Under the pieces are notes generated by a model that ran no database searches, was not told the origin of the DNA, and was given only the letters and a program-made list of their open reading frames with translations. From positions 1 to 64,000 of the forward strand of contig CAKZLK010000043.1 of NCBI GenBank assembly GCA_937125455.1: a DNA stretch of 64,000 nt, given 5' to 3'. The translations under genes and the position numbers were made by a program. Below, piece by piece: positions 1 to 64,000 of the stretch. The DNA is from an uncultured Aequorivita sp. (GTDB lineage Bacteria; Bacteroidota; Bacteroidia; Flavobacteriales; Flavobacteriaceae). Each line of letters begins with the position of its first letter. Within the stretch, counting starts at the first letter, position 1.

Positions 1-1520
1 GTGAGGTTGAAGACACCGGCAGTCGTGCCATAGTCACACTGGTAAAGGTCAGGGGCAGCATTCGCTATGGGCTGGGGTCTAAAAGTTATCACAACAGGGT
101 TACTATCTACTCTACATATACCATCAACAGCTTCAACGGAATAAATACCATTCGTAGTAACCGCAAGAGTTGGATTTGTAGCTCCAGGAATGGGTATTGT
201 ATTTCTAAACCATTGAATATTAAAAGGTGGATCAGTTACACCAGAATCTAAAATTACAGGTATACCCAAACAAGCTGGTCCAGGATCCAAAAGAATACCT
301 GCCGTACTAAGATCTACAGGATAAATAAACTCATTGTTGCTTTCATCAGTTTCCGCAACAATACCAGTTCCGTTACCAATATCATCAACTACTGCTCTAA
401 GATTAAAGTTGTTGGGGGTGCCAATAGGTATATTTAAAGTTATAGTTCCACTTTCAGATCCTCCCAATGGAATGATATTGGAAGTAGTGGTTTGCCCAAT
501 TAACACAGCATCAGCATAAAAAGCGATAGGCGTATTGGCTGGTAGCTCATTGGTACTATTAACATTATAGACAGTATAATCTACATCTAAATTATTGTTT
601 TGGCAAAGCACTCCAAGGTCATCAATTTCTATTGTAGCATCTGGAAGTTCAGAGTTTACACTGGTAATAAGGTTGTTTACTATTATATAGTCCTGCGTTG
701 AAGTTAATTGAATTAGAATAGAAGTATCACCTGGTTGCACGATCCCTACCAAGTCATAATAATCCAAATCCATATTATAATTCTGGGCATTTCCCGGTGG
801 CCCTATATAAGAATTGGTACCATTAAAAGCATTGTTTGGAGGGTTAAGCGCATTTGAAATAAGGTTTCCATTTATCTTTAAGCTTTCACCTTGTTGAATG
901 TTCAAATCACCTTCCCAAGCTAAAAACCCTATTTTAGATAAAATATCAGAACTTACATCAATATTTGTAAGCGTAATATCTAAGGAATTGTTATTTTGAG
1001 AAACGCTTTCCATTCCGTCAAAAAGGCTTATTTGATTGAGCAATAAAGAGGGATCTTCATAAATAACATAAATAGCCCAACCCCCATAATTAGTACCACA
1101 ATAAGTAGGAAGCAAAGCCTGCACGTCCATGTCAGCAAACGTATAAGTACCATTCCCAGTGGCGGCAACTAAGTTAGATACATCTGCATATGCAGCAAAA
1201 TAAGGGTTTCCGTTGAAAGTATGACTGAATATTCGTTGGGCACTAACTGCGGTACCATTTATAGTTACATCAAAATCACCAGTACCAATAGAGCTCCAAT
1301 ATAGATGTGCAGACACAAAAGTTTGTCCAGGATTCAAATTAAGAGTGGCACTGCTCTGAAGTAGCTGACCGCAGTAACCATTATTGTTTTCAGATGCATT
1401 AAGTGTATTCCCAACAGCAGTAAAATCATACCGTCCATTAAACTGTTGAAATAAAGTTACAGGCTGTGAAAAAACAAAAAGTGGAAATACAAAAAGCAGC
1501 AGAAGTATTAATTTTTTCAT
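1..1520 (-). CDS. Large secreted surface protein, N-terminal part (gene continues left of window)
   Basis: An open frame runs from an ATG at 1520 to the window edge without a stop (about 506 residues visible). It begins with a Sec signal peptide (MKKLILLLLFVFPLFVFSQ) and continues as a threonine-, asparagine- and glycine-rich beta-type sequence. Around residues 215-330 there is a stretch resembling CARDB/Ig-like adhesion repeats (LGVLCQNNNLDVDYTVYN...). The last visible residues (PIANAAPDLYQCDYG) match the repeat style of Bacteroidota proteins that carry a type B type IX sorting domain at their far C-terminus; that end is outside the window. It is probably exported across the outer membrane by the system that includes SprA, encoded near 33 kb. 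Its ligand cannot be read. It is divergent from the Nfu gene, with 75 bp between the two start codons. Confidence 0.75.
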   Translation of the reverse strand, partial: MKKLILLLLFVFPLFVFSQPVTLFQQFNGRYDFTAVGNTLNASENNNGYCGQLLQSSATLNLNPGQTFVSAHLYWSSIGTGDFDVTINGTAVSAQRIFSHTFNGNPYFAAYADVSNLVAATGNGTYTFADMDVQALLPTYCGTNYGGWAIYVIYEDPSLLLNQISLFDGMESVSQNNNSLDITLTNIDVSSDILSKIGFLAWEGDLNIQQGESLKINGNLISNALNPPNNAFNGTNSYIGPPGNAQNYNMDLDYYDLVGIVQPGDTSILIQLTSTQDYIIVNNLITSVNSELPDATIEIDDLGVLCQNNNLDVDYTVYNVNSTNELPANTPIAFYADAVLIGQTTTSNIIPLGGSESGTITLNIPIGTPNNFNLRAVVDDIGNGTGIVAETDESNNEFIYPVDLSTAGILLDPGPACLGIPVILDSGVTDPPFNIQWFRNTIPIPGATNPTLAVTTNGIYSVEAVDGICRVDSNPVVITFRPQPIANAAPDLYQCDYGTTAGVFNL

Positions 1521-1547
1521 AATGGGGGTGTTAAGATGCCAAATATA

Positions 1548-1579
1548 TTGAATACATTGTTTTTCTTTTTATATTTTCG
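1548..1579 (+). promoter_or_regulatory. Probable promoter of the Nfu gene
   Basis: TTG at 1548-1550 and TATTTTCG at 1572-1579 (one mismatch to TAnnTTTG) are 21 bp apart and lie 17 bp upstream of the ATG at 1596. They sit inside the in-frame extension that begins at 1536, which favours 1596 as the real start. Confidence 0.45.
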
Positions 1580-1595
1580 CAAAAAAAACAAGGAA

Positions 1596-2516
1596 ATGTC
1601 CCAATTTAACATAGAAATCTCTCAAACATCTAATTCAAATATAGTTAAATTCATTTCAAATTCTTTCTTAACACGCTCCACAAGCTACGAATTCAAAAAT
1701 ATTGACGATAGTAAAGCAAGTCCTTTGGCACAACAACTTTTTTATCTTCCTTTTGTAAAAACAGTCTATATATCGCAAAATTTTGTTGCTATTGAAAAAT
1801 ACAACATTGTGGAGTGGCAAGATGTGCAGGAAGAAGTTGCAGATTCAATTTTGGAATATTTGAATTCTGGAAAACCTGTAATTATCGAAGTGGACGCACC
1901 AAAAAAAGTCCCTGTGAGCATATATGCTGAAAGCACACCCAATCCTTCCGTAATGAAATTTGTAGCCAACAAACCTTTGGCTACAGGAACTTTTGAATTC
2001 AAAAATATTGATGATACTGTTCATTCACCATTGGCGAAGGCATTGTTTAATTTTCCTTTTGTGAAGGAAGTTTTCATCAGTGCAAACTATGTTTCGGTTA
2101 TGAAGTATAATGTAACTGAGTGGCAGGAAATCTCTATGGAAATTCGGGAATTTATCCGAAAATTCATTGAAGATGGAAAACCTGTGTTAAACGATGAGAT
2201 ATTAAACGCCACAAACACCTCTAAAGCTACTACAGACAATGCAGACCATTCCGAAAAAACGTTAAAAGTCCATTCAGATATAGAAAAAGAAATAATCTCC
2301 ATACTGGACGAATACGTAAAGCCTGCCGTAGCAAGCGATGGCGGACATATTCTATTTGACTCTTTCAACGAGGACACCAAAACTGTAAAAGTCATCCTTC
2401 AAGGGGCTTGCAGTGGTTGTCCATCATCCACTATCACTTTAAAAAATGGCATTGAAACCATGTTAAAAGAAATGCTCCACGGACAGATAAACAGTGTGGA
2501 GGCTATCAATGGGTAA
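1596..2516 (+). CDS. NifU/Nfu family Fe-S cluster scaffold with duplicated Nfu N-domain
   Basis: Nfu proteins carry and deliver Fe-S clusters in the cytoplasm. This 306-residue protein has two tandem Nfu N-terminal domains, roughly residues 1-97 and 104-200. They share the EFKNIDD, SPLA, FPFVK/LPFVK and EWQ blocks. A linker follows, then a C-terminal NifU domain (about 220-306) with the cluster-binding CSGC at residues 272-275. An in-frame ATG at 1536 would add 20 residues (MPNILNTLFFFLYFRKKNKE) that overlap the probable promoter, so 1596 is preferred. A dodecin gene follows. The domain duplication is unusual relative to the single-N-domain Nfu pattern. Family assignment is firm; client proteins are unknown. 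Confidence 0.9.
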   Translation: MSQFNIEISQTSNSNIVKFISNSFLTRSTSYEFKNIDDSKASPLAQQLFYLPFVKTVYISQNFVAIEKYNIVEWQDVQEEVADSILEYLNSGKPVIIEVDAPKKVPVSIYAESTPNPSVMKFVANKPLATGTFEFKNIDDTVHSPLAKALFNFPFVKEVFISANYVSVMKYNVTEWQEISMEIREFIRKFIEDGKPVLNDEILNATNTSKATTDNADHSEKTLKVHSDIEKEIISILDEYVKPAVASDGGHILFDSFNEDTKTVKVILQGACSGCPSSTITLKNGIETMLKEMLHGQINSVEAING

Positions 2517-2629
2517 AATACAAGCTCCCAGAATACAATTTCAGCCCAAGATTCCTTTTAACTTAATTTTCAGATTATTGGCCTTAAATAATTGTAACTT
2601 GAGGTTTTATTAATTAAACCAAGAAAATT

Positions 2630-2830
2630 ATGGGAGTATTAAAAGTAATTGAAGTCCTATCAAGCTCAAAAGAAAGCTGGGAAGACGCTACTCGAAATGC
2701 AGTTAGCGAAGCCGCAAAGAGCGTTAAGAATATTCGCTCTGTATATGTAAAAGAACATAGCTGTGTTGTAGACGACAACAAATTGACACGTTTCCGTGTA
2801 AACGTAAAAATCACTTTTGAAGTAAACTAA
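2630..2830 (+). CDS. Dodecin family flavin-binding protein
   Basis: At 66 residues this is the standard dodecin length. The beta-alpha-beta-beta pattern is intact: VLKVIEVLSSSKESWEDA, a helix rich in Ala and Lys, then the strands SVYVKEHSCVVDD and RFRVNVKITFEV. Dodecins form hollow dodecamers that store or buffer flavins. In many bacterial dodecins a Trp stacks on the flavin, and the single Trp here (residue 17, in SKESWEDA) may play that part. The gene lies 113 bp after the Nfu gene and is followed at once by a strong terminator, so it may be its own unit or the end of the Nfu transcript. Confidence 0.88.
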   Translation: MGVLKVIEVLSSSKESWEDATRNAVSEAAKSVKNIRSVYVKEHSCVVDDNKLTRFRVNVKITFEVN

Positions 2831-2846
2831 ATTCTACAAGAATTTT

Positions 2847-2890
2847 AAAAATACGCTTTTGAGCTCTCAAAAGCGTATTTTTGTTTTTTT
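2847..2890 (+). terminator. Intrinsic terminator after the dodecin gene
   Basis: A near-perfect hairpin has arms AAATACGCTTTTGAG and CTCAAAAGCGTATTT with a 2-base centre, followed by a T-rich tract. It begins about 17 bp after the dodecin stop and 13 bp before the next ATG. Confidence 0.85.
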
Positions 2891-2902
2891 TAAAATCCAG
2901 CT

Positions 2903-5011
2903 ATGCGCTTATTATTCGCTATTATGGTATCGGCCCTATTTTTTGGTTGTAATTCTTCAAAAAAAGAAACCTTGGAAAAACATCCCTTCACCAACGATTT
3001 AATTTATGAATCCAGTCCTTATCTTCTCCAGCACGCTCACAATCCCGTAAATTGGAAACCCTATACCGATGTAGCGATCCAACAAGCAAAAAAGGAAAAA
3101 AAACTTATGATTATAAGTATAGGATACGCGGCCTGCCACTGGTGCCATGTTATGGAACACGAAAGTTTTGAGGACAGTATCGTAGCCGCCGTAATGAACA
3201 AAAATTTTATTTCGGTAAAAGTAGATCGCGAAGAACGGCCTGATGTTGACCAAACCTATATTAACGCAGTACAACTTATGACGGGTAGTGCCGGTTGGCC
3301 ATTAAATGTAGTTACACTTCCGGACGGCAGGCCTGTGTGGGGAGGAACCTACTTCCGCAAAAACGATTGGATAAATGCACTTGAACAAATTCAGGAAACT
3401 TATAACAAAGAACCTGAAAAATTGATTGCTTATGCCAATAGATTGGAAGAGGGTATAAAGAGTATGGATTTAGTGCATTTGAATAATGAAGCTGTTGACT
3501 TTAAAGAATATCCAACTTCTGAAATAGTAAAAAAGCTAGTTGTTAATTTTGACATGCACAACGGTGGTTTTAAAGGCGCACCAAAATTTATGATGCCCAA
3601 CAATCTTGAATTTTTATTGCAACAGGCGGTAGAACAAAACAACACCGAGCTTCTAAATCACGTAACTCTCACTTTGGATAAAATGGCTTACGGAGGCCTT
3701 TATGATCAAATTGGCGGCGGTTTTGCCCGCTACAGTACGGACGAAAAATGGCATGTACCTCATTTCGAGAAAATGCTCTATGACAATGCCCAGCTTGTAA
3801 GCCTATATAGCAATGCCTATTCGGTTACAAAAAAACCACTTTATAAAAAAATTATTGAAGAAACTTTAGAATTTACGGCACGCGAAATGACCAACAAGGA
3901 GGGTGGATTTTATTCCTCTTTGGACGCAGATAGTAAGGATGAAAATGGTAAGCTTGAAGAAGGTGCTTTTTACGTTTTCACCCCAGAAGAATTACAGAAA
4001 TTGCTGAAAGACGATTACAAAGTATTTCAGGAATACTATAATGTGAATAGCTATGGAAAGTGGGAGAACAATCACTATGTCCTTATCCGGAAAAAAACCG
4101 ACGCCGAAATTGAAAAGGAATTTGGTATAAACCACGAAACTCTTCAACAAAAAAAGGAAACTTGGAAAAATACCTTACTTGCATATCGCAACAAAAGACC
4201 AAAACCACGATTGGATGACAAAACACTTACTTCCTGGAATGCTTTGATGTTAAAAGGATATGTGGACGCATACAAAACATTGGGAGAAAAAGAATATTTA
4301 GAAGCAGCGCTAAAAAACGCAACATTCATTTCAGAAAAGCAACTTCAGAAAAATGGTGCTCTATATCACAATTATAAAGATGGCAAAAGCAACATCAATG
4401 GCTTTCTGGAAGACTACGCCTTTAGCATAGAAGCTTTTATTGACCTTTACCAAGCAACTCTGGATGAAAAATGGCTAAGGCTTTCAAAGAAAATGGCAGA
4501 TTATACGATGACTAACTTTTTTGACGAAGAAAAATATATGTTTTACTTCACTTCAAAAGAAGACCCCGCCATTGTTTCACGAAACTTTGAATATCGCGAT
4601 AATGTAATTCCTGCTTCAAACTCTGCTATGGCGAAGAATCTTTTCCTGCTTTCAAAATATTTTGAGCAAACAGGTTTTGATGAAATTTCACATCAAATGC
4701 TGAAAAACGTTTCCGTGGAAATTGAACAATATCCCAGTGGATTTTCAAACTGGATGTCTTTGTTATCCAATTTTCAGAGTGACTTTTATGAAGTAGTAAT
4801 TGTAGGTAAAAATGCTTTGGAGAAAGTAAAGGAATTTAACAAACACTATCTGCCCAATATAATTATTGCGGGAAGTAAAGTAGAAAGTGAGGATCCTCTT
4901 TTTGAAAACAGGTTTGTGCAAGATGAAACGCTTATCTACGTATGTGTGAACAACGCATGTAAACTTCCAGTGAAAGAAACAAAAATTGCAATTGAATCAT
5001 TAAACAAATAA
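2903..5011 (+). CDS. SPATA20/YyaL-like lipoprotein: DUF255 thioredoxin-like domain plus (alpha/alpha) barrel
   Basis: This 702-residue protein has the full family architecture. A DUF255 thioredoxin-like domain (about residues 25-190) carries [14 protein letters not shown], with the CxxC pair at C78 and C81. A long alpha-helical domain resembling N-acylglucosamine 2-epimerase/glycosidase barrels follows, with [22 protein letters not shown] and FYSSLDADS. The N-terminus [16 protein letters not shown] is a lipoprotein signal with the lipobox cysteine at 16, so the protein is probably membrane-anchored; the signal is additional to the domains that define the family. The biochemical role of the family is not established. 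The mscS-like gene starts 12 bp downstream, suggesting co-transcription. Confidence 0.88.
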
Positions 5012-5023
5012 AGAGTAAATTTT

Positions 5024-5869
5024 ATGGAAAAATTTCAGGACTTGGATATTTATATTGAAAAGTATGGACAAAAATTAATTGATTTTCTGCCTAATTTAAT
5101 TGGTGCAGTTTTATTATTACTAATTGGATTTTGGCTTATAAAGGTCATAAATCGTTTTGTAAAAAAGTTTTTTGACAAAAAAGATTATGACCCTACCTTA
5201 GAAAATTTTATTGCCAGCCTTATAAACTGGGGGATGAAGATTGTACTTTTTGTCTTGGTAGTTACCCAACTTGGCGTTGAATCTGCCTCTTTGGTTGCTA
5301 TTATTGGTGCTGCTGGACTTGCTGTAGGTTTGGCATTACAAGGCTCACTTGCAAACTTTGCTGGAGGTGTCTTGATATTGCTAATAAAACCTTTCAAAGT
5401 TGGTGATTGGATAAGCGCACAAGGCGTGGACGGGACGGTAAAGGAAATTTCTATATTTAATACAAAACTCGTCACTTTTGGAAACCAGCTTGCTATTATT
5501 CCCAATGGGAAACTGAGCAATGACAATATTATTAATTATACCGAAGAAGGCATACGCCGTGAGAATTTAACTTTTGGCATAGGCTATGATGATGACATAA
5601 GAAAAGCAAAGGAAATTTTGCTTAAATTGGTAACTGAGCAGGAAACCGTTCTTAAAACTGAGGATAAAACTCCCATAGTAGCGGTCGCAGAACTTGGTGA
5701 TAGTTCCGTAAATCTTACGCTACGTTATTGGGCAAAAAATGAAGATTTTTGGAACCTTCGTTGGTCTATTTTAGAAGAAGGAAAAGCAAGATTGGAAGCT
5801 GCTGGAATTACTATTCCATTCCCACAACGTGATGTTCACCATTTTAATTTGGAATCATTAAAAAAATAA
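5024..5869 (+). CDS. Small mechanosensitive channel (MscS family)
   Basis: At 281 residues this is a minimal MscS with three transmembrane segments (about residues 20-42, 65-85 and 90-120). The pore helix is glycine/alanine-rich (GAAGLAVGLALQGSLANFAGG) and leads into the beta domain (VGDWISAQGVDGTVKEI...FNTKLVTFGNQLAIIPNGKLS). The C-terminal alpha-beta domain ends in PFPQRDVHHF, a common MscS terminus. MscS channels open on membrane tension during osmotic down-shock. The gene is 12 bp downstream of the DUF255 lipoprotein. Confidence 0.93.
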   Translation: MEKFQDLDIYIEKYGQKLIDFLPNLIGAVLLLLIGFWLIKVINRFVKKFFDKKDYDPTLENFIASLINWGMKIVLFVLVVTQLGVESASLVAIIGAAGLAVGLALQGSLANFAGGVLILLIKPFKVGDWISAQGVDGTVKEISIFNTKLVTFGNQLAIIPNGKLSNDNIINYTEEGIRRENLTFGIGYDDDIRKAKEILLKLVTEQETVLKTEDKTPIVAVAELGDSSVNLTLRYWAKNEDFWNLRWSILEEGKARLEAAGITIPFPQRDVHHFNLESLKK

Positions 5870-5922
5870 TGCTTAATTTGTAGGAATCATCTATCTTTAA
5901 TGGTACACTTAAAATAACTATA

Positions 5923-6624
5923 ATGAAAAAAATTTTAATACTTGGCCTTACGGGCCTTCTATCTATAACTGGATATTCACAAGCTAATAATGCGAACTTC
6001 GATATTTATGCTCGCACCATTGATCTTAACCAGAAGTCTTTAGCTTTTGGTCTTACGGAAGCACAGTTTAACGCAATAAAAGATGAAGCATATGCAAATC
6101 CGAATTTCGTTACCGGAAAAATATTTCAAGAAGACCAATTGATTAAAGATGACGTACCGATGCGCTATAACGCCTTTGCTGACGAAATTGAAATCAAGAA
6201 AAACACTTCTGACATGAGCTATAGTGCCTTGGTTAAAGATCCAAGTATTTTTGTTAAAATTTTCAAGGATATTTACGTTTTTGTTCCTTTTGAAGGAAGT
6301 AATGAAAAAGGGGGATATTTCAATGTACTTAGCGATGGCAAAACATATGATCTATACAAAAAAACAACTGCTATCTATAGAGAACCCAAAAAGGCTAAAA
6401 CTAGCTATGAAAGAGATTCTCCGCCATCTTTCACTAAAACTACCACCTATTATTTGGTACAGAACGGAACTTTTATGGAAATGCCTAGCAGTAAATCGAA
6501 AGTACTTAAGGTGATGAGCAAGAAGAAAGATGAAATAAAAAACTTTATAAAAGAAAATAACATTGATACTGATAAGGAAGCAGACATGATAAAACTGGTT
6601 TCTTATTTTGATTCACTTTTATAG
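5923..6624 (+). CDS. Exported protein of unknown function
   Basis: I do not recognise the family. The 233-residue protein has a clear signal peptide (MKKILILGLTGLLSITGYSQA) and no transmembrane segment in the mature part. The mature protein is mixed alpha/beta and tyrosine- and lysine-rich, with DEIEIKKN, a GKTYDLYKKTT segment and a lysine-rich helical C-terminus. The spacing of FNVLSDGKTYDLYKK and TTTYYLVQNG resembles short exported proteins common in Bacteroidota, but no catalytic motif is visible. A TATCTTTA box at 5892-5899 could be its -7 element. It converges on tsaB, leaving only 6 bp between the two stop codons. Confidence 0.7.
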   Translation: MKKILILGLTGLLSITGYSQANNANFDIYARTIDLNQKSLAFGLTEAQFNAIKDEAYANPNFVTGKIFQEDQLIKDDVPMRYNAFADEIEIKKNTSDMSYSALVKDPSIFVKIFKDIYVFVPFEGSNEKGGYFNVLSDGKTYDLYKKTTAIYREPKKAKTSYERDSPPSFTKTTTYYLVQNGTFMEMPSSKSKVLKVMSKKKDEIKNFIKENNIDTDKEADMIKLVSYFDSLL

Positions 6625-6630
6625 TTAAAT

Positions 6631-7290
6631 TTAACCAAGCATAAATTCCTTTAAGTAATAAGGTTCAAAATAGGCGACATTTTCTGTGTCGCCTATTTTG
6701 TATTTGGTCTCTGCTAGGCATGCCATTTCTGCAGATGATGGAAAGGCATCACATTTAAAAATAGCATTTTTATGATTACAAATTGCTTCAAATTTCACGG
6801 TGCCATCACCAATAAAAATTGCTTTTCCCTCTTTTAGAAAATCAATAAAGGAATGTTCCTTTAATATCTCAGCTCTTGTCTCGCGAATCTGTTCCTTTTT
6901 TGAATTGAAAACTGCCGAATACACTTCCATTCTTCGAGCATCGAGCAATGGAATTATGTACTGGACATCCTCTTCAACCTGCTGCGCAAGCACTTCCAAA
7001 GTAGGTGAAGAGATTAATGGAATTTCCAAGGCAAAACACAATCCTTTTGCCGCTGAAACCCCAATTCGCAAGCCTGTATAGGATCCAGGACCTTTGCTTA
7101 CGGCAATGGCATCTAATTCTTTTTTTTCAATCTTAGCATCCTTTAAAACCTCATCAATAAAAACGTGAAGTTTTTCAGCGTGTGAAAACTTTTGGCTATT
7201 TTCTTCTCGAATGGCCTTTATTTTACCATCAACTGAAATGGCTACTGAGCAATTGGTAGTAGCAGTTTCAAGACATAGAATTGTAGCCAT
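6631..7290 (-). CDS. tsaB: tRNA threonylcarbamoyladenosine biosynthesis protein TsaB
   Basis: TsaB is the non-catalytic partner of TsaD (with TsaE) in forming t6A37 on ANN-decoding tRNAs. The 219-residue protein has the ASKHA-fold start ILCLETATTNCSVAI, the conserved AVSKGPGSYTGLRIGVSAAKGLCFALEIPL block (residues about 64-96) and LLDARRMEVYSAVF. It is the last gene of the leftward export operon and overlaps the upstream HlyD gene's stop by one base, so it is probably translationally coupled. Its 3' end contains a 14-bp perfect inverted repeat, listed separately. Confidence 0.95.
   Translation of the reverse strand: MATILCLETATTNCSVAISVDGKIKAIREENSQKFSHAEKLHVFIDEVLKDAKIEKKELDAIAVSKGPGSYTGLRIGVSAAKGLCFALEIPLISSPTLEVLAQQVEEDVQYIIPLLDARRMEVYSAVFNSKKEQIRETRAEILKEHSFIDFLKEGKAIFIGDGTVKFEAICNHKNAIFKCDAFPSSAEMACLAETKYKIGDTENVAYFEPYYLKEFMLG
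6666..6700 (+). terminator. Candidate terminator for the 5923-6624 gene, lying inside tsaB coding sequence
   Basis: The arms CAAAATAGGCGACA (6666-6679) and TGTCGCCTATTTTG (6687-6700) form a perfect 14-bp stem with a 7-base loop. It is followed on the + strand by TATTTGG. It lies 42 bp past the + strand stop codon and encodes TsaB residues IGDTENVAYF on the other strand. Confidence 0.55.
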
Positions 7291-8570
7291 TATTTTTCTT
7301 TTTTATCCTTTACGGACGCAGAAACTTCAACTTTATCACCTTGCTTTAATAATTTGGTAACCGTGTTATAAGGGCCTGTTATAACAGTTTCGCCCTCTTT
7401 CAATCCAGAGATTATTTCGATATTAGAATCGTCCTGAATTCCAGTTTTAACAACACGTAGTTTCGCCTCTTCCCCTTCTTTTAAATAAACAGCCTCAAAT
7501 TTTTCTGTGTTTGTATTTGTAGCTTCACCTGTATACGATTTTTTGGAATCTGTAGTATCCGTTTTTATGACAATAGCGCTTATTGGCACTCCAATTACAT
7601 TGTTCTTTTTATTGGTAATAATATCGACTGTTGCTGTCATTCCTGGTCGGAAGGGTGAAAAGCTTTCGGGTTTTCCTTCGGTAAGGTCTTTGTAGGATTC
7701 GGGAAGAATACGAACTTTCACCTTAAAATTAGTAACCTGATCTGCTGTAAGCGAGCTTTCGGCACTGTTAGCTATTTCAGTAACAACTCCCTTAAATTCG
7801 CGTTTTAAATACGCATCAACTTCGACTATTGTTGAATCTCCCAAAGCTACTTTCACAATATCGTTTTCATTAACATCCACCTCAACTTCCATATTTTGAA
7901 GGTTTGCAACGCGGACAATTTCAGTACCTGCCATTTGTGCGGTACCAACTACCCTTTCTCCTAGTTCGACGGAAAGTTTTGAAATTGTTCCGCTCATAGG
8001 TGCATAAATAGTGGTTCTAGAAAGGTTATCCACAGATTGCTTCACATTTGCTGAAGCACTCTGAACACTGTAATATGCTGCTTTTGCATTTGCCTGTGCC
8101 ATATCGTAATCTGCCACAGATTTGTCCCATTCAGACTTTGAAATAACTCCCTTTTCAAAAAGTGCTTTATTTCTTTCATAATTTAAACGTGCATTTTTCT
8201 CACTTGCTTGAGCCTGGGTATATTGTGCACGAACATTTTGAAGTCCGGCTTGTGATTGGCTTACAGCTGCTTGGATAAGGTCAGGGTTTATTTTAACCAA
8301 CAAGTCTCCTTTTTCAACTGTTTGGCCTTCCTTCACGGGAAGCTCAATAATTTCCCCTGAAACTTCAGAAGAAAGCGCAACCTCTACCTCTGGTTGTATT
8401 TTTCCAGTTGCGGCAACTGTTTCTGTAATGTCTATCGGTTCAATTTTGGTTATTTCAACTTCTTTAAAATCCCCAGATTTTCCAAACCATCCTGCTTTTT
8501 TTCCAATAAGAAGCAAAGCGATAAGCAATACAACAACTACAATAATCCAAATGAGTGTTTTTTTCTTCAT
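7290..8570 (-). CDS. HlyD/MacA-type periplasmic adaptor of an export system
   Basis: At 426 residues this is a membrane-fusion protein. It has an N-terminal anchor helix (TLIWIIVVVVLLIALLLIG), a biotinyl-lipoyl-like half motif (IQPEVEVALSSEVSGEIIELPVKEGQTVEKGDLLVKI), and a coiled-coil hairpin of about residues 105-190 rich in Gln and Ala. The second half motif (TTIYAPMSGTISKLSVELGERV) and beta-barrel domains follow. Such adaptors bridge an inner-membrane pump and TolC. It lies 2 bp after the TolC gene's stop and is followed by tsaB with a one-base overlap. It is the second adaptor of the operon; the other is at 10123-11292. Confidence 0.9.
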   Translation of the reverse strand: MKKKTLIWIIVVVVLLIALLLIGKKAGWFGKSGDFKEVEITKIEPIDITETVAATGKIQPEVEVALSSEVSGEIIELPVKEGQTVEKGDLLVKINPDLIQAAVSQSQAGLQNVRAQYTQAQASEKNARLNYERNKALFEKGVISKSEWDKSVADYDMAQANAKAAYYSVQSASANVKQSVDNLSRTTIYAPMSGTISKLSVELGERVVGTAQMAGTEIVRVANLQNMEVEVDVNENDIVKVALGDSTIVEVDAYLKREFKGVVTEIANSAESSLTADQVTNFKVKVRILPESYKDLTEGKPESFSPFRPGMTATVDIITNKKNNVIGVPISAIVIKTDTTDSKKSYTGEATNTNTEKFEAVYLKEGEEAKLRVVKTGIQDDSNIEIISGLKEGETVITGPYNTVTKLLKQGDKVEVSASVKDKKEK

Positions 8571-8572
8571 AC

Positions 8573-10009
8573 TTAAAATTTTAATTCGCTAGCAGGAACG
8601 CCAAAGTAAAGCTCCAAAACTTTCAATTTAAAAATATATTCAAATTTAGTTCTGTTTTCTTCAATTTTTGCATTATCATATCGCAATTTTGATTGGCTAA
8701 AATCGAAGGCGTTTGTAAGCCCCACATCGTAACGATCTTTTGCGTATTGATAGGCGAGTTCCTGAGACTCCAATGCTACGGTAGCAGCTTGATAAGCTTT
8801 TTGCGCTCCGTTTGCATCAACGTATGCTTGATAAACGTTGGATTCTAAATCTAGTTTTGCTTGCTCTAGCTGGTACTCAGTTCTCTTTAAATTGATTTTG
8901 TTTCTTTTTACGTTATTCCTTACTGATAATCCATTAAAAATAGGCACATTTAGTTGAATTCCGTATGAAATTCCGTCGTTTAAGTAAAGTTGCTCTGTGT
9001 AAGGAAGAGCAGAAGTTGAAGTTAAAGCATAATTTGGTGCTACAACCACATCTCCAGTAGCTTCAACAATGCCAATGGGCTGAGTTGGTTGGTCTGGATC
9101 TATACCCCCTTGAAGTATCCTCTCTGCATCAGATTCTCTAGTGTTGTAATTTATAAAACCCGTTAAAGATGGATAATAGTCGCTTCTTGCCAATTGTAAG
9201 TCTTTCTTGGCTAGTGCAACATTTTCTTCAGCAATTTTTACTTCGGAACGATTTTCTTGTGCCGCTTGAATAATTTCCTCTACTGGTTTTTGAACTATAT
9301 CATTTTGTATTATTTCATATCCTTCATCTACAACATCAAAATTTTCATAATCTTTTATAAGAAGTAATTGCGCTAAGTTTATCAGTGAAATCCTAACGGT
9401 ATTTTCGGCTACTGCAATTTTCTGCTTCTCACTAGCATCGGTAGCTTTTATTTCTAAAAGGTCCCCTCGTGGAAGCACTCCGGCATCCACAAGATCATTG
9501 GTTCTTTGCAACTGCTCCAAAGTAACAACGTTTTGAGATTTTGCTACATTCAGGTTGGCTTTGTTTAATAGTATTTGAAGATATGCATTAGCCACTAGCA
9601 GAGAAATATCATCCTTCATTTTATCCAAATTGTACTGTGCAGCAAGTCTTGAAATTTCCGCACGTTGGCTAGTTCTTATATTTCGGAGTCCGTTAAAAAG
9701 GGAAATTCCCGCAGTAAGATTATAAGAAGAGTTACGCGTTGTTTGTGATTGTAACACGCCAGTGGTTACATTTTGCGTCAACCCTGTATTCCAGGAGTTT
9801 GAGGCCGAACCATTTAGTGTTGGCAAATAGTTGCCAAAGGCATCTTTTTTTGCCAGTTCTGCAGTTTCGTAATCTAATTCGCTTTGCTTTACGGAAATAT
9901 TATTTTCCAGTGCATGATTCACACATTCTTCTAGTGTCCATTTTTTAGTTTGAGCACTCAATGAAATGTTTAGTATCAAAAAAAAGAAAGGGATTGCTAT
10001 CTTCTTCAT
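8573..10009 (-). CDS. TolC family outer-membrane efflux protein
   Basis: The 478-residue protein starts at the ATG at 10009 and has the signal peptide MKKIAIPFFFLILNISLSAQ, followed by WTLEECVNHALENNISVKQSELD, the classic TolC-family N-terminus. Two homologous halves follow, each with long helices (QTTRNSSYNLTAGISLFNGLR and ISYGIQLNVPIFNGLSVRNNV). An in-frame ATG 159 bp upstream would place 53 non-signal residues before the signal peptide, so it is rejected. TolC trimers form the outer-membrane duct for tripartite export. The gene sits between two HlyD adaptor genes on the same strand. Confidence 0.92.
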   Translation of the reverse strand: MKKIAIPFFFLILNISLSAQTKKWTLEECVNHALENNISVKQSELDYETAELAKKDAFGNYLPTLNGSASNSWNTGLTQNVTTGVLQSQTTRNSSYNLTAGISLFNGLRNIRTSQRAEISRLAAQYNLDKMKDDISLLVANAYLQILLNKANLNVAKSQNVVTLEQLQRTNDLVDAGVLPRGDLLEIKATDASEKQKIAVAENTVRISLINLAQLLLIKDYENFDVVDEGYEIIQNDIVQKPVEEIIQAAQENRSEVKIAEENVALAKKDLQLARSDYYPSLTGFINYNTRESDAERILQGGIDPDQPTQPIGIVEATGDVVVAPNYALTSTSALPYTEQLYLNDGISYGIQLNVPIFNGLSVRNNVKRNKINLKRTEYQLEQAKLDLESNVYQAYVDANGAQKAYQAATVALESQELAYQYAKDRYDVGLTNAFDFSQSKLRYDNAKIEENRTKFEYIFKLKVLELYFGVPASELKF

Positions 10010-10122
10010 AAGTTTTTCTATTGTTAAATAAGTCTTTTGTATTTCGATTGCGTTACAAAATTTATCTACTAATTTTTTAATCAGATTTTTATTCAAAAAA
10101 ATTTTAAGAAGGTTGAAACAAT

Positions 10123-11292
10123 TTACCTTCTGCCGTCTGCAGATGCTGCTGGTTTTAATTGGTTCCATACTTTAATATTATCATCCTTGGAAACACCGCT
10201 TTTCACTTCCACATCTATACCATCACTTACCCCTAACTCTACATCGCGTCTTTCAAATTTTTGATCACCAACCATAACCTCCACAAAAGGCTTTTCTGTT
10301 TTAGGGTCAAATTGAACCAAGGCTTCTTTTATAATAAGCACATTTTCTGCTTTGGCTAAAATAATGGAAGCATTTGCACTTAAACCAGCACGGATAAACG
10401 TATTTGTGGTATCCAAATGTTTCATCGTTCCCTTTATCTCAAATTGAATGGCGCCATTTTCATCAACCCCTTTTGGGGCGATGTAATCCAAATTTGCATC
10501 AAAAGTTTCATCGGGAATCGCTCCCACTGTAATTTCTAGTGGAAGGCCTTCCTTTATTTTTCCAACTTCACTTTCATCCACTTTTCCTTCAAAAATCATT
10601 TTATCTACATCAGCCAAAGTTGCTATGGTGGTACCATCATTAAAATTATTAGCTTCAATAACCTGATTTCCGGTTTTTACGGGAATATCCAAAACCATAC
10701 CCGAAACTGTTGCACGAATTTCGGTATTTGCCGAAGAACCCATACCGCTAGTGGTTCCCGTTTTTACAATATCATAATTCTGGTTTGCCGCTGTTAGGCC
10801 AACTTGTTCCTGCTTCAATTTTTGTTGTGCTTGATCGTAAGCTAATTGTGCAGTATCAAATTCATTGGCGGAAATAACGCCTTTTTCAAACAATTCTTTT
10901 TGTCTGTTATAAATACTTTTTTGATTTTCAAAAGCAAGCCGCGCTGTTTCAACCTGTGTTCGAACGTTGTTGATGTTGTTTTTAGCACTGTTTAAAGACG
11001 AAACATTCGGAACCACTTTTACTTTTGCTATCAAATCGCCCGCTTTTACAATGTTGCCCGCTTCCACAAATATTTCATCAATAATCCCAGAAATATTGGG
11101 TTTTATAAGCACTTCTTCTTTCGGAACAATACTCCCAGTGGCTACGGTTTTCTTTACAATTGAACCCATCGTAGGCTTTTCAGTTTGATAAACCACCGGA
11201 TCTTCAATGTTTTTTGAATAGAGCCAGTACATAGAAGCCACAAATAGTACTGCAATTGTGACAAGGATGATTATGGTTTTAGTTTTTTTCAT
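10123..11292 (-). CDS. HlyD/MacA-type periplasmic adaptor (first of two)
   Basis: This 389-residue membrane-fusion protein has an N-terminal anchor (IIILVTIAVLFVASMYWLY), lipoyl half motifs (VLIKPNISGIIDEIFVEAGNIVKAGDLIAKVKV and EIRATVSGMVLDIPVKTGNQV) and a coiled-coil hairpin at about residues 100-170. Its closest functional analogy is MacA, because the same operon encodes a MacB-like ATPase and permeases. It differs considerably from the second adaptor at 7290-8570. The gap of 113 bp to tolC is the widest inside the 10.1-7.3 kb group, which could mark a junction between two originally separate units. Confidence 0.9.
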   Translation of the reverse strand: MKKTKTIIILVTIAVLFVASMYWLYSKNIEDPVVYQTEKPTMGSIVKKTVATGSIVPKEEVLIKPNISGIIDEIFVEAGNIVKAGDLIAKVKVVPNVSSLNSAKNNINNVRTQVETARLAFENQKSIYNRQKELFEKGVISANEFDTAQLAYDQAQQKLKQEQVGLTAANQNYDIVKTGTTSGMGSSANTEIRATVSGMVLDIPVKTGNQVIEANNFNDGTTIATLADVDKMIFEGKVDESEVGKIKEGLPLEITVGAIPDETFDANLDYIAPKGVDENGAIQFEIKGTMKHLDTTNTFIRAGLSANASIILAKAENVLIIKEALVQFDPKTEKPFVEVMVGDQKFERRDVELGVSDGIDVEVKSGVSKDDNIKVWNQLKPAASADGRR

Positions 11293-11327
11293 TTTTTTGA
11301 TTGTTGTAATTATTTTCTAATTGATGG

Positions 11328-11771
11328 TTATTGTTTTTTTAATATTTGGGAGTCATGCCCCAACAGTTCCAGATGTTTAATTTTATGATACGTTAATGCC
11401 AAAGTGATGCAATGTTTTAACTCTGTTACAGGTATTTCTTCATTTAATTTGAAAAAGATTGCTCTATTTTTTTCAAAGTTGAATTTGTCTTTATAAATTT
11501 TTTTAAATGTCGGCACTAATTTAGAAGTGCATTTAAAATAGATTGCAAATTGATCGGGGTTTTTCGCTTTCCAATCAATACGTAATGTGCTTCCATATTT
11601 TGTTAAATAACTCGGTTCTCCCCATTTAAGTGTTTCTTCGAGTTTTTCTAGTCCTTCGGTTTCAATTGCAGTTTGAAGAACCAATTCTCTAAGTTGAAGC
11701 ATTTGTTTCTTAACCACTTTGGGATAGTTTTTAAAAACTTCATTAACCTTTAGATCGCTTGTCAATTCCAT
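11328..11771 (-). CDS. DUF1801 family protein
   Basis: A 147-residue cytoplasmic protein with the DUF1801/YdhG-like pattern: LKWGEPSYLTKYGSTLRIDWKAKNPDQFAIYFKCTSKLVPTFKKI. The fold is related to the frataxin-like YjbR/CyaY superfamily; the molecular function is not established. It lies between a permease gene (10 bp downstream of its stop) and an adaptor gene in the export operon. No transport role is apparent from the sequence, and it may be a passenger. Confidence 0.8.
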   Translation of the reverse strand: MELTSDLKVNEVFKNYPKVVKKQMLQLRELVLQTAIETEGLEKLEETLKWGEPSYLTKYGSTLRIDWKAKNPDQFAIYFKCTSKLVPTFKKIYKDKFNFEKNRAIFFKLNEEIPVTELKHCITLALTYHKIKHLELLGHDSQILKKQ

Positions 11772-11781
11772 AATCGTTTCT

Positions 11782-13053
11782 TTATTCCGTTCTCAAAGCT
11801 TCAACTGGTTTTACTTTTATTGCGTTTTGTGCAGGAATCAATCCTGCCAAAAGTCCTGAAACTATCAAGATAGTCAACGCTATAGCCACAACGCCTATAT
11901 TAACGGATGGATTGGCAAACATCATCTCGCTAGTGTCCATTCCATTAAGTTTATAATTCACGAACCAAAGTAGTAGAGTTGCCAAAACAATTCCAGCCAT
12001 TCCAGAAATGATTGTTAGGAATATAGATTCCAACAATATTTGTGCGCGAATACTCCAGGGTGTTGCGCCCAATGCACGGCGGATGCCAATTTCCTTGGTA
12101 CGTTCTTTTACCACAATTAACATAATATTACTGATGCCTATAATTCCAGACAAAAGCACTAAAATTCCAACAAAGTAAGCAACCGCGTTTAGTGCAATAA
12201 ACAATCCGTTTATCTTGCTAAATTCCTGATAGAGATCAAAACTCCCAATGGCGCGATCGTCGTTTGGATTAATGGTATGTCGTGTTTTTATAACGTCAAA
12301 AATTTGTGATTTCAAGTTTGTAATTGAATAATCATCTTGCGCTGTAATGGCCATCCAGCCAATGATATCGCCCATATTAAAGGCTTGTGAAAATGATGTG
12401 AACGGAACATATATTTCCTTTTGCATTTCTTCCGGATCTCCATTATTTCCTTTCTTTTTATAGGTTCCAACGACCATAAAATTTACTCCGTTTATTTTAA
12501 TGTAGGAACCTAGTACCTCTTCATTCGGTTCATATAATGCGCTTTGAACACCACTTCCAATAATGGCAACTTTGCGTTTTTCATTAATGTCAGAATAATT
12601 TACAAACCTCCCGGAAGTAATATCCATGGGCTGCTGTTGGATTATTTCGGGATAATCGCCGTAAACGTTAAAAGCACCTGTTTGAAGCCCCCGTACAACA
12701 TTATTGCTACCACGGAAACCTCCCAATTGATTTCTTGGGGATACAAAACGAAGTCCCTCCACATTCTGCTTTATGGCCGGAACATCATCTGTTTTAAAGT
12801 TGTACCTACGACCTTTTGGCAAACCCTTGTATGGTTGTGATGCAGTTTGGGACCACATAAACATGGAGTTTGTGGCCATTCCGTTAAATCCCTGTTTTAC
12901 TCCATTTTCTAAACCATTGCCTGCTGCGAGTAAAATCACTAAAATAAATATTCCCCACAGCACCCCAAAGGCGGTCATTACCGTCCTAAACCAATTGCTG
13001 CTAAGTGCTTCAATGATTTCTGCCCAACTGTCCCTGCTGAATATTTTACTCAT
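11782..13053 (-). CDS. MacB-like ABC transporter permease (second)
   Basis: A 423-residue FtsX/MacB-type permease. It has one N-terminal transmembrane helix (TVMTAFGVLWGIFILVILLAAG), a large periplasmic MacB-PCD domain (about residues 45-275) and three C-terminal helices. The cytoplasmic loop VKERTKEIGIRRALGA couples to the ATPase, and the terminus is AIKVKPVEALRTE. It is paralogous to the gene immediately upstream, overlapping it by 8 bp, and the two probably form a heterodimer around one ATPase dimer. MacB-type complexes work as mechanotransmitters, exporting lipophilic or peptide substrates through TolC. The substrate is unknown. Confidence 0.92.
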   Translation of the reverse strand: MSKIFSRDSWAEIIEALSSNWFRTVMTAFGVLWGIFILVILLAAGNGLENGVKQGFNGMATNSMFMWSQTASQPYKGLPKGRRYNFKTDDVPAIKQNVEGLRFVSPRNQLGGFRGSNNVVRGLQTGAFNVYGDYPEIIQQQPMDITSGRFVNYSDINEKRKVAIIGSGVQSALYEPNEEVLGSYIKINGVNFMVVGTYKKKGNNGDPEEMQKEIYVPFTSFSQAFNMGDIIGWMAITAQDDYSITNLKSQIFDVIKTRHTINPNDDRAIGSFDLYQEFSKINGLFIALNAVAYFVGILVLLSGIIGISNIMLIVVKERTKEIGIRRALGATPWSIRAQILLESIFLTIISGMAGIVLATLLLWFVNYKLNGMDTSEMMFANPSVNIGVVAIALTILIVSGLLAGLIPAQNAIKVKPVEALRTE

Positions 13054-14290
13054 CCCGTAAAGCTTCTATAGGTTTGATATTTGCAGCACGATAGGCGGGA
13101 AAAAAACCTGCAATTGCCCCAGCAACCACTAGTATTATAACAGTCGTAATTGCTACCGAAAAATCCACTGAAGGATTGCGGATATAGTCTGTTTCAATAA
13201 ACGGCCCCACAAGTTGCAATAAAAATAAACTGAGTATAAGCCCAACAAATCCAGCAATTGTCGTTACAAATATGGACTCGTGCAATATCATTCCAATAAT
13301 AGACCAAGGCTGCGCACCAATTGCCTTGCGAACGCCAATCTCTTTAGTGCGTTCTTTAACTATGATGAGCATAATGTTACTAACACCTACAATTCCTGCA
13401 ATTATGGTACAAATTCCCACTCCCCAAAAAAACCAACGGATCATCTTGTTGAGATCGTAAAACTTTTTAGCATTTTCCAGAGTATTATTAACGTTTACAG
13501 CTCTTTCATCTGTTGGTGCAATGGTATGCTTGGCTTTTAAATCTGCTTCCAATTGTGCTGAAAAAGCCTCGGAAGCAGCCAAAGCATCTTCATAGTTATC
13601 TTGTTTTTGGAGTGTAAAAGCCAATGAACGAAGTTTATCGCCAGCATTGTAAACCCTTTGCGCTGTAGTTAGGGGAATAAATATCCGGGTTTCTTCACGC
13701 TCACCTCCTGGATCCGTATAGATGCCAACAACTTTAAATTTTATTCCAGCGATTTCAATATATTCGCCAACTGCATTTTTATCTTTAAAAAGGTCTAAAT
13801 AAACTTGATTGCCTATTATGGCTACTTTTTCAAAATTATTTAAGTCGTTTTGGTTTATGAATCTTCCAGTTACCAATGTTTCGTTTTCCAAAAATTGATA
13901 ATCGCCACGAACTCCTTCTACTCTATAACTGCCTGTCTCTTTTTTGTAATTGGTCAATTGTCCCCATCTGCTGTAAACCCCAGATTTAAGCTCTAAAATG
14001 TCACTATTTTTATTAACTGCCATTTCATAATCGCGATTGTCCATTTCAATATTTCGACCTGGATTAAGCCCCTTGTATTGAACTGAAGTTATATTAGTCC
14101 AAACGCTAATTCGGTTAGTAGCATCATTTTCAAATTCTTTTGCTACACCATTTGACATTCCTTGTCCGATAGCCAATAGGATTACCAAAATAAAAATACC
14201 AGAAGCCACGGAAAGACCCGTTAAAAAAGTTCGTAGTTTGTTTTTACGAATTGCTTCAAATATTTCCTGCCATCGTTCAATATTAAACAT
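13046..14290 (-). CDS. MacB-like ABC transporter permease (first)
   Basis: A 414-residue permease with the same topology as its neighbour: an N-terminal helix (TFLTGLSVASGIFILVILLAIG), a periplasmic domain, three C-terminal helices and the coupling motif VKERTKEIGVRKAIGAQPWS. It ends in ANIKPIEALRDE. It overlaps the ATPase gene by 8 bp and the second permease by 8 bp, which implies translational coupling of all three. Confidence 0.92.
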   Translation of the reverse strand: MFNIERWQEIFEAIRKNKLRTFLTGLSVASGIFILVILLAIGQGMSNGVAKEFENDATNRISVWTNITSVQYKGLNPGRNIEMDNRDYEMAVNKNSDILELKSGVYSRWGQLTNYKKETGSYRVEGVRGDYQFLENETLVTGRFINQNDLNNFEKVAIIGNQVYLDLFKDKNAVGEYIEIAGIKFKVVGIYTDPGGEREETRIFIPLTTAQRVYNAGDKLRSLAFTLQKQDNYEDALAASEAFSAQLEADLKAKHTIAPTDERAVNVNNTLENAKKFYDLNKMIRWFFWGVGICTIIAGIVGVSNIMLIIVKERTKEIGVRKAIGAQPWSIIGMILHESIFVTTIAGFVGLILSLFLLQLVGPFIETDYIRNPSVDFSVAITTVIILVVAGAIAGFFPAYRAANIKPIEALRDE

Positions 14291-14990
14291 AGGCTTCCGA
14301 TTTTGCCCGAACTTGAGTGACTACTGAATCGTCAATAATCAAACCATCTTTTAGGTTTACAATACGCTTTGTCATATGCGCAATGTCGTCTTCATGGGTA
14401 ACTATGAGAATTGTTTTCCCTTCATCGTTGATGCCTTGAATTAGTTCCATTACTTCGTATGAAGTTTTGGTGTCTAACGCCCCTGTAGGTTCATCAGCAA
14501 GCAATACTTTTGGATCGCTTGCTAAAGCGCGAGCAATGGCTACACGCTGTTTTTGTCCTCCAGAAAGCTCATTAGGAAGGTGTGAAGCCCAATCTGCCAA
14601 TCCAACTTTTTCAAGATAATGCATTGCTTTTTCAGTACGGATATTTCGTTTTACACCCTGGTAATAAAGCGGCATCGACACATTGTCCAAAGCAGATTTA
14701 TAATTAATTAGGTTGAAAGATTGAAAAATAAATCCTAAAAATTTGTTTCGGTAGCGTGCTGCAACTTTTTCATTCAGATTTTTTATCAGCGTTCCATCCA
14801 GTGTGTATGTGCCTTCATCTGCTTCGTCAAGAATTCCGAGTATGTTAAGTAAAGTTGATTTTCCGGAACCAGAAGAGCCCATTATGGAAACCATTTCGCC
14901 TTCAGCAACTGAAAAGTTTATACCTTTTAAGACATGAAGTGAATTCTTGCCCATATGATATGATTTATGTAAGTTTTTGATCTCTATCAT
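14283..14990 (-). CDS. ABC transporter ATPase of the MacB/LolD type
   Basis: The 235-residue ATPase has Walker [10 protein letters not shown] (residues 38-46), Q-loop FIFQSFNLI, signature [15 protein letters not shown], Walker [13 protein letters not shown] and switch histidine in IVTHE. The family powers substrate extraction from the inner membrane with MacB/LolCE-type permeases. It is the first gene of the leftward operon ATPase-permease-permease-DUF1801-HlyD-TolC-HlyD-tsaB. No convincing TTG-N20-TAnnTTTG promoter was found just upstream. Confidence 0.95.
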
Positions 14991-15129
14991 TGCGAAAATT
15001 GTTGGAATACAAAATAAAGTGGAAATACCCTTCCAAATGTGAAATTCTTGTTAAGACTTGAAAAGATTATGGTTCTCGGTTTTTAATAAGACTCTAAAAA
15101 CCATTAGATGTTACAGTAAAAAGAAAAAA

Positions 15130-15366
15130 TTACTCAATTTCTTGGGAACGTGCTTTTTTTCGGCTTCTGTAGATTGCATAGCCAACACCGCCTATAAGCA
15201 AGTAGGGAAATATCATCAAATACACGATTCCATTGTTGATTCCCTTGGCAGCATGTCCTCCATCTTCGCTTTCCAAAACGGCTCTGCACATTGCACACTG
15301 TGCTTCTGCAGGAACTACTGCAAAGAGAAATAAAATTAAAGTTAAAACAATAAGTTTTGTTTTCAT
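15130..15366 (-). CDS. Small CxMC membrane protein of the oxidase-assembly cluster
   Basis: A 78-residue protein with a signal peptide (MKTKLIVLTLILFLFAVVPAEAQ), then CAMCRAVLES with cysteines at 24 and 27 at the start of the mature protein. A glycine-rich linker, one transmembrane helix (GIVYLMIFPYLLIGGVGYAIY) and a basic cytoplasmic tail follow. The topology puts the two-cysteine motif in the periplasm. It follows DUF420/CtaM and SCO on the same strand. The cysteine-methionine-cysteine arrangement and the neighbours suggest copper handling or a redox role in oxidase assembly; that is inference. Confidence 0.72.
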   Translation of the reverse strand: MKTKLIVLTLILFLFAVVPAEAQCAMCRAVLESEDGGHAAKGINNGIVYLMIFPYLLIGGVGYAIYRSRKKARSQEIE

Positions 15367-15438
15367 TATAATAATCTTTTAAAGGGAAATCATCCCTCTA
15401 GATAGTCCCCTTAAAGGGAGTACTTTTTTTACATTCAA

Positions 15439-15966
15439 TCAATAATAAGGAGATATCATTAAATAAACAATCACTCCAGTTACTGCAACATAAAGCCACA
15501 GTGGATAAGTTATACGGGCAATCTTTCGGTGTTTATAAAATTGTCCGGAAATAGCCCGAACATAGGTTATCAATACAAAAGGTATAACGATAACCGATAA
15601 TAAAATATGCGTTAACAATATAAAATAATACACATATCGCACCATTCCTTCACCTCCATAGGGTGTTGAATCTGATGTCATATGGTAAGTTACATACATT
15701 GCCAAAAATAACACAGAACAGATGATTGCGGTTTTCATTAAGCGCTCGTGGGCTTTTCTGTTTCCCTTTCTAATTTGATAAACCGCCGTTACTAAAAGAA
15801 TAGCGGTAATTCCATTGATGGTTGCATAGATTGGCGGCAAAAAACCCAAACGTTCAACGCCTGGTATTCTTACAGAAAACAAGACAGCAACCACTACGGG
15901 AATTGCAACGGATAGGATCCATATCCAGATGTTGTATTTTTTAGTATTATCGATTGAAGTCTGCAT
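15439..15966 (-). CDS. DUF420 membrane protein (CtaM-like oxidase assembly factor)
   Basis: At 175 residues, with five predicted transmembrane segments, it shows the DUF420 pattern: RKGNRKAHERLMKTAIICSVLFLAMYVTYH in the middle and ILLSVIVIPFVLITYVRAISGQFYKHRKIARITYPLWLYVAVTGVIVY near the end, with histidines that could bind heme or metal. DUF420/CtaM in Firmicutes is required for active aa3-type oxidase. The gene lies 3 bp after the SCO gene's stop and belongs to the same unit. Confidence 0.88.
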   Translation of the reverse strand: MQTSIDNTKKYNIWIWILSVAIPVVVAVLFSVRIPGVERLGFLPPIYATINGITAILLVTAVYQIRKGNRKAHERLMKTAIICSVLFLAMYVTYHMTSDSTPYGGEGMVRYVYYFILLTHILLSVIVIPFVLITYVRAISGQFYKHRKIARITYPLWLYVAVTGVIVYLMISPYY

Positions 15967-15969
15967 TTG

Positions 15970-16593
15970 TTATAAAAGTTTTTTGATATCTTCCTTCAAC
16001 ATTTGAATTCCTTTGTCTTCCAATCCATCGTAGTAAATAATTGGATTTCCGTTTTCATCTTTGCGGGAACGGATGTTGCCATGTTGGTCTATCAGTGCAA
16101 AAAATCCAGAGTGTTCAAATCCGCTTTCCTCTTCTGTAGCTTCCCCTACATAAATATTAAAACCTTCATTGGCGAGTTTAAATATTTTTTCCTTATCACC
16201 TGTTAATAGATGCCACTGGGGTTTGGTAATTCCTTTGTTTTGGGCGTATTCCTTTAAAACTTCTGGAGTATCTTGCACGGGATCGATAGAAAACGAAGCA
16301 ATAGCAACTTTTGGGTTACCCAAAAATTCATCTTGAATCTTAATCATATTTTCAGTCATAATTGGGCAGATGCTCGGACAAGTGGTAAAGAAAAATTCAA
16401 CAACATACACCTTATCTTCAAAATCTTTGTTTGTTATTGTTTTTCCGTTCTGATCTGTAAAACTGAAAGCTGGCACAGCCCCCATAGTTTCAAGCTCTGG
16501 TTTTGATAATGTATTAATGATTTTTGGCACTGCCCAAATACCAAAGATCAAAATGATAAACGAAATACCTATGTATGAATAATTCTTTTTCAT
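15970..16593 (-). CDS. SCO1/SenC family copper chaperone
   Basis: SCO proteins deliver copper to, or reduce, the CuA site of cytochrome oxidase subunit II. The 207-residue protein has an N-terminal anchor helix (IGISFIILIFGIWAVPKII) and a thioredoxin fold with the copper-binding TCPSICP motif (C72 and C76). The third copper ligand is H161 in GFEHSGFFALID. The length is typical. The gene lies between a cysteine-free relative upstream and DUF420 downstream. Confidence 0.94.
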   Translation of the reverse strand: MKKNYSYIGISFIILIFGIWAVPKIINTLSKPELETMGAVPAFSFTDQNGKTITNKDFEDKVYVVEFFFTTCPSICPIMTENMIKIQDEFLGNPKVAIASFSIDPVQDTPEVLKEYAQNKGITKPQWHLLTGDKEKIFKLANEGFNIYVGEATEEESGFEHSGFFALIDQHGNIRSRKDENGNPIIYYDGLEDKGIQMLKEDIKKLL

Positions 16594-16635
16594 TGAATCC
16601 CAATTAATTTTTTTATTGAATTTTTCCTCGCTGTG

Positions 16636-17280
16636 CTATATTTCGCGGTTAGAGTTATATTTCTTCAAAGCGCGTCTGTATTCTGCCAAAAGCACTTTTA
16701 CGTCATCGCTCATTTTGTTGTTTATTTCTGCTATGGTACTGGAATCAAAACCGTACATCACTCCTTCGTCCTCATCATCATCCCTACCGCGAAGGTTTCG
16801 TTCTTTATCGATTATAAAAACATAGGGCGTGGACAAATTGGAATCCAACTCAATATTGGATTTTAGGGAATGAAAAACACGGTTTATATCCTCATCAGCA
16901 CCGAAAGCGAAAAACCATGAATCCAAGGGTGCTATCTGTTTTAGTTTTTCTTCAATATTTCTAGCTTGTGGCTCGGTTCCTTCAGGCAAAAGAATGACAA
17001 ATTGAAACTCTTTAAACTCGTGGTCTTTGCTGTATATTTTATGGGCCAAATTGTAGGCATATGCCCTGTGTGCCTCCAAGTCGCTACCAAAAAAACCTAA
17101 TACTGTAATTCGATCTTTTAGCTGAACTGGTTTTCCCTCAAGGGTTTTAAAACCATCCAACTCTTCCACAGAAGGGGTCAACACCGGCAAAGGCTTAAAA
17201 TAGTTGGTGCTCATCGCAAAAAAAATGTATGCCGTTATGGGCAGTATAAACAGGATGCCAAGGACTATATACTTTTTCAT
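16636..17280 (-). CDS. SCO-like thioredoxin-fold protein lacking all cysteines
   Basis: A 214-residue protein with an N-terminal membrane anchor (MKKYIVLGILFILPITAYIFFA) and a SCO-like fold. It has DGFKTLEGKPVQLKDRITVLGFFG where SCO has ...DFEDKVYVVEFFF, and TPYVFIIDKERNLRGRDDD where SCO has FFALIDQHGNIRSRKDE. The copper-binding CxxxC is replaced by GSDLEAH (residues 65-71), and the whole protein contains no cysteine. It cannot be a canonical copper or thiol-disulfide protein. It is preceded by a very good promoter and heads the SCO-DUF420-CxMC unit, so a scaffolding or regulatory part in oxidase assembly is plausible. Confidence 0.75.
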   Translation of the reverse strand: MKKYIVLGILFILPITAYIFFAMSTNYFKPLPVLTPSVEELDGFKTLEGKPVQLKDRITVLGFFGSDLEAHRAYAYNLAHKIYSKDHEFKEFQFVILLPEGTEPQARNIEEKLKQIAPLDSWFFAFGADEDINRVFHSLKSNIELDSNLSTPYVFIIDKERNLRGRDDDEDEGVMYGFDSSTIAEINNKMSDDVKVLLAEYRRALKKYNSNREI

Positions 17281-17302
17281 TTTTGCGCTTTTTTTGCTTT
17301 TG

Positions 17303-17333
17303 CAAAAATACAGGGTAAAAGGGGGTTAGGCAA
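17303..17333 (-). promoter_or_regulatory. Promoter of the SCO-like/SCO/DUF420 unit
   Basis: Read on the minus strand, TTG (17331-17333) is exactly 20 bp from TATTTTTG (17303-17310), a full match to TAnnTTTG. The ATG at 17280 is 22 bp further on. Confidence 0.75.
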
Positions 17334-17366
17334 TTTTTTGGGTGTTAATTTTAAAAACATAACCAT

Positions 17367-17393
17367 AAAAAAAGCCCTCCAAAAGAGGGCTTT
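17367..17393 (-). terminator. Terminator after the subunit IV gene
   Basis: On the minus strand the arms AAAGCCCTC and GAGGGCTTT enclose a short loop and are followed by a run of T. It separates the ctaB/subunit III/subunit IV unit from the SCO-like unit, which has its own promoter. Confidence 0.85.
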
Positions 17394-17413
17394 CAAAATA
17401 TTTCAATATTGTT

Positions 17414-17803
17414 CTAAAAATTAAATTTTATAAAACCATCCTTATATACTTCAAAAATATAATCGCCTTCAATCAATAGCAGTACTACCAAATACGCAAT
17501 CAAGAACAAAGAGGTCCATATAACGGCTCTTCTAAGCCCATTGGTCTCATCGCGCATGTGCATAAAGTCCCAAGTAATATAATATGCTTTAAAAAGTGTA
17601 AGTAAAATAAAGATCCAGTTAAGAAGTTTTAGGGCTAAAAAATGATGATCCACCAAGAATGATGGTCGTATTATACCTAATGCTACTTCTACTGTGGTAA
17701 CAATGGAAAGTACTATAAAAACTCCCCAGATTTTGCTTACGTTCGATTTGAACTTGAGCGTACCTCTAAAAATTGCTAGCTTATGTGCTTGTTCGTGTGC
17801 CAT
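17414..17803 (-). CDS. Cytochrome c oxidase subunit IV family protein
   Basis: A 129-residue membrane protein with three transmembrane helices (about residues 25-45, 55-75 and 92-112) and the family pattern TVEVALGIIRP...LLNWIFILLTLFKAYYITWDFMHMRDE. It is a small accessory subunit thought to stabilise the oxidase core. It is the last gene of the unit that starts at ctaB and is followed by a terminator. Confidence 0.88.
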   Translation of the reverse strand: MAHEQAHKLAIFRGTLKFKSNVSKIWGVFIVLSIVTTVEVALGIIRPSFLVDHHFLALKLLNWIFILLTLFKAYYITWDFMHMRDETNGLRRAVIWTSLFLIAYLVVLLLIEGDYIFEVYKDGFIKFNF

Positions 17804-17820
17804 TTTCTATTATAAATATT

Positions 17821-18804
17821 TTATACAAGATAAAAGAATGTAAATACAAATACCCATACCAAATCCACAAAGTGCCAGTACAGTCCAACTTTTTCGACCA
17901 TTTCATAATGGCCACGGCGTTCGTAGGTACCTATTATTACGTTGAAAAATATAATACAGTTAATCAGTACTCCTGTGAATACGTGGAATCCGTGAAAACC
18001 AGTAATAAAGAAGAAAAAGTCTGCAAAAAGCGGATGTCCGTATTCATTGTGGCGAAGGTTTGCACCTTCCACAACCATTTGACCATCATTTACAACCTTT
18101 GCAATCGATTCTTCTCGATTTAAAATTATGTGGTGTCCATGCTCATCTTTATGCTGAACTCTAACCAAAAGATTATCATTGGCTAAAAAGCCTTCCTTAA
18201 CCTGTTCAAATGATACACTTGGGTAATATTCTGATTCGCCTTCAAACCATATTCCGTTTTCACGTGTTTGTTCTGTTCGTTCCCCTTTTGCAGGTGCAGC
18301 AAAGTCACGAAGTGCAACGCGCTCCCCATCTTTATCTAAAAACTGAACAATCTGTCCTCCTTTCGTTTCTATTGCTCCAAAATCTCCTTTTATAAAGGTA
18401 TTCCACTCCCAAGCTTGCGAGCCCAAGAAAATAAGACCTCCTATAATGGTTAGAAACATATAGAGTATAACCTTATTTTGTTGCATTTTATGCCCTGCAT
18501 CCACAGCCAAAACCATGGTTACAGATGAAAAAATCAAAATAAAGGTCATAAATGCAACATAGTACATTGGTGCATCTACTCCGTGAAGAAACGGAAAGTG
18601 GGTAAAAACTTCATCGGGAATTGGCCAAGCATCCACAAATTTGAATCTTGAAAATCCATAAGAGGCAAGAAATCCTGAAAATGTCAGTGCATCAGAAACG
18701 ATGAAAAACCACATCATCATTTTACCGTAACTGGCTTTTAACGGATGATTTCCACCACCCCAGGTTTTTCCTTCCGTACCTGTTTTAACAACAGTTGCTT
18801 CCAT
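17821..18804 (-). CDS. Cytochrome c oxidase subunit III with a large internal insertion
   Basis: A 327-residue heme-copper oxidase subunit III. The N-terminal helices include KMMMWFFIVSDALTFSGFLASY, and the C-terminal part has FFFFITGFHGFHVFTGV and GLYWHFVDLVWVFVFTFFYLV, the family hallmark. Between helices, residues about 141-250 form a hydrophilic insertion with KGGQIVQFLDKDGERVALRD and DEHGHHIILNREESIA. The insertion explains the length against about 190-260 residues for a compact subunit III. It follows a second, compact subunit III gene and precedes subunit IV. Confidence 0.92.
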   Translation of the reverse strand: MEATVVKTGTEGKTWGGGNHPLKASYGKMMMWFFIVSDALTFSGFLASYGFSRFKFVDAWPIPDEVFTHFPFLHGVDAPMYYVAFMTFILIFSSVTMVLAVDAGHKMQQNKVILYMFLTIIGGLIFLGSQAWEWNTFIKGDFGAIETKGGQIVQFLDKDGERVALRDFAAPAKGERTEQTRENGIWFEGESEYYPSVSFEQVKEGFLANDNLLVRVQHKDEHGHHIILNREESIAKVVNDGQMVVEGANLRHNEYGHPLFADFFFFITGFHGFHVFTGVLINCIIFFNVIIGTYERRGHYEMVEKVGLYWHFVDLVWVFVFTFFYLV

Positions 18805-18849
18805 AAAAAGAAATTGGTTTTAAATAAGGTTCAAAAATACGTTTAATTT

Positions 18850-19431
18850 TTATTTAACGAAATATAAAAATAAAAACAGGTAAATCCATACTACATCCAC
18901 GAAATGCCAGAAAGTTGCAGCCAGTTCAATGCCAAGGGTTTTACCGTTTTCATATTTTAGTTTATAATGATTATAAATTACAACCGAAAGAGATATTAGC
19001 CCTGCAAAAACGTGTGCTATGTGCAATAGAACCACCAGATATATGAATGAAGTGGTTATGCTACTGGTTGGGCCAGTGAAGTTGTATCCTTCCTTAATAA
19101 TTTCAGAAAAGCCTACAAATTGAAAAACAACGAACAAAACACCAATTAAAAATGTTGTGACTAAAAGAAACATTCCAATACCGTTTTGTTGTTTTTTAAT
19201 AGCGGTAAGCGCAAAATGAATGGTTATGCTACTCACAATTATTAAGACAAGACTAATGTAAAAAGCTTGAGGGATTTCAAAAGTTGATATCCAGTCTGGT
19301 CTTTCCTTGCTTACCACATAAGCACTTGTAAGACCCGCAAAACTCATGGTTAAGCTAATAATACCAAACCAAAGCATGTTTTTCTTTGCTCTATTTACTT
19401 TTATTTGTTGGGTTCCTTCCGTTAAATCCAT
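18850..19431 (-). CDS. Cytochrome c oxidase subunit III (compact form)
   Basis: A 193-residue, five-helix subunit III lacking the first helices of the seven-helix form. It has KNMLWFGIISLTMSFAGLTSAYVVSKERPDW, LLHIAHVFAGLISLSVVIYNHY and the terminal AATFWHFVDVVWIYLFLFLYFVK. The family binds lipids next to subunit I and protects the oxidase from turnover inactivation. It lies 41 bp after ctaB and 45 bp before the longer subunit III paralogue. Both may be part of one oxidase. Confidence 0.92.
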   Translation of the reverse strand: MDLTEGTQQIKVNRAKKNMLWFGIISLTMSFAGLTSAYVVSKERPDWISTFEIPQAFYISLVLIIVSSITIHFALTAIKKQQNGIGMFLLVTTFLIGVLFVVFQFVGFSEIIKEGYNFTGPTSSITTSFIYLVVLLHIAHVFAGLISLSVVIYNHYKLKYENGKTLGIELAATFWHFVDVVWIYLFLFLYFVK

Positions 19432-19472
19432 TTTCAGTTGCGTATAAATTATTTGTAAATAAGGCTAGTTTA

Positions 19473-20372
19473 TCATCTTAGAAATTTATCAGCCACATAA
19501 ATTATCTGCAAAAGCGTAATATAACTAACGCTTGCCAACATTAGTTGCTTAGCGGCTTTTGATGTTTTTTCTTTATAAAGTTGGATCGCGTAATAAGTAA
19601 GGCCAATTCCTAAAAGTCCAATCAAAACTCCAGAGATTGGCGTCAAGAAAAGTTTTCCGGTAATTCCCAAAACTGGAATCAGTGATGCCAGCACTGTCCA
19701 AATGGTATATAAAATCACCTGAACTGCTGTTCCTTTATCTTTTTTTCCATTCGGAAGCATAAAAAACCCTCCTTTTCTGTAATCATCAAAAAGAAACCAT
19801 CCAATGGCCCAAAAATGTGGAAACTGCCAAAAGAATTGAATCATAAACAAGGTTCCAGGTTCAATGCCAAATTTACCTGTTGCAGCAACCCAGCCTAACA
19901 TAAACGGAATAGCCCCCGGGAAAGCTCCCACAAAAACCGAAAGTGGAGTTTTGGTTTTCAAAGGCGTATAAAGACTAACGTACATAAAAATAGAAATGGC
20001 GCCAAACATCGCCGTTATCGGATTGATGGAATAAAGCACAACAATTCCAAGAATGGTTAAGATGGATGCAAGAATAAAGGCAGACTGAACAGTCATCTGC
20101 CCCGCAGGCAGTGGCCTGTTTTTAGTTCGTTCCATAAGCGCATCTAGATCACGCTCAATTATTTGGTTATAAACATTAGAAGCACCCACCATACAGTAAC
20201 CACCAACACACAACAAAAAAAGGATGTAATAATCAATAGAATCAGCACCTAACAAATATCCAGCTACCGAGGAAAACACAACACTTACAGAAAGCCGTAG
20301 TTTTGTAATTTCGGTAAAATTCCTGATAATGGACTTAAATGGTGATTGTGACTGGATAACGGACAAGCTCAT
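19473..20372 (-). CDS. ctaB: Protoheme IX farnesyltransferase (heme O synthase)
   Basis: CtaB (CyoE) farnesylates heme b to heme o, the precursor of heme a. This 299-residue UbiA-family membrane protein has the prenyl-diphosphate-binding NVYNQIIERDLDALMERTKNRPLPAG (N-x3-D-x3-D type) and FWQFPHFWAIGWFLFDDYRKGGFFMLP. The start at 20372 is chosen because a good promoter lies between it and an upstream in-frame ATG at 20417. The extra 15 residues (MEKIQEAYLCAAYKK) therefore overlap promoter DNA. It heads the unit encoding the two subunit III proteins and subunit IV. Confidence 0.95.
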   Translation of the reverse strand: MSLSVIQSQSPFKSIIRNFTEITKLRLSVSVVFSSVAGYLLGADSIDYYILFLLCVGGYCMVGASNVYNQIIERDLDALMERTKNRPLPAGQMTVQSAFILASILTILGIVVLYSINPITAMFGAISIFMYVSLYTPLKTKTPLSVFVGAFPGAIPFMLGWVAATGKFGIEPGTLFMIQFFWQFPHFWAIGWFLFDDYRKGGFFMLPNGKKDKGTAVQVILYTIWTVLASLIPVLGITGKLFLTPISGVLIGLLGIGLTYYAIQLYKEKTSKAAKQLMLASVSYITLLQIIYVADKFLR

Positions 20373-20388
20373 TTTTTTATAGGCTGCG

Positions 20389-20419
20389 CAAAGATACGCT
20401 TCCTGTATTTTTTCCACAA
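20389..20419 (-). promoter_or_regulatory. Promoter of the ctaB unit
   Basis: On the minus strand, TTG (20417-20419) and TATCTTTG (20389-20396) are 20 bp apart and lie 16 bp upstream of the chosen ctaB ATG at 20372. Both elements match the Bacteroidota consensus. Confidence 0.8.
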
Positions 20420-20493
20420 TATATTCTTGACAATCTTATGCTTTTATTTCAGCATTTTTAGTATTTTGAACCAATTTTAAAACTTAAAAAAAT

Positions 20494-21522
20494 ATGTTCT
20501 CTAGATCATTATTAAGCATCGTCTTTTTGTTTTGTTTTTTCACCTCATTTTCTCAAACCGATACTGGGAAAAAAATAAACACCAAGCTCATAAAAGTTAA
20601 CAACGATATTTATATGCTTCAGGGCAAAGGTGGTAATATTGGTTTAAGTTTTGGCAGCAATGGTATTTTTATGATAGACGACCAATATGCTGATGGTATT
20701 GAGCAAATTCAGGAAGATATCAAAAAAAAGAGCGATAAGCCTGTTCGGTTTTTAGTGAATACACATTTCCACGGAGATCATACCGGTGGAAACGCTGCTA
20801 TGGCAGAAACAGGAACCGTAATTTTTTCACAAGAAAATGTTCGCAATCGCCTTCAGGAAATGATGCAGAAAGAAACGAAGAAAATACCTTTGGAGAATCT
20901 TCCAGTAATTACCTTTTCTGAAGATCTTTCTTTTTATTTCAACGGAGAAAAAATATATGTTTTTCATGTGCACAATGCACATACTGACGGCGACGCTATG
21001 GTTTATTTTACCGATAGCAACGTTTTGCACACTGGAGACGTTTTTTTTAATGGAAAATATCCATTTATAGATGCAGAAAACGGAGGTACTTTAAAAGGAT
21101 GTGTTGAAGGGCTCGAAAAAGCTTTATTGATAATAAATGAAGACACCAAAATAATTCCAGGCCATGGAGAGGTCGGCACATATAAAGATCTCCAAAAAAC
21201 TATAGATATGTTGTCAATAGTTTATAAAAGAGTATTTACAAATTATATCAACAAAAAGACAGAAGACGAAGTTGCAAAGATGACCGACATAACAAAACAA
21301 TATGACGATAATGGTTATGGCAGTGGTTTTATATCAAAGGAAGCTTTTTTAAGAATGGTATACAAGGAAGTGGCGAATGATCGGAAAGACATTGAAATTA
21401 ATGCCGAAAAAAACAGAAAAGCCCGCGAAAAGATGGAAAAAATGAAAGAGCAGATTAAGCAACAGAAAACCGATCAGCCAAAACCTGCTCAAAATGTAAA
21501 GGGCAGTAATGACATTGATTAA
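20494..21522 (+). CDS. Exported metallo-beta-lactamase-fold hydrolase
   Basis: A 342-residue protein with a signal peptide (MFSRSLLSIVFLFCFFTSFSQ) and the metallo-beta-lactamase zinc site HFHGDH (residues 91-96). NAHTDGDAM, VLHTGDVFF and IIPGHGEVG supply the other ligands. The first motif resembles B3-type and SoxH/cyclase-like hydrolases, but the substrate cannot be assigned from sequence; a beta-lactamase role is possible and unproven. After residue about 300 the tail is lysine-, glutamine- and methionine-rich and probably disordered. The gene is divergent from ctaB and converges on remB, 6 bp apart. Confidence 0.85.
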   Translation: MFSRSLLSIVFLFCFFTSFSQTDTGKKINTKLIKVNNDIYMLQGKGGNIGLSFGSNGIFMIDDQYADGIEQIQEDIKKKSDKPVRFLVNTHFHGDHTGGNAAMAETGTVIFSQENVRNRLQEMMQKETKKIPLENLPVITFSEDLSFYFNGEKIYVFHVHNAHTDGDAMVYFTDSNVLHTGDVFFNGKYPFIDAENGGTLKGCVEGLEKALLIINEDTKIIPGHGEVGTYKDLQKTIDMLSIVYKRVFTNYINKKTEDEVAKMTDITKQYDDNGYGSGFISKEAFLRMVYKEVANDRKDIEINAEKNRKAREKMEKMKEQIKQQKTDQPKPAQNVKGSNDID

Positions 21523-21528
21523 ACTTTA

Positions 21529-23619
21529 TTAAAAATCGTAATACCAGTTGAATAAATCTGTTCTAATACCAAAATTTACCCAACTGGTTTGGTTTTTGAA
21601 AACTGTTTCTGTTTCTAACTTTGGGTCAAAATTCCTGAAAATAAAACTTCCATAAATCTTTAAGTTGGTTGCAGGGTTTATTACATAGCCTGCCTGCACT
21701 TCAGCATGCAAAAAATCGGTAGTGTTCCCTTGGGCCAAATCATTTCCATTATCAGAAATACGGTCATCTTCCGTTCCATAAATATTTCCACCATAAAAAC
21801 TTGAGTCGTCTGGAGTGTTAAATTCAAAACCTCGTTTAGCAACAATAAACTTGGCATCACCATATATTCTTCCTTTTTGGTAACGCGCTATGGCTATAAA
21901 TTCAGAAAAATTTGCTCCGAGTGTATGGGCCATAGACTGGTTGTTGTGTCCATAGTTAAGAACAATTGTATTGTGCGAATATGTGTATGGCCGCACCCTA
22001 TTGTATTCAGTTTGTAAGTAAAGATTTTTTAAACCGAAGGCATCGTAATATTTTAGACCAAGTTGATAGCCCGTTTTGTTTTTATAACTCCCCTTTCCTC
22101 CAAAAACGTCGCTGGTAGAAAACTCATCAATTATAAACTGGCCATAAGCATTTATGCGATCGTTCACTTTATATTTTGTACTAATACCAATAAGCGCATT
22201 ACCACCGCGTGAACCCGTAGAAAATTCTATGGCGCGATAGAAAATAATTGGATTGAGGTAATTAACGTCAAATCCGCGGCCGTTATCATTCTGCCATATT
22301 ACAGATTCAAAAAGGCCAATATTTAATCGTTTTGTGATGTTGTAGCTCAAGTAATGGTTTGCCATGTATTTTGTTCGGAAAGAGCCATCTTCTGTAACTT
22401 CTGGGCGCACATCGCGAAGCGACATCCAAGTGTTTGTATATTTTAATTTCCAAAAAGTAGTATTTATTTTGAAGAACGGGTATGGACTAGCATTATCGCT
22501 GGTAAATAAAGATCGGTAGCCATCTCCAAGAAATGTTTTTCCATGCCCAAATTGAATATTGAAATATTTTGAAGGTGTATATGAAATATGGCCTGTTGCT
22601 ATTGGATAATCGTAGGAATCTGACCTAAACCCCTTCGCAATTCCACGGCCAGGAATAATCGCTGGGTTTCCTCCGTCTGGGCGAATTGACTCTGCATATC
22701 GATTATAATAATCTGCAAAACGACCTTGACTTTCATATATAACACCAAAAAATCCAAGCTGCTTTCCAATGCCACCCTGTGTATAGACCAAGCGCGTATT
22801 ATTGTAAGTATCTATATTCGAGTCAAAGTCCTTTCCAGCTTGCAAATCCACACCAGCATCAAGCGTTACCCAATAGTCTTTTCCTTTTATGGTTACGAGA
22901 TGTTCGTTCCAAAGTTTTCGGCCAAACCACGAAGTCTTGTTTTTTAAAATCTCTTTATTAGCAGCCTCAAAATCGTAATATTTATTTACATCGCTATAAA
23001 CGTAGGGTTTTTGGGCAGTGTGATTGTTAAGACCAACTCGGTTTAAAGCGGGATCAAACAGACTGTAATTATGGTGTGAGAGTGGAATATTTATGTTGCT
23101 TTTATACTCTTCGTTATTATACGGAAGGTTTTCAATTTCATCATATTCGTTTACTAATGCTTCTCTTTCATTTTTCTTAGTAATTTCGGTGGTTTGGATA
23201 ATGCTCTCCCCTGGCGCAACCAACGGAATGGCTATGGGCAAAGTAAACTGAACATAAGCTGGAGAACCATTATAGGTGGCAGGTTCCACCTCGGGTAGTG
23301 ATTCAAAAACCCTACGGGCTTCTTCTTTTAATTCATCATAGATTCCATCAACATATAAAACTTTAAACTTACCCTTTTTTGTTACCTCAAACAGGACATT
23401 TACATTGCCTTTATAGTTTTCTGAAAAAACTTTTTCAGGAACTTGAAAATTCTGAAAAATAAATTGTTGAAGGGTATTATTAAAGCAATCTTCAAGTACG
23501 GTTAAATCTGCATTGGAGCATGCTTTAAAAACAGGATATTTTTCATACTGGGTAGAAGGGGTTTGAGCAAAGGAAATTATTGAAAAACAAAAAAACAAAA
23601 AGAAAAGAAACTGCTTCAT
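21529..23619 (-). CDS. remB: RemB-like outer-membrane beta-barrel protein of gliding motility
   Basis: A 696-residue protein with a signal peptide (MKQFLFFLFFCFSIISFAQ). The N-terminal domain of about 110 residues resembles the TonB C-terminal fold (YPVFKACSNADLTVLEDC...VNVLFEVTKKGKFKVLYV...EARRVFESLPEVEP). A long aromatic-rich region of alternating strands follows, ending in WVNFGIRTDLFNWYYDF, typical of a beta-barrel with a terminal aromatic. Gene order with two TonB-like genes, vanZ, gcvH and sprA matches what I recall for the Flavobacterium johnsoniae remB neighbourhood, and that supports the name. In that species RemB is linked to gliding; its exact job is unclear. Assignment rests on synteny and architecture, not alignment. 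Confidence 0.75.
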   Translation of the reverse strand: MKQFLFFLFFCFSIISFAQTPSTQYEKYPVFKACSNADLTVLEDCFNNTLQQFIFQNFQVPEKVFSENYKGNVNVLFEVTKKGKFKVLYVDGIYDELKEEARRVFESLPEVEPATYNGSPAYVQFTLPIAIPLVAPGESIIQTTEITKKNEREALVNEYDEIENLPYNNEEYKSNINIPLSHHNYSLFDPALNRVGLNNHTAQKPYVYSDVNKYYDFEAANKEILKNKTSWFGRKLWNEHLVTIKGKDYWVTLDAGVDLQAGKDFDSNIDTYNNTRLVYTQGGIGKQLGFFGVIYESQGRFADYYNRYAESIRPDGGNPAIIPGRGIAKGFRSDSYDYPIATGHISYTPSKYFNIQFGHGKTFLGDGYRSLFTSDNASPYPFFKINTTFWKLKYTNTWMSLRDVRPEVTEDGSFRTKYMANHYLSYNITKRLNIGLFESVIWQNDNGRGFDVNYLNPIIFYRAIEFSTGSRGGNALIGISTKYKVNDRINAYGQFIIDEFSTSDVFGGKGSYKNKTGYQLGLKYYDAFGLKNLYLQTEYNRVRPYTYSHNTIVLNYGHNNQSMAHTLGANFSEFIAIARYQKGRIYGDAKFIVAKRGFEFNTPDDSSFYGGNIYGTEDDRISDNGNDLAQGNTTDFLHAEVQAGYVINPATNLKIYGSFIFRNFDPKLETETVFKNQTSWVNFGIRTDLFNWYYDF

Positions 23620-23673
23620 CGGGCTAATGATTGTTTATTGCCGAAAGATACAGTTTTTTTATAATGACTAGAT

Positions 23674-23708
23674 TCAAAAAAAGCTCCCATTTTTACAGGG
23701 AGCTTCTC
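23674..23708 (-). terminator. Terminator after the second TonB-like gene
   Basis: On the minus strand the arms AAGCTCCC and GGGAGCTT enclose a 9-base loop and are followed by a run of T. It starts about 20 bp after the stop codon at 23727 and separates this gene from remB. Confidence 0.8.
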
Positions 23709-23726
23709 TTTTGTATTTAAAATATG

Positions 23727-24503
23727 CTACTGAATCATAAAAATAATGGGTACGGTATAAAGCACATCCACATTTTTATCACCTTGTTTTCCAGGTTGCA
23801 TAGTTGGCAATTTACCAATTACACGTTGGGCTTCTTTTTTAAGGTTCTCGTCGTTTGAATTTGCAACCACATCAGTCACGAAACCATTTGAATCAATTTT
23901 AAAATTAACATAAATCCTATATTTTTTGTTTGCCTTTAGGTTTTCGAGAAGTTCCTTTCTGAAATTTTTATTGATAAAAGAACTTATTTTTGAAGACATG
24001 CACTCCATCTTTTCATCCTTGGTTCCTAAGGATTCACATCCTGGATAAACTGGAACAAATTCTACACTTATCATGCTTCTTGGCTTTGCGGGTTTATCTC
24101 CGGCGTTATCTATAGTTGGCTTTGGAAGTTCAATCACTGGAGCATTAGTAGCTGCAATTGGAGTTTCAACATTAGGATCTGTATTTGGTTTAACAAGAAA
24201 GGTACTGCTTTTAACTACTTTTTGAATTGGCGATCGTTTCTCAGTTACGTTTTTTAAAACATCAACAGGTTTGGGTTTATCAACATCAATTACATAATGG
24301 ATTATAGGTGGTTCAGATATACCACTGGAAGTTGGCGGCTCATATGCTGCAGTCTTCATTTGAAAATCAGTCTGCATTACGAAGAAAACAATCAGTAAAC
24401 TTGCGATTACACCAATCTGGAAAAACAAACGTGAATTCCATTTGATATTGATTTGCTTTTTGTCGGCTCTTTTGTTTCGGGCAATTTTTGTTATTGTTTT
24501 CAT
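23727..24503 (-). CDS. TonB-like energy transducer family protein (second copy)
   Basis: 258 residues from the ATG at 24503; an upstream ATG at 24542 would add 13 residues in front of the basic cytoplasmic start and is less likely. The layout is a basic N-terminus, one transmembrane helix (LFFQIGVIASLLIVFFVMQ), a proline-rich periplasmic linker (about residues 60-150) and a TonB C-terminal domain. That domain runs from FVPVYPGCESLGTKDEKMEC to LPTMQPGKQGDKNVDVLYTVPIIFMIQ. Two cysteines about 12 residues apart could form a disulfide. It is clearly paralogous to the next gene upstream. TonB proteins transmit proton-motive force to outer-membrane transporters; the partner here is unknown. Confidence 0.85.
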   Translation of the reverse strand: MKTITKIARNKRADKKQINIKWNSRLFFQIGVIASLLIVFFVMQTDFQMKTAAYEPPTSSGISEPPIIHYVIDVDKPKPVDVLKNVTEKRSPIQKVVKSSTFLVKPNTDPNVETPIAATNAPVIELPKPTIDNAGDKPAKPRSMISVEFVPVYPGCESLGTKDEKMECMSSKISSFINKNFRKELLENLKANKKYRIYVNFKIDSNGFVTDVVANSNDENLKKEAQRVIGKLPTMQPGKQGDKNVDVLYTVPIIFMIQ

Positions 24504-24557
24504 AATGAATGGATTTAAAAGGTTAATGCATTTGAAGTACAACTGTTATGCCAAAAC

Positions 24558-24597
24558 GAAAAAACCCTGCATTTACAGGAGTAAATACAGGGTTTTC
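24558..24597 (-). terminator. Terminator after the first TonB-like gene
   Basis: The arms AAAACCCTG and CAGGGTTTT, extended by ATTTAC/GTAAAT, close on a short loop and are followed by T-rich sequence on the minus strand. It begins about 20 bp past the stop at 24617. Confidence 0.8.
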
Positions 24598-24616
24598 AGA
24601 ATTAGTAAATTTATTT

Positions 24617-25339
24617 TTACTGAATATCAAATATTATTGGAAGTGAATAAAGTACCCCAACTGGTTTTCCGCGTTGTTTCCCAGGAGTCATGTTAGGTAG
24701 TGATTGCACAACATCTACTGCTTCTTTTTCAAGCCTTGGATGCGGAGCTCGAGCACGAACATCTATCACCTTTCCGTTTTTATCAATTTTAAACTGAACT
24801 GCAATACGCTGTCTGCCTTCCAATCCAAGATCTGAAGCTAGATCAGTATTAAATTTTTTGTTTATAAAATCACTAATCTTAGAAGACATGCATTTCTTTT
24901 TTGCATCATTTCCTTTTTCATTTTCACAACCTGGGTAAATAGGTACATTTTCAATTACTGCAAAAGGAACATCAGCGATTTCTTCTTCAACTACTTCTTC
25001 TTTAATCTCTTTAACCTCCACAATTTTTTCATCTTGTTTTGCTTCAGTAGATTCTATTATGGTTTCTTCCACTTCATCTTCATCTTCAATAACTTCAATT
25101 ACTTCTGGTGCTGGCGGTGGTGGCGGTGGTGGCGGTGGTGGTGTTAATTGTTGTGTGATTGGAATTTCTTCTTCCAATTCATCACCAACGTCCAGTTTTC
25201 CATAGTCGTTATTAGATTTATCGTAAGACTTCCATTCAATTGCTTGCCAAGCAAAGAAAAGCATTACTACCATTCCAAGTTGGAAAAAGAGCATGCTTCT
25301 TCGACTAACGTCTGCTTTCGGATTTTTTTTGGGTTCCAT
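24617..25339 (-). CDS. TonB-like energy transducer family protein (first copy)
   Basis: A 240-residue TonB-like protein with a cytoplasmic basic start, one transmembrane helix (MLFFQLGMVVMLFFAWQAIEW) and a linker containing a run of ten prolines (about residues 68-77), then an acidic stretch with many Glu-Val repeats. The C-terminal domain runs from NVPIYPGCENEKGNDAKKKC to LPNMTPGKQRGKPVGVLYSLPIIFDIQ. The proline-acidic linker differs from its neighbour's, while the C-terminal domain is closely similar. It has its own terminator, so the two TonB-like genes look independently transcribed. Confidence 0.9.
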   Translation of the reverse strand: MEPKKNPKADVSRRSMLFFQLGMVVMLFFAWQAIEWKSYDKSNNDYGKLDVGDELEEEIPITQQLTPPPPPPPPPPAPEVIEVIEDEDEVEETIIESTEAKQDEKIVEVKEIKEEVVEEEIADVPFAVIENVPIYPGCENEKGNDAKKKCMSSKISDFINKKFNTDLASDLGLEGRQRIAVQFKIDKNGKVIDVRARAPHPRLEKEAVDVVQSLPNMTPGKQRGKPVGVLYSLPIIFDIQ

Positions 25340-25405
25340 AATAGTGGTTTTAACTTGTTGCTAAAATATAGAAATTATCATTCAATTTAAAACTTAATTG
25401 AAATT

Positions 25406-25804
25406 TTAAGTTTTAAAACTATTTTTTATTCGCTTGAAAAAAAAGATTCCTAGCAATGAGCCAATTAGGTTTGCACATACATCAAAAATATCTGCACTGC
25501 GCGAAGCCGTGAACTGGCCTTGTAATATCTCAATTATTATGCCATAAAGCAATATCGTAAGCAATAGCACCTGTATCCATTTAGCATCAAGCTGAAAATC
25601 CATTTTAGTATAAAAATAAATCAGCCATAAATTAATTAGGATAAAATAGAGCAAACAATGAACTATTTTATCTGCAGCCGAAAAATTTATATTAGGCAGA
25701 TCAGAACCAGGGATAAAGAACAGTAAAGTTATGGCGCAAGTATAAAATACTGCTAGAATCAAAAGGTTTCTACGCCCCAATAAGTGCTTTATATGCTGTA
25801 TCAT
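25406..25804 (-). CDS. VanZ family membrane protein
   Basis: A 132-residue protein with four transmembrane helices and the VanZ-like pattern: [36 protein letters not shown], then [37 protein letters not shown]. The family is named after the teicoplanin-resistance gene vanZ, but stand-alone members have no settled function. The gene overlaps the 3' end of gcvH by 35 bp, indicating coupled translation. It ends the maeB-ruvA-sprA-gcvH-vanZ group. Confidence 0.88.
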
Positions 25805-26150
25805 CCAATAGCTCAGCTATTTCATCGGGGTTTGAAATTTTCATTTTTATCATCCAACCCTCACCATAGGCATCTGAGTTTACCTTTTCAGGTTCAGACT
25901 CAAGGGATTCGTTAAATTCTATAATTTCCCCCGATAATGGCAAAAACAAATCTGAAACCGTTTTTACGGCCTCAACTGTTCCGAATACTTGTTCTTTGTC
26001 CAAAGTTTCGCCTACGGATTCAATTTCCACATATACAATATCGCCGAGCTCACCTTGTGCAAAATCGGTAACTCCAACGGTTGCAATATCACCTTCAATT
26101 TTAACCCACTCGTGGTCATTTGTATACTTTAAATTAGCTGGTACATTCAT
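25770..26150 (-). CDS. gcvH: Glycine cleavage system H protein
   Basis: GcvH carries the lipoyl arm that shuttles aminomethyl groups among the P, T and L proteins. The 126-residue protein has the lipoylation motif [14 protein letters not shown] with the modified lysine at residue 63. It also has [32 protein letters not shown] near the start and the family ending YKALIGA. It lies 17 bp after sprA and overlaps vanZ. No gcvP or gcvT is in the window. Confidence 0.97.
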
Positions 26151-26167
26151 AGTTATATAAGAGTTTC

Positions 26168-29100
26168 TTAGTTTCCAAAATTATAGCGAAGTGTGAATCC
26201 ACTTCTAATTGTTGTTTGTGGGAATGCTGTTGAGATAGCATACTTAGAGAAAGTATGATCATAATAGAACAAAGCTGTCAGGTTTTTGCTCAACGCATAA
26301 TCAATAGATAACTGTGCACCATAAATGGTTTGCCCAGCTGTAGTTTGGTTATTTAAAATATCCAAATATCTAATAATTGTAATATTATCTCTTCGCGATA
26401 GATCAACCTTAAAGTTCAAATCGCTGGTTATAACCGATTTCTTTCCGCCAAAATTAGTGGCTATACGGAGGTCTTTAATTCGATATCCAAGGCCAATGAT
26501 GTATTCATTCCCTTTTATTTCGGTGAGTAAGTTGTTTGCGAAGCTCAAAGAAAGTGCTCGGTCTTTTCGCATTTCTGCAAGAATTTTTACTGAATTATTC
26601 ATTTCAAAATCCACGCGCAATAATGGCGAAAACTGTTCAGTCAAATTAACATTAGTCAATAACGTTTTCACTTTAAAATTACCTGATTGATCAGTTGCCT
26701 CAGGGTCTGCAGCATTATAATCCAAGTTTGACTGGAACTGGTTCACGGTATAGCTAGCTCTATATCCATGGGTAAGAGAAAAACGCTTAAAGTTTTTCTT
26801 AAACCAAGGTATATTCATTAAACCAGTATATTTTATATCCCAATTTGGAAGTGGAATGTCTCTAAATATTCCCGTTTTTTCTTTTGATGCATTACTTCCT
26901 TTATATGCTGAAAGGAATGCTGGCAATAATACATCTTGACTATTTCTTCCAAAACCAACTGGATAACCAAGCGTATCTCTCGGGATAGCTCTTCCTTGGT
27001 AATAGTCCTCAGCAAGTCGGTTTGCAATAGTTAATCTGTTGTTTCGGAAATCGTCAAAAGCTGCAGAATTATTTTCGTCACTAGCACTAAACGCGGTTTT
27101 TATCAATAAGGTTGATATATTGAAACTTCCAAAAGTATTTGGAGTCAAGGAATTATACAAACCATTATCAACAATATAATTTTCAGAATAATTTTCAGAA
27201 TAAATTCTACTTCCGTTAACATCTACGGTCAAATCATTTATCGGCTCTAAGTTGGCCTGAATGTCCATTTGGCGCGATATATTTTCCGTGTATTGCTCGT
27301 TGAATTCTGGATACAAAGTTAACCAGCCTTTTTTCGCTGCCAATTCTCTAACTTCAGCTTGACTTCCAAAAACAAAACCTGCAGTTGGCTTAAGCGTTCC
27401 AATGAAACCAATAGATGGTAAATATCCAGGCAAGAAAATACCTTTTGTTTCCTTGTAGTTGAATTGAATCTTTTTAAGCATTGTGGCAAATCCTATGGCT
27501 GTGTTCAACGCTTTGTCTCCAGCATTCAAACCGCCTGCTGCGCCTGATCCTTTTCCAAGCACATTTGACGAACCCGTTTTGCCGTTTGAAAGGGCATTTT
27601 TATCTTCTGGCGCCAATTTACTTTCTCTTCCATCTTTGCCTTCTTTGCCGCCGCTTGTTTCGTCACCTTTTCCACCATCTTCTCCAGCAGCAGATTTTTT
27701 TGGTTTGCTCTTCTTAATTTTAGTAAATCCAATATAACGGTAAAACCCGTTCATATCTATACTAGAGTTAATTTGGTGCGTGCTTGCATTTTGTATGGAG
27801 TTACCTAAATTATATGTATTTGTAGTTCCATCACTCAACTCAATTGGTAACTCATTAAATTGACTACTTCCGCGTTGCCATTGATAATCCCCAGTGTAAG
27901 AATAAGTAGCCCTCATAAACTTCAGGAATGGAAACTTGCTAAATGGCAAATCATAGTTTACTTGTAAAGATTGGAAATGCTGATTCGGATCACCTACATC
28001 AAAGAAGCCATCCCAAACACCAACATCGTTATTAACATATCCATCTTCATCCAAATAATTATTTACAATCATATTGTTGGTAGATGTAAAGTTAAATCGC
28101 AATGATTTGGTCAAGTTATGGTTGATGGTGTATTGCCAGTCAAAAAGGTAATTACGTTGGTATAATCTTGGAAGTGCAATATTACCGGCCTGCAAGTCAA
28201 TTTCTCTAAATTTTTGCTCGTTGTATTGTCTTGTTATGTTTGAACTCACTGAAACATTGGTCGGCAAATAATTAAAATTAAAATCCTTTAGAAATTGCCA
28301 ATACTTCCCTCTAAACAAAGAATCGTTCTTTTTAAAAGGTTCCACTGGCTTTGCAGTGAAATTATAATTGTACGTTGCTCCAGCACGGACGCTTTGTTCA
28401 AGTGCATCCTCTACCTCAAAATCGTGATGATCTGTTTGGTTGTATGAAAAAGAAGCAGTTAGGTTTTCCACATCATATACCTTAGCTTTTGAATCTCCCG
28501 TTCTTTCTTTACGAACTCCTATCAAGTTTACACTTTGCCGTTTCGTATAGTTTACTGACTGTTCCTTAATTATATCTTTTTCGGCTTGATCCTCGGTATT
28601 GCTTAGCCTTGTATCCAACTCAATATCTTGGAATTCCGGATCATACTGTGGGGTTATTAATTCTTCGGAACGGCCATAGTTGAACGGGAATTGAATACCC
28701 CATTTCTTGGGAAGTAATTGCCCCATGTTTAAGTTTGTAACTACATCATACTGCTGCAAGTCTTCACGGCTTCTTTGATTAGGACCTTGCTCTATAGAGC
28801 CAAAACCAATTGTGCTTCTTTTCCCTGTAGCACTTATAGTGGCAAAATCTGCAATATTTGCATCCATACTAACAACAGCAGCCCATCCGCCTTTGTTTCT
28901 AAGTTCAGACATCCTAAGTTCGTTGAACCAAACTTCACCGCACAAATTATCATTCGTAGTGTTTTTTACACCGAGCATAATGGTTCGAACATTTCCAAAG
29001 CTTGGGTTACCTTTTATACCTATTCTTAATTCATTTTCACCATTGGTGCCTCCACCATCAAGTTCAGATTGGTTGAAGAAGTTTATCTCGGTTTGATCGT

Positions 29101-32100
29101 AACTTGGGTCGCCCAGTACTTTTGTTTTTATTTGCTGAAGCAATTCTAAAGGCAAATTCAAACGGTTTGCAAGTGGCCAAATTTCTTCAGCTGTTCCGGC
29201 ACCAAAATTTGTTGGATTTAAAGGGATTTGAACTTCGTAATAGTTATTGGTAAGGTCATTTCCTAAACGCATGAAAGCTACCAACTGACCATTCTGCAAT
29301 TCTGTTGAATTTGTATTATCTATGATAGATTCTGCGTGAATAAACATTTCCAGATTTTTGTACTGGCGCATATCCACATTAAAGTTTTTATATACGGCGC
29401 GACCATCATTTGGTTCTAAACCACATACTCGTAGCGAAAGTGATTGTTCATTTTCACGAATAATGTTATTGTTATTGTTTAATTCCTCGCGTTGGAGACC
29501 CGGAGGCAATACATAAGGAATAGGTTGACGGTTTTCGTTTTCTTCAATACTTACCGATCCAACTTCAAAAAGAGTATCGTCATTTGCCGGATCCTCAAAG
29601 GTTACATCGTCCAATGTTTTTTCGAATCTTCTATAATCGCCACGAACTAGTTCCATAGTACCAAAACGCAATACGGTGTTTTGTGAAAACTGAGAAAGGA
29701 ACATTCGCATAAAACGAATAGACCTATAATCTGAAATACCGTTAATGGCTTGGTCTGGCTTGCTGATAGGAATTTTAAACTGTACCCAACGAACCGGAAT
29801 TACATTGTTGTCTTGAGTGGTTACATCCAACTCTTTAATATCAGAGATATAGCGGTTATTATCCCTGTTCATACCTGGAAACATGGGAATATTATATTCA
29901 AAATAGCTATCAATCGTGTTCATTGTATTATCACGATTTATATCCTCAACATCTGGCTGGGCAGTGCTTCCACGGTTTGTGTTGGTAACTTCTACCGGAG
30001 AGTTTCCTTGAGTTCCGTTATATTTTAAATAGCGGTCCAAAACATTTCCTTCAGCTTGCAAAAAGTATTGGTAATCATCATTTGCAGGATCTGGAAGACT
30101 CGCAAAAGCAGGATATTTTGCTCCTTCAGAACCGTTGTCCAATCCATCATAACCAATATCTTGATTAGTTCGCTCTTGGCCTTGGGAATCAAATGTATAA
30201 ACTAAAGATTGGTTGGTTGGCACTTTACCCCAAGCTGTGGTTATTGTATTACCATCCAATCCGTCTTTAGGCAGTCCGTTTTCGTATTGTTTTCTTCCAT
30301 CTTTTAGCACATCTTCAGAAATGCTTCCAAGGTCAAAGTTTAAAGTTCCACCAGGATTTCCGTTGTTTTCATCGTAGATAAAAGGGTCCATTACCCAAAA
30401 TTGAATGTATTCCACATTCGATTGTTCAAAATCTGTGGTAGTCAATTGTCGCATTATACCTCCAAAACGATTCTCTGGGTTTGGAAGGGTGTTACCGCCA
30501 GCAGCCTCTGGATTATAGTTATATTCTCCTCGGGTTGTTGGATAATAAGCCAAGTCTAATGTAAATAAAGCTTGAGTCTGACCTTGAATAATATCTTGCT
30601 GCGGGAAAATTTCATCCCTAAAAATACGACGTGTAAATGGCGAAGAAAGATCTTCATCACTAATTCCTTCAGGTCTTTGGGTACTATAGAAAACTGGGTC
30701 TATTGTGTACCAAGCTAATTTTGCACGGTTGTAATTGTATCCTAAATTATCATTAGCCAATTCTCCTCCATAGCCAACAGGAGAACTAGATAAAGACCAA
30801 CTGGAAGGGGTGCTAATATCATTTCCCGTTTGTGAAGATTCAAAATCATCCACATATACGGTTGTTTTTCCATTGAAGTCTGAAACTTTAGGTGCGCCAG
30901 GTCTCAAATATGCAAATTCACCACGCAAAGATATGTTGGATTCCACATCCGTATCAATATTAGGTAAGTGGTTGACCATTCGTGTAAGGAATGGAACTTC
31001 AGTTGAATAGTTGACATTTATACCAAAAATACTATTGTTTATCGGTTCTGCCCCATAGGAAGATTTTTGGGTTAATGGACGCTCATTAAGGTTTAAGTAG
31101 GTTGCACCCACCAAAAACTTGTCACTGAATTTATGTTCAACATTTAAACCAGTAAAACGTTTGCTCTGTTGCCCGAAAAGCGAATTATTTTCTGTGCTAA
31201 CCGAGATAGGAATATTGCTATTCAACAAAGCAGGATCTAAAATCTGTACTCTCCCCAATTGGTAATTTACAGTATAGTCAACTCCTTCCACTAAAGTTCT
31301 TCCACCAGCGGTTACAGTAACAGAACCTTGAGGAATATTGAAAGCCCCAATAGGAATTCCATCGGCACCTGTTGATTTATAAGTTCCTTTTAACTGAAAT
31401 TTATTTTTTTCGCTTTCCTGTTGTTCCGCTTGTATTTTTGTTCCTGTATAAAGTGTTCTGAAAACGTATTTTTCTTGGTTTGCATTATACGTAGCGGGCA
31501 TGGAATAAGTCGCTGGCACGGAAGGCACATTCAACTTATCAAACAAATATTTTCCAAAAGGTTCTACTGTAGTAAAAATAATCCGTCCGTTTTGTGCATC
31601 TACGGTAATTCCCGGAAGAAAATCAAAAAAACCATCTCCTCCTTGTACAGGATCATTATTGAAACTCAATCTGTCTAGGTTGAATACCTTCAAAAGGATT
31701 TGATCCTTAACATCATCGGGGAGTTCTGGTCCGCCATTTGCCTTTTCAATATAGTTACGTGCGGAGGCTTCAGTATAAAGTATGTTCAGCTTGAAGTCTT
31801 CTTTTTCAAGTTGATATGCTCCAATAGGATAGATATTTTTCATCATCAAATCCCATATTGGCTCCTTCACATTAGTAATACTACTCTTTAAAAGTTTTAC
31901 TACAAGGTTTTGAGCAAGTCCGCTAGTTTGACCGCCCGTAGGATTTCCACTACCACCAGTTGTTTGCGTACCTCCGTTTGCTTCAACACCATCACTGGAA
32001 AACTCACCAACTTGATAGACTTTCCCGTTAACGGTAAACTGATAGGAAACAGCTAAAACTTCATCATTATTCAATCGTTGATTCAAGGAAATATAACCTA

Positions 32101-33418
32101 ATTGTGAGTTAATTGTATATTCACCCGCATCCAATCTTCGAGCATTTTCAAGAGAAACATAATCCGTTCCTTCACTTACTTGAACACCTGTAAAACCTTG
32201 GCGCACACTTGCCACATCTCGAATAGCAGGATTCAACAAAGAGGGATCTCCTCCATTTATTCCAAAAGGATTAAACAGGTTATTAGCATTATCTGGATAA
32301 GCGTTTTGACTAGCCCTAATAAAACCTCCCGGAGGAACATCCAATCCAATATTAGTAGGATCAGATTCACCTATATCCTGCAAAGCCACAATATTCCGAA
32401 CATTTTCAGTACGGCTAGTACGATTGGTTATCCAAACTTCCATTCGGGTAATTTGTACGTTGCTGTTTATGAAAGGGTATTGTTGTAAAGCGCGGTCGTA
32501 ATTATCCCTAAAATAATGTGATAGAAAGAAGTTACGGTTTTCATCGTAGTCCAATGCGGCAAGCTCAAAATCTGTAATAGTTGCACCACCTTCAGCGGTT
32601 ACTGTTCGAGTTTCAGATTTTTGTTCCGAGAAAACTCCGGTAATTGTAGTTTTTCCAAACTGAAGTTGTGTTTTTACCCCAAATAGACTCTGGGCACCTT
32701 GAATTAAAGAACTATTTAGAGGCATACTAACGTTACCTACTTCAATTTTTTGGATGATGTCATCTTCCGTTGGCGTATACTCCAACTTAATCTGATTTTG
32801 GAAATCGAAGGTGCTCTCGGTATCATAATTTGCGGTAACCTGAAGTCTGGTTCCCACTTTTGCCAAAAGACTTAGGCTAATTCGCTGATCAAAGTCAAAA
32901 GAAAAATTGCTTTGGTTTCGCGGTGAATATTGCGGATTATCCTGTTTTGTATAAAGCAATCCAAGATCCATTTCTACAGAACCTTGCGGAATCACTTCAA
33001 TAGTATTTCCGCCAAAAACAGATTCGAAGAAATTTGAATTTACATAAAAAGTTGGAAGTAGATTTTTCTGTTCTTCTTCAGAACCCTCCTTACGGCCATC
33101 TGCAGCATCTATTTTTTGTTTAAAATAAGCCTTCATCTGCTCCTCTTGGACCAATCGCTGGTATTCCTGAGGCGTAAGTATGATCGGGTAGGTAATATTA
33201 AAATTACCTAATGTTTGAGTATAAATATACCGATCTGTTATTGGGTCGTATGTATAAAGATCCTGTATGCTGGTAGGATTTGGAAGGTCCATCCGTCCCA
33301 TCTCATTTCCTACTGCTGTTGAATCTTGCGCCAGCGAAGCATTGCTGACCAATATGAAACTTACTATTGCTAAAAGCTTGAAAAAGCCATCCTTGTAAAC
33401 GTAATTTTTTGCCTTCAA
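26168..33418 (-). CDS. sprA: Type IX secretion translocon SprA (gliding motility)
   Basis: At 2416 residues this is one of the largest outer-membrane beta-barrel proteins known; SprA (Sov in Porphyromonas) forms the T9SS outer-membrane channel. The N-terminus has a signal peptide after a short basic lead ([17 protein letters not shown]). The body is a long succession of beta strands with Asn/Asp-rich turns, including [13 protein letters not shown] near residue 130. A low-complexity lysine/glycine/glutamate segment ([19 protein letters not shown]...) lies around residue 1900. The end ([11 protein letters not shown]) is a barrel terminus. Length, features and the ruvA/gcvH neighbours all agree. 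It probably exports the large surface protein at 1-1520 and others carrying T9SS sorting domains. Confidence 0.96.
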
Positions 33419-33421
33419 ATT

Positions 33422-34003
33422 TTACAAATTTTTTAAAGCTTGTTTAATAATCATTTCTACCGAAGCCTGCGGATTTTCCTGAACAATTTTATCACAGACC
33501 TTTTCTGCTAATTTTCTGTTAAAACCCAGCGTCTCCAAAGCAGATAACGCTTCATTTTTGTTCGTATTGCTCGTTCCGGCAGAAATAGACGACAAACCGT
33601 ACACTTTTAAAATCTTATCTTTTAAATCCAAAACCACACGTTGTGCAGTTTTGGCTCCTATTCCTTTTACTGACTGAATTGTTGTTATATCGTTTGTTGC
33701 AATTGCATCCAAGACTTGCTCTGGTGCCAGTGAAGACAACATCGTTCTAGCGATACTTGCCCCTACTCCCGAAACACTTATTAACAACCTAAATATTTCT
33801 CGTTCTGTAACACTCGAAAATCCATACAGTGTATGCGAATCTTCCCGAATAAGCAAATGGGTAAAAAGTTTAACATTTTCACTAGTGGGGAGTTCGGAAA
33901 ATGTGTGCAAAGAGATGTTGATAAAATATCCCACCCCATTGCAATCTATCACTACATCGGTTGGGTTTTTTTCAACCAGTCTGCCCTGTATATGGGTTAT
34001 CAT
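33422..34003 (-). CDS. ruvA: Holliday junction branch migration protein RuvA
   Basis: RuvA binds four-way junctions and loads the RuvB motor. The 193-residue protein has the OB-fold start MITHIQGRLVEKNPTDVVIDCNGVGYFINIS, the helix-hairpin-helix pair LISVSGVGASIARTML and VKGIGAKTAQRVVLDLKDKI, and the C-terminal UBA-like domain III (ALSALETLGFNRKLAEKVCDKI). It ends 3 bp before sprA begins and is downstream of maeB. The partner ruvB is at 39-40 kb on the same strand. Confidence 0.97.
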   Translation of the reverse strand: MITHIQGRLVEKNPTDVVIDCNGVGYFINISLHTFSELPTSENVKLFTHLLIREDSHTLYGFSSVTEREIFRLLISVSGVGASIARTMLSSLAPEQVLDAIATNDITTIQSVKGIGAKTAQRVVLDLKDKILKVYGLSSISAGTSNTNKNEALSALETLGFNRKLAEKVCDKIVQENPQASVEMIIKQALKNL

Positions 34004-34108
34004 GTGTTAACGAAAACTTAAAGCCCCAAATATAGTATAATTATTTACAACCGCCATTGGGGTTTTTGTGAAAATATTGGGAAAAATACTACGTAATTAC
34101 TTACTTCC

Positions 34109-36391
34109 CTATTCCCGCGCTCGCTTCTCTTTCTGCTGCGCATCTACAACTGCAACAGCACTCATATTTACTATTTCCTCAACGCTAGCACCCAACTGTA
34201 AAATATGTACGGGCTTGCGCATTCCCAACATTATAGGACCAATGGATTCAACACCGTTTAGCTCTTTCAACAACTTATAATTGCTATTTGCAGAATCGAG
34301 GTTCGGGAAAATAAGTGCGTTTACTTTTTTACCTGCCAATTTTGAAAACGGAAATTTTCTTTGAAGTAATTCTGGGTTTAATGCAAAATCGGTCTGCAAC
34401 TCGCCATCTACAATCATATCAGGGTTACTCTTGTGTAGTAATTCTACAGCTTCCCTTACTTTTGTTGCGTGTGGATCTTTAGAAGAACCGAAGTTGGCGT
34501 AAGAAATCATTGCAATTACAGGCTGTAGTCCAAACATTTTCATCGTATAATTCGTCATTTGTGCAATCTTTGCAAGCTCTTTCGCTGTTGGGTCAATGTT
34601 TATAGAAGTATCTGAAATAAACAATGGGCCACGTTTGGTAAGCATCAAGTTTGTTGTGGCAACTTTTGTCACGCCTTCGAACCTTCCAACGGTTTCAAAA
34701 ACAGGAACTACTACCGAAGGATAGGAACGTGCATAACCAGAAATCATACAATCCACATCGCCTTCGCTGAGCATCATTCCTGCAAAATAATTTCGTTCGC
34801 GAACCAGCTTTTCAGCAGTATAAAGCGAGATACCGCTTCTTTTTCGCTTTTCCCAAAGTTTTTGTGCATAATGCTTTTGTTTATCAACCTGTTCATCACT
34901 TTTAGGATCGATTATTTCAAGATCGGCGTCAAAGTCAATCTGTCTCATAAGTTCAAGAATGATTTCCTTTCTCCCCAATAAAACAGGAATACCGATGCCT
35001 TCTTCAAAAACAATCTGCGCAGCTTTCAACACGTCTAAGTGATCTGCTTCTGCAAAAACAATGCGCTTTGGATTCAACTTTGCGCGATTTACCAGCAAAC
35101 GAATGATTTTATTATCGCTACCCATTCGTTCGTAAAGTTCGTCTTGATATTTTTCCCAGTCTGTAATATCTGTAAGAGCTACACCACTTTCCATTGCTGC
35201 TCTTGCCACTGCTGGAGGAACAGCGGTAATCAAACGTGGATCAAAAGGTTTTGGAATAATATATTCTTTTCCAAAGGTGAGTTTTGTTTCACCATAAGCA
35301 ATATTTACTTGCTCCGGCACAGGTTCTTTAGCGAGATCGGCCAATGCTTTTACGGCAGCCATTTTCATGGCTTCATTAATTTTTGTTGCGCGAACGTCCA
35401 ATGCCCCGCGGAAAATAAAAGGAAATCCAAGTACATTGTTCACTTGATTTGGATGATCGCTTCGGCCTGTTGCCATAATGATATCCTTTCGTGTTTTAAC
35501 AGCCAAATCATATTCAATCTCTGGATCGGGATTGGCCATTGCGAATACAATGGGGTTTAGAGCCATGCTTAAGAGCATTTCAGGAGTAACAATATCTTTA
35601 ACCGAAAGCCCAACAAAAACGTCGGCATCTTTCATTGCTTCTTCTAAAGTATCAATTTTACGATGTGAAGCAAATTCTGCCTTTTCATCGGTAAGGGTTT
35701 CGCGATCCTTACGGATAACACCTTTGCTATCTAGCATTACAATATTTTCAGGCTTTGCACCAAAGGCCTTATAAAGACGTGTGCACGAAACGGCCGCCGC
35801 ACCAGCACCACTAATTACTATTGAAGCATCTTCAATTTTTTTCTCTGAAATTTCCAAGGCGTTAAGCAATGCTGCCGCCGAAATAATTGCGGTTCCATGC
35901 TGGTCATCATGCATCACAGGAATGTTAAGCTCTTCCTTCAACCTTCTTTCAATTTCAAAAGCTTCGGGAGCTTTTATATCTTCAAGATTGATTCCGCCAA
36001 AGGTTGGTGCTATATTTTTTACGGTTGCTATGAATTCATCAATATTTTCGGTACCTATTTCAATATCGAAAACATCAATATCAGCAAAGATTTTAAAAAG
36101 CAATGCCTTCCCTTCCATCACCGGTTTGGAGGCTTCGGGACCAATATTCCCCAATCCCAAAACGGCAGTTCCGTTTGAAATCACTGCCACAAGGTTTCCT
36201 TTGTTTGTGTATTTATACACATTATTGGTTTCCTTTTCAATTTCAAGACAAGGGTCTGCAACACCGGGCGAATATGCCAAGGAAAGATCCCGTTGTGTTG
36301 AATAGCTTTTTGTTGGAACTACCTGAATTTTACCAGGTTTTGGTTTTGCGTGATACAGTAAGGCCTCGCGACGTTTGCTTTGCTTGCTCAT
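34109..36391 (-). CDS. maeB: NADP-dependent malic enzyme with phosphotransacetylase-like domain
   Basis: MaeB decarboxylates malate to pyruvate. At 760 residues it has the malic domain (RDLSLAYSPGVADPCLEI, EDIKAPEAFEIERRL, MHDDQHGTAI) and the NADP-binding segment VISGAGAAAVSCTRLY. The C-terminal phosphate acetyltransferase-like half (from about residue 430) has VFAEADHLDVLKAAQIV, MISGYARSYPSVV and FPNLDSANSNYKLLK. In MaeB that domain is regulatory, often sensing acetyl-CoA, rather than catalytic. The start at 36391 (MSKQSKRREALLYHAKPKPGK) fits the family; an ATG at 36400 adds three residues. It heads the operon with ruvA and sprA and has a strong promoter. Confidence 0.95.
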   Translation of the reverse strand: MSKQSKRREALLYHAKPKPGKIQVVPTKSYSTQRDLSLAYSPGVADPCLEIEKETNNVYKYTNKGNLVAVISNGTAVLGLGNIGPEASKPVMEGKALLFKIFADIDVFDIEIGTENIDEFIATVKNIAPTFGGINLEDIKAPEAFEIERRLKEELNIPVMHDDQHGTAIISAAALLNALEISEKKIEDASIVISGAGAAAVSCTRLYKAFGAKPENIVMLDSKGVIRKDRETLTDEKAEFASHRKIDTLEEAMKDADVFVGLSVKDIVTPEMLLSMALNPIVFAMANPDPEIEYDLAVKTRKDIIMATGRSDHPNQVNNVLGFPFIFRGALDVRATKINEAMKMAAVKALADLAKEPVPEQVNIAYGETKLTFGKEYIIPKPFDPRLITAVPPAVARAAMESGVALTDITDWEKYQDELYERMGSDNKIIRLLVNRAKLNPKRIVFAEADHLDVLKAAQIVFEEGIGIPVLLGRKEIILELMRQIDFDADLEIIDPKSDEQVDKQKHYAQKLWEKRKRSGISLYTAEKLVRERNYFAGMMLSEGDVDCMISGYARSYPSVVVPVFETVGRFEGVTKVATTNLMLTKRGPLFISDTSINIDPTAKELAKIAQMTNYTMKMFGLQPVIAMISYANFGSSKDPHATKVREAVELLHKSNPDMIVDGELQTDFALNPELLQRKFPFSKLAGKKVNALIFPNLDSANSNYKLLKELNGVESIGPIMLGMRKPVHILQLGASVEEIVNMSAVAVVDAQQKEKRARE

Positions 36392-36412
36392 AAATTTCAA
36401 TTTTGTAATCTA

Positions 36413-36443
36413 CAAAGTTACTCGGTTAACCGAAAGGAAGCAA
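36413..36443 (-). promoter_or_regulatory. Promoter of the maeB-ruvA-sprA unit
   Basis: On the minus strand, TTG (36441-36443) is 20 bp from TAACTTTG (36413-36420), a full match to TAnnTTTG. The chosen maeB ATG is 21 bp further on. The spacer contains a 12-bp palindrome, listed separately. Confidence 0.8.
36422..36433. promoter_or_regulatory. Palindrome inside the maeB promoter spacer (possible operator)
   Basis: TCGGTTAACCGA is a perfect 12-bp palindrome between the -33 and -7 elements of the maeB promoter. Its position would let a bound dimeric regulator block RNA polymerase. No regulator gene lies nearby. Confidence 0.4.
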
Positions 36444-36452
36444 TTTTAATGG

Positions 36453-37376
36453 TTAATCTTTCAGGAAGTTTATATTGCGTGTCAATCCAGAAAATTTTGT
36501 GCGTTTCACTGCACTGTTCTTAAATATTTTCTGAAAAACTTCTTCAGTTATTTCTTCCCAATCTTTTTTGGACATTGAAAGCATTTCAGGATTTGGATTA
36601 AAAAGTGGTTCGTTGTGCGGCTTGCTAAAACGGTTCCAAGGACAAACATCTTGACAAATATCACAACCGAACATCCAATCTTCAAAATTACCTTTTTGAG
36701 ATGTAGGGATTTCGTTCTTCAATTCGATGGTAAAATAGGAAATACATTTGCTACCATCCACCACTTTGTCAGCAACAATTGCATTGGTAGGACAAGCGTC
36801 TATACAGGCAGTGCAACTTCCGCAATGGTCTGTTACTGGTGCATCATACTCCAAATCTAAATCAACGATTAATTCCGCAATAAAATAGAAAGAACCCAAT
36901 TGCTTTGTGAGTAAATTGCTGTGCTTGCCAATCCATCCCAAACCGCTCTTTGCGGCCCAAGCCTTGTCTAAAACCGGTGCGGAATCTACAAATGCCCGGC
37001 CGTGCACATCGCCAATTTCTTCGGAAATAAAATCCATTAATTGTCTCAGTTTTTCTTTTATGACGAAATGATAATCGGCGCCATAAGCATATTTTGAAAT
37101 TTTATAGGTTTGTGAAGTTTGCATTTCTGAAGGGAAATAATTCAGCAATAAAGAAATAACACTTTTGGAATCGGGGACAAGTTTTGTTGGGTCCAACCTT
37201 TTGTCAAAATGGTTTTCCATATAGGCCATTTCACCGTGCATATTATTCTTGAGCCAGTTTTCGAGACGCGGTGCTTCTTGCTCCAGAAATTCAGCTTTGC
37301 TTATTCCGCAGGAAATAAAACCAAGTCGTTTTGCTTCGGTTTTTATCAAGGTTGTATTACTTTCTTTTAAAATCAA
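36453..37376 (-). CDS. queG: Epoxyqueuosine reductase QueG
   Basis: QueG reduces epoxyqueuosine to queuosine in tRNA, using cobalamin and Fe-S clusters. The 307-residue protein has the cobalamin/active-site segment [27 protein letters not shown] with D131. Two 4Fe-4S motifs follow: [11 protein letters not shown] (C185, C188, C191, C195, with P196) and [10 protein letters not shown] (C238, C241, C245). It is shorter than forms that carry C-terminal HEAT repeats, so it is the short type. It shares a strand with the P450 and ruvB, from which the nuclease cassette separates it. Confidence 0.95.
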
Positions 37377-37390
37377 AATTTAATAATTAG

Positions 37391-37416
37391 TGTCACGCTG
37401 AGCGCAGTCGAAGCGC
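37391..37416 (+). repeat. Left terminal inverted repeat of the GIY-YIG cassette
   Basis: 26 bp beginning TGTCA, then C, GCTGAGCGCAGTCGAAGC, then GC. It matches the reverse complement of 37774-37799 at 24 of 26 positions. The inner part can fold (AGCGC paired with GCGCT around a 7-base loop). It abuts the nuclease stop codon at 37417. Confidence 0.9.
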
Positions 37417-37767
37417 TTAATTATTCTTTACATTCTTACTATTTGGATTATACTTAAAATGTGTAGCATTTCTACATTCAGACAATATTTGTAGCATTTC
37501 TCCTTCCCCATCAATCAATGCTTGTTTTTTTGCTTTGGTCCAACCTTTAATTTTCTTCTCAAAATAAATTGCTTGTAATACATCGTTGAATTCTTCATGA
37601 AATTTTAATTCCAAAGGCCTCCTTTTATAAGTATAACAATTTTTATTTAATCCATGTTGATGTTGGTCAAATCTTGTTGAGAGATCATTTGTTATTCCTG
37701 TGTAGAATGAATTATCTGAGCATTTTAAAATATAAACAAAGTAGCTGTAATAAATCATGATTCTCAT
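37417..37767 (-). CDS. GIY-YIG nuclease domain protein
   Basis: A 116-residue single-domain GIY-YIG protein. The first motif is FVYILKCSDNSFYTGITND (Y-I and Y-T-G). The catalytic arginine is in LSTRFDQHQHG. Then come KRRPLELKFHEEF and the glutamate in AIYFEKKIKGWTKAKKQALI, which matches the metal-binding Glu of the UPF0213/YhbQ-like group. It has no extra DNA-binding domain. Translation may begin at 37758 (MIYYSYFVYILK) rather than 37767. Small relatives cut DNA, and their cellular role is unsettled. The surrounding inverted repeats make it a candidate for moving or maintaining the element. Confidence 0.88.
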   Translation of the reverse strand: MRIMIYYSYFVYILKCSDNSFYTGITNDLSTRFDQHQHGLNKNCYTYKRRPLELKFHEEFNDVLQAIYFEKKIKGWTKAKKQALIDGEGEMLQILSECRNATHFKYNPNSKNVKNN

Positions 37768-37773
37768 TCATTA

Positions 37774-37799
37774 GGGCTTCGACTGCGCTCAGCCTGACA
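37774..37799 (-). repeat. Right terminal inverted repeat of the GIY-YIG cassette
   Basis: On the minus strand this reads TGTCA, then G, GCTGAGCGCAGTCGAAGC, then CC: 24 of 26 positions match the left copy at 37391-37416. It lies 6 bp upstream of the nuclease ATG at 37767 and ends 27 bp before the P450 stop codon. Confidence 0.9.
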
Positions 37800-37826
37800 T
37801 TTGGATTTATGCTTTTTCTTTCCGCT

Positions 37827-39164
37827 TTAGATTACTCGATCTACAAATTTCAATATAGCATTTCTTGGTTTAAGTGTAATCAATGGCTTGATTTCAATTG
37901 GTGTTTTCTTTTCAGAAATTTTATATTTCCGCATAATTTCTGCAATGGCCAAAACCATTTCATACATCGCAAAATTATTGCCAATGCACATTCTAGGCCC
38001 GGCGCCGAATGGAAAGTATTGTCCAGAAAAATGATTGGGATTAACCTCTGAGAAACGTTTGGGCTTAAACTTTTGCGGTTCGTCCCAGTTTTCAGGGTTG
38101 GTATGAATTTCCAACAAGGAAAACAGCAAACTTGAATTTTTCGGAATTTTCATTCCATTAAATTCATCTTCCTCAATATTCACACGATCAATAAAATAGG
38201 CTGGAGGATACAAACGAAGCGATTCTTCAATAACGTTTTTAGTGAAAGGACAATTTTTTATAAAGTCCATCAAAGTTTTTGAACTCTCCTTTGCTTCAAT
38301 TATTTCAGCATAAAGTTCTTCTTGAATTATAGGATTTCGGGCTAGCAACTCGCAGGTAAAAGTCAGTGCGTTTGATGTGGTTTCGTGACCTGCCGTAAAA
38401 AGAATTAAAATTTCGTCAATCAACTGACCTTCTTCCATAGCGTTACCATCTTCATAACGCGCATCCAAAAGCATATCTAATAAATCATCTTCACGTTTTC
38501 CAGAATTTCTTCTTTTTTTTACAAGTCTTTTTAAAATTGTACGAGCCTCCTCAGTTTCTGAAATGTGTTTATTTATTTGTCCGCTTAATTTAAACCACCA
38601 TCCCAAATAGGGTTGACGCAACTCTTTCACCAACATTTGCTGCGCAGATTCAGTTATTTGCTGAAGTTTGTTTATTTCCTTTTGATCAACCGCACTACTG
38701 AAAAGTGATTTCACAACGGTTTGAAAAGCCAAATCATTAAAAACAGGAAAAATATCTATTGGCTTATCTGTTTCAATTTTCACCAGTTCTGTTTTAATAG
38801 CTGCATCAATTGTGTCCAATAGGTTTATCAATTGCTTTTTATGAAAAGCCGGCTGAATAAGTTTACGTTGTTTTTGCCAAAGTTCTCCTTCAGAAGTCAA
38901 CAATCCAAAACCTACGTATTTTGAAAGATCTCTTGTTTGGATTGGTGATTTTTTATAATTCCTATGATTTTTTTGTAATGCATATTGCGCAAAACCAGCA
39001 TTACGAGAAAAAATAACTGAATTTCCAAAACCTAATTTTAAACGAAAGGTATCGCCTTTGGCTTCAAAGTTTTTATGGTGAAAAGGCAATGGATTTTTAA
39101 GGATCTGGGCTGAATGCACCAAAAACCGGAAGGCAGAAACCGATGGGATTTTCTTTGCTTCCAT
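37827..39164 (-). CDS. Cytochrome P450
   Basis: A 445-residue P450 with the I-helix AGHETTSNAL, the ExxR motif in EESLRLYPPAYFIDR, a PERF-like KPKRFSE and the heme loop FGAGPRMCIGNNFA with the axial cysteine at residue 393. It has no membrane anchor or fused reductase, so it is probably soluble and uses separate ferredoxin partners. The overall pattern is closer to the CYP4/CYP102-like group than to camphor-type P450s. The substrate is unknown; a fatty acid or terpenoid is a guess from family. It lies 11 bp downstream of ruvB and is probably co-transcribed. Confidence 0.92.
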   Translation of the reverse strand: MEAKKIPSVSAFRFLVHSAQILKNPLPFHHKNFEAKGDTFRLKLGFGNSVIFSRNAGFAQYALQKNHRNYKKSPIQTRDLSKYVGFGLLTSEGELWQKQRKLIQPAFHKKQLINLLDTIDAAIKTELVKIETDKPIDIFPVFNDLAFQTVVKSLFSSAVDQKEINKLQQITESAQQMLVKELRQPYLGWWFKLSGQINKHISETEEARTILKRLVKKRRNSGKREDDLLDMLLDARYEDGNAMEEGQLIDEILILFTAGHETTSNALTFTCELLARNPIIQEELYAEIIEAKESSKTLMDFIKNCPFTKNVIEESLRLYPPAYFIDRVNIEEDEFNGMKIPKNSSLLFSLLEIHTNPENWDEPQKFKPKRFSEVNPNHFSGQYFPFGAGPRMCIGNNFAMYEMVLAIAEIMRKYKISEKKTPIEIKPLITLKPRNAILKFVDRVI

Positions 39165-39175
39165 ATTAAAAAAAT

Positions 39176-40198
39176 TTAAAATAATCCACCCTGCGAAGGA
39201 CCTTTCAACTTGCCCAGATGCTTGTATGCAGCTTCTGTTACTTCACGGCCACGTGGCGTACGCATTATGAATCCCTGTTGAATCAAGAACGGTTCATAAA
39301 CTTCCTCAATGGTTTCAGTACTTTCGGAAACAGCCGTGGCTATTGTAGAGATTCCGACAGGGCCACCTTTAAATTTTTCGATGATTGTTAATAGAATTCT
39401 GTTGTCCATTTCATCTAAGCCATGGGCGTCAACATGCAAAGCGTCCAAACCAAATTTTGCAATTTGGACATCAATTTTACCATTTCCTTTTATTTGTGCA
39501 AAATCACGGATTCTGCGTAAAAGTGCATTAGCAATTCGTGGTGTTCCCCTACTACGTCCAGCAATTTCGATTGCAGCTTCCATAGAAATGGGAACGTTTA
39601 ATATTCCAGCACTACGCTGCAAAATTGTGGTAAGTAATTCTGTGGTGTAATATTGCAATCTGGAAGAAATCCCGAATCTGGCACGCATGGGCGCGGTTAA
39701 TAAACCAGAACGTGTAGTAGCGCCGATGAGTGTAAAAGGATTTAAATTTATTTGAACTGAACGTGCATTTGGCCCAGATTCAATCATAATGTCAATCTTA
39801 TAATCTTCCATTGCAGAATACAGGTATTCTTCAACAATTGGGCTCAAGCGGTGGATTTCGTCAATAAACAAAACATCTCTTTCCTCTAGATTAGTAAGCA
39901 ATCCGGCAAGATCACCGGGTTTGTCCAAAACGGGCCCGGAAGTAACTCTAATATTTACATTAAGTTCGTTTGCTAGAATATACGCCAGTGTAGTTTTTCC
40001 TAAACCTGGAGGTCCGTGAAATAAGGTATGGTCCAAAGCCTCACTACGCAAGTTTGCAGCCTGCACAAATATTTGCAGGTTTTCCAAAGCCTGATCCTGC
40101 CCTGTGAAATCCTCAAAACTGAGAGGACGGAGTTTTTTTTCAATATCCAGTTCCTGTGGCGAGAGATTTTCTCCGGTGGGATCGAGGTGTTCATTCAT
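39176..40198 (-). CDS. ruvB: Holliday junction helicase RuvB
   Basis: RuvB is the AAA+ motor that drives branch migration with RuvA. The 340-residue protein has Walker [10 protein letters not shown] (residues 62-70), Walker [12 protein letters not shown], sensor 1 LIGATTRSG and the arginine finger in MRARFG. The C-terminal winged helix carries [15 protein letters not shown]. The N-terminus ([10 protein letters not shown]) fits the family. A TATATTTG box sits only 5 bp upstream of the ATG, so the mRNA may have almost no leader. The P450 gene follows by 11 bp. Confidence 0.97.
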
Positions 40199-40202
40199 AA
40201 CA

Positions 40203-40210
40203 CAAATATA
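40203..40210 (-). promoter_or_regulatory. Probable -7 element of ruvB
   Basis: TATATTTG on the minus strand fully matches TAnnTTTG. It ends 4 bp before the ATG at 40198. The -33 region is T-rich (40233-40238) but has no clean TTG. Confidence 0.5.
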
Positions 40211-40232
40211 GCAATCCTTTGGAAGCTACTTT

Positions 40233-40266
40233 AAAAAAGAAAGCCATACTTTTCAGTATGGCTTTC
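40233..40266 (-). terminator. Orphan intrinsic terminator upstream of ruvB
   Basis: On the minus strand the arms GAAAGCCATAC and GTATGGCTTTC enclose a 6-base loop and are followed by TTTTTT. A second terminator at 40376-40408 already ends the coxA operon, so this one serves either read-through or a short transcript of the 40267-40375 interval. On the + strand there is no T tract. Confidence 0.75.
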
Positions 40267-40375
40267 AAAATAAATAGTAGATTCCTCACTTCCTACATAT
40301 TATTAACTCAATAATGTAAAGATAGTGTAAAGCTCTCAAAATATTACTACGTGGTAGTACTGATTCTTTACGTAT

Positions 40376-40408
40376 AAAAAAACCCTTTCAAAATTGAAAG
40401 GGTTTTTT
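40376..40408 (-). terminator. Terminator of the act-cox operon
   Basis: The arms AACCCTTTCAA and TTGAAAGGGTT are flanked by A and T runs. It lies about 20 bp past the coxA stop. The symmetry makes it potentially bidirectional. Confidence 0.85.
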
Positions 40409-40429
40409 GTAAAGTCTTATGGAACTATA

Positions 40430-42262
40430 TTAATGATCCATTTCATCTTCATTATCCTGCAATGGAATGTTTTGTGGTATAAAATCTTGTCCAGGAATTA
40501 CAAAATCAGTTTCATCTTTGTTTAACTTACTGTAATCATAAGACCAACGGTATACATGTGGGATTGGACCAGCCCAGTTTCCGTGAATGTGCTTTACTTC
40601 TGCAGTCCATTCCAAAGTAGTTGCGTTCCAAGGGTTTTTTGGACCTTTTTTTCCGTAGAAAATAGAGTGGAAAAAGTTATACAAAAATATAACCTGAACA
40701 CTTATTGTGATAATAGCGAAAATGGTCATTACAACGTTAATATCGGCTAAATCATCAAAATATGGGAAGTTAGTATTGGTATAATATCTACGCGGCAATC
40801 CGGCCATACCCACAAAGTGCATAGGGAAGAAAATTCCATAAGCTCCAATAGCAGTTACCCAAAAATGAATAAACCCTAATTTCTTATTCATCATTCGACC
40901 TTCAAACATCTTAGGGAACCAATGGTAAACACCCGCCAATAAACCATATAGTGCCGAAATACCCATTACCAAATGGAAGTGGGCAACAACGAAATACGTA
41001 TCGTGAACATTGATGTCCAAAGCACTATCTCCTAAGATAATACCTGTTAAACCACCTGTGATGAATGTAGAAACGAAAGCAATTGAAAATAGCATCGCAG
41101 GATTCATTTGTATGTTTCCTTTCCAAAGAGTTGTTATCCAGTTAAAGGCTTTTACTGCAGAAGGAATTGCAATTAAAAGTGTTGTAAAAGTAAACACAGA
41201 TCCTAAAAACGGATTCATCCCTGAAACAAACATATGGTGTCCCCAAACAATTGTTGAAAGGAAAGCAATGGCCAGAATGGATGCAACCATCGCCCTATAA
41301 CCAAATATAGGTTTTCGGGAGTTTGTTGCCATTACTTCTGAAACGATACCCATTGCTGGAAGAATTACGATGTAAACCTCTGGGTGTCCAAGGAACCAGA
41401 AAAGGTGCTCAAACAATACCGGTGAACCACCTTGATGATGTAATACTTCCCCTGCTATGTATATATCAGAAAGGAAGAAAGATGTTCCAAAACTTCTATC
41501 CATAATCAACATAAGTGCTGCTGAAAACAATACTGGGAAGGAAACCACACCAATAATTGCCGTTACGAAAAATGCCCAAATAGTTAAAGGAAGACGCGTC
41601 ATTGACATTCCTTTGGTACGCATATTTATTACTGTAACAATATAATTCAAAGAGCCCAAAAGTGATGATGCAATGAAGATAGCAATGGAGGTTAACCAAA
41701 GTGTCATACCTGCACCAGATCCAGGAATTGCCTGCGGCAAAGCACTCAAAGGCGGATATATGGTCCAACCAGCAGAAGCTGGTCCAGCTTCAACAAAAAG
41801 AGATAAAAGCATAATTACACTGGATAAAAAGAATAGCCAATAAGAAACCATATTTAGGAATCCTGAGGCCATATCCCGTGCACCAATTTGCAATGGAATA
41901 AGTAAGTTACTAAATGTCCCACTCAATCCAGCAGTAAGTACAAAGAATACCATTATAGTTCCATGAATGGTAACCAGAGCAAGGTAAATACTTGGATCCA
42001 TAACTCCATCTGGAGCCCATTTTCCTAAGAAAATTTCAAAAATTGTAAATTTATGGTCAGGCCAAGCTAGCTGAAGCCTGAAAAGTAAAGACATTAAAAT
42101 ACCTATAGTCCCCATAAACAAACCTGTAATAAGGTATTGTCTAGAGATCATCTTATGATCTTGACTAAAGATATATTTAGTTACGAATGTTTCTTTATGA
42201 TGATGCCCGTGATCGTCATCGTGATGATCTTCTACTGCGTGGACCTGTGCGTGTGCTGACAT
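40430..42262 (-). CDS. coxA: Cytochrome c oxidase subunit I
   Basis: The catalytic subunit reduces O2 to water and pumps protons. The 610-residue protein has 12 or so transmembrane helices. The low-spin heme region is HGTIMVFFVLTAG, the CuB/Tyr motif is GHPEVYIVILP, the CuB histidine pair is WGHHMFVSG and the heme ligands are in HDTYFVVAHFHLVMG. The histidine-tyrosine cross-link pair is present, so this is an A-type heme-copper oxidase. The N-terminus is histidine- and aspartate-rich (EDHHDDDHGHHHKE), which could bind metal, although this is speculative. It is the last gene of the act-cox operon, 17 bp after coxB. Confidence 0.97.
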   Translation of the reverse strand: MSAHAQVHAVEDHHDDDHGHHHKETFVTKYIFSQDHKMISRQYLITGLFMGTIGILMSLLFRLQLAWPDHKFTIFEIFLGKWAPDGVMDPSIYLALVTIHGTIMVFFVLTAGLSGTFSNLLIPLQIGARDMASGFLNMVSYWLFFLSSVIMLLSLFVEAGPASAGWTIYPPLSALPQAIPGSGAGMTLWLTSIAIFIASSLLGSLNYIVTVINMRTKGMSMTRLPLTIWAFFVTAIIGVVSFPVLFSAALMLIMDRSFGTSFFLSDIYIAGEVLHHQGGSPVLFEHLFWFLGHPEVYIVILPAMGIVSEVMATNSRKPIFGYRAMVASILAIAFLSTIVWGHHMFVSGMNPFLGSVFTFTTLLIAIPSAVKAFNWITTLWKGNIQMNPAMLFSIAFVSTFITGGLTGIILGDSALDINVHDTYFVVAHFHLVMGISALYGLLAGVYHWFPKMFEGRMMNKKLGFIHFWVTAIGAYGIFFPMHFVGMAGLPRRYYTNTNFPYFDDLADINVVMTIFAIITISVQVIFLYNFFHSIFYGKKGPKNPWNATTLEWTAEVKHIHGNWAGPIPHVYRWSYDYSKLNKDETDFVIPGQDFIPQNIPLQDNEDEMDH

Positions 42263-42279
42263 ATCTTTTTAAGCTAATA

Positions 42280-43350
42280 TTATTTATTTTCTTTGCTAAG
42301 TTGTTCTCCTAAAGTAGGTTGTTCTGCCAACCATGCTTTATAATCTTCTTCAGATTCTACTATTATTTTCATTTGCATATTGTAGTGACTGACTCCACAA
42401 ATTTTGTTACAAAGAAGTAGATAATCAAATTCATATGGATCTAGAGGTTCTTCACCAGCGGCAGTGAGTGCTGCGCTTTTTTCTTTTCTAATTTCATTAA
42501 TCCGTGCAACCTTATCAACAACTTTTTCATCTTGCCTCATTTCAGCAGTAGTAATGGTTGGTGTAAATGCAAATTGTGTAATCATACCTGGAACGCAATT
42601 CATCTGTGCTCTAAAATGCGGCATATATGCAGAGTGAAGCACATCTTGTGAACGCATTTTGAACAAGACTTTTCTTCCCACGGGTAAATGTAGTTCAGTT
42701 ACTACTTTATCGTCCTGTCCATTTGGGTCTGCAGGATCTACGCCTAACTGGTTAATACCTTCTATTAAACGTACATTAGCTTCACCAAGTGTATTGTCGT
42801 TTCCTCCGTAGCGTGCTTTCCAGTTAAATTGCTGTGCATAAAGTTCAACAACCAATGGATCATCATCCTTATCTACATTCATAATATCCGTCCAAGTAAA
42901 AAGACCATATATAATAAGACCGGCCAAAACAATTACGGGGATAATAGTCCAAATAAACTCTAACTTATCGTTATCTGCGTAAAACGTTGCTCTTTTAACT
43001 TTATTACCACGATAAATGAAAGCAAAGTAATGCAATAACCATTGAGTTAGGATACCGACAAAGAAAATAACAACCATTGATATCAACATTAGGTTGTCTA
43101 TCTTGGCTCCGTGTTCAGATCCAGATTTTGGTAGAAGTGTGTCTCCCCAAAACCAAAAGGTAAGAATAGCTAAAATATAAATGAAGGCTAAAAAACCCAT
43201 CATTAAATAACCGTTCATGTTATTGTCCTTATCTGAAGCTATTTCAGAATGTATGGATGGCTTTGTCTGTGCCAATTTGAAAATCCGGTTCATCTGCCAA
43301 GCAGAGATTCCAAAAAGAATGATTACTAATACAACTAAAAATGCGGTCAT
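42280..43350 (-). CDS. coxB: Cytochrome c oxidase subunit II
   Basis: Subunit II accepts electrons through the CuA centre. The 356-residue protein has an N-terminal helix, two further helices typical of the family (about residues 46-68 and 88-110) and a third (135-155). The cupredoxin domain has LYAQQFNWKARYGG and DVLHSAYMPHFRAQM (H239), and the CuA loop is C314-NKI-C318-GVS-H322-YN-M325. The usual Glu between the two cysteines is Lys316 here; only its backbone oxygen binds copper in known structures, so function should survive. About 40 charged residues (268-308) are inserted just before the loop. It lies 29 bp after actF. Confidence 0.94.
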   Translation of the reverse strand: MTAFLVVLVIILFGISAWQMNRIFKLAQTKPSIHSEIASDKDNNMNGYLMMGFLAFIYILAILTFWFWGDTLLPKSGSEHGAKIDNLMLISMVVIFFVGILTQWLLHYFAFIYRGNKVKRATFYADNDKLEFIWTIIPVIVLAGLIIYGLFTWTDIMNVDKDDDPLVVELYAQQFNWKARYGGNDNTLGEANVRLIEGINQLGVDPADPNGQDDKVVTELHLPVGRKVLFKMRSQDVLHSAYMPHFRAQMNCVPGMITQFAFTPTITTAEMRQDEKVVDKVARINEIRKEKSAALTAAGEEPLDPYEFDYLLLCNKICGVSHYNMQMKIIVESEEDYKAWLAEQPTLGEQLSKENK

Positions 43351-43379
43351 CTTTACAATTTCTTCTTTAAACTAAATGA

Positions 43380-44765
43380 TTAAAAATGGTAGTTTTCACT
43401 TTCCTTAATAAATGGGTCATTCTTAGGTCTCAAGGAAACTTTACCTAGTCCGTTTCCAACAATAAGAATGAATAGCCCCATAAAGAACAGTAATGCTGCT
43501 ACTTCTGGAATTCCAAAACTCCAGTTATGGCCTACTGTGGAAGGCATAACTAATAGGAAAATATCTATATAGTGTCCAACCAGAATAAATACAGCTGCTA
43601 TAACCACAAACCAAGGGATTCTTTTGTAATCACTATTCATCAATACTAAAATAGGGAATACAAAATTAAGTATAAGCATTCCGAAAAACAACACTTTGTA
43701 CTCTTGTATTCTTATAATGAAATACGTAACTTCTTCTGGTATGTTTGCATACCAAATCAGCATAAATTGTCCGAACCATAAATAGGTCCAGAAAATACTG
43801 AATGCAAACATAAACTTTGCTAGATCATGAAGGTGTTTATCGCTAACAAATGGTATTAAGCCTCGTCCTTTTAAATGAATTGTTACCAACGAAATTACAG
43901 TAATTGCAGATACAAACATACTTGCAAAAATATACCAAGCAAAAAGTGTACTGTACCAGTGTGGCGTCATAGACATAAACCAGTCCCAAGACATTGTTGC
44001 TTCTGTAAGAAGGAAAAATAAAAGGAAGAATACGGAAGCCTTAAAGTTTTTTCTATAAGGGCCATAATTATTTGTTTCTGCTTGTGCTAAAGAATTTTTA
44101 CGAGAAAAATAGCGATACAGATTCCATCCTAAAAGATAGATAACTGCTCGAATGATAAAAAATGGGAAGTTCAAATACCCTGATTTACCCTGTAAAATTT
44201 TATCATCAGCTACTAATTCGTGATTTTGCCATGGATAAAAATGAGTTCCTGCAAAAACAACAATCAGAAATACAATTACTGAACCTGGGAGCAAGTAGGA
44301 AGTAATTCCTTCCATAATTCTGTATAACACAGGAGACCACCCTGCTTGTGAAGCATATTGAATTGCATAAAAAACCAATGCACCCAAAGCAAGCATCATA
44401 AAGAAAAATGCTGCAACAAAAGTTGCGGACCATGGTCTTGTTTGCAATTGGTGTAAAACGTGTTCTTCGTGTGATGCTGCTGCATGTCCTTCTGGTTTTA
44501 AATCAGTTGCATGCTCCATTGCGGCTTCGGAGTACCCTTCTTGTCCACGAGCTTCGTCAACAAAGTTGGCTGTGCTGCCTTCTTCATGTCCTGCAGCATG
44601 GCTTTCCCCGTGATGGCCTTCTTGCTGGGCCATTATTTTTTTAACATCGTCTATAGTTTTCGGAGTGGTTAAAAATCCGAAGATTATTCCAGCAAGTCCT
44701 AAGACAATTAGAATAATAGAAAACAGTTTTAATTTACTTGGTAGCGTGTACATATCTTTAGCCAT
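43380..44765 (-). CDS. actF: Alternative complex III subunit ActF
   Basis: A 461-residue NrfD-like membrane protein of the quinol:cytochrome c oxidoreductase. Its N-terminal helix (LKLFSIILIVLGLAGIIFGFL) is followed by a His/Glu-rich periplasmic stretch (about residues 48-105: EGHHGESHAAGHEEG...). Roughly nine more helices follow, including FFLLFFLLTEATMSWDWFMSMTPHWYSTLFAWYIFASMF. ActF resembles ActC and probably lies beside it in the membrane; it may assist proton transfer. It is followed directly by coxB, tying ACIII to the oxidase. Confidence 0.92.
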   Translation of the reverse strand: MAKDMYTLPSKLKLFSIILIVLGLAGIIFGFLTTPKTIDDVKKIMAQQEGHHGESHAAGHEEGSTANFVDEARGQEGYSEAAMEHATDLKPEGHAAASHEEHVLHQLQTRPWSATFVAAFFFMMLALGALVFYAIQYASQAGWSPVLYRIMEGITSYLLPGSVIVFLIVVFAGTHFYPWQNHELVADDKILQGKSGYLNFPFFIIRAVIYLLGWNLYRYFSRKNSLAQAETNNYGPYRKNFKASVFFLLFFLLTEATMSWDWFMSMTPHWYSTLFAWYIFASMFVSAITVISLVTIHLKGRGLIPFVSDKHLHDLAKFMFAFSIFWTYLWFGQFMLIWYANIPEEVTYFIIRIQEYKVLFFGMLILNFVFPILVLMNSDYKRIPWFVVIAAVFILVGHYIDIFLLVMPSTVGHNWSFGIPEVAALLFFMGLFILIVGNGLGKVSLRPKNDPFIKESENYHF

Positions 44766-44779
44766 TCTCTTTTAAATCT

Positions 44780-45442
44780 TTATTTAGATTCCGATTCGGA
44801 AACTGTGTTTGCTCCTGTCATTTTTGATTCAACTACAGTGCTGTCCGTTGAGGCCCCAGTATTTAAAGATTCCAGCATTCCTGGTTCTCCATTAAGTGCA
44901 GCCTTTAAATCCATAACGTGCATTGCTATTTGCCATCTTTCTTTTTCATTGACCTGCGAGGCATAAGAACCCATCGCATTCAACCCGTATGTTTCTACAT
45001 GATAAATACCGCCGAGAACAATATTTCGGCCTGGATCGGCATAGCTTGGGATACCTAGAAATTTCTCGCGTGTTGCTAAAATTCCCTTTCCATCACCTTT
45101 ATCTCCGTGACAGACAGCGCAGTATATGGTGTATAAATTTTCACCTACTGACAAGTTTTCTTCAGTTACTTTATATGGACTTTTAAGTTGTTCCTTAGCC
45201 AATTCCAGTCCAGCGGTATTGTTTTCATAATCATATGGAGTATAACCTCGAGAAACTGTATTTTCTGGCGGGATCATAGCTTCTTGCTGGTTAGGGAAAA
45301 CTTCGTAATTTCCGTAGGCTTCATAACCTACAGGAGCATACATATTCGGAAAATACTGATAGTTTGGCTTTTTATCGTTAAAACAAGAAACCATAACTAC
45401 AGAGGCAAAAATGGCGATTGCTATGTTTTTTAATGTCTTCAT
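44780..45442 (-). CDS. actE: Alternative complex III subunit ActE, monoheme cytochrome c lipoprotein
   Basis: From the ATG at 45442 the protein has 220 residues. The signal MKTLKNIAIAIFASVVMVSC ends in a lipobox cysteine at residue 20. The heme-binding CAVCHGDKGDGKG lies near residue 126, and a methionine ligand is likely in NAMGSY or IAMHVMD. An in-frame ATG at 45466 overlaps the actD stop and adds MKMSKTTN in front of the signal; 45442 puts the start 1 bp past the actD stop. ActE is thought to pass electrons from the complex toward the oxidase. The tail is serine/threonine-rich. Confidence 0.9.
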   Translation of the reverse strand: MKTLKNIAIAIFASVVMVSCFNDKKPNYQYFPNMYAPVGYEAYGNYEVFPNQQEAMIPPENTVSRGYTPYDYENNTAGLELAKEQLKSPYKVTEENLSVGENLYTIYCAVCHGDKGDGKGILATREKFLGIPSYADPGRNIVLGGIYHVETYGLNAMGSYASQVNEKERWQIAMHVMDLKAALNGEPGMLESLNTGASTDSTVVESKMTGANTVSESESK

Positions 45443-45443
45443 A

Positions 45444-45980
45444 TTAGTGGTCTTGCTCATTTTCAATTAAACTAATCTCCGATGCACCTGTATCATATAA
45501 GAATTTGGTAAGCATTTCAACATCGTGGTTATCCGCATCAACTTCCATTAAAAAATGGTCATCTGTAGTACGAAGGTCTGGATTTTCAGCTTTTTTAAAC
45601 GGCCAAAGCTTACTTCTCATATAAAAAGTGATTACCATTAAATGTCCAGCAAAAAATACAGTTAGCTCAAACATAATAGGTATAAATGCTGGCATGTTTT
45701 GATAAAAGGTAAAACTTGGTTTTCCACCAATGTTTTGAGGCCAGTCCTGTATCATAATGTAGTTCATCATCAACACCGCGACACTTAACCCAACCAAACC
45801 ATAAAGAAATGATGTAATGGCAATTCGGGTTGGTGCTAATCCCACTGCGTGATCCAAACCGTGAACGGGAAATGGTGTAAAAACTTCGGAAATATGATAA
45901 TTTGCCGCACGGGTCTGTTTAACAGCCTGCATCAACAGGTCATCATCTGTATATATTGCGTGTATTTTTGTTGCAGCCAT
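45444..45980 (-). CDS. actD: Alternative complex III subunit ActD (DUF3341)
   Basis: 178 residues from the ATG at 45980 (MAATKIHAIYTDDDLLMQAVKQTR). Starting at 46022 would add 14 residues that overlap actC. It has the DUF3341 layout: a cytoplasmic alpha/beta region with VFTPFPVHGLDHAVGLAPTRI, then two helices (TSFLYGLVGLSVAVLMMNYIM and PIMFELTVFFAGHLMVITFYM) and a cytoplasmic tail. ActD is a peripheral/membrane subunit of ACIII with no cofactor. It overlaps neither neighbour with the chosen start and is coupled to actE by a 1-bp gap. Confidence 0.92.
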   Translation of the reverse strand: MAATKIHAIYTDDDLLMQAVKQTRAANYHISEVFTPFPVHGLDHAVGLAPTRIAITSFLYGLVGLSVAVLMMNYIMIQDWPQNIGGKPSFTFYQNMPAFIPIMFELTVFFAGHLMVITFYMRSKLWPFKKAENPDLRTTDDHFLMEVDADNHDVEMLTKFLYDTGASEISLIENEQDH

Positions 45981-45982
45981 AA

Positions 45983-47782
45983 TTAGTTCTTGTTTTTTAA
46001 CATTAGTGCCTGTCCAGCCCAATCGTCGCGTTTGGCTCTTCCAGGGAATTCACTAATAATCTCATCCAATAAGTCATACTCTCGGTCGGTCATTCTGCTT
46101 ACCTGTTCAAAGGTAAAGATTCCCAATTGGTGAAGTTTTTGTTCCATTACTGGTCCAACCCCACTAATCTTCTTAAGATCATCTTGTGTTTGATTTGAAG
46201 GATCGAAAGTACCAATGCCACTAAGTAAATTATCAATTTTACCTCTATGGGCCTCAAAATCTACTTCATTGTTTTCAAAATTCTCATCAGAAGCATTAAA
46301 AGATGAATCAAAATCTTTGTCTTCTACATTAGCAGATGGACCTGCATCAGCTGGGTACTCTTCTACGGTTTGCACATGACTGTGATCGTCTCCGTGTTCA
46401 GCACGTAATTTTTTAAAAGATTCACCGGAAGATTTTAAAATTGTTTTCACCTCTGCTTGAGCTATTACTGGGAATGTACGAGCGTACAAAAGGAAAAGTA
46501 CAAAGAAGAATCCAATGGTCCCGATGAACGTTCCTATGTCTACAAAAGTAGGCTGGAACATAGTCCAAGAAGATGTCAATCTGTCTTTACTTAAATCCAC
46601 TACAATAATATCAAAACGCTCAAACCACATCCCGATGTTAATTACAAGTGCAACAAAGAAAGTCCACATAATGTTTCTTCTTAAGGATTTTACCCAAAGT
46701 GAAAGGGGGACAATAAGGTTACAGATAATCAAGGCCCAAAATGCCCACCAATATGGTCCAGTTGCAGCACCAAAAGAAAGATATGTATAATTTTCATAAG
46801 GAACTCCCGAGTACCATCCGATAAAATATTCAGTAAGATATGCAACAGTTACAATACCACCAGTCAACAAGATTACTTTATTCATATACTCAATATGAAG
46901 TATAGTAATGTAACTTTCAAGGTTTGATACTTTACGCATTATAATAAGTAGAGTTTGCACCATTGCAAATCCCGAAAAAATCGCACCCGCCACAAAGTAA
47001 GGAGGGAAAATGGTACTGTGCCATCCAGGAACTACCGAAGTAGCAAAGTCAAAAGATACAATCGTGTGAACCGAAAGCACCAAAGGAGTTGCCAAACCTG
47101 CCAAAACAAGCGACACTTCTTCAAAGCGTTGCCAGTCTTTTACACGGCCGCTCCAACCAAAGCTTAGGATTCCATATATTTTTTTCTGAAATGGACTAGT
47201 AGTTCTATCGCGTATCATTGCGAAATCTGGCAATAATCCTGTCCACCAGAATACCAAGGATATTGAAAGATATGTTGAAATTGCAAACACGTCCCAAAGC
47301 AATGGCGAATTGAAGTTTACCCAAAGAGAACCGAACTGGTTCGGAATTGGGAGCACCCAATATGCCAACCAAGGACGACCCATGTGGATAATTGGAAAAA
47401 GACCTGCTTGAACAACTGCGAAAATGGTCATTGCTTCCGCAGAGCGGTTAACGGCCATTCTCCATTTTTGCCTGAAAAGCAACAATACTGCAGAGATAAG
47501 TGTTCCGGCGTGACCGATACCTACCCACCAAACAAAGTTTGTGATATCCCAAGCCCAACCTATGGTCTTGTTCAATCCCCAAACCCCAATTCCGGTTGAG
47601 ACTGTATAAATGATACATCCCAATCCCCATAAAAATGCGATAAGGGCAATGGTAAAAACAATCCACCAAGATTTATTGGCCTTTCCCAGAACGGGCGCCC
47701 CAACATCTACACTGATGTCATGATAGGACTTCTCTCCCAGAACCAAAGGCTCTCTTATAGGTGCTTCGTAGTGTGACGACAT
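45983..47782 (-). CDS. actC: Alternative complex III subunit ActC (NrfD family) with C-terminal helix-hairpin-helix tail
   Basis: ActC is the quinol-binding NrfD-type integral membrane subunit. Of its 599 residues, about 50-460 make ten helices. These include FVWWVGIGHAGTLISAVLLLFRQKWR, SVHTIVSFDFATSVVPGWHSTIFPPYFVAGAIFSG and NKVILLTGGIVTVAYLTEYF. An acidic linker follows, then a C-terminal domain (about 530-599) with DLKKISGVGPVMEQKLHQLGI and EFPGRAKRDDWAGQA. That domain resembles the helix-hairpin-helix-like modules fused to NuoE in some proteobacteria. It overlaps none of actB; actD starts 2 bp past its stop. Confidence 0.94.
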   Translation of the reverse strand: MSSHYEAPIREPLVLGEKSYHDISVDVGAPVLGKANKSWWIVFTIALIAFLWGLGCIIYTVSTGIGVWGLNKTIGWAWDITNFVWWVGIGHAGTLISAVLLLFRQKWRMAVNRSAEAMTIFAVVQAGLFPIIHMGRPWLAYWVLPIPNQFGSLWVNFNSPLLWDVFAISTYLSISLVFWWTGLLPDFAMIRDRTTSPFQKKIYGILSFGWSGRVKDWQRFEEVSLVLAGLATPLVLSVHTIVSFDFATSVVPGWHSTIFPPYFVAGAIFSGFAMVQTLLIIMRKVSNLESYITILHIEYMNKVILLTGGIVTVAYLTEYFIGWYSGVPYENYTYLSFGAATGPYWWAFWALIICNLIVPLSLWVKSLRRNIMWTFFVALVINIGMWFERFDIIVVDLSKDRLTSSWTMFQPTFVDIGTFIGTIGFFFVLFLLYARTFPVIAQAEVKTILKSSGESFKKLRAEHGDDHSHVQTVEEYPADAGPSANVEDKDFDSSFNASDENFENNEVDFEAHRGKIDNLLSGIGTFDPSNQTQDDLKKISGVGPVMEQKLHQLGIFTFEQVSRMTDREYDLLDEIISEFPGRAKRDDWAGQALMLKNKN

Positions 47783-47819
47783 ATTTAATTCTTAAATAAT
47801 TGGTTCTTGATTAAAATTT

Positions 47820-50800
47820 TTATGCTTCTGAGGTGTTTTTTACAATCATGTGATAAAAAACATTTGGTTTCGTACCTACATTTTCCAATAGATGATACAT
47901 ACGGTCATCGTTTTTCAACTTTAACACTTCTGAATCTTTATCGTTTACATCCCCAAACACCATCGCTCCGGTTTCGCAGGCACTTGAACAAGCGGTATGG
48001 AATTCACCATCTTTTATTGCTCTTCCTTGAAGTTTGGCATCGAGAATTGTTTTTTGCGTCTTTTGAATACACATAGAACATTTTTCCATAACCCCACGGG
48101 AACGTACCACCACATCAGGGTTAAGCACCATTCTTCCTAGGTCATTATTCATATTGTAATCAAACTCATCATTTTCGTTGTATAAAAACCAGTTGAATCG
48201 GCGTACTTTATACGGACAGTTGTTCGCACAATAACGGGTACCAACGCAACGGTTATAAGCCATTTGGTTTTGCCCTTGACGTCCGTGTGATGTTGCCGCA
48301 ACAGGACAAACTGTTTCACAAGGTGCGTGGTTACAGTGCTGGCACATTACAGGCTGAAATGCAACCTGAGGATTTTCATATGCAGGCACTTCCACTGCTT
48401 TATAACTATCAAAAGCTGGAAGATTTTCAAGTGTTTCAATTTCTTCTTTGAAAGTTTCACCAGCAGAATAATACCTATCAATACGCAGCCAATGCATATC
48501 GCGGAATTTTCTAACTTCCTCTTTACCAACCACAGGAACGTTGTTTTCAGCGTGACAAGCTATTACACAAGCACCACAACCAGTACAAGCATTCAAGTCT
48601 ATGGAAAGGTTAAAGTGTGGTCCTACAGTTTCGTCAAACGGACTCCAAATATCTGCCTTTTTATCACGAACTGAAATTTCATTATGGTCATAATCTGTTA
48701 CTGGAACAGAATTCCAAAATTCTTTATCTTTTGTGTTGAAAATTTCAAGCGTAGTTTCCTTTATAATATCATCACTTCTACCTGCCATTGTGCTTTGAAG
48801 CTGCACACATGCAAATTCGTGCATTCCACTAGCTTTCTCTATATTCACTTTTTGAACTGAAGAAAAGTTTTGATACAATGGATAAGCATTAAGCCCAGTT
48901 TGCATTTCTTTTTGGATAGCGGCAGTTTTTCCATAACCCAAAGCTAAACCAACTGAACCCTTAGCCTGACCTGGCTGAATAATTACAGGAACTTTTTCTA
49001 AAACGACATTGCCCATCTTTAGGTTGACGTAACTACCATTCAAAGCCCCATTAGAAACGTGTTCATTTACTAAGTCCAAGGCTTCTGCATCTGCTGCTGA
49101 AACCGTAAGGTAATTGTCCCAAGAGGCTCTTGTTATTGGATCTGGAAACTCTTGTAACCAAGGGTTATTTGCTTGTTGACCATCACCCAATCCCGTAGAA
49201 GTGTAAAGCGTAAGCTCATAACCACCTTCCTGTAACAAAGCAGAAAGCGCCCCATTTGAAGTGCTTTCCTCCAGAACACCTGTACCTTCAGTAACTGGTT
49301 TCACTTCTTCCATAGTTATTTCGGCATTACTTGCCAAAACACCTGCTTCTAAAGTTTTGTTCCATGAACCGCCTTCTAAAATAGAAGCAGTCCAGTTTTC
49401 CTTTATATAATCGTAATATTTTTGTGAATTACCAGTCCATTGCAACAAACTGTCTTGAAATTGACGCGTATTGAACAATGGGCGAATTGTAGGTTGCACA
49501 AGGCTATAAGTACCCTTTTTAATCTGTGCGTCACCCCAAGATTCTAAATAGTGCGGTGTTGCGGCAACCATTTTTGCCATTGAAGCAGTTTCATCTTGTT
49601 TCATTGCAAAAGCAAGGGTCATTTCAAGATTCTTATAGGCTTCAGCAAATTCTTTATTGTTTGGTAAAGAATAAATAGGATTTACGCCAACAGTAATTAA
49701 ACCTTTGATACTTCCAGAAATAACGCCATTCACCATGTTCGTTACTTCACTATTGCTTCCTTGTCTTGTTAGCAATGGCTTGTTAACGTCCATCGCTTCA
49801 CTATTGGCGTTGAAATTCAAGGCCAAAGTTTGAGAAGCAACATCAGGCAAACTAGTTACCAATAAGGCTTTGCCACCCGCTTTTTGAAGTTGTGCTTTTG
49901 CTTTGTTAACAGCATCAGCAATATTTTCTGGTAAGCCCGAAGCGCTTCCGCCGGTCAAAGCTTTTAAAATTTCTAATTGTTGTGAAGGGGTTGCGGGAAC
50001 GCGCTTGTCTGCTTTTGCTCCAGTCAAAGTAAGATTAGCTTCAAACTGAATGTGTCTAGAAATTTTTCCGTTTTTAGGAATTCTTCCTGTTGCATATCCT
50101 TTACTGTAGCTACCACCTTGCCAATCTCCCAAGAAATCCGCACCAACAGATACAATTACATCGGCTTTTGAAAAGTCGTAATCTGGCAAAGCGCGAGTTC
50201 CGTATTTATTCTGAAAAGCATCCAAAGCTCCTGAACAGGAAACGGTGTCATAAACAACGTGACGAACGTTAGGGTATTTGGAGGTAAATTCTGATATCAA
50301 TTTTGAAGTAGATGGACTTGCAAATGTTTGGGTAAGAAGCACAATGTCTTTCCCCGTCATTTCGTTCATCTTCTGTGCAATAGCAGTATCAAACTCTGGC
50401 CAGCTAACCTCAGCTCCGTCAACCATGGGACCGGTCAACCTATTCTTATCATACAATGAAAGAACGGAGGCATGAACACGTGCATTTACGCTTCCGCCGT
50501 TTACAGCTAGATCGTTTCTTTCAATTTTAATAGGACGACCTTCTCGTGTCTTCACTAAAATATTGGCAAAATCAAAACCATCAGCCATTGTGGAAGCATA
50601 GTAATTTGCTATTCCAGGAACTATTTCGTCTGGCTGAACCACATAAGGAATTGATTTAACCACAGGCCCTTCACACGCAGCCAACGTTGCAGCAGCAGTG
50701 GTGAAGCCTACATATTTTAAGAAATCACGTCGTGTTGTTGAAGACGACTCCAACGCTTCTTTATTGCCAAGAAATTCGTCCGTTGGAATTTCGGTTACAA

Positions 50801-50885
50801 ACTCATTGTCCTGTAGTGCCTTTACAATTGGGCTGTCTTCATTCAGCTCTTCAACACTTTTCCAGTATTTCTTGTTTGATGCCAT
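47820..50885 (-). CDS. actB: Alternative complex III subunit ActB, molybdopterin-oxidoreductase-like iron-sulfur protein
   Basis: A 1021-residue fusion. A Tat-like signal with TRRDFLKYVGF (residues 51-61) and a lipobox-like cysteine at 71 is followed by a molybdopterin-oxidoreductase-like domain (to about residue 740) that in ACIII lacks the cofactor. A ferredoxin-like domain comes last. Its cysteine clusters are CTGCGACVIAC, CQHCNHAPCETVCPV, CVGTRYCANNCPY and CSMCIQKTQ...CSSACETG, consistent with three 4Fe-4S and one 3Fe-4S cluster in studied complexes. It passes electrons from menaquinol to the heme subunits. The long pre-Tat cytoplasmic lead of about 50 residues is typical of the family's odd Tat variant. 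Confidence 0.96.
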   Translation of the reverse strand: MASNKKYWKSVEELNEDSPIVKALQDNEFVTEIPTDEFLGNKEALESSSTTRRDFLKYVGFTTAAATLAACEGPVVKSIPYVVQPDEIVPGIANYYASTMADGFDFANILVKTREGRPIKIERNDLAVNGGSVNARVHASVLSLYDKNRLTGPMVDGAEVSWPEFDTAIAQKMNEMTGKDIVLLTQTFASPSTSKLISEFTSKYPNVRHVVYDTVSCSGALDAFQNKYGTRALPDYDFSKADVIVSVGADFLGDWQGGSYSKGYATGRIPKNGKISRHIQFEANLTLTGAKADKRVPATPSQQLEILKALTGGSASGLPENIADAVNKAKAQLQKAGGKALLVTSLPDVASQTLALNFNANSEAMDVNKPLLTRQGSNSEVTNMVNGVISGSIKGLITVGVNPIYSLPNNKEFAEAYKNLEMTLAFAMKQDETASMAKMVAATPHYLESWGDAQIKKGTYSLVQPTIRPLFNTRQFQDSLLQWTGNSQKYYDYIKENWTASILEGGSWNKTLEAGVLASNAEITMEEVKPVTEGTGVLEESTSNGALSALLQEGGYELTLYTSTGLGDGQQANNPWLQEFPDPITRASWDNYLTVSAADAEALDLVNEHVSNGALNGSYVNLKMGNVVLEKVPVIIQPGQAKGSVGLALGYGKTAAIQKEMQTGLNAYPLYQNFSSVQKVNIEKASGMHEFACVQLQSTMAGRSDDIIKETTLEIFNTKDKEFWNSVPVTDYDHNEISVRDKKADIWSPFDETVGPHFNLSIDLNACTGCGACVIACHAENNVPVVGKEEVRKFRDMHWLRIDRYYSAGETFKEEIETLENLPAFDSYKAVEVPAYENPQVAFQPVMCQHCNHAPCETVCPVAATSHGRQGQNQMAYNRCVGTRYCANNCPYKVRRFNWFLYNENDEFDYNMNNDLGRMVLNPDVVVRSRGVMEKCSMCIQKTQKTILDAKLQGRAIKDGEFHTACSSACETGAMVFGDVNDKDSEVLKLKNDDRMYHLLENVGTKPNVFYHMIVKNTSEA

Positions 50886-50915
50886 ATTAGTATATGTAAT
50901 AATCCTTTTAATTAA

Positions 50916-52247
50916 TTAATAGTGACATTTGCCACATTCCAATCCACCCATTTCGGCGATTGTCAACTTTTCAACTCCATACTTTTTAGAAAGCTCTTCG
51001 TGTATTTTTGCGTAATATTCATTGCTTTCCAAATTTACATTGGTAGTTCTATGACAGTTAATACACCAACCCATAGTAAGCGGGGCAAACTGCTGAACAA
51101 CTTCCATTGTTTGAATTTCCCCGTGGCAAGTTTGGCAAGCCACACCTGCAACAGTAACGTGTTGCGAGTGATTGAAGTAAACGAAGTCAGGAAGGTTATG
51201 GATTCGAACCCATTTTACAGGTTCCGTTTTGCCAGTATATTTTTGATTGGCAGCATCCCAACCTACAGCTTTGTATAGCTTGGCAATTTCACCATCGTAA
51301 AATTCCTTTGAATATTCTTCTGTAGCAGTTTCCGGAGCAACTTCTGCAATATTTTTGTGACAGTTCATACACACATTCAAAGAAGGAATTCCTGAGTGCT
51401 TACTCTTTCTTGCAGAGCTGTGGCAGTAATTACAATCAATCTGGTTATCCCCTGCGTGTATTCTATGCGAATAGTGGATGGGTTGAACAGGAGCATACCC
51501 TTGATCAACACCAACCTGCATCAAATAGCCATAAGCAAAATAACCCGCAGCGAGAATCATAACGATTGAAAACACCAAAACCAAAAATTGATTTTGAACA
51601 AAGGCTTTCCATATTGGCGTGCGCTTTTCTTTTTCTTCATAAACCACTCCGTTTGCCTCAGCAATTCTTTTCAAAGTGTTTGTCACCAAGAAAAGCATTA
51701 TTACCAACAATAAGAAGATAAGCGCCAAAGCACCCAAAACTAGACTATTTGAAGCACCTCCGCCACCATTCTGGCTACCAGCATCTGCAGCTGGAGCAGC
51801 AGCAACTTTAGGCTCAGGCTTAGGTTGGCTGGTATAGGCAAGAATATTGTCAATATCTGTAGTTGAGAGCGCAGGAAAAGCGGTCATTACAGTTTTGTTG
51901 TTGGCCTCAAAAATTTTTACAGCGTCTGCATCACCAGAGGCAATAAGGGCAGAACTGTTGTGAATCCATTTGTAAAGCCAATCTCTATCATATTTATTAG
52001 CAACACCACGCAATGCAGGGCCAACAGCTTTTGCATCTAACTTGTGGCAAGCTGCACAATTTGCCTTAAACAATGATTCTCCCGCAGCAACATCTCCACC
52101 AGCATCAGCTGGAGGCGCTACAGCTTCAGCAGCAGTAGCGTCAGCAGGGGCATCCTGAGAATATATGGTAGTTGAAAAAGTTAGTAAAAACACTAACAAA
52201 AGAAGTGGCAATTTTGAGCGTAGATGTATAAAATTCACCTTTTTCAT
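50916..52247 (-). CDS. actA: Alternative complex III subunit ActA, multiheme cytochrome c
   Basis: 443 residues from the ATG at 52247 (MKKVNFIHLRSKLPLLLLVF, a signal peptide ending near TIYSQ); an upstream ATG at 52283 puts 12 extra residues before the signal. Six CxxCH sites are present. One is in an N-terminal monoheme domain (CAACHK, about residue 64). Five are in a cytochrome c7/c3-like C-terminal part (CNYCHS, CMNCHK, CQTCHG, CINCHR, CGKCHY). A helix (about 170-195) and a second (LVLVFSIVMILAAGYFAYGYLM) anchor it. ActA is the heme arm of ACIII. It is the first gene of the operon that runs through coxA. Confidence 0.95.
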   Translation of the reverse strand: MKKVNFIHLRSKLPLLLLVFLLTFSTTIYSQDAPADATAAEAVAPPADAGGDVAAGESLFKANCAACHKLDAKAVGPALRGVANKYDRDWLYKWIHNSSALIASGDADAVKIFEANNKTVMTAFPALSTTDIDNILAYTSQPKPEPKVAAAPAADAGSQNGGGGASNSLVLGALALIFLLLVIMLFLVTNTLKRIAEANGVVYEEKEKRTPIWKAFVQNQFLVLVFSIVMILAAGYFAYGYLMQVGVDQGYAPVQPIHYSHRIHAGDNQIDCNYCHSSARKSKHSGIPSLNVCMNCHKNIAEVAPETATEEYSKEFYDGEIAKLYKAVGWDAANQKYTGKTEPVKWVRIHNLPDFVYFNHSQHVTVAGVACQTCHGEIQTMEVVQQFAPLTMGWCINCHRTTNVNLESNEYYAKIHEELSKKYGVEKLTIAEMGGLECGKCHY

Positions 52248-52339
52248 ACTAATGATTAAATTATTGTCGATAGTTTGGCACATAATTAGTTAACACAAAA
52301 TTATTTTTTAACGTTTATCTTGTACCACTAATAAAGCAG

Positions 52340-52347
52340 CAAAAGTA
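52340..52347 (-). promoter_or_regulatory. Probable -7 element of the act-cox operon
   Basis: TACTTTTG on the minus strand matches TAnnTTTG. It lies 92 bp upstream of the actA ATG, giving a leader of roughly 90 nt. No clear TTG at 20 bp spacing was found; a TTG lies 25 bp away. Confidence 0.45.
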
Positions 52348-52445
52348 CATTATAAAGTCGATTTTGAAAATGCAAACAAAGTGTTAACTATTAATTTATA
52401 TTTGTTCTAAATAATATTTTCACACTTCACGAAGTTATTAAGTTT

Positions 52446-52453
52446 TACATTTG
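52446..52453 (+). promoter_or_regulatory. Probable -7 element of the SPOR gene
   Basis: TACATTTG matches TAnnTTTG and ends 18 bp before the ATG at 52472. A second full match, TATATTTG, lies at 52397-52404. Neither has a clean -33 element. Confidence 0.4.
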
Positions 52454-52471
52454 CACCAAAGATATATTTTT

Positions 52472-52867
52472 ATGAATTTCCGAACCTTTTCCAAACTTTT
52501 TATTACCAGCATTTTAATTCTTTTTATTTCTGAGAAAAGTATTGCCCAGAGTGCTACACTGACCGTAAATCAAGATCCAAAAATATCTCAATTACTGGAT
52601 TTAAAGAAAGAACTAGAAAAGGAAAATAAACTCTCAGATGGCTATACCATACAGCTATATTATGGCGAATTGGATATCGCAAACCAAACGTTAAGGAAGT
52701 ACAAAGGAAGCTACAGCAACTGGCCTGCCTCTATTGAATATGAAACACCAAACTATAAAGTTTGGGCTGGTAATTTTGCTACAAGGATAGAAGCAGAAAG
52801 AGCACTGATTGAAATTCAAAAAAGTTTTTCAGCGGCATTTATTTTAAAGCCCGAAAGGCGAAAATAA
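52472..52867 (+). CDS. Exported SPOR-domain protein
   Basis: 131 residues from the ATG at 52472: a signal peptide (MNFRTFSKLFITSILILFISEKSIAQ), a short helical linker and a SPOR fold (GYTIQLYYGELDIANQTLRKYKG ... YKVWAGNFATRIEAERALIEIQKSFSAAFIL). SPOR domains bind denuded peptidoglycan at division septa. With nothing but the SPOR domain it is a small periplasmic protein; a link to division or wall repair is inferred. It is divergent from actA. Confidence 0.85.
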   Translation: MNFRTFSKLFITSILILFISEKSIAQSATLTVNQDPKISQLLDLKKELEKENKLSDGYTIQLYYGELDIANQTLRKYKGSYSNWPASIEYETPNYKVWAGNFATRIEAERALIEIQKSFSAAFILKPERRK

Positions 52868-53165
52868 AAACCCTAGAGCCTAAAACCTTTTCTATCACAA
52901 TCATTTATATACGCAGAAACATAGCGTTGAAACGAGAGTCTGATAGGTGATTAAACTTTTCAGTTCCATAAATTTTACCGTCAAATATTGAAATATGCCT
53001 TTTGTGTTGTCAAAAAGACTCCAACTGAATTGGGCTCTATTTTTTATAAACTCACGCTCCATATTCAAATTCCAAGTCTGAATATTTCTATTTGGAAAAT
53101 TTCATCAATAAACACTTAAAAACTTGACGTTAGACTGTTTTAGAAAATTTCAAGAACTGTTGAAA
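52868..53165. other. AT-rich interval without a convincing gene
   Basis: This spacer separates the SPOR gene from the infB terminator. The only sizeable frame is a minus-strand one of 53 codons (52901-53062, starting MEREFIKNRAQFSWSLFDN). It lacks a recognisable domain or promoter, so I treat it as unproven; a gene remnant is possible. No repeat or RNA gene was recognised. Confidence 0.5.
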
Positions 53166-53203
53166 TAAAAAAACGACCTGAAAAATTGATCTTCAGGTCG
53201 TTT
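53166..53203 (-). terminator. Terminator of the rimP-nusA-infB operon
   Basis: On the minus strand the arms AAACGACCTGAA and TTCAGGTCGTTT are followed by a T run, 20-odd bp after the infB stop. Confidence 0.85.
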
Positions 53204-53225
53204 AAGAATTTAATTTATTATCTAT

Positions 53226-56000
53226 TTATTTCAGTTTTTTCTTAATCGCTACTTCTTGGAACGCTTCAATAATATCGTTCTCATAGATGTCGTTGTAGTT
53301 TTTAATCTGAATACCACAATCGTATCCTTTAGCTACTTCTTTCACGTCGTCTTTAAAACGTTTCAATGAAGCTAGTTCTCCAGTATAGATTACAACTCCT
53401 TCGCGGATTAAACGGATTCCAGAGTTTCTGAATATTTTCCCGCTGGTTACCATACATCCAGCAATAGTACCCACTTTCGAAATTTTGAAAGTTTCACGAA
53501 TTTCAGCTGTACCAGTAATCTCTTCTTTCATCTCAGGAGAAAGCATTCCTTCCATTGCATCTTTCACGTCGTTGATTGCGTCGTAAATGATGGAATAAGT
53601 ACGGATATCTATTTCTTCCTTATCTGCAATCTGGCGTGCGTTGCCCATTGGACGAACGTTGAAACCGATAATAATTGCATCGGAGGCCGAAGCCAACAAT
53701 ACATCGCTTTCGGTAATTGGCCCCACTGCTTTGTGAATAATATTCACTTGAATTTCTTCCGTAGAAAGTTTTTGGAACGAATCTGTCAATGCTTCCACAG
53801 AACCATCCACATCACCTTTAAGAATGATATTCAATTCCTTGAAATCACCAAGTGCAATACGTCTTCCTATCTCATCGAGCGTAATATGTCGTTGTGTCCT
53901 AACAGACTGCTCACGTTGAAGTTGTGTACGTTTTGTAGCAATTGTTTTTGCCTCGCGTTCATCATCAAATACGTTGAATTTATCCCCTGCTTGTGGTGCT
54001 CCATCTAAACCAAGCACAGAAACTGGGGTTGATGGTCCAGCTTCCTTCACGTTGTTACCACGCTCATCTTGCATCGCTTTAACCTTACCGCTATGCTGAC
54101 CAGCAAGAACGTAATCACCAACTTTTAGGGTTCCACCCTGAACTAATACAGTTGATACATATCCACGACCTTTATCGAGAAATGCTTCTACAACAGTACC
54201 ATTTGCTTGGCGATTTGGGTTTGCTGTTAATTCAAGTAATTCTGCTTCCAGTAATACTTTTTCAAGTAATTCTTTTACGCCTTCTCCAGTTTTAGCTGAA
54301 ATGTCATGCGACTGTATTTTTCCACCCCAATCTTCTACCAAGAGGTTCATTTGAGCAAGTCCTTCTTTAATTTTTTCAGGATTTGAGTTGGGCTTATCTA
54401 TTTTGTTTATTGCGAAAACTATCGGAACACCCGCTGCTTGAGCGTGGCTGATAGCTTCTTTGGTTTGTGGCATAATGTCATCGTCCGCTGCAACTACAAT
54501 AATTGCAAGGTCGGTAACCTGAGCTCCACGTGCACGCATTGCGGTAAACGCTTCGTGACCCGGAGTATCTAGGAAGGCTATTTTTTGACCACCATCCAGT
54601 TCAACGCCATAGGCACCAATGTGCTGTGTGATTCCACCAGACTCACCAGCAATAACGTTTTCTTTACGAATATAATCCAAAAGAGATGTTTTACCGTGGT
54701 CAACGTGACCCATAACGGTTACTATCGGTGCGCGTGGCTCAAGATCTTCTGGAGCGTCAACTTTTTGATCGATTGATTCTTCAATATCGGCATTAACAAA
54801 TTCTACTTCATAACCAAATTCTTCAGCAACAATACTTAATGTTTCCGCATCGAGGCGTTGGTTCATTGTTACCATCATCCCCAATGACATACAGGCTGAG
54901 ATAATTTTAGTAACTGGAACGTCCATCATTGTAGCCATTTCGCTGGCAGTAACAAATTCAGTAACTTTTATAAGTTTACTATCTGCTTCTTGTTGTGCTA
55001 AATCGTCTTCTGATTTTTGACGGTGTGTGTCACGTTTCTCTCGACGGTACTTTGCCCCTTTGCCTTTGGATGATTTTCCCTGAAGTTTTTCTAGGGTTTC
55101 GCGTACTTGTTTTTGTACTTCTTCCTCGCTTGGCTCTTCTTTTGGTGTATTGGCACGACCTTTTCTAACTCCACCTCGATTGTCTCTAGAATTTCCACCT
55201 CCAGAAGCACCGCTTTTAGGAGCCTCCTTACTTATACGGCGTCTCTTTCCTTTTTTATCCTTTTTGTCATCAGCCTTTGGATCCTTTTTCTTTTCGGGTT
55301 TTTTGAACTGGGTAAGATCTATTTTTTGACCCGTAAAATTAGGACCTTCTAGTTTGCGGTATTGGGTAGTAACCGTATCAGACTCTTTGGGAGTTTCTTT
55401 TTTTGGTTCTTCTTTTGGTTCTGCTTTTGGCTCTTCTTTAGCAGTAGGAGTTTCTTTTATTTTTTCAACAGGCTTTTCTTCCTTTTCCACTTTGACTGGA
55501 GCAACAGGTTTCGTTTCTATTTTCTCCTCCTCTTCTTTTTCCTTTTTCTCTACCTTCGGTTTTTCAGCTACTACTTCGGGTTTTTCTTCTTTCTTAGTTT
55601 CAACTGGTTTTTCTTCAGCTTTTGGCTCTTCTTTTTTGGCTTTTCCAGTATTTAGGTCAATTTTACCTACTTGTTTTGGACCATCAAGCTTTGCTTCTGC
55701 CTTGATAACGCGGGAGGCCTCTTCTTTTTTATGCTTCTCTTCCAGCTCACGCTCACGCTCCAATCGCAATTCTTCTTTTTCCTTGCGTTTTTCCTCGCCT
55801 ACTTCCTTAGAAGCTACTTTTTTACTCTTGTCGGTCTCAAACTCTTCAAAAAGGACTTCGTACTCTTCACCCGTTATTTTGGTATTGGGACTTGCGTCCA
55901 CATCGAACCCTTTGGAACTTAAAAATTCCACGGCACGATCCAACGAGATGTTGAACTCACGTAATACCTGACTTAGTCTTTTCGTTTTTACTTCAGCCAT
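53226..56000 (-). CDS. infB: Translation initiation factor IF-2
   Basis: IF-2 is the GTPase that brings initiator tRNA to the ribosome. The 924-residue protein has an IF2-N domain ([28 protein letters not shown]) and a long Lys/Glu/Pro-rich low-complexity linker (about 60-340). A second IF2-N module ([30 protein letters not shown]) precedes the G domain with [20 protein letters not shown] and NKIDKP. Domains II-IV end in [23 protein letters not shown]. It is last in rimP-nusA-infB, 60 bp after nusA. Confidence 0.97.
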
Positions 56001-56060
56001 AAATGCTTTTCCTGTTTTGTCTTTTTAAAAAAATTTGTATAAAAGTAATTAAAGTTTCAA

Positions 56061-57293
56061 CTACTCTTCAAATTCTTCCTTTAATATATTAATTACATCA
56101 AGAATGGTTTCCTCTTCCAAATCGGTTCGTTTTACCAAATCATTGATGTCGTGCTCTAGAATACTCTTTGCGGTATCCAGACCAATTTTATGAAATTCCT
56201 GAATAATCCATCCTTCTATTTCGTCAGAGAATTCGCTCAATTCCACATCTTCCTCTGCGCCTTCGCGAAGAACATCTATTTCATAACCAGTCAATTGACC
56301 AGCAAGACGGATGTTATGGCCACCGCGGCCAATTGCTTTACTAACTTCCTCTGGGCGAAGAATAACCTCAGCGCGTTTTTTAACTTCATCAATTTTTATT
56401 GAAGTTACTTTTGCAGGGCTCAACGCACGTGTAATGTAAAGATTAAGATTACTCGTATAATTTATAACATCTATATTTTCATTACCTAATTCACGAACAA
56501 TTCCGTGAATTCGAGATCCTTTCATACCAACACAAGCTCCTACTGGATCTATACGATCATCATAAGAATCTACAGCTACTTTTGCTTTTTCACCTGGAAT
56601 ACGCACTACTTTTTTAACGGTAATCAACCCATCAAAAACTTCCGGTATTTCCTGTTCAAACAATTTTTCAAGGAAAACAGGATTTGCTCGTGACATAATG
56701 ATTGTTGGCTTGTTTCCTTTAAGGTCAACACTTTCTATAATTCCACGAACGTTGTCTCCTTTTCTGAAAAAGTCTGAAGGAATTTGTTTTTCCTTTGGAA
56801 GGATTATCTCATTTCCTTCATCATCCAACAAAATAACGGCGCGGTGACGAATGTGATGCACTTCTGCAGTATATATTTCGCCTTCAAGATCCTTGAATTG
56901 CTTATAAATAATAGTATTGTCGTGTTCGTGTATTTTTGAAATAAGGTTTTGACGAAGCGCCAAAATGGAACGGCGTCCAAGGTCAATCAACTTTACTTCT
57001 TCAGAAACATCTTCTCCAATTTCAAAATCGGGCTCGATTTTTTGTGCTTCGCTTAAAGAAATTTCCTCGTTTGGATCTTCAACCTCTCCATCTGCCACTA
57101 CTATACGGTTTCTCCATATTTCAAGATCGCCCTTGTCTGGGTTTACGATTATATCGAAGTTGTCATCACTTCCGTATTTTTTCTTCAGCGCGTTTCTGAA
57201 AACGTCTTCAAGTATCGCCATTAGCGTTACCCTATCTATTTGTTTGTCGTCTTTAAATTCCGAAAAAGAATCGATCAGTGCTAAATTTTCCAT
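56061..57293 (-). CDS. nusA: Transcription termination/antitermination factor NusA
   Basis: NusA binds RNA polymerase and shapes pausing, termination and antitermination. The 410-residue protein has the polymerase-binding N-domain, an S1 domain (about 135-200, YTAEVHHIRHRAVILLDDEGNEIILPKEKQIP), and two KH domains with VGACVGMKGSRIHGIVRELGNENIDVI and VSKAIGRGGHNIRLAGQLTGYEIDV. It lacks the two C-terminal acidic repeats of the E. coli protein, as is normal outside gamma-proteobacteria. It lies 10 bp after rimP. Confidence 0.97.
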   Translation of the reverse strand: MENLALIDSFSEFKDDKQIDRVTLMAILEDVFRNALKKKYGSDDNFDIIVNPDKGDLEIWRNRIVVADGEVEDPNEEISLSEAQKIEPDFEIGEDVSEEVKLIDLGRRSILALRQNLISKIHEHDNTIIYKQFKDLEGEIYTAEVHHIRHRAVILLDDEGNEIILPKEKQIPSDFFRKGDNVRGIIESVDLKGNKPTIIMSRANPVFLEKLFEQEIPEVFDGLITVKKVVRIPGEKAKVAVDSYDDRIDPVGACVGMKGSRIHGIVRELGNENIDVINYTSNLNLYITRALSPAKVTSIKIDEVKKRAEVILRPEEVSKAIGRGGHNIRLAGQLTGYEIDVLREGAEEDVELSEFSDEIEGWIIQEFHKIGLDTAKSILEHDINDLVKRTDLEEETILDVINILKEEFEE

Positions 57294-57303
57294 ATCAATC
57301 CAA

Positions 57304-57768
57304 TTAAAATGTTATCATCACTTTTGCTTCCATAATATCTTTATAAGGCACAGTCGCCTCTTTTTGAACAGTTACTTTTCCTTTTCCAACCGGTTTGGGT
57401 TCGCGTGCAGACCATGTTAAAGTACAACTTTCGTCGTCTGCAGAAATAAGTTCCCCTTCAATTTTTTCTTCTTTTTTAGTTTTTACCTTTAGGGTTCTAC
57501 CAATATTTTTTTTAAACTGCCTTGGCATTGTCAACGGTTCCGAAGCTCCAGCTGACATAACCTCTAAAGAAAAGTCATATTCCTCCCGGTCCAAATTGTG
57601 TTCAATTGCACGGCTAACCGCAATACAATCCTCTACCGTAACGCCTTTATCGCCGTCCAGGATGACCCTAATTTGGTTGTCTTCAGAAATGTTTAGGTCG
57701 ATCAAAAACAGTGATTTGTTTTCATCTAGCGCACTTTCCAGCAGTTGTGCTACTTTTTCACGCATCAT
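57304..57768 (-). CDS. rimP: Ribosome maturation factor RimP
   Basis: RimP assists 30S subunit maturation. The 154-residue protein has the N-terminal domain ([42 protein letters not shown], with [16 protein letters not shown]) and a C-terminal SH3-like domain. It is the first gene of the rimP-nusA-infB operon. Two adjacent ATGs (57768 and 57765) are equally good starts. A terminator-like hairpin stands 11 bp upstream of the start. Confidence 0.93.
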
Positions 57769-57778
57769 TTTAAGCTAT

Positions 57779-57803
57779 AAAAAGAGGGGACTTTAGTCCC
57801 CTC
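57779..57803 (-). terminator. Terminator-like hairpin in the rimP-nusA-infB leader (possible attenuator)
   Basis: On the minus strand GAGGGGAC and GTCCCCTC form an 8-bp stem with a 4-base loop, followed at once by TTTTT. It lies between the probable promoter (57829-57836) and the rimP ATG (57768). No gene ends upstream of it, because the next gene is divergent. Early termination of the leader is the simplest reading. Confidence 0.7.
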
Positions 57804-57828
57804 AGATAGTTTCGTATCAAATTCGGTG

Positions 57829-57836
57829 CAAATATA
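57829..57836 (-). promoter_or_regulatory. Probable -7 element of the rimP-nusA-infB operon
   Basis: TATATTTG matches TAnnTTTG on the minus strand. The -33 region is T-rich (57856-57860) with a TTG 25 bp away. Start of transcription would be near 57825, giving a leader of about 57 nt. Confidence 0.55.
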
Positions 57837-57925
57837 CTACATTTTTTAATATTATAAAAATCAAGCTCGAACGAATTATTTTTGTAATTTAATAGTTTTA
57901 AAATTTAAAATCAACCTATCAACTT

Positions 57926-58747
57926 ATGAAACGTATTCTTGTCCCTACAGATTTCTCCGAACAAGCAGAGAACGCACTTAAAGTCGCCATAAAACTTGCA
58001 AAAAATTACGATAGCGAAATATATGTATTACACTCTATGGAAATGCCACTTCATCTTGCTTCATCAGCAGATTCGGGCAGCCTTCCTGAAAGTTTATTCT
58101 TTATAAAACTTGCAGAAAAACGTTTTAGTGATCTCAGAAAAAAAGATTATACAGAAGGAATTGCAATAAATGAAGCTATTGGACACAACGAAATCTATGA
58201 GGATATAGAGGAGGCTTGCAAAAAAAACAATATAGACCTTATTGTTATGGGTTCCAATGGCGCCAGTGGTTTTAAGGAAATGTTTGTTGGCAGCAATACA
58301 GAAAAAGTAGTGCGCACCTCAAAAATACCCGTTTTGGTCATTAAAAATAACCATCCTGAATTTAATATTCAAAATTTTGTTTTCGCTACAGATTTTTCAG
58401 AGGAAGGCCGAGGCGCATTAGACAAAGCACATAAATTTGCTAAAAAAGTTGGCGCAAAAATGCATCTTCTATTTGTTAATACACCGGCAGATTTTAAAAC
58501 TTCTTCGCAAGCCCAGGCTATAATGGAAAACTTTGTTAGGGGAATGGGAGTTGAAAACTACACGCTTAATATTTACAACGACACCTCCGTGGAAAAAGGC
58601 ATACTTAATTATGCCCAACAAATTAATGCTCAATTGATAGGGATGGGAACACACGGCCGAAAAGGAATATCACATTTTTTCAATGGCAGCATTAGTGAAG
58701 ACATGGTAAACCACGCCAATATGCCAGTAATAACTTTTAAAATTTAA
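57926..58747 (+). CDS. Tandem universal stress protein (UspA family)
   Basis: 273 residues with two Usp domains. The first begins MKRILVPTDFSEQAENALKVAIKLA and carries the ATP-loop-like GSNGASGFKEMFVGSNTEKVV. The second begins FVFATDFSEEGRGALDKAHKFAKK and carries GTHGRKGISHFFNGSISEDMV. Both retain the G-x2-G-x9-G-S pattern, so ATP binding is likely in each. Universal stress proteins help survival in stasis and stress; the exact action is unknown. The next gene's ATG directly follows its stop codon. Confidence 0.93.
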   Translation: MKRILVPTDFSEQAENALKVAIKLAKNYDSEIYVLHSMEMPLHLASSADSGSLPESLFFIKLAEKRFSDLRKKDYTEGIAINEAIGHNEIYEDIEEACKKNNIDLIVMGSNGASGFKEMFVGSNTEKVVRTSKIPVLVIKNNHPEFNIQNFVFATDFSEEGRGALDKAHKFAKKVGAKMHLLFVNTPADFKTSSQAQAIMENFVRGMGVENYTLNIYNDTSVEKGILNYAQQINAQLIGMGTHGRKGISHFFNGSISEDMVNHANMPVITFKI

Positions 58748-59317
58748 ATGAAGTATTTGCTCCTTGCTTTACCATTTCTTTTTCTTGGCTGTAAAAAGCT
58801 TGGAGATAAACCACAGCAAGAAACAGATATTCTCTTAGAAGAAGAGCCTCTAAGTATAATAAATAAAGGAACCAATATTCCTGAAGGTGCTTTAACAGCA
58901 GATTTTTTTGGGAATAGCGATTCTGTCTATGCATATATAAAAAAGATTGACCCCATAAATGAAATCACACATATCGGTTTTGAAAACGAAAAACTGCCCG
59001 AAAGTATAGGTGCAGAACTTCAGCTTTTGAAGCTTAAAAATTTCGGCAATGATATTTTATTGGTAAATGCAAAGCTGAAAGACACAAACTTTAATGAATA
59101 TTATCTCTTTGTTTGGGAAGACTCCATTTGGAAACAGCCCATAAACCGTTTCGATATTCACAAAAGCAATATGTCGGACACATTGATACCCATTCAAAAC
59201 GACCCCAAAGACAGCACCCAAGTATTGCGTTATTATTCTGTTTTTAACATGGACAGGGACAGTGAGAAAAAATTCAGATGGAAACTTATGCGAGAGCGCG
59301 TTTCGGTTAAAGAATAA
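58748..59317 (+). CDS. Lipoprotein of unknown function
   Basis: I do not recognise the family. The 189-residue protein starts with a lipoprotein signal (MKYLLLALPFLFLGC, lipobox cysteine at 15). The body is mixed beta/alpha with no catalytic motif visible; it contains LTADFFGNSDSVYAYIKKI and NEYYLFVWEDSIWKQPINRFDIHKS. The ATG is immediately after the uspA stop, so the two are almost certainly translated from one message. It converges on the acyl-CoA ligase-like gene (2 bp between stops). Confidence 0.7.
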   Translation: MKYLLLALPFLFLGCKKLGDKPQQETDILLEEEPLSIINKGTNIPEGALTADFFGNSDSVYAYIKKIDPINEITHIGFENEKLPESIGAELQLLKLKNFGNDILLVNAKLKDTNFNEYYLFVWEDSIWKQPINRFDIHKSNMSDTLIPIQNDPKDSTQVLRYYSVFNMDRDSEKKFRWKLMRERVSVKE

Positions 59318-59319
59318 AA

Positions 59320-60609
59320 CTATTTTCGCTTATCAATTAAATCAACTGGTTTTCTACTCAATGGAGGAAAGCGAAGTACTTCAATCGCTTCGGGAGTGGC
59401 AAATTCAATTTTAGGAGCAACACGTAATTTTGCCCTAAAATGGTCTTTTATTTCTAACAATAATTCCTCAGAAATATTTTCCGAAGCAATTTTTATCAAT
59501 ATTTCATCCGTACCCAGTTCATTGTGGAAAATCTCAATTACATAACTTTCAATTCCCGAAAAATCATTCAGAATATTATACATCGCTGGCGGATATAGTG
59601 TTGTTCCTTTATATTTAATCATTTGCTTTTTGCGACCTACCACGGGGCCTAATCGCATAGTGCTTCTGCCACATTTGCAAGGTTCATTATAGGCCTGAAC
59701 CATATCGCCTGTTTTAAACCTTAGCAAAGGCATAGCTTCAACGCCCAAAGTTGTTATTGTCAACTCTCCTACTTCACCTTCCGAAACCGGCAAATTGTTT
59801 TCATCAAGAACTTCAGCAATTATAAGCTCTGGGTGATGGTGCCCGCCATTGTGCATTTTGCATTCGTTAAATGCAGTGCTCATTTCGGTGGAAGCGTAGG
59901 TTGAAAACAGTTCAATATCCCAATCTTTTTTTATCTTTTTCGCCAAAATATTCAACGAAAAATCCTGCTCACGAATGGGCTCGCCAATACAGATAGCAGC
60001 TTTTACTCCCGTGTTTTTTAAATCAATTTCATGTTGTTGTGCGTATTCAATTAGTTTTAAAAGAAAGGACGGAACGGTAATCAAATAGCTTGGTTTAAAT
60101 TTTAAAATAGAATCCCATTGCAGTTCTGGAATTCCGGAACCCACACGAATGATGCCCGAGCCCAGTTTTCGCGCACCTAAAAAATAAGCCAATCCAGCCA
60201 TAAAACGCCGATCCATAGTAGTCATTAACTGTAGCGTATCTTCTTTACCAACACCACAACAAGCAAAAGAAATTGCTTCGTTATATGCCAAACGTTCCAA
60301 ATCATTATCTGTTAATGCAAAGGTTACGGGATCACCCAATGTGCCCGAAGTAGTTACGTAATCTATTATTTCAGATTTCGAAACACAGATAAAGTCATTA
60401 TTGAATTGCTGAAGATGGTCCTTAGTTGTAACAGGAATACTCTCAAGATCTTTCAAGGTTTTTACAGAGGAAACCTGGATGTTGTTTTCTTTGAAAAAGC
60501 GTTGGTAAAAAGGGGAATTGTCACTCAAATAACGTAATGTTTCTTTCAATTTTTCTTCTTGAATAGCTTTTATTTCTGCTAAAGATGCTTTTTCTATTTC
60601 TGGGATCAT
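59320..60609 (-). CDS. Phenylacetate-CoA ligase-like AMP-binding enzyme
   Basis: At 429 residues it matches the PaaK length. It has the phosphate-binding YVTTSGTLGDPVTFALT (residues 84-100), FSTYASTEMSTAF (A5-like motif) and LLRFKTGDMVQAYNEPCKCGRSTMRLGPVVGRKKQMIKYKGTTLYP, the typical PaaK C-terminal hinge. Such enzymes activate aryl or acyl acids as CoA or carrier-protein thioesters. Its neighbours suggest a biosynthetic cluster, perhaps a pigment or lipid. The substrate cannot be read. It lies 3 bp after the C45 gene. Confidence 0.85.
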   Translation of the reverse strand: MIPEIEKASLAEIKAIQEEKLKETLRYLSDNSPFYQRFFKENNIQVSSVKTLKDLESIPVTTKDHLQQFNNDFICVSKSEIIDYVTTSGTLGDPVTFALTDNDLERLAYNEAISFACCGVGKEDTLQLMTTMDRRFMAGLAYFLGARKLGSGIIRVGSGIPELQWDSILKFKPSYLITVPSFLLKLIEYAQQHEIDLKNTGVKAAICIGEPIREQDFSLNILAKKIKKDWDIELFSTYASTEMSTAFNECKMHNGGHHHPELIIAEVLDENNLPVSEGEVGELTITTLGVEAMPLLRFKTGDMVQAYNEPCKCGRSTMRLGPVVGRKKQMIKYKGTTLYPPAMYNILNDFSGIESYVIEIFHNELGTDEILIKIASENISEELLLEIKDHFRAKLRVAPKIEFATPEAIEVLRFPPLSRKPVDLIDKRK

Positions 60610-60612
60610 TCG

Positions 60613-62274
60613 TTATTTTTTCAATTTTTGAAGATACTTTTCAATCTGCTCTTTATCAGGAACAGTGGTGATTTCTTTTGTCAAAGCTGTTTCAAAAGCT
60701 TTTTTGGCGGCCGCGTCATACTTTTTTTCAAAGTAATACCTTCCGATTAAATAATATGCTTTCCAATATTCGGGATTTTTTTGTTGTAACACGGCTAGAG
60801 TTGCTGCAGAAATAGTTTCCTTGTTTTCGATTGCCGCTTCCACTTTCCGTTCTAAAATTCGATATGCTTCGTAATCTTTATACGCTTTTGAATGTACAAA
60901 AGGATCTTCGGCTATATTTCCCCTTGAATTTGAAATGGTCTTAGTTGCAGGATTGCCCTCCCTGTTTTTAAAAATCGCATTAAGATCATACTCCACAAAT
61001 TCTCCCAACTGATATGGATTTGAAGAAACCCATACCTTTCTGCTTTCGGGTTTAAATACAATGCCATGATGCGCCAGTAATTGGTTTAATGCCTTTTCGT
61101 TTCCGAAGCCAATTTCTTTATTGTTTAATCCATTTTTATTGCGAAGAATTTCAACTGCATCTGGCACATTCATTTTATCTTCATCGGAAATCAATTCCTC
61201 CATCCGCTCAAAACGATACATGGAATGACTTTCTGCAATCCACTTTAGGTTTCGTTCATCGTTTTTATAAGCTTCACTTTGAAAGTGATTGCTACAAATT
61301 AGTTCCTCTGTATTTTCAATTTCATAAACGCCAAAATTATCAGGCGCGACTTCAATAATTGCGGCTTTTTTGTCCTTTGCGCTTCCCACAAAAATAGCCT
61401 CGGAAACAAAAACTTCGCGTTTTTTTGCGATGGCAACCGCTTCTTCAATGGTGGAAGCATATTGTAAAATTTCCCGTGTAACAATGGAAATAGGTGTTTT
61501 TGCAACCAATGGGATTTCAGATTTTCCAGCATTGATGGTTACCGTTAAGCCCTGGTCGTTCATCCCCGAAACCACGCCTATCATTCCACCCCAAGTGACC
61601 GACATAAATTTGTGTCCTTCGGAAGGATTTACAAAAGCAATTATTTTTTCCTTTGCAAAATCATCACCCGCATAAAAGTCGAAATTTCGTCCAATTAGCA
61701 ATTCGCCGTCAACGGTTTTATTGCCCCAAACAGCAAAAGCAGAACAACCTACAAGCATCAAATCCTGCATAGCGTGACCAATATCGTGCGCGCCATGCAA
61801 ATAAAGTAAACGCAAATAAGGCTCCCCAATTTCACTAAAACTTGAAGATGAAAACTGTGATAGGCCGAAAATTTCAGTTTTGTATTCCTCGGGAATGTGC
61901 AAGTACATTTTTCTGTTGTACCAAGCCAAAAACTTTCGCAGTAAATACTGTTGTGTTTTTGAGGGCACCAAATCTTCCACTTTGTTGAAAAATATGGCTT
62001 CCTGTTTTTGCATTAAATCCTGAGTGAGGCTTCCTGTAATTTTTCCTATTTGCAATGGATTTCCTTCCACGTAAAGTTCCCACTGGCCTTGTTTGTTTTT
62101 CAAAAGAAAATTATTTCCGGCAACAAAAGTGGAGTCATTTATTTTTATTTTTTCTGGGATTGTTGCATTGTATCCACTAATGTCCGGACGGTTATGGATC
62201 GATTTTGAAACTCCACAAGAATTCAGAGAAATTATGAAAATTATAAAAACAAAAAACCGCTTTGAAAATTTCAT
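60613..62274 (-). CDS. C45-family autoproteolytic acyltransferase/hydrolase, lipoprotein
   Basis: A 553-residue protein of the isopenicillin-N acyltransferase (peptidase C45) type. The signal MKFSKRFFVFIIFIISLNSC has a lipobox cysteine at residue 20. The self-cleavage site and N-terminal nucleophile are G176/C177 in MLVGCSAFAVWGN, followed by LLIGRNFDFY, SVTWGGMIGVVSGMNDQGLTVTINAGK and VSEAIFVGSAKDKKAAIIEV, the family blocks. The C-terminus (about 490-553) has a TPR-like helix pair (YYLIGRYYFEKKYDAAAKKAFETAL). The family hydrolyses or transfers amide-bound acyl groups. It lies in a tight run with the cupin gene upstream. Confidence 0.87.
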   Translation of the reverse strand: MKFSKRFFVFIIFIISLNSCGVSKSIHNRPDISGYNATIPEKIKINDSTFVAGNNFLLKNKQGQWELYVEGNPLQIGKITGSLTQDLMQKQEAIFFNKVEDLVPSKTQQYLLRKFLAWYNRKMYLHIPEEYKTEIFGLSQFSSSSFSEIGEPYLRLLYLHGAHDIGHAMQDLMLVGCSAFAVWGNKTVDGELLIGRNFDFYAGDDFAKEKIIAFVNPSEGHKFMSVTWGGMIGVVSGMNDQGLTVTINAGKSEIPLVAKTPISIVTREILQYASTIEEAVAIAKKREVFVSEAIFVGSAKDKKAAIIEVAPDNFGVYEIENTEELICSNHFQSEAYKNDERNLKWIAESHSMYRFERMEELISDEDKMNVPDAVEILRNKNGLNNKEIGFGNEKALNQLLAHHGIVFKPESRKVWVSSNPYQLGEFVEYDLNAIFKNREGNPATKTISNSRGNIAEDPFVHSKAYKDYEAYRILERKVEAAIENKETISAATLAVLQQKNPEYWKAYYLIGRYYFEKKYDAAAKKAFETALTKEITTVPDKEQIEKYLQKLKK

Positions 62275-62275
62275 C

Positions 62276-63163
62276 TTAACTGTTTTGGGTTTTCATCTTT
62301 GCAGCGTATTTATTGGTTTTTGAAAAGGTTTTGCTCTCTTTGTAATCAATCCATTTCTGACCAAAGGATTTACGCATTATGTTTTCAAAATGCCGCATAA
62401 AAAATACATTGTAAAGCATGTTTCCCAAACGGCCAAGATGCCTTGGAAATGCTCTAAGCGTCATCGAAAAACCGCCGTCCAAATATTTTATATAATGCCA
62501 ATACCCGCTAGGCATATACAGCGCATCGCCATGTTTCATAGAGGCGTGGAGACCTTCCAAATATCGCAGTGCGGGATATTTTTCAAAATCGGGGTTGTCC
62601 AAATCTATGCTTTCCAAATTGTGAACTGCGAAGGGTATTTTATAAATATATTTAGTCTGCTTCGGTGAAAATAAAGTGACACTTTTTGTACCGTGAAAGT
62701 GAAAGTGGACTAAATCTGCCAAATCCATATCATAATGCGGTAATACTTTGGAACCTTCTCCTCCAAAGAAAAGCACTGGAAGTCTTTTGAAAAATTTCAA
62801 TCCAATGTCTGGGTATTCAAAATCCTTTAAAAGTTCGGGTAATTTCACTTTTAAATCATAAAAAAAGATGCGCAGATCGGTTGGCTTGTTTTTAATTAGC
62901 TCAATATAATCCGACATTCTCATTTCTGTAGCAGGTTCGGCGGAATTCTGTTTTCCTTTGGTAGGCTCATTGTTGTATAGCGGAACAGTTTGTTCACCGG
63001 CATGCTGTTGAATATAATCTAAGTTCCATTTTTGGAATGCACCCCAATTTTCAGTCAAGCCTTCAATTAAAACAGGTTTTTGGGGTTTATAATAGTTTTT
63101 AATGAAATCTTTTTTTGAAATATTCCGGACCCGTTCAATTGGTTTTGTTTTTATGTGTCCCAT
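62276..63163 (-). CDS. Cupin-like JmjC-type non-heme iron oxygenase
   Basis: A 295-residue cupin_8/JmjC-like protein. The facial triad is visible as H143-Y-D145 in LPHYDMDLADLVHFHF and H223 in GDALYMPSGYWHYIKYLDGG. Upstream, FIKNYYKPQKPVLIEGLTENWGAFQKW is the typical start of factor-inhibiting-HIF-like enzymes. Such enzymes are Fe(II)/2-oxoglutarate hydroxylases of proteins or small molecules. It lies 12 bp after the oxidoreductase gene and 1 bp before the C45 gene, so it is part of that unit. Confidence 0.88.
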   Translation of the reverse strand: MGHIKTKPIERVRNISKKDFIKNYYKPQKPVLIEGLTENWGAFQKWNLDYIQQHAGEQTVPLYNNEPTKGKQNSAEPATEMRMSDYIELIKNKPTDLRIFFYDLKVKLPELLKDFEYPDIGLKFFKRLPVLFFGGEGSKVLPHYDMDLADLVHFHFHGTKSVTLFSPKQTKYIYKIPFAVHNLESIDLDNPDFEKYPALRYLEGLHASMKHGDALYMPSGYWHYIKYLDGGFSMTLRAFPRHLGRLGNMLYNVFFMRHFENIMRKSFGQKWIDYKESKTFSKTNKYAAKMKTQNS

Positions 63164-63175
63164 CTCTAAAAGTCA

Positions 63176-64000
63176 TTAATTGATTTCTTCCTTTTTTGTA
63201 GCTTCCAGTATTTTGTTGAGCAAATATTCGCTACCCAAAATTTCCGAACATGTAACCACACCACTAATGGTAACGCCCAAAATGCCATGCATATTTAAAC
63301 TTTGGCCCGTAAAATACAAGTTTTTAATTTTTGTGCGAGGTGAAATGAACGACTTTAGTGGATTGTTAGCATCTTTTACGTAACCATACATTGAACCTTT
63401 GTTGCAACCAATATAATCGCGATAAGACAAAGGAGTTGAAGAGTAAACAGCTTCAATACAATCACGAAGATTCGGGAATTTTTTCTCCAGTTCTTTAATT
63501 ATTACTTCAGATTTATAAGCTTTGAATTCTTCATAGGTTTGGCCGCGATCATTTTTTTGGGCTGCCGTGTTAAAGGTATTTGCCCAAGGCGCTACTTCAT
63601 CAAAGTGCATATAGGTCATCACCGTAATGTTATCGCCATACTCCTCTTTATCCTTTTTGATTCCCATAGAAATCATATAGGCTTCGGGCCAACTTTCCTG
63701 AGTATAATTATGTACGTCCCAAATGGAGCGATAATCTTTAAAATGGTAATAATTATGGTTTAGGTATTTAAAGCAGTTCGGTTTCAGAACCAAATAAAGG
63801 CTAAAAGCAGCAACGGTACTTTCAATATTTTCAATCCGGCTGGTATATGATTTTCTGAAATTATCATGTCCAATCATATCCAGTGTCATCTTTGGATCAA
63901 CGTTTGAAATAAAGATGTCGCCGTATATGGTTTTACCATTTGCAGTTTGCACAGCCGTCACTAATCCGTTTTCAGTTTCAAATTTTGTAACCTCGTGGCG
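63176..64000 (-). CDS. Phytoene-desaturase-like NAD(P)/FAD oxidoreductase, C-terminal part (continues right of window)
   Basis: The frame is open to the window edge. A GTG codon at 63961 is internal rather than the start, since RHEVTKFETENG precedes it in frame. The visible 274 residues have TAVQTANGKTIYGDIFISNVDPKMTLDMIG and, at the C-terminal end, NLYFTGQSLNMHGILGVTISGVVTCSEILG, the typical CrtI/carotenoid-isomerase FAD-binding end. The FAD-binding N-terminal GxGxxG is outside the window. Family members desaturate, isomerise or saturate long polyenes or retinoids. It fits a polyene or lipid cluster with the three genes downstream. Confidence 0.85.
   Translation of the reverse strand, partial: RHEVTKFETENGLVTAVQTANGKTIYGDIFISNVDPKMTLDMIGHDNFRKSYTSRIENIESTVAAFSLYLVLKPNCFKYLNHNYYHFKDYRSIWDVHNYTQESWPEAYMISMGIKKDKEEYGDNITVMTYMHFDEVAPWANTFNTAAQKNDRGQTYEEFKAYKSEVIIKELEKKFPNLRDCIEAVYSSTPLSYRDYIGCNKGSMYGYVKDANNPLKSFISPRTKIKNLYFTGQSLNMHGILGVTISGVVTCSEILGSEYLLNKILEATKKEEIN

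Follow-up and report, generated by a model that had tools for sequence, protein, structure and literature searches.

The window, that is the whole 64-kb stretch of DNA that was analysed, comes from an uncultured Aequorivita sp. (contig CAKZLK010000043.1) whose own genome amounts to 3.73 Mb in 63 contigs. At 37391–37799 it carries a cassette of 409 bp, in which a GIY-YIG gene lies between outward-facing hairpin repeats tagged with TGTC (Table 1). The two inverted arms are 27 nt long and 93% complementary, with TGTCA at both outer ends. The last base of one arm falls within the stop codon of the GIY-YIG ORF (37417–37419), and a gap of 5 nt is left between the first ATG of this ORF and the other arm. 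The ORFs on either side of the cassette share one strand. The boundaries and the inverted repeats had been proposed in the initial annotation, as had a nuclease frame that fills the interior with its stop codon at one repeat, and both points are borne out, the latter by the 1-base overlap and the 5-nt gap. The annotation had also held the layout to be improbable by chance. A chance origin is indeed ruled out: the 16-nt core, at up to 2 mismatches, occurs only twice in the window where 0.04 matches are expected, and shifted-window controls in relatives (see below) agree.

Table 1. Positions of the cassette features and of the adjoining genes in the window
Feature	Position	Strand	Details
queG (name from the initial annotation), downstream neighbour, insertion context	36453–37376	−	ORF; orthologue search
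REP copy on the 3′ side of the gene	37391–37417	+	TGTC tag 37391–37394; 4-bp stem CGCT/AGCG; 12-nt loop GAGCGCAGTCGA
Stand-alone GIY-YIG endonuclease, 116 aa	37417–37767	−	ORF; Y12, Y22, R32, H36 and E70 conserved among relatives
Inverted REP copy on the upstream side of the gene, tag facing outward	37773–37799	−	TGTCA; 4-bp stem GGCT/AGCC; loop as in the other copy
Cytochrome P450 (name from the initial annotation), upstream neighbour	37827–39164	−	ORF; adjoins queG in 13 other same-genus genomes

The protein matches Pfam PF01541 (GIY-YIG) with an E-value of 2.7e-17 and 63.3 bits against a cut-off of 22.6; no domain beyond GIY-YIG was detected in Pfam, and no family was assigned by NCBIfam. 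The five residues listed in Table 1 are invariant across a 13-row alignment of relatives, and invariant or at least 90% conserved in one of 38 rows. By its domain and the conserved catalytic Y, Y, R and E, the protein belongs to the GIY-YIG nuclease superfamily. An AlphaFold2 model from the 38-row alignment has the GIY-YIG fold with a mean pLDDT of 83. Foldseek searches with this model returned UPF0213 proteins first (E 2.4e-5 and 6.1e-4), followed by Slx1, a structure-selective nuclease (E about 0.004–0.02). The small UPF0213 proteins (1zg2, 1ywl) are the nearest solved structures by sequence as well as by fold. At least nine relatives are interrupted, with a short frame at the match (L055, L061, L073, L076, L079, L087, L095, L099 and L141), as expected for a decaying mobile gene. 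Three further matches (L084, L091, G253:C42) lie within open frames of about 400–1000 aa and are possible fusions. Close relatives at 73 and 72% identity also appear in MAG records labelled Rhodobacteraceae and Saprospiraceae (L165, L168), by contamination or by transfer.

The repeat family and its pairing with GIY-YIG genes

The own genome holds 29 places that match CTGAGCGNAGTCGAAG with at most 1 mismatch, against 0 for the reversed control pattern, and a wider repeat pattern yields 38 copies. Many of these copies read as TGTCA, stem, GAGCGCAGTCGA, stem, and their flanks change together (acc/ggt, aca/tgt, agg/ccc, agt/acc, acg/cgc). Across 170 distinct copies, stem positions 1–4 are Watson-Crick paired in 96, 98, 95 and 91%, compared with 50, 41, 32 and 39% after shuffling, and each of these positions is occupied by 2–4 pair types; from position 5 outward pairing falls to chance. 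The tag bases T, G, T and C are present in 135, 131, 143 and 138 of the 170 copies. Among the 140 copies with a tag and a perfect stem, the loop varies freely only at its sixth base, the N of GCGNAG, where 33 substitutions were counted against 0–6 at each other base. The loop, divided as GA-GC-GNA-G-T-C-GA, would be compatible with a GNA triloop closed by a C-G pair and flanked by G-A pairs; DNA mini-hairpins with GNA loops and tandem G-A pairs are very stable. Four repeats folded with standard DNA energies were no more stable than their shuffles, so that the support for the hairpin comes from covariation. Such a structure suggests that the repeat may be recognised as single-stranded DNA.

The examined loci, a non-random sample, contain 43 distinct outward pairs of REPs within 130 nt. 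Adjacent copies are arranged outward in 43 cases, inward in 38 and directly in 23, the outward arrangement being only slightly the commoner. At one locus (L253, G360:C1) at least eight repeat pairs of 83–110 nt, alike in sequence, stand beside a GIY-YIG gene. Seven GIY-YIG genes are present in the own genome, and the core (up to 3 mismatches) occurs within the locus of the window gene only; the gene on contig C18 (L161) has repeats of a related type, TGTCA..CTGAGCTTGTC, on its flanks. Copies of the TCGAG type occur in the same genome, yet a gene of that type was not found there.

Homologues at E ≤ 1e-10 are present in 48 of 120 same-family genomes, the own genome included, and in the genus a GIY-YIG homologue occurs in 24 of 28 genomes. 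Many of the relatives are likewise framed by repeats. Among the loci listed the types are CTGAG..CGAAG, TCGAG..CGAGA, CCGAG..CGAGG and CTGAGCYTGTCGAAG, besides a long-stemmed type ending in TATCGAGAA and ATTC..GAAT types. Relatives of a subgroup with the motif MKGYVY (L160, L148) are flanked by GGTGGCTGAGCGGAGYCGAAGCC repeats that lack the TGTC tag. In the combined family and genus set (98 unique genes, 91 with full flanks), an inverted repeat scoring at least 12 spans 53 of the 91 genes, as opposed to 10 of 350 control windows displaced along these loci. When flanks of different genes were mispaired, the same score was reached in 64 of 455 cases, because repeat types are common to different genes.

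A set of 80 named loci, mostly of Flavobacteriaceae going by their record titles, left 75 usable after 5 at contig ends were set aside; the tagged-repeat motif applied to them was derived from the earlier relative set. A tagged repeat lies within 250 nt of the gene in 71 of the 75, compared with 6 of 294 shifted windows. Outward tagged repeats on both sides occur in 38 loci and in 0 of 294 shifted windows, which leaves 37 of the 75 without the two-sided arrangement. Inverted repeats scoring at least 14 were found at 49/75 loci versus 0/443 controls, and those scoring at least 12 at 51/75 versus 12/443. We regard gene and repeat as securely paired.

Repeat type also follows the protein. On a tree of 171 relatives, of which 140 were typed into eight states and 31 had no type, repeat type changes 19 times, while 300 shuffles gave a mean of 76 and a minimum of 67; the tree is built on few columns, and near-copies inflate this clustering. 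The two main types alone need 4 changes against 30 when shuffled. In two genomes, two gene types coexist, each with its own repeat (L135 and L158 in G134; L136 and L157 in G140). Residues 20, 21, 45, 75, 78 and 85 are linked to type in a comparison of 41 with 50 sequences. The copy number follows the gene as well: at least 5 copies of the pattern YYGAGCGNAGTCGARR occur in 18/18 genomes with a close homologue (E < 1e-30), in 18/30 with a weaker one and in 13/72 without a homologue at 1e-10. One genome whose gene scores exactly 1.0e-30 (G075), and which falls in the middle class, has only 2 copies. Within genomes the match between gene type and copy type is modest and weaker than on the tree: 71 of 140 copies are of CT type in the four genomes with only a CT/AG gene, and 41 of 186 in the ten with only TC/GA (p 0.025), with G083 running contrary.

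Tagged hairpins beyond the flavobacteria

A search with a related protein (L102) retrieved 32 records of the plasmid collection, including megaplasmids and two 2.17-Mb records of Neisseria gonorrhoeae, the relative in Neisseria having 36% identity to the query. These two records (L362, L383) are filed as plasmids in PLSDB and are, judging by their size, probably chromosomes. Nineteen distant loci were read, 18 from the 32 records and one from the 36 of another search, and hairpins tagged with CGTC or TGTC were counted when their stem had 7 bp or more. Such a hairpin lies on some side of the gene in 14/19 loci, on both sides in 12/19 and outward on both in 11/19, whereas 74 shifted windows gave 12, 3 and 1. 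The fraction of 12/19 is biased upward, because 9 of the 14 unfetched records share the identity value of two repeat-less Rhizobium/Sinorhizobium loci. The 12 two-sided loci belong to alphaproteobacteria and Neisseria, namely to Neisseria (2), Novosphingobium, Azospirillum, Sinorhizobium meliloti, Rhizobium, Neorhizobium, Shinella (3) and Sphingobium (2), and since genera recur they amount to fewer than 12 independent cases. Two loci have the hairpin on one side only, and five have none (Spirosoma, Planktothrix, R. tumorigenes, Sinorhizobium C101 and Methylobacterium). On the Planktothrix plasmid (L369), a type IIL restriction gene and the DISARM gene drmA stand on either side of the GIY-YIG gene, which has TGTCATTCTGAG-type repeats close by.

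For instance, a 29-bp repeat pair without a mismatch surrounds the GIY-YIG gene on pNL2 of Novosphingobium aromaticivorans, and on p3 of Azospirillum lipoferum (L364) CGTC hairpins enclose a GIY-YIG gene that is located between sufB and sufC. Repeats of the form CGTCATTCCC..GGGAAT, in our reading dRS3, surround the Neisseria relative. The initial annotation had asked whether the repeat exists elsewhere and is tied to GIY-YIG genes; with 29 copies in the own genome, and with the pairing extending over genera and to other phyla, it does and is. Both N. aromaticivorans and A. lipoferum are named by Di Nocera et al. 2013 (PMC3733652) in their account of REPs tagged with CGTC, which include dRS3, RPE-4 and RPE-6 and are spread over five phyla; these REPs are reported there to lack a dedicated enzyme. 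The window repeat shares with these REPs a CGTC or TGTC tag and the arrangement in inverted pairs, and hairpins of this kind enclose distant relatives of the window gene. It differs in its 4-bp covarying stem and 12-nt loop, where the same source gives stems of 8–9 bp and loops of 4–5 nt.

Sites with and without the unit

queG is matched in 27 of 28 same-genus genomes. In 13 others of the genus it adjoins the P450 gene without a cassette. Estimated from tblastn ends, the two genes are −1 to 5 nt apart in 12 of these genomes and 41 nt apart in the thirteenth, compared with 454 nt here; in another 13 the P450 gene is absent from the queG locus. No GIY-YIG gene was found near queG at 26 other same-genus queG loci, and 23 other genomes of the genus carry GIY-YIG genes elsewhere. 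The spacing between queG and P450 is thus short otherwise, as had been supposed, and the comparison of this spacer in relatives, suggested in the initial annotation as a check for an empty site, yields 13 cassette-free congeners with a junction that is not base-exact because the flanks have diverged.

Two further sites were compared. At the first, between an ALDH and an SDR gene, the dehydrogenase lies just upstream in 50 of the 55 loci read, and by our reading the site is part of a kynurenine-pathway cluster. Gene-less repeat pairs of one type occupy it in G000, G139, G138 and G125, and pairs of another type in G137, G135, G131, G143 and G063. In G005 a cassette lies just upstream of the SDR gene; the cassette of G083 is accompanied by further sequence, and that of G091 is interrupted. 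No cassette is present in the remaining loci, whose spacers measure 5 to about 1,300 nt and in some cases contain incomplete or degenerate repeats. A spot that hosts pairs of two families or a cassette (L277–L331) is possibly an insertion hotspot. At the second site, between kmo and a RidA-like gene, only 10–11 nt lie between stop and ATG in G125, G027, G137 and G140. One pair type is found there in G000, G144 and G129, another in G139 and G130, and other inserts in further relatives. Matches to the kmo-RidA pair, with 91 and 77% identity, occur elsewhere in the own genome, and the unit is also found in several places in congeners. These gene-less units are inverted REP pairs with a short spacer that are dispersed as a whole, as REPINs are. 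A target duplication or a clean junction was sought at queG-P450, ALDH-SDR and kmo-RidA; no duplication was found and none of the junctions was base-exact, filled and empty sites differing by roughly 8–40 nt beyond the unit.

A GIY-YIG nuclease as the proposed enzyme of a REP system

Two known systems bear on the interpretation. RAYT genes with their REPs and REPINs (REPtrons) likewise consist of a single gene between tagged palindromes, with intergenic location, inverted pairs as units and a tie between repeat type and enzyme. In the cassette, too, inverted and tagged REPs of a genome-dispersed type flank the gene, whereas the enzyme is a GIY-YIG protein instead of an HUH/Y1 tyrosine transposase and the tag is TGTC or CGTC instead of GTAG. 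The other is the Ssn (site-specific single-stranded nuclease) family, reported in 2025, which is said to comprise GIY-YIG nucleases specific for single-stranded DNA with repeated genomic targets (SsnA/NTS of Neisseria). The likeness lies in a stand-alone GIY-YIG protein, in a putative target present in many genomic copies (29 here) and in the Neisseria relative among dRS3-like repeats. What sets the window apart is that the gene is tightly enclosed by inverted copies of its putative target, that congeners lack the cassette at this place and that gene-less pairs exist elsewhere; together these suggest a mobile unit. The initial annotation knew of no described mechanism, and in view of Ssn this may be partly out of date. 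The enzyme side appears to be of a kind already known through Ssn; the anatomy of cassette and REPIN, the code that relates repeat type to protein and the connection with CGTC REPs are added here. Among the papers listed in literature searches, no title pointed to a pairing of GIY-YIG with REP, REPIN, RAYT, miniature inverted-repeat or dRS3, and six core strings were unmatched; the MITE of PMC9769881 is unrelated to the window repeat.

With moderate confidence, we regard the cassette as a REP/REPIN system in which a nuclease of what seems to be the Ssn type, probably acting on single strands, is combined with its own targets, in analogy to RAYT. The nuclease would recognise the TGTC-tagged hairpin in single-stranded DNA and nick at or near the tag, so that two inverted copies delimit a unit. 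Units with the gene, of 409 bp here, would be autonomous, and those without it, of about 60–110 nt, non-autonomous in the manner of REPINs. Nicked or excised single-stranded units would most likely be inserted at other short intergenic spots and scatter the repeats, probably during replication or natural transformation. Cassettes and repeat pairs may later be lost or decay. We infer the binding, the specificity for single strands, the position of the nick and an enzyme, not a host process, that moves the unit; its movement by the enzyme is the best reading, an unproven one. The initial annotation had pictured a minimal selfish or domesticated element, akin to REP/RAYT with a different enzyme, and the dispersed repeat, its tie to the gene and the cassette-free sites support this picture.

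Alternatively, the nuclease may be a genome guardian of the Ssn type, which cuts incoming or replicating single-stranded DNA at the repeats and tunes natural transformation, the repeats being marks that spread by other means. The repeated target reported for SsnA and the Neisseria relative among dRS3-like repeats would fit a guardian. Nevertheless, GIY-YIG genes that are missing from the 26 other queG loci of the genus and present elsewhere in 23 genomes are difficult to accommodate, and gene-less pairs, as mobile units would, recur whole at several loci and are missing from orthologous sites; we consider the guardian unlikely, if still the most serious competitor. A homing endonuclease gene that spreads by double-strand break repair, with the repeats as its cut site or a by-product, is brought to mind by the classical homing enzymes of the GIY-YIG superfamily. 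Homing enzymes cut the empty site, however, and that site is repeat-free at kmo-RidA, whereas the repeats belong to the unit, at either end of it, and gene-less pairs of them exist as well; Pfam, moreover, finds the GIY-YIG domain only. Homing is accordingly improbable.

Even less can be said for mobilisation of the repeats by a RAYT or another Y1 transposase with the GIY-YIG gene as a passenger. The own genome does contain three Y1_Tnp matches, one close to the cut-off, but the repeat core is found at none of the three loci (about 1.5 kb per side where the contig allows), and repeat type follows the GIY-YIG tree; this explanation is very improbable. That the repeats are mere terminators or mRNA stabilisers, flanking a small gene by accident, is scarcely credible. 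A role of REPs at the RNA level has been suggested (PMC3733652), yet an accident would not produce the pairing of 71/75 against 6/294, nor would terminators have a reason to follow the protein tree in their type.

A cassette of the REP/REPIN kind with its own nuclease leads to a broader proposition, which we hold to be evenly balanced. GIY-YIG nucleases may form a second, independent class of REP enzymes in several phyla, in which each lineage drives its own tagged hairpins and REPIN-like units, the CGTC superfamily included, and in which protein and hairpin stem would diverge together by a readable recognition code for which the six type-linked residues named above are candidate positions. 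Di Nocera et al. 2013 (PMC3733652) left open which enzyme serves the CGTC-tagged REPs, and the pairing described here makes this question directly testable. If the proposition is true, REPIN biology would gain a second enzyme of a different chemistry, together with a natural set of nucleases for single-stranded DNA hairpins that differ in specificity.
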